A DNA stretch of 35,660 bases from Acidimicrobiaceae bacterium. GTDB taxonomy: Bacteria; Actinomycetota; Acidimicrobiia; Acidimicrobiales; Aldehydirespiratoraceae. The stretch covers positions 1 to 35,660 of the forward strand of contig JAPOQG010000247.1 in assembly GCA_026710865.1 (NCBI GenBank), read 5' to 3'. Both the position numbers and the translations under genes were made by a program. Each line of letters starts with the position of its first letter. Positions within the stretch are counted from its first letter, which is position 1. This document shows positions 1-35,660 of this stretch, in pieces. The notes beneath the pieces are model-generated. The model made no database searches. It saw only the letters and a program-made list of their open reading frames with translations, and was not told where the DNA came from.

Positions 1-3000
1 CGACACGGTCGCAACGCTGGCGGCCGAGGACCTGGCGGTAACCGTCAAGGAGTCGCCGTCGGCGTCGCTGAACACTCCGCTCAGCGGCACCTGGCGGGTG
101 TCGCCGGGCTCGAGGCCGCTCACATCGCCCAGTGACGACGCCACCGCGGGTGCCTTGTTGGCGGCGTCGACGGTCACGGTGAAGGTCTCGCTCACGGTGC
201 CGCAGTTGCCGTCGTCGGCGGTGACGGTGATGGTGGCGGTTCCCTCGGCCACGGCGCGCACCGACATGCTGGGGAAGCTGTTCACGCCCGTCACGGCCGC
301 AACGCTGGGCGCCGACGATTCGGCGGTGATGGTCAAAGTGTCGCCGTCGCTGTCGGCGAACACCCTCGAGAGCACCAGATTATAGTCCTGGCCGGGCTTC
401 AAGGCGACGTCGCGCAGCGAGATCGCGACCGTCGGGTCGGCATTGGCTCCGCTGATGTCGCCCGGCGCGCATGCCACCGTCGGGTCGTTGGTGGTGCCGC
501 CGACGGTCGCCGCGATGGTGTAGGTCCGGGTGTGGACCCCTTCGGTGACGGTGATCCTGATGTCGGTGGTCTTGCCGCGTTGCAGGGTGACGTAGGTGTT
601 GGCGCGCACGCTGCTGTTCTTGCCGTTGATCGTCGCGGTCTTGGGTTGGGTGACCTCCGGCAGCACGCGCAGGCCCACGACTCCTTCGGGCAGGCTGATC
701 GTGTAGGAGGTCCGCCGCTTGGCGAGGCTCTGCGCGAGTTGCACCTCGTTGCCGGTGGTGGTCCTGGTGATGGCCTCGAGGCGGAGGCCTTCCAGTTCGG
801 CCATCAGCGACAGGGTGACTCTGGCGGTGGCCCACTCGCTGGCGCCGCCGTCGTTGACCCCGCGGATGCGCACGGTGTAGGTCTCGCCTGCGGCCAGGCC
901 TTCGAACCAATGGCTGTAGTGGACCTCGCCCGAGGGTGAACGGTTGTACACGAAGTCGTTCTTGGCGGTCAGGCAGATGCACACCGTCGTCTTCGTCCCG
1001 TCGCCGTCGACCAGCTCCAGGTCCCAGGAGTCGGCGGCCGCGGCATCCGAGCTGTCCCTCCATCGCACGACGACGGTGCTGGTGTCGTAGGCGTCGACCT
1101 GCCAGACGGGCGTCCCCGGCTTGGGCGGAGACTGCCGGGTGACCGTGACCGCGTAGGTGCGCGGCGTCTCGCCCGCTGCGGAGACGGCGACGCTGATCGG
1201 GTTCTCCCCGTACTCCAGGCTGATCGGCTGGTCGAGGCGCCGGCTGCCGCTGATCGTGACGACGGTCTTCGGATCGAAGACGGTCGGCGTGAGGACCACC
1301 TGCGCCATTCCGGCGGGCACGGTCACGTCATACGACTCGGTGCCGCGCACGTAGACCAGCGCGTCCGCCGCGAGGGCGCGTCCGCCGTTGTTCGGGCCTG
1401 CCGCGATCGTCAGCCCGCTCAGCTCGGTGGGCGTGGGCATCGTGACGCCGATCTCCAGCCAGGCGCCGGCGCCTCCGGCGTTGCCGGCGCGCACCCCGAA
1501 CGTGTAGTCGGCGCCGTTGCTGAGCCCGCTGAAGTCGGCGCTCAGGTCGCCGTTCAGGTCAGCGACGCTGAGCTTGCGCGTCGCGACCGCCTGGCCCTGG
1601 CTGTCGCGGACCCGGACCTCGTAGAAGTCCAGCGGGACCCCGGTCCTGGCCGACGGCGCCTCCCAGCTCACCGTCGCGTTGCCCAGGCCGACCTCGATCT
1701 CCACCGCCGCCGGCGCGGCGGGCGCGGCCGGCAGCGAGCGGGTGACGGTGAGGGTGTAGGTCTTGGTGGTGGTGCCGTCGGCTGCGGTCACCACCACGCT
1801 GACGGCATTGGCGCCGTAGTCCAACGCGACCGGGGTGTCCGCCGGGCCGCCGTTGACGGTCACCACCGCTGAGGGGTGAAGCGGCGTCGGCGTCACCGTC
1901 AACGCGGCCACGGTGGGGCCTGCCTTCAAGGTGTAGTCGGTCTGCCCGTCGACCAGCGCCACCGGGCCCGCGGAGGTGCCCAGCCGGTGCAGGCCCGCCT
2001 CGGTGTCCGCGGGCAGGGCCCGGGTCACCGTCAGGGTGTAGGCCTTCGCGACCGAGTTGTCCTTCACGGGCGACCTGCCGCCCTTGCCCTGCTTCCACTT
2101 GTACAGGACCAGCGCGATGTCGGTCGGCTCGCCGGGCGCCAGGTCATAGCGCACTGAATGAACGAAGTCGTTGTGCAGGACATCGACCATCTCTCGGAAG
2201 AGGTACACGGTGTTCCCGTTCGTCCACTTCGACGTCGCGACCATGCTCGCGTCTCCGTCCCGGCGCTTCTGGTAGTTCTCCAGTGACTGCTCCAGGCTGC
2301 TGCCGGCGAAGATGTACGCAGTGCTGTTCCAACCGCCGTCGCGGCTCCAGGGCGTGGTGTAGCGGCCCTTGACTTCGACGCGGTCCCATTCGAGTGGGGC
2401 GGTGACGGTGTATTGGTAGTGGTCGGGGGAGAAGGCGGGCTCGATCGTGAACCCGGGGGGCAGCGTCAGGCCGGTGATCTGCATGTCGTCGGTGGCCTCT
2501 GTGGTGACGTCGACGACGGCGGTGAATCGGATCTTGGTGTCGCGGGCGCGGTCGACCGCGATCCTGTAGGTGCGGGTGGTGGTCCCGTCGACGGCGGTGA
2601 CGACGACAGCGACAGCGGTTGTGCCGTAGCCGTTGAGAGCGACGGGCGTGTCGGGGTGTTCGCCGTTGACGGTGACGGTCGCTCGGGGGTGGCTGGTGAG
2701 CGCGGTCACGGTCACTGTGCTGGTGGTGGAGGCCACGTCGACGCGGTAGCTGCGGGTGTCGGGGTCGAATGCCAGCGTGCCGGGGCTGATTCCTAGATAG
2801 TTGAGGCCGGCGTCGTCGACTGGGTAGTGGGCGCGCCTGATGGTCAGCGTGTAGGCCTGTTTGTGGGTGTGCTCCGCGAACGGCGCCTGGTTCTCCTCGC
2901 CGGGCTTCCATTTGTATATGCCGACTTCGATTGTCTGGGACTCCCCGTTGTCGAGGCTCACCTCCTGGGTGCCGGCGGCGCTGCCGGCCAGTTGCGCGAG

Positions 3001-6000
3001 CAGGTGCTCGTTGGCGGTCCCGACGCCGAGCGCTTCGAAGTCGGCGAGGTCGGCGGCGGCGGCAAGGTAGGCGTGGCCTCCCGCCGAGGGGTCGGCGAAG
3101 CCGCCGTGCAGCTTGACCGATGGCATCTGGGGGGGCAGGGTGATGGTGTAGCTGCGGGTGTCGGGGTCGAACGCGGGATCGACGGCGAGCGGCTCGGACA
3201 CCCGGATCGACTCCAGGACCAGGTCGCCGTCGTCATCTTCGCTCGGGTCGGCGTCGGCGGTGAGCAGGATGCTCGCCGTCGGGATCATCTCGGCGGTGCT
3301 GGCGAGTTGGCGCAGCAGCGGGTAGCCGGCGCCGGAGAACTGCCAGGGCTTGTCGGGGCGTCCGTCACCGTCGCCGTCCACGTTCCAGCCGGCGTAGATG
3401 CCGAAATAGCCGGCGGGCGACTGGAGGGCGGCGGTGGTGTGGCCTGTCCCGGCGGCGCTGGTCGTGGTGCCGCTGGTGTGCTTGTCCCAGTAGCTGTTGG
3501 CGACCCTGCCTCCGCCCACAGTGGTGCCGACGAGGCCGCCGCCAGCCACGGCGACGGTCGAGTAGCTGGCGGTGACGAAGCCCTGATTGACGCCGACGAG
3601 CCCGCCGACGTGCTCGCCGCTGCTTTGGGCTTTGCCGAAGGCGTAGGCGGCGTATACGGCGCCCGTGCCGGTGTTGATGCCGACGAGCCCGCCGACGCGG
3701 TTGGCTTGGCCGGTGACTACGGCTCGGGCCGCGCTGGAGCGGATCTTGCCGCTGTTCGAGCCGACGAGGCCGCCGACGTCGCGCCCTTGTCGGTCTACCG
3801 GAGTGGTTCCGTTGACGGTCGCCACCGCGGAGCTGTGATGCAGGCGGGCGCCGTTCATCTGCTTGCCGACCAGCCCGCCCACCGCGTAGCGGCCCTCGGC
3901 GTGGCCCGACGCGCCGGCGCCGGTGATGAGGCTGTAGTTCTCGCCGACGAGGATGCCCACGTCGCGGTCGCCGGCCACGGTGCCCGACGCGCTGCTGTCG
4001 GCGACGCGGCCGTGGTTCTCGCCGACCAGCAGGCCGATGTCGTGGTCGCTGCGCAGGGTGCCGCTGACGTGGCTGTCGGTGATGTGCCCCCAGCTGGCGC
4101 CGGCGAGTCCGCCGACCATGTCGTGGCCGCCCGAGACTTCGACGCTGCTCAGGGTGATGTTTCGTATCTGGGCGCCGGCGCCGGCCGAACCGAACAGCCC
4201 GACCTTCGACATGTTCGCCGGCTTGTTCATGTGGAGGTTGGCGATGGTGTGGCCGTTGCCTTCGAAGACGGCGTTGTAGGCGTGGTTGAGGATGGGCATG
4301 GGTTCCCAGCCTGTGCCGTCGTTCCAGAATTGGTCGCCTTGGTCGGCGCGGCCGTTGCCGTTGGTGTCGAAGTCGAGGTCTGTGACGAGTTCGTAGCCCT
4401 TGCAGCCGCCGGGGCAGCCGGGGCCGTCGGCGATGATTCGTGGGAAGGCTCGTAGGTATTCGTAGGCGGTGCCGCGCAGGGGTTGGGCGTCGCCGTCGGG
4501 GTCGAAGCGGATGGCGTTGAGTTGTTCGAAGTCGCAGATCTCGATGAGGCGGTCGTCGTCGCGGTCGTAGTCGCCGCCCACCGCTGGGGTGCAGGCGGGC
4601 TGGGCTTCGACGGCGTCGATGCGGCCCTGGAGGGTGGCGGCGGTCTGCAAGAGCTCGTAGTTGGCGGCTTTGAACGCGCCGTGGTCCGCGAGCGTGTAGG
4701 TGGCGGCGATGTTGTGGGTGCCGGCCTCGGCGGTGGGGAACGATCCGGCGACCGCGAGGCCGCCTGCTCGGAAGTCGGCGAGCTCGGCGGGCAGCACGTC
4801 GACGCCGGCGGCGTTGGTGGTGTCGAAGGCGGCTGCGGTGGTGCCGTCGTAGTCGCGGGTGGCGACCAGCACGCCGCTGACGGCGGGGATCGGCCGCGGC
4901 TCGATCTCGTAGGCGGCGACGGTGGGCGCGGCGGGCAGTTCGTATTCGTCGGCGTAGCCGGACGCGACCGCGAGGGTGCCCATGGAGATGGGGTAGCTGC
5001 CGGCGTCGTCGCCCGCGGTGCGGCTCAACGCGCCGGTGACCACGTCGCCGGCGGCGTCGCCGTCGGCGAGGCCTGAGACGGTGTAGCTGAGGTCGTCGGC
5101 GGTGCCGTACACGCGGGTGGGATGGTCGGGGGTGATCGACAGGGCGGTCCGCGGCTTGCCGGGGGTGGCGGTGAGGGACTGCCAGTCGCTGGCCAGCCAG
5201 CGCAGCGGTTGGTTGCGATAGAAGCCGATGGTGATGCGCAGGCCCCTCACCTGCACGTCGTAGGCGGTGCCGTTGTCCAGGCCGGTGATCGTCTCGCCGC
5301 CCCGGTCGGCGGGGAGGATCCCGTTGCCGTCCTCGGCGGTCACCACCGGCGCGTCCTTCGCGAGCGATCTCTTGATGCCGATTTCGGCCAAAGGCGCGGG
5401 GTTCAGCCACTGGGTCTCGCCTGTCTTGCGCCACCGCAGGGTGTAGTTGTCCGGCGCGGTGGGCGAGTCGCTCTGCTCCCAGCCCACCCTCAGCGACCCG
5501 TCGCCCGGCGTCACGGACACGCCCTCGGGGTCGTCGACGGTGCCGCGCTTGACGATCAGCCGGTACGACTCGGTGCTCGTGCCGTCCAAAGAAGTCACGT
5601 CCACGGTGATCAGGCTGTGGCCGACCGGCGCGTACCACGGGCCGCTGGCCTCGCCCGACACCACGTCGCGCTTGGGAGCGCGCGCCTCTTCGATCGAGCG
5701 CGTCCCCGACACCACGATCCGCTTCGCGCCCGGCGCGGAGGTGTCCGCAGCCACGGCCAAGTACAGATAGCGGCCGGCGGCCTCGGGCACCTCCACCCAG
5801 TGCTCCCGCACCGAACCCGACACCGTCGGCGACAGGGCGAACGCCTCGCCCTCATAGGGCACGTTGTTCGCGCTGTCGGGCTGCTTGGAGGTCGCCAGCC
5901 ACACCGAGATCCCCGACAGCGACGCGTCCGCGGACTGCTCCGCGGTCGCCCGCCGCACCGTCACCGTGTAGGTCGACCGCGTGAACCCGTCCGGCGCCGT

Positions 6001-6687
6001 CGCCGTCACCGTGATCAGATTCGACCCCGCCTCCAACGGCAGCGGATCGCTCGCCTGCCCCGACACCGCCGCCTTGCCGTTCACCGCCAGGACCACCGAC
6101 GCGTGCTGCGCCGTCGCCGTCACCCGCACCGACTCCACGCTGTGGGGAACCCACGCCCGATACTCCTTCAACGCGTTCGAGAACACCGACGGGCGGATCT
6201 GCGCCCCAGACAACTCCAGATCCCCCAGACCCGCCGCCGGGTTGTTGACCACCACCACCGAATAGGACCGCACCGTCGCCCCGTCAGGCGCCGTCACCCG
6301 CACCACGACCCGCTTCGTCGCATTGGTGCCATTGCCCAAATAGAACACCTGCGAGAACCCCCCGCTGGCCACCGACTGGCCGTCCACCTCGACCGACGCG
6401 CCCGCAGCCGCGGCCGTCGCCCGCACCCGCACCCGCGGCGTGAACGCCGCCGACGCCCCATAGCCCAACACCGAAGAATCGAACGCCGGCCACAGCCCCA
6501 CCACCGGCATCGGCTGATCCTCCCCCGAGAAGCCCGTCACCTCCAGACCGCTCAACGAAGCATCGGACGACCCGCCCGAAGACCCCTGCGCGGCCGCCGG
6601 GCCGGGCACCAGCACCGCCGCCGACACCGCCGCCGCCACCAGCACCCGATAGAAGCGCCGCAACCGGGGATTCACGAGAGACCACAT
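1..6687 (-). CDS. Giant exported/surface repeat protein, partial (3' end beyond window base 1); cadherin-like beta-sandwich, Fn3, MBG/YDG-like, GLUG and Ig-like modules
   Basis: Frame with ATG at 6687 reads MWSLVNPRLRRFYRVLVAAAVSAAVLVPGPAAAQG (signal peptide) and is still open at base 1 (...ASVATVS). Recognisable stretches: repeated 'YTVTV.RA' cadherin-like units, 'TRVYGTADDLSYTVSGLADGD' and 'ATRDYDGTTAAAF' (MBG/YDG-like), repeated 'GGLVG.N.G.I..SYA.G' GLUG motifs, 'AGYFGIYAGWNVDGDGDGRPDKPW'. Not in the ORF track because no stop codon lies in the window. Confidence 0.9.
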   Translation of the reverse strand, partial: MWSLVNPRLRRFYRVLVAAAVSAAVLVPGPAAAQGSSGGSSDASLSGLEVTGFSGEDQPMPVVGLWPAFDSSVLGYGASAAFTPRVRVRATAAAAGASVEVDGQSVASGGFSQVFYLGNGTNATKRVVVRVTAPDGATVRSYSVVVVNNPAAGLGDLELSGAQIRPSVFSNALKEYRAWVPHSVESVRVTATAQHASVVLAVNGKAAVSGQASDPLPLEAGSNLITVTATAPDGFTRSTYTVTVRRATAEQSADASLSGISVWLATSKQPDSANNVPYEGEAFALSPTVSGSVREHWVEVPEAAGRYLYLAVAADTSAPGAKRIVVSGTRSIEEARAPKRDVVSGEASGPWYAPVGHSLITVDVTSLDGTSTESYRLIVKRGTVDDPEGVSVTPGDGSLRVGWEQSDSPTAPDNYTLRWRKTGETQWLNPAPLAEIGIKRSLAKDAPVVTAEDGNGILPADRGGETITGLDNGTAYDVQVRGLRITIGFYRNQPLRWLASDWQSLTATPGKPRTALSITPDHPTRVYGTADDLSYTVSGLADGDAAGDVVTGALSRTAGDDAGSYPISMGTLAVASGYADEYELPAAPTVAAYEIEPRPIPAVSGVLVATRDYDGTTAAAFDTTNAAGVDVLPAELADFRAGGLAVAGSFPTAEAGTHNIAATYTLADHGAFKAANYELLQTAATLQGRIDAVEAQPACTPAVGGDYDRDDDRLIEICDFEQLNAIRFDPDGDAQPLRGTAYEYLRAFPRIIADGPGCPGGCKGYELVTDLDFDTNGNGRADQGDQFWNDGTGWEPMPILNHAYNAVFEGNGHTIANLHMNKPANMSKVGLFGSAGAGAQIRNITLSSVEVSGGHDMVGGLAGASWGHITDSHVSGTLRSDHDIGLLVGENHGRVADSSASGTVAGDRDVGILVGENYSLITGAGASGHAEGRYAVGGLVGKQMNGARLHHSSAVATVNGTTPVDRQGRDVGGLVGSNSGKIRSSAARAVVTGQANRVGGLVGINTGTGAVYAAYAFGKAQSSGEHVGGLVGVNQGFVTASYSTVAVAGGGLVGTTVGGGRVANSYWDKHTSGTTTSAAGTGHTTAALQSPAGYFGIYAGWNVDGDGDGRPDKPWQFSGAGYPLLRQLASTAEMIPTASILLTADADPSEDDDGDLVLESIRVSEPLAVDPAFDPDTRSYTITLPPQMPSVKLHGGFADPSAGGHAYLAAAADLADFEALGVGTANEHLLAQLAGSAAGTQEVSLDNGESQTIEVGIYKWKPGEENQAPFAEHTHKQAYTLTIRRAHYPVDDAGLNYLGISPGTLAFDPDTRSYRVDVASTTSTVTVTALTSHPRATVTVNGEHPDTPVALNGYGTTAVAVVVTAVDGTTTRTYRIAVDRARDTKIRFTAVVDVTTEATDDMQITGLTLPPGFTIEPAFSPDHYQYTVTAPLEWDRVEVKGRYTTPWSRDGGWNSTAYIFAGSSLEQSLENYQKRRDGDASMVATSKWTNGNTVYLFREMVDVLHNDFVHSVRYDLAPGEPTDIALVLYKWKQGKGGRSPVKDNSVAKAYTLTVTRALPADTEAGLHRLGTSAGPVALVDGQTDYTLKAGPTVAALTVTPTPLHPSAVVTVNGGPADTPVALDYGANAVSVVVTAADGTTTKTYTLTVTRSLPAAPAAPAAVEIEVGLGNATVSWEAPSARTGVPLDFYEVRVRDSQGQAVATRKLSVADLNGDLSADFSGLSNGADYTFGVRAGNAGGAGAWLEIGVTMPTPTELSGLTIAAGPNNGGRALAADALVYVRGTESYDVTVPAGMAQVVLTPTVFDPKTVVTISGSRRLDQPISLEYGENPISVAVSAAGETPRTYAVTVTRQSPPKPGTPVWQVDAYDTSTVVVRWRDSSDAAAADSWDLELVDGDGTKTTVCICLTAKNDFVYNRSPSGEVHYSHWFEGLAAGETYTVRIRGVNDGGASEWATARVTLSLMAELEGLRLEAITRTTTGNEVQLAQSLAKRRTSYTISLPEGVVGLRVLPEVTQPKTATINGKNSSVRANTYVTLQRGKTTDIRITVTEGVHTRTYTIAATVGGTTNDPTVACAPGDISGANADPTVAISLRDVALKPGQDYNLVLSRVFADSDGDTLTITAESSAPSVAAVTGVNSFPSMSVRAVAEGTATITVTADDGNCGTVSETFTVTVDAANKAPAVASSLGDVSGLEPGDTRQVPLSGVFSDADGDSLTVTARSSAASVATVS

Positions 6688-6741
6688 CGGATTTGCCTTC
6701 TTTCTGTTGGAAGCCGCCTCGCCGGGAGTCGCAGCAGGCAG

Positions 6742-6771
6742 CGGGGTTATCGCCCCGGTGAGCGCACCGGG
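6742..6771 (-). promoter_or_regulatory. Overlapping hairpins in the 5' leader/intergenic region of the giant surface-protein gene
   Basis: CCCGGTG-AGCG-CACCGGG (6754-6771) and CGGGG-TTATCG-CCCCG (6742-6757) share bases 6754-6757, so they cannot form together. Confidence 0.35.
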
Positions 6772-6826
6772 TTGTGTCTTGCCCGAGAAGAGGGTGTCGC
6801 CTTGGTGGGAGCCGTCGTGTCGGGGT

Positions 6827-9800
6827 TCATCGGGCGTCTCTGGCGTAGGCGGCTCTGACCGTCATCAGGTCCTCGATGGTGAGTGAGCCGCCGAGGTAGT
6901 CGGCGAGCGCGGTCTGGTATTCGGGCATGTCGATCTTGCCGTCGTCGTTGGCGTCGTAGCGCTCCAGCGGGTCTGTCTCCTCAGCCTCGGCGTCCTCGGC
7001 GTCGGGTTCGGGTGATTGCGGTTCGGTGCCGGCGGCGGTGACGGTGACGGTGAACGTGTCCGACACAGTGTCGCGGCCGTCGCTGGCGGTGACGGTGATG
7101 GTGGCGGTGCCCTCGCCGGCGGCGCGCACGGTGAGGCTGGTGTAGTCCGAGGCCACCGAAAGCGTGGCGACGCCGGTCGCGGAGGATCTGGCGGTGACCG
7201 CCAGCGGGTCGCCGTCGCCGTCGTCGAACACGCCTGACAGTGACACCTGGCGGGTGTCGCCGGGCTCGAGGCCGTTGATGTCGCCGAGCGGCGACGCGAC
7301 CGTGGGCGGCTGGTTGACGACGGTATTGGTGTCGACCTCCTCGGCGGGCTGCTGTTGGGAGGCGGGTGGGGCGTCTTGGTGGGGGAGGGTGATGGTGTCG
7401 GTGACGCGTTCGCCTCTGGCGGCGCCGTCTTGGGCGCGCACCCACACCTTGTAGGTGCGGCCCGCTTCGAGGTTCTTGAAGGTCACCCTGGTCTTTTTGG
7501 CTCTGGGGGTCTTGGTGTTGCCGCTGCCGGCCTTGCCGCCCTCGGGTCGCAGGTGCACGATGTAGCGACTGGGCGCGATGCCGCTGTCGGGCGCCTGCCA
7601 GCTCACGGTCACGCTGCCGGCGGTGGCGCTCAACTCCAGCGCGGTCACCGGGCCGGGCAGCGCAGCCGCGCCCTGCTGGTCGGCTTGGTCGTTGGCCTCC
7701 TTCTGCTGGGGCGGCGCGGTGGTGTCGGTGACCGCCACGGCGACCGTGCCCAGCGGCACGGTTTCGTATGCGGGGCCGGCGCGGCTGATGCGGTGGCTGA
7801 TGGCGACGCTCTCGTCCTCGGTGTCGTCATCAGCGAGCGCGGTGACCGTGAACGTGGCGGGCACGTTCCAGTTCGCGGTAGTGAAGATGTGCGACGCCGG
7901 CGACACGGTGGCGGCGTCGGTGTCGCTGCTGCGGGCGGTGATCGTCACGCTCTCGGACGGCTGGGTGTCGAGCACCAGCGTGTAGGTCGCCGTGGCGCCC
8001 TCGTCGACGGCCACCGGGTTGGTGGCGGTGACCGTCACCCCGGCGGTGTCGTCATCGACGATGGTGACCGTGGCGGTGCCGGCACCGTCTGTGGACGGCG
8101 CCCAGCCGGAGGTGACGGCGGTGACTGTCACCGTGAAGGTCTCGTCGCTCTCGTCGAGGGCGTCGTCTGCGGTGGGCGCCAGCACCTCCACCGTGGTGTC
8201 GCCCTCAGGCACCGTCACCGGCGACGCGATGGCGCCCACGTCGCTCGACGTCGCGGTGGCGTCGTCGCTGTAGCCCGCGGTCACCGCGAACTGCACCCCG
8301 CCCGCAGGCGCAGCCTCGCTCAAGGTGACAGTCAAGGTCGCGGACTGGCCCTCGACCGCAGAGGCCGCTGCGCTGATCGAATAGGTGGCCGCTTGCTGCT
8401 GCATCTGGTCAGACGCCGGGCCCACGCCCCGCAGCTTCGGGTAGTCGCCGGCGGTGCCGAAGTCCCACGGATCGTCGGCGCTGCCGTCGCCGTCGATGTC
8501 CACATTCCAGTTGGCGTAGATGCCGGTGTAGCCCGTCGGCGCCTGCAGCGCCGCGGAGCTGTAGCCGGCGCCCCTCGCCGAGCTGAACGAAATGCCGGCC
8601 GTCGAAGCGTCCCAATAGCTGTGCGACACCCGCGACCCGCCCGCCGTGCCCCGAACCAGCGGGTGCGTGTACCCACCCGACAGAGTGCCCGCCACATAGC
8701 TCGCAGTGATCGGGCCGCTGTTCTGTCCGACCAGCCCGCCGACAACGTGGCGGCCATTGAAGCCCGAACCTGCACCGACATTGCCGGTGGCGTAGGAGGC
8801 GATGATGGCGCCTGCGTTGACCCCCACCAGCCCGCCGACCCAGATGGGCTCGCCACTCATGCGGGCGCTCGGGTAGACGAGGACATCATCGGCCGACACG
8901 TCGGCTGAGGCGAAGCTGGCGGAGATCACGCTCGACGAGTGCGCCTGGCCGACCAGCCCTCCCACCATGATTCCCCTCCGCTCGCTGCCTAGCCTGTAGC
9001 TCTCGGTGATGGTGTTCGACACTGCACCAGTCACCCAGCTTCTGCTGATCGTGCCGGCGCTCACGCCGACCAACCCGCCGACACGTCCCTGCTCGCAGGG
9101 CAAGCGGAAGCCGTAAGCGCCGGCATGCGGATGCCGGCTGCGAATGCACGCGAAGCTGCGCGTCACGCTGACGTTGCCGAGGCCGACGTTGCGGATCACC
9201 CCGCCGCGGGCCAGTTCCTCGAACAGCCCCAGATGGATCGACCTCATTTCAGCGGTTCCCCCCGCCTCGCCCCCCGTCCCCGGTTCCGTCCGGTAATAGC
9301 CGGTGGCTTGCGACTGCTTGACGCTGTCGGAGTCGATGAACAGGTTCGAGATCACATGCCCGTTGCCCTCGAACACGCCGCTGAAATGATCGGTGTCAGC
9401 GCCGATCGGCACCCAGCCGTGCCCGAAGTTCCACCAGTCGTCACCTGAGTCGGCGCCGCCGCTGGCGTTGGTGTCGAAGTCCAGATCGGCGGTCAGCTCA
9501 TAGCCCACACACCCCGTCGACGGACAGCCCATCCCCAACAGCGCGTTCGGGAACCCCTCATGCAGCGGCCCGCCGTGATCGGCATAGCCGTCGCCGTCGG
9601 CGTCCCAGCGCACCGCGTCGAGCTGCGCCAGGCTCGACACCTCGATCAGGCCGTCGTCGTCGGTGTCATAGTCCGCCGTCCGGAGCGGCGACAGCTCCGC
9701 CGGCGCGGCCAGCGTCGTGTCCGGCGACCGCCACACCAACTGAAGCGTGTACCTCGAACGAGCCAGCTTGTCGCTGCCGGTCCACCACAGGCCCCCGCCC

Positions 9801-10363
9801 TTGTTGCGTTCCTCCTGCGACGGGCCGTACCTCTTGAACCACTGGTTCGCCCCGATCTCCACCGTCGTCACTCCCGGACTCAGCTCGTAACGCACTGCGC
9901 GTTCCAAGGAGCGTGTGTTGCTGTTCGTGGTCTTGCTGCCCGCTATTCCGTACGCGAATCCGGGTTGCAGGCGGGAATCCATGCTCAGATACTTGGGCCG
10001 GAAGAGCGCCTCGAAGCCCACCTCCGACACGTCGTCGGCCACATGCACCACGTAGTTGCGACGGTCGGGGCTGAACTCGGGGTAGAACGTGAAATCCGAC
10101 GGTGCCGCCACGCTCTCGATGGTCAAGTGGTCCGGGCACATCACGAACTTGATCATCCCGGCTTGCGGTGTGGCCGCCCGAGCCGCGTCGGGCACGCACG
10201 GCGGCAACAGCAACTCCTTCCCGCCGAGAGCCGACTGCTGCGAAGAGCCCTGGCTCCCCTGCGCGGCCGCCGGGCCGGGGGCCAGCACCGCCGCCAACAC
10301 CGCCAACGCCGCCAATGCCGGACAGAGATGCCGCAACCGGCGGGTGATTGCAGAAGCCGTCAT
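6827..10363 (-). CDS. Exported surface protein with GLUG repeats, Calx-beta-like, Fn3 and Ig-like domains and a C-terminal EF-hand/dockerin-like segment
   Basis: Signal peptide LAALAVLAAVLAPGPAAAQG; GLUG motifs (GGLVGVNAGAIIASYATGNVG, GGLVGQNSGPITASYVAG); Calx-beta-like 'DDALDESDETFTVTVTAV'; Fn3 'PGPVTALELSATAGSVTVSWQAP'; C-term 'RYDANDDGKIDMPEYQTALADYLGGSLTIEDLMTVRAAYA'. Confidence 0.9.
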   Translation of the reverse strand: MTASAITRRLRHLCPALAALAVLAAVLAPGPAAAQGSQGSSQQSALGGKELLLPPCVPDAARAATPQAGMIKFVMCPDHLTIESVAAPSDFTFYPEFSPDRRNYVVHVADDVSEVGFEALFRPKYLSMDSRLQPGFAYGIAGSKTTNSNTRSLERAVRYELSPGVTTVEIGANQWFKRYGPSQEERNKGGGLWWTGSDKLARSRYTLQLVWRSPDTTLAAPAELSPLRTADYDTDDDGLIEVSSLAQLDAVRWDADGDGYADHGGPLHEGFPNALLGMGCPSTGCVGYELTADLDFDTNASGGADSGDDWWNFGHGWVPIGADTDHFSGVFEGNGHVISNLFIDSDSVKQSQATGYYRTEPGTGGEAGGTAEMRSIHLGLFEELARGGVIRNVGLGNVSVTRSFACIRSRHPHAGAYGFRLPCEQGRVGGLVGVSAGTISRSWVTGAVSNTITESYRLGSERRGIMVGGLVGQAHSSSVISASFASADVSADDVLVYPSARMSGEPIWVGGLVGVNAGAIIASYATGNVGAGSGFNGRHVVGGLVGQNSGPITASYVAGTLSGGYTHPLVRGTAGGSRVSHSYWDASTAGISFSSARGAGYSSAALQAPTGYTGIYANWNVDIDGDGSADDPWDFGTAGDYPKLRGVGPASDQMQQQAATYSISAAASAVEGQSATLTVTLSEAAPAGGVQFAVTAGYSDDATATSSDVGAIASPVTVPEGDTTVEVLAPTADDALDESDETFTVTVTAVTSGWAPSTDGAGTATVTIVDDDTAGVTVTATNPVAVDEGATATYTLVLDTQPSESVTITARSSDTDAATVSPASHIFTTANWNVPATFTVTALADDDTEDESVAISHRISRAGPAYETVPLGTVAVAVTDTTAPPQQKEANDQADQQGAAALPGPVTALELSATAGSVTVSWQAPDSGIAPSRYIVHLRPEGGKAGSGNTKTPRAKKTRVTFKNLEAGRTYKVWVRAQDGAARGERVTDTITLPHQDAPPASQQQPAEEVDTNTVVNQPPTVASPLGDINGLEPGDTRQVSLSGVFDDGDGDPLAVTARSSATGVATLSVASDYTSLTVRAAGEGTATITVTASDGRDTVSDTFTVTVTAAGTEPQSPEPDAEDAEAEETDPLERYDANDDGKIDMPEYQTALADYLGGSLTIEDLMTVRAAYARDAR

Positions 10364-10426
10364 GGTTACCGCCTTTCAGCGAACTCACATACACAACGAT
10401 CACAGGCCGACCAAGTAATAGCACAG

Positions 10427-10460
10427 CGATCATGTGCCGATCAATGACGGTCATGTCCGA
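10427..10460. repeat. Short direct repeats upstream of the surface-protein gene (CGATCATGTGCCGA / CGGTCATGTCCGA)
   Basis: Near-identical 13-14-mers at 10427 and 10448; a weaker relative (CGATCACAGGCCGA) starts at 10397. Confidence 0.35.
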
Positions 10461-10575
10461 GGACACCACCGCGCCCCGGAACTTGGTCCCGCCCGCCTCC
10501 ACCGCCCCGAGAAGTTGGTTCGTCTGCCTCTGGCCCTCATCTCTTGATGTCGCGCCGGGAGGTGACCACTCGACG

Positions 10576-10914
10576 TCAGTGGTTGAGCAAGGTTCTGACG
10601 ATCGTGTCCACCTGCAAGCTCGTGTCGGCGTCGATGGCGCCGATCTTGTGGAGCAGGCGCCGAATGCTGACGGAGCGGATCAACTCGCACTGGACATAGC
10701 TGGTGCGGTGAAGACCCGTCGCGCCGTTGGCTTGCACCTCGACGTGCAGCGATAGCCGGCGATGCGTCGTGGTGAGGGGAGCGAGGATCACAAAAGGAAA
10801 GCCCGCACCGAACGTGTCCGGCGGTCCGAGAACCAATGCTGGACGCCGTGAGGCGGGCTCGCCGGGGTGTGACGGCCCGAAATCGACGAGCCACAGCTCG
10901 TCAAGCGATGCCAT
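10576..10914 (-). CDS. MazF/PemK-like endoribonuclease toxin
   Basis: 'LWLVDFGPSHPGEPASRRPALVLGP', 'FVILAPLTTT', 'TSYVQCELIRSVSIRRLLHKIGAID' are MazF/PemK-family signatures; overlaps the upstream RHH-type antitoxin ORF. Confidence 0.85.
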   Translation of the reverse strand: MASLDELWLVDFGPSHPGEPASRRPALVLGPPDTFGAGFPFVILAPLTTTHRRLSLHVEVQANGATGLHRTSYVQCELIRSVSIRRLLHKIGAIDADTSLQVDTIVRTLLNH

Positions 10915-11137
10915 CGGAAACGTGGGACGACTCTGCCTCCGCGAGATAGTCGGACCATGCCTCGAGGTCGCCGCGCATGGCGGCCAACTCCTCCTGCACC
11001 CGCAGGCCGAATCGCAGTCGCCGGAGGGCCTCGGCAGCCTGGCGTACCGTCTCGGTAAGGGTGTCCCCCGTCTCGTTGCTCATGTCGAGGAGGCGGGAAT
11101 GGGTTTCGCGGTCTACCCGGACGGTCGTCGTCTCCAC
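10901..11137 (-). CDS. Ribbon-helix-helix antitoxin (MazE-like partner)
   Basis: METTTVRVDRETHSRLLDMSNETGDTLTETVRQAAEALRR is Arc/MetJ-like; 14-bp overlap with the MazF-like ORF, antitoxin first. Confidence 0.8.
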   Translation of the reverse strand: METTTVRVDRETHSRLLDMSNETGDTLTETVRQAAEALRRLRFGLRVQEELAAMRGDLEAWSDYLAEAESSHVSDGIA

Positions 11138-11157
11138 AAGCCGGAGGCTACTGGGAT

Positions 11158-11175
11158 GTCTACAAATCGTCTACA
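11158..11175 (-). promoter_or_regulatory. Candidate antitoxin operator: GTCTACA direct repeats, 11-bp period
   Basis: GTCTACA at 11158-11164 and 11169-11175, about 20 bp upstream of the antitoxin start; a related GTCTACC at 11111-11117. Confidence 0.45.
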
Positions 11176-11287
11176 CATTGTGCGGGGCGTGTTGATGCGT
11201 ACTTCGGCCCGATGTCACGCTCGCCTCGAAATCTGCACGGGTTCTACTCACATATGACGGGTTTCTCTACAGATTTCGGTCGAGTTG

Positions 11288-13576
11288 TCAGTCGGGCAGC
11301 ACCGTGATGCTGGAGAAGCACATCTCGTCGACGGTGCCCTCGTTCCAGGTGATGTAGCGGGGCTCGGGCATGAACTGCAGGGTGCGGTCCCACCAGCACT
11401 CGAAGCGGACCATGTCGCCCCGCTCGATGCGGATGTCCTCGACCGGCTCGTAGTTGAGCTGCCACTCGAAGTCCCACACCGGGATGTCGAGCAGGATCCG
11501 CTCATCGGGCGTGTCGGGGTGCAGGGTCATGCGGTAGGCCGCGCCGAACTCGTGCATGTGGCCGAGCACGGTGTGGATCGTGCCGGTGCTGCGGGCGGGC
11601 AGGTCGCAGGAGCTGTAGCCGATGCTGCCGTCGAGGTCGTCGTAGTCGTCGACGGTGCCGCCGCACTGCGCCAGCAGCAGGCCGGGGATGAGCGGGGCGA
11701 AGTCGTCGTACTTCTCGCCGATCTCGGCCAGCACGTTGGCCCGCACGCACAGGTTCACGTAGCCGTCGATGGTGGCGGCCCGCTCGGCCGCGACAGCCTC
11801 CTCCTCGGGGGTGCACGGGATCTCGGCCGGGGTGACGTAGTCGTTGCTCCCGACGTGGGTCATGCCCGCGGCCACCTCGGCGGCGGTGGCCGTGTCGAGG
11901 ATGATCCAGGAGCCGTCGGGCGGGGTGTCGTGGTCGTAGTGGTAGTGGATCTGGTTGACGATCATGTCGCCGGGCCACAGGTAGAGGCCGTAGCCGTCGG
12001 GGTAGATGACCGGCGACTGGCCCGGCGCCCAGCCCTGGATCGAGTACACGCCGTCGCTGAAGAGCCCCGACAGCCCGAAGCACGTCCAGCCGGGCTCGTC
12101 GGGGAAGCCCTCGGCCGCCTCGATCCCGTCCTCGGCCGCGATCTTGGCCGCGACCTCCTCAGCGGCGCCGGCCGGCACCCGGTAGACGATGGCGTGGTGC
12201 ACGACCGGCGCCTGGTCGGGCCGGAACTCGAAGCCCTTGACCCAGTTGCCGTCGCCCTCGGGGTCGGCCACCTCGTGGACCTGGCAGCGGTAGTCGTCCT
12301 TCTTGACCGGCCGGCCGTCGGCGCGGGAGTAGCCGGTGTACAGCCCGTCACGGGGCCCGATCCTCTGGTCCTCCTCTATGGGGAGGATGGCCTGGACCCG
12401 GGCCACGAGCGGGGTGCTGGGCCGCACGTCGAGGCCGCCGCCGGAGTCGGCCCACGCCTTGACGGCCGCCTTCTCCTCCTCGCTGAGCGACCAGTCGTGC
12501 ACGAACTCCGGGCTCAGGTCCGACGGCAGCCACGGCGGCATGAAGCCGATGCCGGTGACGAAGGCGATGTCGTCGGCGATGGCGGCCGCGTCGCCGGCGG
12601 TGTCGAGCGCGAGGGTGCTCCAGGCCGGGCCGCCGGTGGTGTGGCAGCTCACGCAGCGGGTCTCCAGGATCGGCTGCACGGTCGCGGCGAACCGGCCCGC
12701 CGCGATCTCGGTGGACGGGATCTCGCGGCGCAGGTCGCCGGTCGGCTCCGAGCCGATCTCGACCCGGTCGGCGACCAGCTCGAAGGCGAGGACCACCTCG
12801 TCGGAGGTGTGCACCAGCCGGGCGATGTTGATGGGGCCGACGTCGTAGTCGCTGGTCAACACCGTCGCCGACATCGCCGCGGTCAGGCCGTCGGGGGTGA
12901 CGGTGACGGTGCCGGTGAACGTCTCGGTGCGGGTGGTCTCCTTGACGGTCAGCTCGCCGGTCACGGCGATGTCGTAGGCGGCGCCGTCGGCGAATCCGGC
13001 GTCGAGGCCCTCGATGGAGGTGGGCTTGAAGCGGACGAACGGCCAGTGGCTCGACTCCAGGTAGTCGTGGCGGATGCGCTTGTCGCGCAGGGCGGAGTCC
13101 GACCGGAACATCTCCACGTTGACGACGATCTCGCCGATCCGGCTCGCGGCCAGGTCGATCAGGTTCACGGCGATCTCGCCGGCCATCACCGTCGTGGTGC
13201 CCACCGTGGTGCGTGACAGCCCGCCGAGGCGTTCGGTGATGTGGTAGCTGGCCCGCGACCCGGCTCCGGGCACTATGCGGTACAGCCGCTCGGTCTCGAC
13301 GTCGAAGTCCTCGGGGTCGTCGACGTCCACCACCGGGGGAGCGACGACCTCGCCCCTCGTCGTCAGCTCGGAGTGATCGACCTCGCCGTCGACGTCACCG
13401 GTGACGCCGCCGTCGACCGCGCCGTCGACGGCCACATCCACAGCATCGACGGCCACATCGACGGCCGTCTCGACCGTGTCGAACCACTGGCCCCGGGTCA
13501 GGAACGCAGTCGTGCCGATCACCAGCACCGCCAGGATCGCCACCCGGCCCGGGTCGAGTCTCCGCCACCACGACAC
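11288..13576 (-). CDS. Membrane-anchored fusion: YceI-like domain, c-type heme motif and PHM/DBH-like copper type II monooxygenase-like domain
   Basis: N-terminal TM; low-complexity VDVAVDAVDVAVDG linker; YceI-like 'SDSALRDKRIRHDYLESSHWPFVRFKPTSI'; CVSCH (CxxCH); copper-site-like motifs 'VVHHAIVYRV', 'NQIHYHYDHDTPPDGS', 'VLGHMHEFGAAYRMTL'. Confidence 0.8.
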   Translation of the reverse strand: MSWWRRLDPGRVAILAVLVIGTTAFLTRGQWFDTVETAVDVAVDAVDVAVDGAVDGGVTGDVDGEVDHSELTTRGEVVAPPVVDVDDPEDFDVETERLYRIVPGAGSRASYHITERLGGLSRTTVGTTTVMAGEIAVNLIDLAASRIGEIVVNVEMFRSDSALRDKRIRHDYLESSHWPFVRFKPTSIEGLDAGFADGAAYDIAVTGELTVKETTRTETFTGTVTVTPDGLTAAMSATVLTSDYDVGPINIARLVHTSDEVVLAFELVADRVEIGSEPTGDLRREIPSTEIAAGRFAATVQPILETRCVSCHTTGGPAWSTLALDTAGDAAAIADDIAFVTGIGFMPPWLPSDLSPEFVHDWSLSEEEKAAVKAWADSGGGLDVRPSTPLVARVQAILPIEEDQRIGPRDGLYTGYSRADGRPVKKDDYRCQVHEVADPEGDGNWVKGFEFRPDQAPVVHHAIVYRVPAGAAEEVAAKIAAEDGIEAAEGFPDEPGWTCFGLSGLFSDGVYSIQGWAPGQSPVIYPDGYGLYLWPGDMIVNQIHYHYDHDTPPDGSWIILDTATAAEVAAGMTHVGSNDYVTPAEIPCTPEEEAVAAERAATIDGYVNLCVRANVLAEIGEKYDDFAPLIPGLLLAQCGGTVDDYDDLDGSIGYSSCDLPARSTGTIHTVLGHMHEFGAAYRMTLHPDTPDERILLDIPVWDFEWQLNYEPVEDIRIERGDMVRFECWWDRTLQFMPEPRYITWNEGTVDEMCFSSITVLPD

Positions 13577-13630
13577 GATCCAGTATGCCCCCGCGCGTGC
13601 CGCCGCCTCACCCGCCCGGGGGCGATGCCG

Positions 13631-13680
13631 GTCAGTCGAAGGATGCCAGCCAGTCGGTGGATGTCGGTCAGTCGATGTAG
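13631..13680. repeat. 18-bp imperfect tandem repeat (about 2.8 copies) spanning the 3' end of the RCC1-like gene
   Basis: gtcagtcgaaggatgcca / gccagtcggtggatgtcg / gtcagtcgatgtag. Confidence 0.5.
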
Positions 13681-15473
13681 GTCACGCCGTCGGGCGGGGC
13701 CCGCAGCGTGCCCCAGCACTCGACGGTGCCGTCCCACCGCAGCCCGCAGGTGTAGCCCTGGCCGACCTCCACGTCAGCGAACGACCCGGTGGGCGCAGTC
13801 TCCCTCCAGCCCCAGCATTCGACGGTGCCGTCCTTTCGCAGCCCGCACGAGTGCACCCCGGCAGAGACGGCAATGTACTCGTAGCCCAGTGCTACGAGCT
13901 GTCCGTGCGAATTGGAGCCCCAGCACTCGACATCGCCGTGGAGTCGTATTCCGCAGGTGTGGCTGTCGCCGGCCGCGATCGCAGAGAAGTGCCCCGTCGG
14001 GGCGTCCAGCCTCCCCGCGCTGGGGTTGCCCCAGCACTCGGCCGCATCCGTGTCGCGTATCCCGCAGGTGTGAGTGCTGCCCGCGGCGACGGCTGTGAAG
14101 ATGCCGGCGGGGGCGTCGGCCTGGCCGTGGGAGTTGGAGCCCCAGCACTCGACGGCACCGTCTGTACGCAGGCCGCAGGCGTGGCCGATGCCGGCAGTCA
14201 CCGCGTCGAACGGTCCGCCCGGGGCGTCGAGAACGCCGAATCGGTCGTATCCCCAGCACTCGACGGTCTGGTCGGCGCGCAGCCCGCAGGCGAAGTAGTT
14301 CCCGGTGTCCATGGCCCTGAAGCGCCCGCCGGGCGGTTCCATCTGGCCCACGAGGTCGGTGCCCCAGCACTCGACTGTGCCGTCGGCGCGCAGCCCGCAG
14401 GTGTGGTTGCCGCCGGCAGCCAGCGACTCGAACTCCTCGCTGGGAGGTTCGGCGCCCGCCACGAAGCGCCGGCCCCAGCATTGGATGGTCCCGTCGGTGC
14501 GCAGCCCGCAGCTGTGGTCGGCCGCGGCCGCGACCGCCTGGAACTGGCCGTCCGGCGCCGGGGTTGCGCCGAAGGCGTCCGATCCCCAGCACTCGGCCGT
14601 GCCGTCGGTGCTCACCGCGCAGGTGTGGTCCACTCCCGCCGCCAGCGTTGTGAAGGTCCCGCCGGGTGCGTCGGTCTTGCCCAGATAGTCCGACCCCCAG
14701 CACTCGGCCGTGCCATCGAGTCTCACCCCGCAGGTGTGGTCGGCGCCCGCGGCGATGGCGGTGAAGCGTTCCGTTCGACTGTCTGCCTGGCCAGCCTCGT
14801 TGGCGCCCCAGCACTGCACCGTGCCACCGCTGCGAAGAACGCAGGCGTGGCCGTGTCCAGCAGCCACCGCGGTGAAGTGTCCTCCGGGCGGGGTCAGGAA
14901 CTCGCGGTCGGCGCCTCCCCAGCACTCGACGTCGCCGTCGTCGCGCAGAGCACAGGTGAATCCGGCGCCCGCCGACAGGGCGATGAACTCACCTTCCGGC
15001 GGGTCGAGTACTCCTAGGAAATCCCCACCCCAGCACTCGATGCTGCCGTCGGTCCTGATGGCGCAGTTGTGGCCGGGTCCCGCTGAGATCGCCTTGAACT
15101 GGCCGTCGGGCGCATCGAGCAGGCCGCTCTGGTTGACGCCCCAGCAGTCGATGCCGCCGTCGGTGCGGATGGCGCACGTGTGCCAGAACCCGGCCGCCAC
15201 CGCAGTGAACGTCCCCTCGGCCGGCATGGGCACCGACGACGCGGGCACGTCGGCGTTCGAACGGCTGTCCTCGGCGGCTTCCTCGGCCTGATCGCCCTCC
15301 CCGGCCCCGGCAACGGGCGGGGCCGCCTCATCGGAGCACGCCGCGGCCACCAGCCCGGCCACCACCAACCAACAAGCGACCCGTCGAAGCGGCGCTTCGG
15401 CCCGACATGACTGCACCGTCCGGCGGCACCCGCTCCAGGCCGCAGCACTGGATCGGGCCTGGGGCATCGACAC
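13668..15473 (-). CDS. RCC1-like repeat lipoprotein (14 repeats of about 37 aa)
   Basis: Lipobox-like 'LVVAGLVAAAC'; 14 copies of 'F.AVAAG..HTCGLR.DGTVECWG', each with a C...C pair. The true start may lie downstream of 15473. Confidence 0.88.
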   Translation of the reverse strand: MSMPQARSSAAAWSGCRRTVQSCRAEAPLRRVACWLVVAGLVAAACSDEAAPPVAGAGEGDQAEEAAEDSRSNADVPASSVPMPAEGTFTAVAAGFWHTCAIRTDGGIDCWGVNQSGLLDAPDGQFKAISAGPGHNCAIRTDGSIECWGGDFLGVLDPPEGEFIALSAGAGFTCALRDDGDVECWGGADREFLTPPGGHFTAVAAGHGHACVLRSGGTVQCWGANEAGQADSRTERFTAIAAGADHTCGVRLDGTAECWGSDYLGKTDAPGGTFTTLAAGVDHTCAVSTDGTAECWGSDAFGATPAPDGQFQAVAAAADHSCGLRTDGTIQCWGRRFVAGAEPPSEEFESLAAGGNHTCGLRADGTVECWGTDLVGQMEPPGGRFRAMDTGNYFACGLRADQTVECWGYDRFGVLDAPGGPFDAVTAGIGHACGLRTDGAVECWGSNSHGQADAPAGIFTAVAAGSTHTCGIRDTDAAECWGNPSAGRLDAPTGHFSAIAAGDSHTCGIRLHGDVECWGSNSHGQLVALGYEYIAVSAGVHSCGLRKDGTVECWGWRETAPTGSFADVEVGQGYTCGLRWDGTVECWGTLRAPPDGVTYID

Positions 15474-15611
15474 CTCCTCCGGTCACTGGGCGGCCGGGCT
15501 CAGTATCGCGCCGTGGCGGAGCCCTTCACAGAGGTTTCTGAGAGCCGTCGGCCGACCCGGTCCGCTGACCCGGTCCGCCGGCTGCGAGGCCTCCCGCCGG
15601 CAGGCGGCTCC

Positions 15612-16607
15612 TCACTCCAGCGGGAATGGGAGCTGGAGCCACCACGGACGGTCGACGGTGTCGATGCGGTGCACCCACTTGACCCACCAGAAGCCCCGCC
15701 GGCCCGGAGCCACCAGCCGCACCGGCGCTCCGTGGCCCCGGCGCAGCGGCACGCCGTTGTAGCCGACGGCCAGGTACAGGTTCGGCGCGTCGCGAGCCGG
15801 GAACAGGCGGCTGTAGCCGGTCAGCGAGGTGACTTCCAGCGTGGGCCCGTCCACCGGCGGCAATAGCTCGGCGAGCGGCACTGCGTCCCAGGACTGGCGG
15901 CTCCACCATCCTCCCGTGCAGTCGAGATCGGCCTCCAACGGCCGGGCCTTCTCGTGCAGAGCCTCCAGCGCCAGCGGCTCGCCCGCGATGGTCAAGTCCC
16001 AACCGGCGGCGGGCACCCGCGGCGACCGGTCGTTGAGCCACATCGTGGTCGGCATCTCCGACGGATTGAACGAGGCGATCTCGTGGGAGCCGGTGAAGCG
16101 CCGGTTGTCGCCCACCGCCAGTTGCTGGATCCCGTAGGCGACCCCGGCGGCGGCCAGCGCGAGCCCGCCGCCGGCCAGAGCCCTGCGGTCGAGGTCGGTC
16201 ACGCGGGGACGGCCCGGCCGGCTCACGATGTGCCACACCACCAGCGGCGCCAGCAGCGCGGCCAGCAGGACATGGGTCCACAGCGCCGACCAGTAGCCCA
16301 CCCCGTGCCACAGCCCGGTGGCGTGCAGGATGCCCAGCACGACCGTGGCCGCCACCAGCACGCCCAGAAGCATCGACAGCCACCGGGTCGCTCGGCGGCG
16401 CTTCAACCCGGTGCGCACCGAGCCGCGGAGCTTGGCCGGGGCCAGGGCCAGCAGGCTCAGACCGGCCAGCGCATGCACGACGGTCACCCAGCGGGCCCAG
16501 CCGCTGCCGACGCCCCAGGACGCCAGACCGGTCACCGCGGCCACCGTCACCGCCACGGCCAGCAGGAGATCCACCCGCCGAGCCGTGAGCCATTTGGTAA
16601 TCGTCAT
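15612..16607 (-). CDS. Membrane-anchored molybdopterin-dependent oxidoreductase (sulfite-oxidase-like)
   Basis: N-terminal multi-TM cytochrome b561-like region; 'LDCTGGWWSRQSWDAVPLAELL' (Moco Cys region), 'SLTGYSRLFPARDAPNLYLAVGYNGVPLRRGHGAPVRLVAPGRRGFWWVKWVHRI'. Confidence 0.87.
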   Translation of the reverse strand: MTITKWLTARRVDLLLAVAVTVAAVTGLASWGVGSGWARWVTVVHALAGLSLLALAPAKLRGSVRTGLKRRRATRWLSMLLGVLVAATVVLGILHATGLWHGVGYWSALWTHVLLAALLAPLVVWHIVSRPGRPRVTDLDRRALAGGGLALAAAGVAYGIQQLAVGDNRRFTGSHEIASFNPSEMPTTMWLNDRSPRVPAAGWDLTIAGEPLALEALHEKARPLEADLDCTGGWWSRQSWDAVPLAELLPPVDGPTLEVTSLTGYSRLFPARDAPNLYLAVGYNGVPLRRGHGAPVRLVAPGRRGFWWVKWVHRIDTVDRPWWLQLPFPLE

Positions 16608-16627
16608 GTTATAATGTTCAATATAAC
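16608..16627. promoter_or_regulatory. AT-rich imperfect palindrome between divergent genes (GTTATA-N8-TATAAC)
   Basis: gttataatgttcaatataac lies directly against the ATG (16607) of the molybdoenzyme gene in a GC-rich region; possible promoter/operator. Confidence 0.4.
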
Positions 16628-16674
16628 TATCGCCTGATGGCCTCTACGGATGAACATGCTATACTTGGGAGGGC

Positions 16675-17205
16675 ATGACGGTGGAAGACGCGATTATCGG
16701 AGTGCTGGGCGCGGGCGTCTTGGGGATGCTCTGCTTCTTCTTTCAGTCGATCAAGTCGGACCTGCGCGACCTCGGCGAGCGCATGGGTCGAAGCGAGGCG
16801 ATCCTGATCAATGTCGTCGAGCGATTGACAAGGATCGAGACCGTCCAGGCTCAGCACGGCCGCATCCTTGCTCAGCACAGTCGTACGCTGGATGAGCACG
16901 GCCGCATCCTCGCCGAGCACGGTCGCAAGCTCGATGAGCACGGCCGCATCCTCGCCGAGCACAGTCGCATCCTTGCCGAGCACGGCCGCATCCTTGCCGA
17001 GCACAGTCGCATCCTCGCCGAGCACGGTCGCAAGCTCGATGAGCACGGCCGCATTCTTGCCGAGCACGGCCGCATCCTTGCCGGGCACAGTCGTACGCTC
17101 GATGAGCACAGTCGCATCCTTGCCGGGCACGGCCGCATGCTCGCCGAGATTGTGGGCTATGGGGAGCGGATCACCGCCCTGGAGGGTGCGGCAGCCGCCG
17201 GCTAG
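16675..17205 (+). CDS. Small membrane-anchored coiled-coil protein with 14 His-containing heptads
   Basis: Upstream GGGAGG; N-terminal TM 'AIIGVLGAGVLGMLCFFF'; array (E/Q/G)H(G/S)R(I/K/T/M)L(A/D) x14. Confidence 0.8.
   Translation: MTVEDAIIGVLGAGVLGMLCFFFQSIKSDLRDLGERMGRSEAILINVVERLTRIETVQAQHGRILAQHSRTLDEHGRILAEHGRKLDEHGRILAEHSRILAEHGRILAEHSRILAEHGRKLDEHGRILAEHGRILAGHSRTLDEHSRILAGHGRMLAEIVGYGERITALEGAAAAG
16852..17145 (+). repeat. 21-bp tandem repeat, 14 units, in frame
   Basis: Consensus gagcacggccgcatcctcgcc; 14 x 21 = 294 bp; keeps several alternative frames open. Confidence 0.95.
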
Positions 17206-18347
17206 ACCGCTCCCAGGACGGCGTCGGCGATCCGGTCCTCGCATGCGGCCGTGTCCCACCATGACAGCTGGAGCTGTTTGGCCCGCCGGAAGTAGAGCTG
17301 GATGTCGTACTCCAGGGTGAAGCCGATCCCGCCGAACACCTGCTGGCTCATGGCGGTGATGTCGCGGTAGGTGCGGCAGGCGAACAGCTTGGCCATCGGG
17401 GCCAGGCGGTCTGCGGGGCGTCCGGTGCTGTGAGCCCAGGCTGCCTCGCACACCAGAAGGCGGGCGCCGTCGAGGGCCGTGCGGGCGTCGGCCAGGTAGT
17501 GAGAGATGGCCTGGAACTCGGCCAGGGCCTTGCCGAACTGGCGCCTGGTCTTGGCGTAGTCCACCGTGATGTCCAGCGCGTAGGTGGCGCCGCCGACCGC
17601 CTGCGCCGCGGCCAGGATGGCGCCAGCGTGCATGACCGAATCCCAGGCGGTCCAGCCGGTGCCTGCGGGCGAGTCGGGCCCGCCCAGCCGAGCATCGCCG
17701 GGAACCGAGACGCAGTCGAACGTCACCTGGTACTGGGTGTCGGAGGAGATGGACATCCGCTGCTCGATCCGCAGGCCCTCAGCGTCGGGCGGGACCGCGA
17801 ACAGGTCGATGTCGGTGTCGCCGTCGCCGGTGCGGGCCAGCACGATGAGCAGGTCGGCCGCCGCCGCGAACTGCACGTGGGCCTTGGCGCCGTCCAGCAC
17901 GAAGCCGTCGCCTGCGGCCCGGGCCGCCAGCTGCACGCCCCGGGGCTTGTAGCCCCCGCCCGGCTCCAACCATCCCACGGTGGCGATGGTGTCGCCCGAA
18001 GCGATCCCGCGAAGCAGCGCTTCCTGCTGGGCGAACGTGCCCGCTTCCACGATGGCGCCTGCCGCCAGCACGCAGCTCACGAAGTGGGGGAGGGGCGCCA
18101 GCGAGCGCCCCAGTTCTTCGTAGAGCACGACCCCGTCGATCAGGCTCATGTCCGAGCCGCCTGCTCTGTCTGGGACCATCAGGCCGCCTAGGCCGAGCCT
18201 GCCGAATTGCTGCCAGAGGTCGCGGGCGATGCCGTCGGGGTCGTCCTCCAACTCCCGCACCCGCTCCAGCGGGGACAGTTCTGCGCAGAGTCCCCGCACC
18301 ATGTCGCGCAGCATGTCCTGTTCGTGGGTGAAGTCCAGATCGAGCAT
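17202..18347 (-). CDS. Acyl-CoA dehydrogenase family protein
   Basis: MLDLDFTHEQDMLRDMVRGLCAELSP..., 'GGATYALDITVDYAKTRRQFGKALAEFQAISHYLAD', 'QVFGGIGFTLEYDIQLYFRRAKQ'. Start set to ATG 18347, not 18491 as in the track. Confidence 0.9.
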   Translation of the reverse strand: MLDLDFTHEQDMLRDMVRGLCAELSPLERVRELEDDPDGIARDLWQQFGRLGLGGLMVPDRAGGSDMSLIDGVVLYEELGRSLAPLPHFVSCVLAAGAIVEAGTFAQQEALLRGIASGDTIATVGWLEPGGGYKPRGVQLAARAAGDGFVLDGAKAHVQFAAAADLLIVLARTGDGDTDIDLFAVPPDAEGLRIEQRMSISSDTQYQVTFDCVSVPGDARLGGPDSPAGTGWTAWDSVMHAGAILAAAQAVGGATYALDITVDYAKTRRQFGKALAEFQAISHYLADARTALDGARLLVCEAAWAHSTGRPADRLAPMAKLFACRTYRDITAMSQQVFGGIGFTLEYDIQLYFRRAKQLQLSWWDTAACEDRIADAVLGAV

Positions 18348-18393
18348 CAGTGCCCTCCCGTGCCACCGGGGCGGTTCGAAGGTCGCGCCGCCG

Positions 18394-19548
18394 TCACGGC
18401 TGCCAGTCCTCGCCTCGACGCTGCCACGGGTTGTCGTCGGCCGACATCGGCAGGGCGACCCTGGCCGTTCCGGTGGAGCAGATGCGGTCATCGCCCCGCA
18501 GCACCAGCTCCAGTTCGGCCCAGCCGCAGCCGGAGTCGTCGGTGGGAACCGCGGTGACCGTGGAGGCGATGGTCATGGTGTCGCCGGGGAAGACCGGGTC
18601 GTGCATGCGGAACGAGATCCGTCCGAGGCGCCCCTTCGGGCCGGTCCAGTCGGTGATGGCCCGCTCCATCCAGGCCAGCTGGTTGGGGGTGTTCAAGAAG
18701 ATGTCCCGGGTGCCGTTGCGCTCGGTGGCGAAGTGGTAGTCGTGGTGCATCGGACGCCAGTCGCGGCTGGCCAGGGCGCCCAGCACGACGGTGGTGGCGG
18801 TCACGTCGTGGGTGAGGTCGGGCAGGGTGTCGCCCACCCGGATCTGGTCGTGAGCGGGATCGGGCTTGGCCCGTGGGCCGGCGGTCTCGGCCTGCCCGGG
18901 CGGACCCTTACGCAGCGGGGCCGTCGCCGCGGCCTGCGGGTTGGCGGCTTGCGGGTTGGCGGCTTGCGGGTTGGCGGCCGTCGCCCCGCTCGTCGCCGGC
19001 TCGCCAGCCGGCGACCACTCCCGGGCGGGAACGCCGGCGCCGTCGCGGCGGTAGCCGAAAGCGGTGTAGGACTCGACCCCCACGAGGTCGCCGGCCTGGT
19101 TGTGGTACTCGACGTCGATCACCCAGAAGCGCCCCGAGCCCAGCCGGGTGGTCTTGGGTCCGCTGACGGATCGCAGCACCTGGCGATGGCTGATGAAGTC
19201 GCCGGGGCGCACCGGGTCGCCGAACACGACGGCGTTGTCCCCGATGATCGCCTCGGGGAGACCGAGGAGGTCCTTGAGGTCGAAGTGCGCCCGGAGGGCG
19301 ACCTGTTCGGTGGTCGCGCCGGGCGCCCAGCGGTGGGGGCGCATCCACAGCGACAGGGTGCTGAGGGGCAGGATGGTCCCCCCGGCGAGCATCTCGGCCA
19401 CCGCCGGCTCCCAGTACAGCGGGTTGGCGTTCTCGGTGGCGGCCAGCGTGTTCCAGCCGTAGGACATGTCCGCGGGGAAGTCCGCGGTCTCCGGGTACAT
19501 CGGGCGACCGATCATCTCGGCGACGTCGGCAGGCAGCTCGGCGGTCAT
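18394..19548 (-). CDS. MaoC-like / FAS1-like dehydratase domain protein (double hot-dog)
   Basis: MTAELPADVAEMIGRPMYPETADFPADMSYGWNTLAATENANPLYWEP...; C-terminal half 'DTLPDLTHDVTATTVVLGALASRDWRPMHHDYHFATERNGTRDIFLNTPNQLAWMERAITDW'. Start set to ATG 19548. Confidence 0.85.
   Translation of the reverse strand: MTAELPADVAEMIGRPMYPETADFPADMSYGWNTLAATENANPLYWEPAVAEMLAGGTILPLSTLSLWMRPHRWAPGATTEQVALRAHFDLKDLLGLPEAIIGDNAVVFGDPVRPGDFISHRQVLRSVSGPKTTRLGSGRFWVIDVEYHNQAGDLVGVESYTAFGYRRDGAGVPAREWSPAGEPATSGATAANPQAANPQAANPQAAATAPLRKGPPGQAETAGPRAKPDPAHDQIRVGDTLPDLTHDVTATTVVLGALASRDWRPMHHDYHFATERNGTRDIFLNTPNQLAWMERAITDWTGPKGRLGRISFRMHDPVFPGDTMTIASTVTAVPTDDSGCGWAELELVLRGDDRICSTGTARVALPMSADDNPWQRRGEDWQP
18931..18980 (-). 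repeat. 15-bp tandem repeat encoding (ANPQA)n in the linker between hot-dog halves
   Basis: ggcttgcgggttggc repeated about three times; translation ANPQAANPQAANPQAAATAP. Confidence 0.85.
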
Positions 19549-19571
19549 GTGATCACCCCCGCCCGTCCGTC

Positions 19572-19695
19572 CGGAATTGGCAGCGTTTTGTGCGGATGGC
19601 GTGCATAACGCTGCCAGTTCGTTGGGGGTGTGGAGGCCGTGGCGGAATTGGCAGCGTTTTGTGCGGATGGCGTGCAGAATGCTGCCAGTTCGTTG
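19572..19695 (+). repeat. Two direct copies (53 bp, 51/53 identical) of a REP/MITE-like hairpin element
   Basis: Copies at 19572-19624 and 19643-19695; each has 14-nt arms and a 19-nt loop (19574-19620; 19645-19691). Confidence 0.9.
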
Positions 19696-19696
19696 T

Positions 19697-20872
19697 TCAT
19701 GCGATGACCCCCGCGGATGCAAGAGCTGCGACCCGGGCCTCGTCGTAGCCCGCCTCGGCCAGCAGCTCGGCGGTGTCGGTCTGCGTGAGGTCCGGCAGCC
19801 GGCTCGACGGCTCGGCAGCGACCGCGCCGGCCCATACCGCACCGACCTGCTCGACCGTCCCGTCGGTGGGATGGTCGGCCTTGACCACCGCTCCACGGGC
19901 CAGGTACTGGTCGTCGCGCACGGACTCGGAGACGCGGTTGACCGGAGCCACGCAGCAGTCGGCAGGACCGAGCCGGCGCACCCACTCGTCGCGTTCCGCG
20001 GTGGCGAGACGAGCTGCCAACGCGGCCCGGATCTCGTCCTGAAGTTCGTCGTCGGTCTGCGCGTCGACGTACCGGTCGAGCCCCAGGGCCCGGCACAGGT
20101 TCGCCCAGAACGTAGGCTCGATGGCGGCCACCGACAGGTACTCGCCGTCGGCGCAGGCGTACACGCCGTAGCAGGCGTAGCGGCCGGTGAGGATGTAATG
20201 GCCCGGTCCGGGCTCGGCGCCGGTGGCCAGATGCTCGTCGGCGTACAGCGCCATCATCCCCAGCGCCCCGTCGGCCACCGACACGTCCAGGTGCTCGCCG
20301 CGGCCGGTGCGTTCCCGGCGCAGCAGAGCGGCCATCACCGCCATGGCCGCGTGCATCCCGCCGGCGGCGATGTCGGCCACCGTCGCGCCGGGCAGCGCGG
20401 GCGCGCCGTCGCGGTCGCGCCCGCTGCAGTGCAGGTAGCCCGCCACGGCCAGGTAGTTGAGGTCGTGTCCGGCCCAGTGGCGCCGCGGGCCGGTCTGGCC
20501 GTAGCCGCTGGTGGAGCAGTAGACGATGCCCGCATTGATGTCCGCCACCGCCTGGTAGCCGACGCCGAGGCGGTCGACCACACCGGGACGGAAGCTCTCC
20601 ACCACCACGTCGGCGCGGCGGGCCAAGTCCAGGAAGGCGTCTCGCCCGCCGTCGGACTTGAGATCGAGCAGGGCTCGCTTCATGCCCCGGTGGCCGCTGT
20701 AGGCGTAGGCGGGGGGCACGATGGCGACGCCGGCTCGACGGGGCACCGGAGCCACCTTGACCACATCCGCCCCGTAGTCGGCCAGCAGCCGGGTGGCCCG
20801 GGCCGCGGGACCGACCGAGGACAGGTCCAGCACGCTGACACCCTCGAGCGCGCCCGCACCGGAAGCGGTCAT
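19697..20872 (-). CDS. CoA-transferase family III (CaiB/BaiF-type)
   Basis: 'GVSVLDLSSVGPAARATRLLADYGADVVKVAP', 'RALLDLKSDGGRDAFLDLARRADVVVESFRPGVVDRLGVGYQAVADINAGIVYCSTSGYGQTGP'. Confidence 0.92.
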   Translation of the reverse strand: MTASGAGALEGVSVLDLSSVGPAARATRLLADYGADVVKVAPVPRRAGVAIVPPAYAYSGHRGMKRALLDLKSDGGRDAFLDLARRADVVVESFRPGVVDRLGVGYQAVADINAGIVYCSTSGYGQTGPRRHWAGHDLNYLAVAGYLHCSGRDRDGAPALPGATVADIAAGGMHAAMAVMAALLRRERTGRGEHLDVSVADGALGMMALYADEHLATGAEPGPGHYILTGRYACYGVYACADGEYLSVAAIEPTFWANLCRALGLDRYVDAQTDDELQDEIRAALAARLATAERDEWVRRLGPADCCVAPVNRVSESVRDDQYLARGAVVKADHPTDGTVEQVGAVWAGAVAAEPSSRLPDLTQTDTAELLAEAGYDEARVAALASAGVIA

Positions 20873-20879
20873 CGCACCG

Positions 20880-22103
20880 TCAGAAGTTCTTGGGGAGGCC
20901 GAGGCCCCGGCGGGCGATGATGTTCTTCTGGATCTCCGAGGCGCCCCCGCCGATGGTGTCGATCACGGTGAAGCGGTAGGTCGATTCGGAGCGGCCGGCC
21001 ATGGGAGCGTCGGCGGTGTGGACCCGCAGCTGCGATCCCGGTCCCGCGATGTCCATGGACGCGTCGGCCAGGCGCTTGGACAGCTCGGTGGCGTAGAGCT
21101 TGTACTCCGAGGCGGCCACCGTCGGCGGCTGGAAACCCTCCCTGCCGTCGCGCACCGCCTGCTCCACCTTGACCGCCTCGGCCACGAACTTGAGTCCCAG
21201 CACGCGGGCCACCTCGGCCTCGGTGTGCAGGTTGGCCAGCCGGGCCCGCACCCGCGGATCGTCCCGTACCGCCTCGCCGTCGCGCTCGGCGTCCTGCACC
21301 CACTCGGTGAGCAGGTCGAGGCGCTGCTTGATGGGCGAGAACGTGAACATGGTGAAGCGCTCGAGGTCGAGGGCCTGGCTGATGTAGCGGAACCCGTGGT
21401 CGACCTCGCCGACCACGTAGTCGTCGGGCACGAACACGTCGTCTAGGAACACCGAGTTGGTGCGCTCGTCGCCCATGGTCCAGATGGCGTCGATGGTGAT
21501 GCCGGGCTGGTCGAGCGGCACCAGCATCAAGGTGATGCCCATGTGCTTGTTGCCGGGGTCGGTGCGGGTGCCGAGCCAGTACCACTCCGCGAAGTGGGCT
21601 GAGGTGGTCCAGATCTTCTGGCCGTTGAGCAGCCAGCCCTCGGTGCCGTCGTCGGTTGTGCAGCGCTCGGCCCTCAGGCGCATGGAGGCCGCGTCGGAGC
21701 CGGCGTCGGGCTCGGAGTAGCCCACCGCGAACTCCACGTCGTTCTCCAGGATCATGGGCAGGAACTCGGCCTTCAGGCGCTCGGAGCCGTGGGCGATGAT
21801 GGTCTTGCCGACGATGCCGACGCCCTTGCCGATCTGGGGCCCGCCCCGGGCCGCCAGCGCCTCGTTGAGCAGGTACTCGTAGACGCCCTCTCCCTCGCTG
21901 CCGCCGTACTCCGCGGGCCAGGTGATGCCGAGCCATCCCTTGTGGCCCATCTCCTTCATGAAGGCCCGGCGCTCGGGCGTGTCCACCAGCTGGGCCATGT
22001 TCTCCCTGGTCAGGTCGAACACGTCCGGGTCGTCGTGGGCGTCGAGGAAGGCCTCGACCTCGGCCGCGAACGCCTTCTGGGTGTCGGAGAACTCGAAGTC
22101 CAT
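20880..22103 (-). CDS. Acyl-CoA dehydrogenase family protein
   Basis: MDFEFSDTQKAFAAEVEAFLDAHDD..., 'GWLGITWPAEYGG', 'VGYSEPDAGSDAASMRLRAE', 'IGGGASEIQKNIIARRGLGLPKNF'. Confidence 0.95.
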   Translation of the reverse strand: MDFEFSDTQKAFAAEVEAFLDAHDDPDVFDLTRENMAQLVDTPERRAFMKEMGHKGWLGITWPAEYGGSEGEGVYEYLLNEALAARGGPQIGKGVGIVGKTIIAHGSERLKAEFLPMILENDVEFAVGYSEPDAGSDAASMRLRAERCTTDDGTEGWLLNGQKIWTTSAHFAEWYWLGTRTDPGNKHMGITLMLVPLDQPGITIDAIWTMGDERTNSVFLDDVFVPDDYVVGEVDHGFRYISQALDLERFTMFTFSPIKQRLDLLTEWVQDAERDGEAVRDDPRVRARLANLHTEAEVARVLGLKFVAEAVKVEQAVRDGREGFQPPTVAASEYKLYATELSKRLADASMDIAGPGSQLRVHTADAPMAGRSESTYRFTVIDTIGGGASEIQKNIIARRGLGLPKNF

Positions 22104-22191
22104 CGGCGGCCCCCCTGGGATGGCTGCGACCGACAGCAGCGTACCGGGGGACCGGTCGGCGCCGTGATCGGACCGCTGCCCGCCGGGCCCT

Positions 22192-22980
22192 CTAGTAGAG
22201 GGAGCCGGAGCGCACCACCGGGTCCTGGCCCCTGGCTCGGCGCAACTCGTCGTCGAGGGCCCTGGTCAGAGACACCAGATCGGATGTGGCCGTGACCATC
22301 CCGAATCCCTGCCGGATGCGTCGCTGGACCAGCTCGGCGGAGGTGTGGCACCCGGCCACCACGCCGTGACGGGCGCAGCCGGCCGCGATGGCGGCCAGGG
22401 CGTCGTCGAAGACTTCGTTGCCGTCGTTGTTGCCCGGTGGCAGGCCCAGGGTCAGCGACAGGTCGGAGGGCCCCACGTAGGCGGCGTCCACTCCGGGCAC
22501 CGACAGGATGTCGTCGAGGTTCTCGACGGCCTCGGCGGTCTCGATCATGGGGATCACGGCCACGTCGGCGTTCGCGTGGGCGTAGTAGTCGGGTCCCTCC
22601 TGGCGCAGCGCCCGCGCCGGGCCGTAGCTGCGGATGCCGTCGGGCGCGTACCGGCAGGCCCGAACGGCCGCCTCGGCCTCGGCGCGGGTGTTGACCATGG
22701 GCACGACGATGCCCCGGGCGCCGGCGTCGAGGCTCTTGCCGATCAGTCCGGCCTCGTTCCAGAGAACCCGCACCACCGGAGTGGCCGATCCGAGGTTGAT
22801 GGCCTGCAGCATCTTCCAGGCCTCGTCGTGGTCGTTGAAGCCGTGCTGGGTGTCGACGCAGACGTAGTCGAAGTCGCAGCGGGCCACGATCTCGGCCGAG
22901 AACGCGTTGGGGATGGTCAGCCAGGCCCCGACCGCGGTCTCGCCGGCCGCCCAGCGCTCTCTCATCGGATTGCTTCTCAT
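22192..22980 (-). CDS. HpcH/HpaI-type aldolase
   Basis: 'GAWLTIPNAFSAEIVARCDFDYVCVDTQHGFNDHDEAWKMLQAI', 'IPMIETAEAVENLDDILSVPGVDAAYVGPSDLSLTLG'. Start set to ATG 22980, not 23580. Confidence 0.9.
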   Translation of the reverse strand: MRSNPMRERWAAGETAVGAWLTIPNAFSAEIVARCDFDYVCVDTQHGFNDHDEAWKMLQAINLGSATPVVRVLWNEAGLIGKSLDAGARGIVVPMVNTRAEAEAAVRACRYAPDGIRSYGPARALRQEGPDYYAHANADVAVIPMIETAEAVENLDDILSVPGVDAAYVGPSDLSLTLGLPPGNNDGNEVFDDALAAIAAGCARHGVVAGCHTSAELVQRRIRQGFGMVTATSDLVSLTRALDDELRRARGQDPVVRSGSLY

Positions 22981-23145
22981 GGCGATGACTTCTATCAGGT
23001 GTTTGCCGCGGGGCGGGCAATGGCCGCATCCGCGGCACGGGTCAGAAGGGCCAACCGGTAGCCTCCGGTGACCGAAATGCTCCGTGGGCCCTGCGGCTTG
23101 GCGGAGCGTCAACGCACAGCACAAGCAGACTTCGAGGAGCACACC

Positions 23146-23646
23146 ATGGCCGTGACAGCATTCCGGGGCAATCCCGTCCAAACCAGCGGTGACTTGCCGG
23201 CCGTGGGTGACGCCGCACCGGCCTTCAGCCTCACCGGGGGCGACCTGGGAGCGGTCACGTCGGAGGGTCTGGCGGGTGGCCGGGTGGTGCTGAACGTCTT
23301 CCCGTCGATCGACACCCCGACCTGTGCCCAGAGCGTGCGCACGTTCAACGAGCGGGCCGCCGGCCTCGAGGACACGACCGTGGTGTGCGTGTCGGCCGAC
23401 CTGCCCTTCGCGGCGAGCCGGTTCTGCGGCGCCGAGGGCATCGACAACGTCGCCACCGGCTCGACCTTCCGCAACCCCGAGTTCCTCGACGACTACGGAG
23501 TCGGCCTCACCGGGAGCCCTCTGGCCGGCCTGTGCGCTCGGGCGGTCGTGGTAATCGGCTCCGACGGCACCGTGCTGCACTCGCAGCTGGTGGGCGAGAT
23601 CGCCGACGAGCCCGACTACGACGCGGCCATAGCCGCCCTGGGCTGA
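23146..23646 (+). CDS. tpx: Thiol peroxidase
   Basis: MAVTAFRGNPVQTSGDLPAVGDAAPAFSLTGGDLG..., 'NVFPSIDTPTCAQSVRTFNE' active site, 'VVCVSADLPFAASRFCGAEGIDNV'; GAGGAG upstream. Start set to ATG 23146. Confidence 0.95.
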   Translation: MAVTAFRGNPVQTSGDLPAVGDAAPAFSLTGGDLGAVTSEGLAGGRVVLNVFPSIDTPTCAQSVRTFNERAAGLEDTTVVCVSADLPFAASRFCGAEGIDNVATGSTFRNPEFLDDYGVGLTGSPLAGLCARAVVVIGSDGTVLHSQLVGEIADEPDYDAAIAALG

Positions 23647-23665
23647 GCCCGCCCCGATCCTCAGC

Positions 23666-25741
23666 TCAGGGGGTTGGAGCGGTCACCTCGCGACGGTACG
23701 GAGTCGAGTCGGAGTCGTCGGTAGGAGCCTCCAGCTCCTCGGCGCAACGGCGGCCGTCCCACACCGCGGCCGCGATCGTGCCGGGGGCTAGAGCGTCTCC
23801 GACCGCCCTCACGCTCCGCAGGCCGCGGTCAGCCCACCCGTCTCGGCGCGCCAGCAGCTCTGCGCAGAGCCCGTCCACTGGCAGCCGAGAGGTCACCAGC
23901 AGCGCTGTCTCGGCCTCGACCCGGCCCTCGCGGCCGGTGAAGGCGCACTCTGTGCCGAGCCCGTCATCGAGCACGGCCGACACCGCAGTGGACGTGAACA
24001 GGTCGACGCCCGCCTCCATGAGCCGGGCTTGTATGCGGTGCTGCTCCATGGTGTTCACCGTCCAGGCCGACACCAGCGGCTCGGGCGTGACGAGCACGAC
24101 CTCGTAGCCCTCGGATCGGAGCAGCTCGGCCAGCACGCCGCCCATGTAGTAGTGGTCGTCGTCGTACACCGCCACCCGGACGCCTGCGGGGCGGCTCCCG
24201 GCCAGGATGTCGTCGGGGGTGAGCACCGGCGTCGCGCCGATGGGCATGGCGCCGGCCCGGGTGTGCCATCGGGCCACGCCGTCGCGGCGCCACACCGAGC
24301 CGGTGGTCACCGCCACATGGGCGAATCCGTAGGCCAGCGCCTCCTCGGCCGTAATGTCGCTCTCCAGATAGTGCTCGACGTTGTCGAGCTGTGAGAGCTG
24401 GCCCAGGCGGTAGTCGACCACCCTGATCCACTCGGCCAAGCCCGGCAGCCTGGCCTCTGCGGCCACCCTGCCGCCGAGCGTGCGCGACCTCTCGGCCAGC
24501 ACCACCTCGTAGCCCCGCTTGCCGAGCGCCACAGCCGCCTCCAGGCCGGCCGGGCCGGCCCCCACCACCAGCACCCTCTCGTCCGCGTGGCGCGGCCGGT
24601 AGCGCTCCGGGTGCCAGCCTCTCCGCCATTCCTCGCCCATCGAGGGGTTCTGGGTGCAGCGGATGGGCGACATGGTGTAGTCGCCGGTCACGCAGATGTT
24701 GCAGCCGATGCACTCGCGGATGTCCCCGAGCCGGCCCTCCTCGATCTTTCGGGGCAGGTACGGGTCGGCGATCGAGGGGCGGGCTGCGCCGATGAAGTCC
24801 AGGATGCCCTGGCGGATCATCCTGACCATGGTGTCGGGCGACGTGAAGCGGCCGACCCCGACGACCGGCTTGGACGTGAGGGCCTTGAGACCCCGCACCC
24901 ACTGCTCCTCGTGGGCCTCGGCGCTGAAGCGCGACGTGACGCTGTCGTCCTCCCAGGTGCCGGGCACGAAGTCCCACAGGTCGGGAATCTCGCCCAGCTC
25001 ACCGATCACCGCCTCGATCTCGGCGCGGTCGATGCCGTCGCGGTACATGGTCTCGTCGACTGTCACCCTGCAGGCCACCGCAGCCCTTCCCGCCACCTCC
25101 TCCACGGCATCCTCCAGCAGCTCGCGCAGCAGCCGCATCCGGTTCGTGAGGCTGCCGCCGTACTCGTCGCTGCGGTGGTTGTAGCGGCGCGACAGGAAGT
25201 GGTGGGCTGCGCCGAGGGAGTGGCCCGAGTAGACGTAGACCAGGTCGAACCCGGCCCGCAGCGACCGGTCCACGGCCTGACGGTGCCAGCGGCGCAGGTT
25301 GGCGATGTCGCGCTTGGTCATGGCTCTGGCCTGAACCGGGTGGGTGGACCCCGAGATGACGGGGAGAGGCGAGGGCGCCTGGGGGACGACCCGTGAGTGG
25401 AGGTTGGAGCCGTCGAGCCCGTTGTAGGCCAGCTCGATGCCGGCCAGCGCCCCGAACTCGTGGACCCTCTCGGCCATCAGGGCCAGCGCCGGGATGTCGG
25501 AGTCATCCCAGATGCGGGCCTCGATGTACGGGGTGACCTCCGAGGTGTAGTGGATCTCGGCCTCCTCGGTGCAGACGACCGCCCAGCCTCCCTGGGCCTT
25601 CACCGCCCGCATCTCGGCGCAGGCGGCGGGGTCGCGGTAGCCCATGCCGTTGCAGTGGGGCACCTGGAAGAACCGGTTCCGGGCTGTCAGCGGTCCGATC
25701 CGCACCGGCTCGAACAGGATGTCGTAGGCGGGGTCGCGCAT
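23666..25741 (-). CDS. Trimethylamine-dehydrogenase-family NADH:flavin oxidoreductase (OYE-like barrel, 4Fe-4S, NAD/FAD domain)
   Basis: 'FEPVRIGPLTARNRFFQVPHCNGMGY', 'CIGCNICVTGDYTMSPIRCTQNPSMGEEWRRGWHPERYRP', 'VLVVGAGPAGLEAAVALGKRGYEVVLAE'. Start set to ATG 25741. Confidence 0.9.
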   Translation of the reverse strand: MRDPAYDILFEPVRIGPLTARNRFFQVPHCNGMGYRDPAACAEMRAVKAQGGWAVVCTEEAEIHYTSEVTPYIEARIWDDSDIPALALMAERVHEFGALAGIELAYNGLDGSNLHSRVVPQAPSPLPVISGSTHPVQARAMTKRDIANLRRWHRQAVDRSLRAGFDLVYVYSGHSLGAAHHFLSRRYNHRSDEYGGSLTNRMRLLRELLEDAVEEVAGRAAVACRVTVDETMYRDGIDRAEIEAVIGELGEIPDLWDFVPGTWEDDSVTSRFSAEAHEEQWVRGLKALTSKPVVGVGRFTSPDTMVRMIRQGILDFIGAARPSIADPYLPRKIEEGRLGDIRECIGCNICVTGDYTMSPIRCTQNPSMGEEWRRGWHPERYRPRHADERVLVVGAGPAGLEAAVALGKRGYEVVLAERSRTLGGRVAAEARLPGLAEWIRVVDYRLGQLSQLDNVEHYLESDITAEEALAYGFAHVAVTTGSVWRRDGVARWHTRAGAMPIGATPVLTPDDILAGSRPAGVRVAVYDDDHYYMGGVLAELLRSEGYEVVLVTPEPLVSAWTVNTMEQHRIQARLMEAGVDLFTSTAVSAVLDDGLGTECAFTGREGRVEAETALLVTSRLPVDGLCAELLARRDGWADRGLRSVRAVGDALAPGTIAAAVWDGRRCAEELEAPTDDSDSTPYRREVTAPTP

Positions 25742-25746
25742 GGCGG

Positions 25747-26904
25747 TCAGGACGCCGAGTCGAGCGCTTCGGCGCAGCGGTCCAGCGAGTAGTCGATGAA
25801 CTGGCGTGCCCCGCTGTCGTCGTAGTGCTGGTTGTCGCCCATGGCGCCGGCGGCGTGGCGCACCCTCACGCCCTCGATGATGCAGGCCACCCGCCAGAAC
25901 TGCAGGGCCACGTACCAGCCGAGTGACGACAGGTCCCGGTCGGAGCGCCGGCTGTAGCGCTCCAGCACGTCTGCGGGCGTGCCGAACCCCTCGACGGTGG
26001 TGGGCATGTCGGCCAGGCGGCCCGTCGCGCCCGGGTCGCCCCACCAGGTCATCAGCCCGGCCACGTCGACCAGCACGTCGCCGAGGGTGCAAAGCTCCCA
26101 GTCGAGCACCGCGGCCACCGATCCGTCGGCGGCCATGATGCAGTTGTCGAGGCGGTAATCGCCGTGCACGATGCCGGTGCCCTGCTGGTCGGGGATCGAC
26201 GCCACCAGCCGGTCGTGGAGCTCCCGCACCAGGGGCATGTCGCGGTCCGATCCCTCGTCCACCTGGCGCTGCCAGCGTCGCAGCTGGCGGGCGCAGTATC
26301 CCTCGCGGCGGCCGAGGTCGCCCAGCCCCACGTCGTCGGGATCCAGCGAGTGCAGGTCGGCGAGGGTGTCGATGATCGACAGGGCCATCACCGGCCGCAC
26401 CGCCTCGTCCACTGCGATGGCGTCGTCGCGGTCGAACACCACCGAGCCGTCCACATGGTCCATGACGTAGAAGTCGGCGCCGTTCACGTCCGGGTCGGTG
26501 CACAGCCCCAGTGCGGGCGGCACCGGCACCGGCGTGGGCGCCAGCGCCGAGATGACCCGGTGCTCGCGGCCCATGTCGTGGGCGCTGGCCAGCACATGGC
26601 CGGTGGGCGGTCGCCGCAGGACCACCCGGCGTCCGGCGGCGTCGGTCACCACGAAGGTGAGGTTGGACGCCCCTCCCGCGATGGGATCGAAGTCGAGCGG
26701 CGGGACCACCCCCACCTCGGCGGCCAGCCACGCCGTGACCGGCTCCGGATCGATTCCCTTCGGTGCCCGGGCCACGGCGCTAGCGTCGCCGGGCCGCTCC
26801 CCGATTGCAAACAGCAGCGGATCGAGCGGGTCCACTCGCCGCGTCCTGCATCCGGGGATTGTGGCGGCGAGGCCGAAGCCGGCCGAACCTGAAGATATGC
26901 TCAA
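25747..26904 (-). CDS. APH-like phosphotransferase family protein
   Basis: 'IAGGASNLTFVVTDAAGRRVVLRRPPTGHVLASAHDMGREHRVISAL', 'GIVHGDYRLDNCIMAADGSVAAVLDWELCTLGDVLVDVAGLMTWW'. Confidence 0.9.
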   Translation of the reverse strand: MSISSGSAGFGLAATIPGCRTRRVDPLDPLLFAIGERPGDASAVARAPKGIDPEPVTAWLAAEVGVVPPLDFDPIAGGASNLTFVVTDAAGRRVVLRRPPTGHVLASAHDMGREHRVISALAPTPVPVPPALGLCTDPDVNGADFYVMDHVDGSVVFDRDDAIAVDEAVRPVMALSIIDTLADLHSLDPDDVGLGDLGRREGYCARQLRRWQRQVDEGSDRDMPLVRELHDRLVASIPDQQGTGIVHGDYRLDNCIMAADGSVAAVLDWELCTLGDVLVDVAGLMTWWGDPGATGRLADMPTTVEGFGTPADVLERYSRRSDRDLSSLGWYVALQFWRVACIIEGVRVRHAAGAMGDNQHYDDSGARQFIDYSLDRCAEALDSAS

Positions 26905-26943
26905 TGGAGACGACTACGCATCCCAAGGGGAGGTTTCGGCGCC

Positions 26944-28374
26944 ATGTTCACGGGCCTTAGCGCCAGGAACTTCAAGAGTTGGCGAGATGCCGAAAATGTC
27001 GCACTAGCTCCCGTTACAGGGTTCTTCGGCGCGAACAGCTCAGGCAAGACAAGCCTGCTCCAGACCCTCCTGCTCCTAAAGCAGACGGTCGCATCCGCAG
27101 ATCGCCGACAGGTGTTGAACCTGGGTGGTGATGAGCGTTCGCCTGTTTCCCTCGGGTTGCCTCGGGATATCTTCCATCGGAACAATTCTGCTGAGGCGAT
27201 GTCCTTTGGGTTCTGTTGGACGTCTCCAGGAATGGTTGAACCATCGGATCCTACGGATCCTGGCAAGACTCTTTTCTCGGCTGATCAGATCGAGTTCAAC
27301 ACAGTACTGGCCGCGCGAGAACTAAGCGGAGCAGCAGAGCCTGCGAACGAGATTCAACTCTATGTTGAGCAGTTCGTGTATTCACTCGGAGATACTTGCG
27401 TGCAGATGGTCACCAGCAAGGCACCGCGTCACCGAAAGCAGCCGGAGTACCGACTTGAGGCGAGCATCAACGGTGACGACAGCCATCTGACTAGGTTTCG
27501 GGGCCGGGGATGGGCTCTACCGCCGCCGGGCAAGTGCTACGGCTTCCCCGATGAGGTGTTCGCCTACTACCAAAACGCGGAGTTCATGGGTGACATTGAG
27601 CTTGAGCTAGAAAGGCAGTTCCGGGAGAGGCTCTTCTATCTGGGTCCACTCCGCAGCTACCCGGAGCGCCAATACACATGGCAAGGGTCATCACCAGGCG
27701 ACGTTGGCCGGGCCGGCGAGCGGGCGGTCGAAGCTTTGCTGGCGTCGCGCCGAATGGGTAGGCCGAACGCTCGCAAACTCAATCGCCGAGGACGCGCTAT
27801 CCGCCGCATAACGGTAGAAGCGCACGTAGCGGAATGGCTTCAGCAACTCGAGTTGATTGCCAAGTTCCAAGTGGAACGCATCTCCTCCGACGCCGACATC
27901 TACCGCGTCCGAGTGCGCCGTTCTGACACGGCGGAATGGGTGTATCTCACCGATGTCGGTTTCGGTGTGTCGCAGGTGCTTCCCGTGCTGGTGCTTCTCG
28001 CATACGTCGAAGAGGGATCAACGGTGCTGCTGGAGCAGCCTGAGATTCACCTGCACCCAGCAGTGCAGGCAGGCTTGGCAGACATAATCATTGAGGTTGC
28101 GACTGTCCGCCGGGTGCAGATCATCGTCGAGAGCCATAGTGAGCATCTGCTGAAGCGGTTGCAACGTAGAGTCGCGGAACGGCTCATCGACCCCGACCAG
28201 GTAGCTCTCTACTTCTGTGAGATCGCGGGCGGCGCTTCGCGGCTAAGCGAACTCAAAATGAACATCTTCGGCGAGATTGACAATTGGCCCCGAGACTTCT
28301 TCGGAGATCGATTCGGGGAGACTGCGGCCATTGTTGAGGCAGGCCTCAAACAGCGAGCAGATCTGAGTTCGTGA
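26944..28374 (+). CDS. OLD/AAA15-type ABC-like ATPase with DUF3696-like C-terminus
   Basis: Walker A 'FFGANSSGKTSLLQTLLLLKQ'; signature 'DVGFGVSQVLPVLV'; Walker B 'STVLLEQPEIHLHPAVQAGLAD'; 'QIIVESHSEHLLKRLQRRV'; C-term 'ELKMNIFGEIDNWPRDFFGDRFGE'. Confidence 0.92.
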   Translation: MFTGLSARNFKSWRDAENVALAPVTGFFGANSSGKTSLLQTLLLLKQTVASADRRQVLNLGGDERSPVSLGLPRDIFHRNNSAEAMSFGFCWTSPGMVEPSDPTDPGKTLFSADQIEFNTVLAARELSGAAEPANEIQLYVEQFVYSLGDTCVQMVTSKAPRHRKQPEYRLEASINGDDSHLTRFRGRGWALPPPGKCYGFPDEVFAYYQNAEFMGDIELELERQFRERLFYLGPLRSYPERQYTWQGSSPGDVGRAGERAVEALLASRRMGRPNARKLNRRGRAIRRITVEAHVAEWLQQLELIAKFQVERISSDADIYRVRVRRSDTAEWVYLTDVGFGVSQVLPVLVLLAYVEEGSTVLLEQPEIHLHPAVQAGLADIIIEVATVRRVQIIVESHSEHLLKRLQRRVAERLIDPDQVALYFCEIAGGASRLSELKMNIFGEIDNWPRDFFGDRFGETAAIVEAGLKQRADLSS

Positions 28375-28883
28375 TTCGGCCGGTAATCGACACGAATGTT
28401 CTGGTTGTGGCGAATGGCGCCGGCGATGCTGCTAGCCACGACTGCCGACTCGCAACGATCCGCTGGCTGCGTGATGTGATGAGGTCCCGGTCGCTGCTCC
28501 TTGACCTGGGTGTCGAGATACTTGGCGAATACCGGAAGCACTGCAGCCATTCGGGACAACCGGGCGTGGGCGACGAGTTCTTTCGGTGGGCACATGAGAA
28601 CCAAGGCTGGCTTCGTAGGGTCGAAATCTCGCCGGATGGTGCTGGGAGCTTCAAGGAGTTTCCGGCAGACCCGCATCTGGCTTCATTTGACTTGACTGAT
28701 CGCGTATTCGTGGCGGTATCGGTTGCCGCTGCATCGGCGGAGCCTCCGATATCCAACCAGATTGTGAACGCCGTCGATTCCGACTACTCACACTATGAGC
28801 ACGCACTACGTCGGGCTGGTGTTCACGTGACGGAACTCTGTCCGGGAGACTTGAAGCCTCATTCGGACACGTCTTCCGATTGA
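28371..28883 (+). CDS. PIN-like nuclease, translationally coupled to the ATPase
   Basis: 'VIDTNVLVVANG' start, 'DLGVEILGEYRKH', 'DLTDRVFVAVSVAA', 'VNAVDSDY': all expected PIN acidic positions are present. GTG start in a GTGA overlap with the ATPase stop. Confidence 0.8.
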   Translation: MIRPVIDTNVLVVANGAGDAASHDCRLATIRWLRDVMRSRSLLLDLGVEILGEYRKHCSHSGQPGVGDEFFRWAHENQGWLRRVEISPDGAGSFKEFPADPHLASFDLTDRVFVAVSVAAASAEPPISNQIVNAVDSDYSHYEHALRRAGVHVTELCPGDLKPHSDTSSD

Positions 28884-28896
28884 GGAGGAGATTCCC

Positions 28897-29868
28897 ATGA
28901 GGGTCGGCTTCATCGGATTGGGCAATGTGGGGTCGAAGCTGGCCGGCAGCCTGCTGCGCAACGGCTTCGATCTGGTGGTGCGGGACCTGGACCGCTCAGC
29001 CGCGGCCGAACTGGAGGCCAAGGGGGCGGGCTGGGCCGAGAGCCCCGCCGAGATGGCCGCCGGCGTCGACATGGTGATCACCTGCCTGCCCAGCCCCGCG
29101 GCCAGCGCGGCGGTGATGGAGGCCGGTGACGGCATCCTCGCCGGCTTCGCTTCCCGGGACGGCGCCGAGGCCCCGATCTGGGCCGAGATGAGCACCACCG
29201 ACGAGGCCGAGGTGCGCCGCCTGGCCGGACTCGTGTCGGCCGCGGGCGGGGTAGCGGTGGACTGCCCGGTGTCGGGCGGCTGCCACCGGGCCGCCACCGG
29301 CAACATCTCGATCTTCGCGGGCTGCGACCGCGCGACGTTCGAGCGGGCCCTGCCGGTGCTCACCGCCATGGGCCGCAACATCCTGCACGCCGGGGGAGTC
29401 GGGTCGGCGTCGATCCTCAAGGTGGTCACCAACTACCTGGCCTCCGCCAACCTGGTGTCGCTGTGCGAGGCGCTGGTCACCTCCAAGGTGGCCGGCATCG
29501 ATCTCAACACCGCCTATGAGGCCATCCGCATCTCGTCGGGCAACTCGTTCGTGCACGAGACCGAGAGCCAGGTGATCCTCAACGGCAGCCGCGACATCAA
29601 CTTCACGATGGACCTCGTGCAGAAGGACCTGTCGCTGTTCGCGGCGGTGGCCGAGCGGGCCGGCGTGCCGCTGGAGCTGTCGCCGGTGCTGATCGACATA
29701 TTCGACGACGCCGCGGCCCGGTACGGGCCCAGGGAGTGGTCCCCGAACGTGGTCCGCCGCTGGGAGGAGGCCACCGGGGTGTCGGTGCTGGCCCCCGGCT
29801 TCCCGGCCGAGATGATCGACGACGAGCCCGAGGTCCCCGGCCACGAGGTCGTCGTCACCCGCGGCTAA
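28897..29868 (+). CDS. NAD(P)-dependent beta-hydroxyacid dehydrogenase (3-hydroxyisobutyrate dehydrogenase-like)
   Basis: MRVGFIGLGNVGSKLAGSLLRNGFDLVVRDLDR, 'DCPVSGGCHRAATGNISIFAGC', 'GGVGSASILKVVTNYLASANLVSLCEAL'; GGAGGAG upstream. Confidence 0.93.
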   Translation: MRVGFIGLGNVGSKLAGSLLRNGFDLVVRDLDRSAAAELEAKGAGWAESPAEMAAGVDMVITCLPSPAASAAVMEAGDGILAGFASRDGAEAPIWAEMSTTDEAEVRRLAGLVSAAGGVAVDCPVSGGCHRAATGNISIFAGCDRATFERALPVLTAMGRNILHAGGVGSASILKVVTNYLASANLVSLCEALVTSKVAGIDLNTAYEAIRISSGNSFVHETESQVILNGSRDINFTMDLVQKDLSLFAAVAERAGVPLELSPVLIDIFDDAAARYGPREWSPNVVRRWEEATGVSVLAPGFPAEMIDDEPEVPGHEVVVTRG

Positions 29869-30107
29869 AGCGCAAGCTGTTCCAACAACTCCTCGACGGT
29901 CACTTGATGGTGAGCCGCGACGCTCTTCAGGATGCTGGAGAGGGTCTTGACTTTGATCGGGCTGTGAAGCGGGATGACTTCGTGATGCTCGCCGTTGACC
30001 TGTGTGGTGATGCGCACATGGGAGCCGCGTTGCCGGGTAGGTCGGTATCCGTACCGTTGCAGCGCTCGCTGGAGATCGGTTCCGCGCACATCGCGCGGCA
30101 GTCTCAC
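29865..30107 (-). CDS. hicA: HicA-like mRNA interferase toxin
   Basis: 'LQRALQRYGYRPTRQRGSHVRITTQVNGEHHEVIPLHSPIKVKTLSSILKSVAAHHQVTVEELLEQL' with the GSH catalytic motif. Confidence 0.9.
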   Translation of the reverse strand: MRLPRDVRGTDLQRALQRYGYRPTRQRGSHVRITTQVNGEHHEVIPLHSPIKVKTLSSILKSVAAHHQVTVEELLEQLAL

Positions 30108-30364
30108 AGCGAGAGCACTTCGTCCCGGACGAAATGCAGGCGGATCAGTCCGGGGCGCGGCATCGTCTCATCGAAGTAACACTCGACCGCCTCACGGATG
30201 TTCCCGCGGATCTCCTCGACCGTCTCTCCTTCGGTGTGGATGCCGTAGCCCGGGGCGCTGGCGGAGTATCCGCCGTCGATCTCGTCCTCACTGACCTCGA
30301 AGATGATCTCCGGCACGGGTGACGTCACGGTAATCTCCTCTCCCACCGCTTCGACGGTGCTCAC
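30104..30364 (-). CDS. hicB: HicB-like antitoxin
   Basis: 'IIFEVSEDEIDGGYSASAPGYGIHTEGETVEEIRGNIREAVECYFDE'; 4-bp overlap with hicA. Confidence 0.88.
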   Translation of the reverse strand: MSTVEAVGEEITVTSPVPEIIFEVSEDEIDGGYSASAPGYGIHTEGETVEEIRGNIREAVECYFDETMPRPGLIRLHFVRDEVLSL

Positions 30365-30403
30365 GGCAGCCGCGGGTGGGCACCTACAGTACCGGCTCGG
30401 CCT

Positions 30404-31672
30404 CTAGCCGAAGGCGCCTTCTGTGCGGAGGCCGGCGATCTGGTCGGGGTTCAGGCCCAGGACGTCGGCCATCACGTCTTCGGTGTGCTGGCCTACGGTG
30501 GGGGCCTTGGTGGGGGTGGGGGGCTTCTCGCCGTCCACGAACACTGGGAGGGGCAGCTGCTCGCAGCCCATGTCGGTGGTGGGCAGGAAGCCGATGCGGG
30601 CCTGGAACTGGGGGTCGTCGCCGATGTTGGCCGGGGTGTTGAACGGCGCGATGGGGGTGTTGGCCTCGTTGCTGAAGTCGAGCCAATCGGCACAGGTCCT
30701 GGTGGCGAAGATGGCCGTGAGTTCCCTCTGCAGCTCGGTGTTGCCCCGGGCGTGGTCGGCGTAGGTGGATCCCGGCCAGCGCTCGAACAGGTCCATACGG
30801 CCGACGCCTTCGCAGAAGTTGCGCCAGAAGGCCTGCTCGGAGGCCATGAACAGCACGTGGCCGTCGGATGCGGCGTAGGCCTGGTAGCGCACGCCCTCCC
30901 ACATTCCGGCCAGCCCCGCAGGGCGGCGCTCGTAGCCGTCGGACGGGTTTCCGGTGACCTCGTCGGCGGGCCGCAGGTAGGCCCTCTCGGTCTCGATGCG
31001 GTACCAGTCCATGTAGGCCGACGCGTCGGACTGGGCCACCTCGATCTGGCATCCCTCGCCGGTGTCCCGGGCCTTGACCACTGCGGCCAGCACGGCCATG
31101 GCGGCCAGCATCGGCCCCACGTTGATGCCCACGTTGGGCATGTTCGGGGGGATCCGGGTGAAGCCCTCGTCGTCGACGACCGGTTGCACGATCCCCGACC
31201 ATGTGTCGTAGGCGATGCCGTGGCTGGGCATGTCCTTGTACGGACCGGTTGCGCCGTAGCCCGACAGCGTGGCGAACACGAGCCGGGGGTTGGCCGCGCT
31301 CAGCACGTCGTAGCCGAGTCCGAGGCGGGCCAGGGTTCCCGGGCGCATGGCCTCGATCACCACGTCGGCGGTGGCGGCCAGGTCGATGTAGATCCGGCGA
31401 CCGGCCGGGTTCTTGAGGTCGAGGGTGACGCTGCGCTTGCCCCGGTGGGTGTGCAGGTGCAGCAGCGACACGCCCTCGACGATGGGCCAGGTCATCTGGC
31501 GGATGTAGTCGCCGGCGGGCGACTCGACCTTGATCACCTCCGCGCCCAGGTCGGCCAGGAACGTGCCCGCATGTCCCGGCCCCAGCAGGCTGGACTCGAT
31601 CACCCGGACCCTGGCCAGCAGCCCGGTGTTGCCTGCGGTTCGTGCCGCCTGCTCCTCGATCACGGCGGCCAT
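30404..31672 (-). CDS. CoA-transferase family III (CaiB/BaiF-type), second copy
   Basis: 'VRVIESSLLGPGHAGTFLADLGAEVIKVESPAGDYIRQMTWP', 'SVTLDLKNPAGRRIYIDLAATADVVIEAMRPGTLARLGLGYDVLSAANPRLVFATLSGYGATGPY'. Confidence 0.93.
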   Translation of the reverse strand: MAAVIEEQAARTAGNTGLLARVRVIESSLLGPGHAGTFLADLGAEVIKVESPAGDYIRQMTWPIVEGVSLLHLHTHRGKRSVTLDLKNPAGRRIYIDLAATADVVIEAMRPGTLARLGLGYDVLSAANPRLVFATLSGYGATGPYKDMPSHGIAYDTWSGIVQPVVDDEGFTRIPPNMPNVGINVGPMLAAMAVLAAVVKARDTGEGCQIEVAQSDASAYMDWYRIETERAYLRPADEVTGNPSDGYERRPAGLAGMWEGVRYQAYAASDGHVLFMASEQAFWRNFCEGVGRMDLFERWPGSTYADHARGNTELQRELTAIFATRTCADWLDFSNEANTPIAPFNTPANIGDDPQFQARIGFLPTTDMGCEQLPLPVFVDGEKPPTPTKAPTVGQHTEDVMADVLGLNPDQIAGLRTEGAFG

Positions 31673-31726
31673 TGTAGGGACGCCTCCCAGCGAGACCGGA
31701 CTGCCGGTCGGTCGCGGCGCCGAGGC

Positions 31727-33328
31727 TCAGGGATCGATGAGCACTCCGGGGTTGAGGATGCCGTTGGGGTCGAGGCGCTTCTTGACGGCCCGCACGGACT
31801 CGGCGAACAGCTCGGGCCGCTGACGGTCGTAGCCGTGGGGCCGGTGCATGCGCCCCACGGCGTGGTGGTGGGTGACGGTGCCGCCCGCGTCGACGACCGC
31901 CCGGTTGGCCTCGTCCTTGACGGCCTGCCATTGGGCGATCTCGCTGCCTTGGGCGCCCATGCCCGACCAGGTGTAGTAGGGGGCGGGGCCGTCGGTGTAG
32001 ACGTGGGTGAACCGGCACGACAGCGAGTGGTGCGGCCCGAACGTGTCGTCGAGCGCGGCGCCCACCCGGCTGCGGATCTCGGCGTCGAACTCGGGCCAGC
32101 GGTCCCAGGTGATGGCGGTCTCGAACGTGTCGTCGACCAGGCCCAGCGAGGTCTCCACGCCGTTGCCGACTCCGATGAAGGCGTTGCGCCAGGCGCCCAC
32201 CGCTCCTCCCCGGCCCGTCGGCGCGCCGGTGCCGTCGTCGACGCGGATGTCGTCGTCGTCCACGGTCCCGCCGCTGTCCCTGGCGATCTCGACCGCTTGG
32301 GCGATGTTGTGGCGCTGGGTCAGCTCGGCCGATTCGAACGACACGATCACCAGGGCCTGCTCGCCGTCGAGCCCGGCGGCGCGGCGGGCCTCGGCCGGGT
32401 CGAGGATGCGCAGGTTGGCCGGCCACAGCTTGGCCTGCACGAGGTGGCGGACAGCCTCGCAGCCCTCCTGCCACGACCCGAACGTGACCCCCGCAGTGGC
32501 CCGGAACACCGGCCTGCGCTGGATTCGCATCCAGGCCTCGGTGATGATCCCGTAGATCCCCTCGGAGCCGACAACCATCCGGTCGGGGCTGGGACCGGCG
32601 CCGGAGCCGGGCAGCCGGCGCGACTGGAACCAGCCGGCGGGGGTGATCATGCGCACCGACTCGACGAAGTCGTCGATGTGGGTGTGGTTGGTGGCGTAGT
32701 GGCCGCCCGAGCGGGTGGCGATCCAGCCGCCCAGGGTCGAGAACCGGAACGACTGCGGGAAGTGGCGCAGGGTGTGGCCGCTGGGCCGCAGCTGGTCCTC
32801 GAGGCAGGGACCGAACACTCCGGCCTGGATGCGGGCCGCCCGGGACACGTCGTCGATCTCCAGCACCCGGTCGAGCCGGTCCAGTGATATCACCACAGTC
32901 GGCCCCAGGTCGTCATGAGGGGTCACGCCCCACACCACCGACGATCCCCCGCCGTAGGGGACGGTCACGTAGCCGTTGGCGTCGCACCAGTCGAGGGTGG
33001 CCTCCACCTCGGTGTCGTCGCGGGGGTGGGCCACCGCGTCGGGCGGGTTGGGGAAGTCCAGGTTGAAGGCCCGGACCCGCTCGGTGAAGTGGGCTCCGTA
33101 GGCGTAGCGGGCCCGGTCGTAGGTCGTGGTCGAGCACCAGCCGGCCACCGAGTCGGGCACACCGATGCGGGGCGCCCGCAGTTCGGCGTCGCCCAGCGAG
33201 GGCACCGGCTCGGCCGTGACCTCGACGCCGTACCGCTTCGACAGCTTGGCCGCCAGCGCGGCCCGGTCCTCGTCGGTGGGCTCCTCTGACTCCAGGCACC
33301 AGGCCCAGAAGGATCTTCGGTCAGCCAA
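31727..33328 (-). CDS. FAD-linked oxidase, alkyl-DHAP synthase-like
   Basis: 'GYVTVPYGGGSSVVWGV', 'HFPQSFRFSTLGGWIATRSGGHYATNHTHIDDFVESVRMITPAG', 'GSEGIYGIITEAWMRI'. Confidence 0.9.
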   Translation of the reverse strand: MADRRSFWAWCLESEEPTDEDRAALAAKLSKRYGVEVTAEPVPSLGDAELRAPRIGVPDSVAGWCSTTTYDRARYAYGAHFTERVRAFNLDFPNPPDAVAHPRDDTEVEATLDWCDANGYVTVPYGGGSSVVWGVTPHDDLGPTVVISLDRLDRVLEIDDVSRAARIQAGVFGPCLEDQLRPSGHTLRHFPQSFRFSTLGGWIATRSGGHYATNHTHIDDFVESVRMITPAGWFQSRRLPGSGAGPSPDRMVVGSEGIYGIITEAWMRIQRRPVFRATAGVTFGSWQEGCEAVRHLVQAKLWPANLRILDPAEARRAAGLDGEQALVIVSFESAELTQRHNIAQAVEIARDSGGTVDDDDIRVDDGTGAPTGRGGAVGAWRNAFIGVGNGVETSLGLVDDTFETAITWDRWPEFDAEIRSRVGAALDDTFGPHHSLSCRFTHVYTDGPAPYYTWSGMGAQGSEIAQWQAVKDEANRAVVDAGGTVTHHHAVGRMHRPHGYDRQRPELFAESVRAVKKRLDPNGILNPGVLIDP

Positions 33329-33437
33329 TGGCGCTCCTCCGGCATCGTGGCGGACCGCGTCACGGTAGGCGTGACGGATCGACGCCGCCAGCGAAGCCGC
33401 CGCCAGGATCGCGATCCCTCGGAACTAGGATCGCTCG

Positions 33438-33765
33438 ATGCCCGGATCCGAATCTGCACACACAGCCCATTCCACCAACGTCGGCAACAACGGTGCTGGA
33501 GTGGCCTACACGGTGGACGCGGCCCGCCACTACGGCAGCGGCGACGCGGTGGTGCGAGCCCTCGACGGTGTGGACGCTTCCTTCGGCACCGGGGAGTTCA
33601 CCGCCATCATGGGGCCGTCGGGATCGGGGAAGTCCACCCTGATGCACTGCATGGCCGGGCTCGACACGCTCACGACCGGCAAGGTATTCATCGACGGTGA
33701 GGACATCACCGCGATGTCGGACCGTGAGCGCACGCTGCTGAGGCGCGACAAGCTCGGCTTCGTTC
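33438..33765 (+). pseudogene. 5' fragment of an ABC transporter ATPase (LolD/MacB-like), truncated after 'LRRDKLGFV'
   Basis: 'VRALDGVDASFGTGEFTAIMGPSGSGKSTLMHCMAGLDTLTTGKVFIDGEDITAMSDRERTLLRRDKLGFV' then unrelated sequence; Q-loop, signature and Walker B are missing. Confidence 0.85.
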
Positions 33766-33768
33766 GAC

Positions 33769-33815
33769 ATATTCCGGCGGTTAGGGTCGATAGTCGCCCA
33801 AAACCACCGGAAATT
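33769..33815. repeat. Imperfect inverted repeat/hairpin at the ABC-ATPase truncation point
   Basis: atATTCCGGcGGTTagGG... pairs with ...CCcaAAACCaCCGGAAAtt; arms of about 22 nt with several mismatches. Confidence 0.55.
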
Positions 33816-33943
33816 GAGAGAGCGAGGGCGGCGAGGCGATTTATGGCATCGCCGCACAGGCCTACTGAAAGATCTTGGCCAAGGGTGGGTGAGTGTCCGC
33901 ATTTGGTCGGAGGTCAGGGGCAATGGTGTCTGAGGGTCTCGGG

Positions 33944-35200
33944 CTAGGAACGATGCCCCTCGAGCGCATAGGGGTTGAGGAACTGGCGGCCCCAGAGCCG
34001 TTCTTTGTCGGCGCGGCTGGTTGCGGCGATGTCGCAGACCTCGTCCCAGTGTGCGTGGATCGCGGCGACTTGCTGGTCGGCGATCTCCTTGGCCTGGTTG
34101 GCGGTCAGGTGGTAGTGCCCGGCGTGGGCCACACAGCGCGCGACCTGGCTCAGGCGGTCCCCGTCGGGGCCGAAGGCCATCGCTTGGGCGGCCTCGCCGC
34201 CGGCGCGGGGCTGTGGGCAGATGTCGTATGCCGGCGTGAGCGTCAGATCGGCGCCGTCCCAGAAGGCAGAGTGGTTGCGGGCGTGGTCGTCTGTGTTGCT
34301 GACGAGGATGTTGAAGACGATGCGCGAGAACATCTCCCGCAGCGTCGCGTCGGCGTCGGTGAAGCGCGCCCGGATCTGGTGGGCCAGGTCGGCATAGGTC
34401 GCGTAGCGGCCTGAGATGCCGTATGCGTCGTGTCGTTGCAGGATGGTCAGTGCCGAGACCATCATGCGTCGAGCGCCTCTGGGTGTTCGGTCGAATCGCT
34501 CCACCATGAGAACCTCCCGGCCGAGCGCCTTGTCGAGTTCGACGGGGGCGGCGTCGATGCCGGCACGGCGGGCCAGTTCCATGGCGATGTACTCGGCCTT
34601 GACGACGGGGTAGGGGTCCGTGGACGATGAGAACTTGGCGATCATGCCTCGCTCGCCGTCAGCGATCAGCGCCTTGGGCCGCGCCCCGCCGACGGAGGTT
34701 CCATGGAGCAGGGCGCGGTTCAGCGCAGGGGTCAGCGGCTCACCCCTGTCGACGCGGTCTGCGGCCTCGGCCAACTCAGTCAGTGATGCCGAGTCCCCCG
34801 AGCGCGCCTCGTAGTGGGAAGCTGAGGTCTGGAAGTCGAGCGCTCCGATGCGGTCCGAACCAGACTCGAGCAGGTACGTCAGGATGGGCAGGTCGGAGTA
34901 TGCGTCGCCGCGGCGGTGTTCGATCGCCCGACGCCCCCAGGCATCGGGCGCGGCGTCTGCCACGCAGCCGGCGATCTCGCCCGACAGGGGCTGGAGCTCG
35001 CCGCGCCGCAGCGGCAACTCGGGCAAGTACAGCGCCATCGATCCGGATCGCTCGAGGTAGCTGCGGGCGTATGTGAAGGTGACGATGGCACCGCGGTCGT
35101 TCAACCTTCCTGCGACGACAGGCTCGGTTGCCGACGGCGGCCAGACCCACACGTACGCGCTATCAGGGTGCTGGGCGGGATCAGAAGTCGTCATCGACAC
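33944..35200 (-). CDS. hipA: HipA-like Ser/Thr kinase toxin
   Basis: 'ALLHGTSVGGARPKALI', 'VKAEYIAMELARRAGIDAAPVEL', 'LMVERFDR', 'NILVSNTDDHARNHSAFWDG', 'LTPAYDICPQPR'. Confidence 0.95.
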   Translation of the reverse strand: MSMTTSDPAQHPDSAYVWVWPPSATEPVVAGRLNDRGAIVTFTYARSYLERSGSMALYLPELPLRRGELQPLSGEIAGCVADAAPDAWGRRAIEHRRGDAYSDLPILTYLLESGSDRIGALDFQTSASHYEARSGDSASLTELAEAADRVDRGEPLTPALNRALLHGTSVGGARPKALIADGERGMIAKFSSSTDPYPVVKAEYIAMELARRAGIDAAPVELDKALGREVLMVERFDRTPRGARRMMVSALTILQRHDAYGISGRYATYADLAHQIRARFTDADATLREMFSRIVFNILVSNTDDHARNHSAFWDGADLTLTPAYDICPQPRAGGEAAQAMAFGPDGDRLSQVARCVAHAGHYHLTANQAKEIADQQVAAIHAHWDEVCDIAATSRADKERLWGRQFLNPYALEGHRS

Positions 35201-35507
35201 GGCGCGGCCGCACCGTCGCGGGCAGCACGGCCAGACGAGAATTCACGACCTCGCCCTCAACGGATCGCCGTGCCGAGTCCTGATGGAACAGCGGCACCCC
35301 GACTAGGGCGGCTGCCTCGAACGCCGTGCCGAGCGCGACGCTGGGGTCGCCCCTCTCGACCTTGCGCATCGTCACTACGGACACTCCGACCCTCTCCGCG
35401 AGCTCCGCAAGCGTCCACCGGCGCTCCCGGCGCGCCAAGGCCACTTTGCCTCCGAGCAACTTGATGGCCTCGATTGTCTCTGGCGACAGGGGCTTCGTTA
35501 CGTTCAT
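35181..35507 (-). CDS. hipB: HipB-like XRE-family antitoxin
   Basis: HTH 'LGGKVALARRERRWTLAELAERVGVSVVTMRKVERGDPSVALGTAFEAAALVGVPLF'; 20-bp overlap with hipA, antitoxin first. Confidence 0.9.
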   Translation of the reverse strand: MNVTKPLSPETIEAIKLLGGKVALARRERRWTLAELAERVGVSVVTMRKVERGDPSVALGTAFEAAALVGVPLFHQDSARRSVEGEVVNSRLAVLPATVRPRRVDDDF

Positions 35508-35527
35508 GACAAATATATTTTCGCTAT

Positions 35528-35546
35528 AACTAGGTAAACGCTAGTT
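35528..35546 (-). promoter_or_regulatory. Candidate HipB operator palindrome AACTAG-N7-CTAGTT
   Basis: Perfect 6-bp arms in AT-rich DNA just upstream of the hipB start (35507). Confidence 0.6.
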
Positions 35547-35660
35547 TATTGTCTCTTCTGTTGGCAGGCTACTACGATCCGGACGAACAGTCCGCAATTC
35601 GAGTTCAATCTCCCACGACGAGCGCCGCCGATGGCACTCGAGCCAGGCCCCGCAGTCCGC

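Follow-up and report, generated by a model that had tools for sequence, protein, structure and literature searches.

The window, the whole 35,660-nt stretch of DNA analysed here, carries on its forward strand a pair of genes that overlap by 4 nucleotides (nts). The upstream gene (26944..28374, +) begins with ATG and encodes an ABC-type ATPase of 476 residues, and the downstream gene (28371..28883, +), whose GTG start overlaps the ATPase stop in the tetranucleotide GTGA at 28371–28374, encodes a PIN-type nuclease of 170 residues. Both frames and their overlap are where the sequence-only reading, an earlier annotation made from the letters of this DNA, had placed them. An APH-type phosphotransferase gene on the left (25747..26904, −; PF01636, E 1.4e-46) and a 3-hydroxyisobutyrate-dehydrogenase-like (3-HIBDH-like) gene on the right (28897..29868, +; PF03446/PF14833), the latter syntenic in congeners, lie outside the system. 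No Rfam family and no tRNA were found in the window, and the cassette region yielded no promoter or terminator consensus.

The pair entered this site recently, as a precise and self-contained insertion. In seven congeners (L103–L106 and L108–L110) the site is empty: alignment runs up to 26818–26829 and resumes at 28877–28896, two points that in the congeners lie only a few tens of bases apart, and the APH-type gene adjoins the 3-HIBDH-like gene. The strain-specific segment (26830..28883, ~2.05 kb) comprises exactly the two genes, and the listed TTG start of the APH-type gene falls inside it; a repeat scan of its ends found no target-site duplication and no terminal repeats. Its composition sets it apart as well. 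The two-gene segment has a GC content of 58.6%, compared to 71.3% in the 2 kb to its left and 68.2% in the 2 kb to its right, and GC3 is 65% and 63% in the ATPase and PIN genes against 96% and 91% in the flanking genes. The sequence-only reading had counted GC by hand at 60% and 48% in two lines of the ATPase gene and 75% in one line of the dehydrogenase gene; recomputation returned 60%, 50% and 75%, so that only the middle figure needed correction, and the foreign origin of the DNA is borne out by the low GC and GC3 relative to the flanks and by the empty site in the seven congeners. The locus lies outside any defence island, among metabolic neighbours and one HicAB pair. The latter, situated just past the dehydrogenase gene at 29865–30364 (−), consists of a HicA-type toxin gene (PF07927, E 3.9e-10) and a small HicB-like partner; this segment is absent from the compared congeners and looks like a second small insertion.

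The ATPase is recognized by Pfam (AAA_21, AAA_15 and DUF3696), by PADLOC, and by its AlphaFold2 model (pLDDT 92.5), whose fold resembles SMC and Rad50 heads as well as OLD, PtuA and GajA. All the motifs picked out by eye in the sequence-only reading are present and conserved across an alignment of 58 ATPases, in which the residues named here are invariant: G29, N31, S32, G34 and K35 of the Walker A motif GANSSGKT (residues 29–36; 27028..27051, +); G341, S343, Q344 and P347 of the signature-like FGVSQVLP (residues 340–347; 27961..27984, +); E364 to E367 and H369 to H371 of the Walker B LLEQPEIHLHP (residues 362–372; 28027..28059, +), first noted as EQPEIHLHP; and E396, H398 and S399 of the switch or H-loop ESHSEH (residues 396–401; 28129..28146, +), first noted as ESHS. 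By analogy with its family, above all PARIS, we infer that the window ATPase serves as a sensor.

The PIN-type partner required a less direct identification. Single-sequence searches of Pfam, NCBIfam and the PDB returned zero matches for the window protein, its family profile found only chance matches in the PDB, and the phage collection contained no match. The acidic residues that had been read as retained are all in place: D7 of the DTN motif (28389..28391, +; kept in 69 of 70 sequences), E53 of the EY motif (28527..28529, +; 68 of 70), D107 and D110 of the FDxxDR motif (28689..28700, +; 66 and 69 of 70, respectively), and D136 of the NAVDSDY motif (28776..28778, +), which is kept in all 70. 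The AlphaFold2 model is confident (mean pLDDT 95.1, pTM 0.90), and the PDB entry that ranks first by fold is that of the SMG6 PIN domain (2hwx, E 0.013, probability 0.84), with the PIN protein PAE2754 also among the matches. Pfam PIN_3 is weakly matched by 31 of the 70 family members (E ≤ 0.1; best 7.6e-5). The conserved acids and the PIN-like model together place the protein in the PIN superfamily, and the assignment of the frame at 28371 holds; the fold support, which comes from a predicted model, is moderate, since no PDB fold matched at E 0.001 or better. A fold comparison with viral structures likewise produced nothing at E ≤ 0.001. Outside the acidic set, two positions deviate in the window protein. 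The near-invariant K112, a lysine in 64 of 70 sequences, is replaced by valine (valine or isoleucine in the nearest relatives), and W139 is replaced by tyrosine. Given the loss of K112, the activity of the window copy might differ.

As a pair, the two proteins already bear a name. Among the PADLOC-DB profiles, HEC-03B is the top match of the ATPase (E 2.6e-138; residues 1–472 on profile positions 1–453 of 458), with NsnB (6.4e-61) and PDC-M55A (9.4e-56) ranking lower, and HEC-03A is the sole match of the PIN protein (E 2.1e-31; residues 5–159 on profile positions 4–153 of 159). The genes adjoin on the same strand with a 4-nt overlap, the operon arrangement of HEC-03. Judged by these profile matches, the window pair is a new copy of HEC-03, a catalogued but little-studied candidate anti-phage module. 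Because PADLOC gives this name to exactly the combination of ATPase and PIN protein found here, the proposal that the cassette is an undescribed system fails, and its placement in HEC-03 corrects that claim. Other parts of the sequence-only reading stand: an OLD/AAA15-type ATPase, a PIN-type partner, a conserved pair, foreign DNA, and a defence context, the last of these in relatives. Its RNA cleavage upon infection is still a proposal, although the RNA ligases described below speak for RNA as the substrate. HEC-03 reportedly originates from a preprint by Payne et al. of 2024. HEC denotes a Hma-embedded candidate (PMC12988326, PMC12111858); several HECs have shown antiviral activity (PMC12988326), and HEC-04 is active against T4 and T5 (PMC12111858). 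A PIN domain has been validated elsewhere according to PMC13092281, which cites four references, the Payne et al. preprint among them. In the literature searched, HEC-03 was mentioned by name a single time, as a survey entry.

Recurrence of the pair was assessed with an alignment of the ATPase alone against 84,980 species genomes, from which the best 80 loci were taken; PIN genes were then detected in these loci with profiles that combined the window protein with its plasmid homologues. In 77 of these 80 loci the next gene downstream, on the same strand, is a PIN gene; the count takes in L034 and L043, whose PIN genes are degraded, and leaves out L027. The exceptions are L036, which has no PIN frame, L047, where the contig ends soon after the ATPase gene, and L027, which retains only a broken PIN gene. 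Since the loci were picked by their ATPase alone, the pairing is not due to chance. The most frequent spacing is the −4 overlap (35 of the best 80 loci), and the overlaps in most loci suggest that the two genes may be translationally coupled. Homologues of the pair reside on conjugative or mobilizable plasmids, and HEC-03A was detected in only 1 of 51 genomes of the family, that of the window, and in 2 of 296 genomes of the class. At three loci the PIN gene is internally deleted, broken or frameshifted beside an intact ATPase gene (L034 6701–6919, L027 after 11377, L043 11389–11781).

A defence context is evident in the relatives. Hma genes or type I/III restriction-modification genes neighbour the pair at 21 of the best 80 loci, and at 4 of these (L025, L039, L064 and L077) it is embedded in the exact gene order HmaA-HmaB-ATPase-PIN-HmaC; in PADLOC, sequences chosen to represent the three flanking clusters hit HmaA, HmaB and HmaC, each with an E of 0. 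The window copy resembles HEC-03 in its two proteins and their operon, with the Hma embedding reproduced in its relatives, and differs in standing alone between metabolic genes, the APH and 3-HIBDH neighbours. Such embedding is the route by which HEC-03 was found and is no requirement for each member. A copy on an Acinetobacter soli plasmid (L012 3811–13284) adjoins an HmaA-like helicase and a DNA methylase; its PIN gene is followed by an HNH protein, not a ligase, and its ATPase is split into two open reading frames.

A further difference from catalogued HEC-03, and the interesting part of the finding, is an RNA ligase encoded by some of the homologues. Of the best 80 loci, 16 have a ligase gene (PF09414) after the PIN gene; counted over the 72 with sufficient contig to judge, the number is 15, which leaves 57 of 72 with no adjacent ligase. 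The window locus likewise has none adjoining the pair. At five plasmid loci, on Aeromonas, Azotobacter, Tistrella and Rhodococcus plasmids, a product annotated “RNA ligase family protein” lies directly 3′ of the PIN gene. Overlapping the PIN gene or closely spaced downstream of it, the ligase genes fall into two subfamilies, LIG1 and LIG2, whose mutual identity is 26–29%. One ligase of each matches PF09414 with E 9.1e-31 and 1.1e-18, and the ligases retain the motif-I lysine and other nucleotidyltransferase residues. The two representatives found no match in PADLOC, from whose models the ligase is absent, and no mention of a ligase-bearing HEC-03 variant was found in the literature searched, which did not cover the HEC-03 source preprint. 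In a tree of 85 ATPases, LIG1 loci make up 10 of the 12 rows of one clade and LIG2 loci 9 of the 10 rows of another, in which the tenth, L089, is cut short by the end of its contig. LIG2 is 39% identical to ligases of jumbo phages and 38% to a Deinococcus ligase, and only 26–29% to LIG1. The separate branches of the ATPase tree, together with the greater proximity of LIG2 to phage and Deinococcus ligases than to LIG1, argue that LIG1 and LIG2 were probably recruited independently, and an ancestral ligase with many later losses is less favoured. Every plasmid ligase that shares 40% identity or more with the Azotobacter ligase occurs in a record that bears the ATPase–PIN pair. The jumbo-phage ligases related to LIG2 come from two uncultured phages (LR745206.1 and LR756502.1), where they might act in counter-defence by resealing RNA. 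A stand-alone DRB0094-type RNA ligase is encoded on another contig of the window genome (L102 1381–2454, −; G000 contig C270; TIGR02306, E 1.1e-50). It was considered as a partner of the window pair and set aside, as nothing links the two: such ligases occur in 4 of 51 genomes of the family, versus 1 of 51 for HEC-03A.

The reading that we prefer, with somewhat better than even confidence, is that HEC-03 is a self-contained module whose ATPase detects infection and keeps a PIN RNase in check, the cuts of which are resealed by ligases in some relatives. The DUF3696/AAA15 ABC-type ATPase would serve as both sensor and restraint, keeping the PIN protein inactive in an ATP-dependent complex until a phage-derived trigger lifts the restraint. 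The freed PIN protein would then cleave RNA, either tRNA or mRNA, by metal-dependent hydrolysis that leaves 5′-phosphate and 3′-OH ends, and this cleavage would halt phage production. In the minority of HEC-03 loci that co-encode a ligase, to which the window does not belong, the ligase would reseal the cuts and so limit or reverse the damage. We infer the sensing, restraint, trigger, RNA substrate, end chemistry and resealing alike. Metal-dependent PIN RNases leave 5′-phosphate and 3′-OH ends, the very ends that are joined by this superfamily of ligases. As the ends match the ligase substrate, a PIN nuclease and a ligase make a chemically sensible pair that would dispense with the kinase needed after PrrC-type cuts, and it is for this pairing that the sense, restrain, cut and reseal reading is preferred. 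That two lineages place a ligase next to the PIN gene points to an RNA target and to damage that may be controllable and possibly reversible; for the window copy, this association supports an RNA substrate only indirectly, because the ligase is missing from most loci. More tentatively, HEC-03 as a whole could represent a cut-and-reseal form of immunity, in which the ATPase unleashes the PIN RNase and independently recruited ligases reseal its products, rendering the damage reversible in some lineages. Under this more tentative reading, copies that lack a ligase, the window one among them, might draw on a ligase encoded elsewhere in their genome.

Several features of the pair would also fit an addiction module resembling toxin–antitoxin systems, in which the ATPase would neutralize a PIN toxin and the main role would be stabilization of the plasmid or locus, not phage sensing: the operon consists of two overlapping genes, PIN is the fold of the VapC toxin, and homologues travel on conjugative or mobilizable plasmids. 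We regard this as unlikely, as the partner is a 476-residue ABC-type ATPase instead of a small DNA-binding antitoxin, and relatives situated inside Hma operons and near restriction-modification genes point to defence. Phage or host DNA as the target of the PIN protein, which would make the pair a DNA-cleaving system akin to Septu or Gabija, is distinctly unlikely. PIN-type folds do occur in DNA-acting enzymes too, and the ATPase fold is common to GajA, OLD, SMC and Rad50 heads, many of them DNA-acting; against this, two RNA ligase subfamilies adjoin the PIN gene in relatives, and the PDB structure closest to the PIN model comes from SMG6, an RNA endonuclease. That the ligase, where present, is a dedicated antitoxin against background PIN activity and not an optional repair module is very improbable: its close or overlapping position directly downstream and the confinement of plasmid-borne LIG1 to records with the pair would suit such a role, but most assessable loci lack it, and on the A. 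caviae plasmid NZ_AP022111 an IS256-like element lies within the ligase gene (L120 4001–8474) beside intact ATPase and PIN genes, whose protein accessions are identical to those of A. veronii NZ_AP022291. On that plasmid, to judge from the interrupted gene, the ligase appears to be dispensable and not a required antitoxin.

The preferred sense-and-restrain reading of HEC-03 borrows most from PARIS, which also couples an ABC-type sensor ATPase to a small nuclease. In PARIS, AriA holds AriB, and release of AriB leads to tRNA cleavage (PMC12409363). However, AriB is a Toprim nuclease, whereas the window partner is PIN-like with HEC-03A as its only PADLOC match, and the window ATPase matches AriA at 1.2e-22, far below HEC-03B. 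Septu (PtuA/PtuB) shares a similar ATPase fold and a separate effector nuclease, and tRNA cleavage has been reported for it (PMC13096335). Its effector PtuB is an HNH protein, whereas the window PIN partner has no HNH match. A likeness to Menshen arises from NsnB, the second-best PADLOC match of the ATPase, which we take to be a Menshen protein from the Nsn naming. Menshen combines a DUF262 gene with a predicted OLD-type nuclease (PMC10952713); the window insertion contains no DUF262 or further nsn genes, and its ATPase prefers HEC-03B over NsnB. DS-5, found by DefensePredictor, is a two-protein phage defence system whose PIN ribonuclease is essential, and cells remain healthy without the partner of the PIN protein (PMC13092281). 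It resembles the window pair in having two proteins including a PIN-type nuclease, but the partner is a DUF5830/AcrIF4-like protein and not an ABC ATPase. VapBC, finally, shares the PIN-fold RNase (PMC13092281), whereas VapB is a small antitoxin and the window partner a large ATPase.

More distant ATPases of the same general type have other companions. On plasmids of Acetobacter and Pseudoalteromonas, the gene after a DUF3696 ATPase encodes a larger protein, of 335 and 296 residues respectively (L112 4746–5753 and L113 4738–5628), and neither product matched Pfam or PADLOC. The window genome itself contains a second, distant ATPase–PIN pair (L002 595–2016 and 2020–2493; G000 contig C262). Its 473-residue ATPase is NsnB-like (E 2.4e-39) and matches HEC-03B at only 7e-22, and its PIN protein matches PF01850 (E 6.7e-6) and no PADLOC profile. 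Further copies of this second pair turned up in two other families of the class, at L117 and L118.
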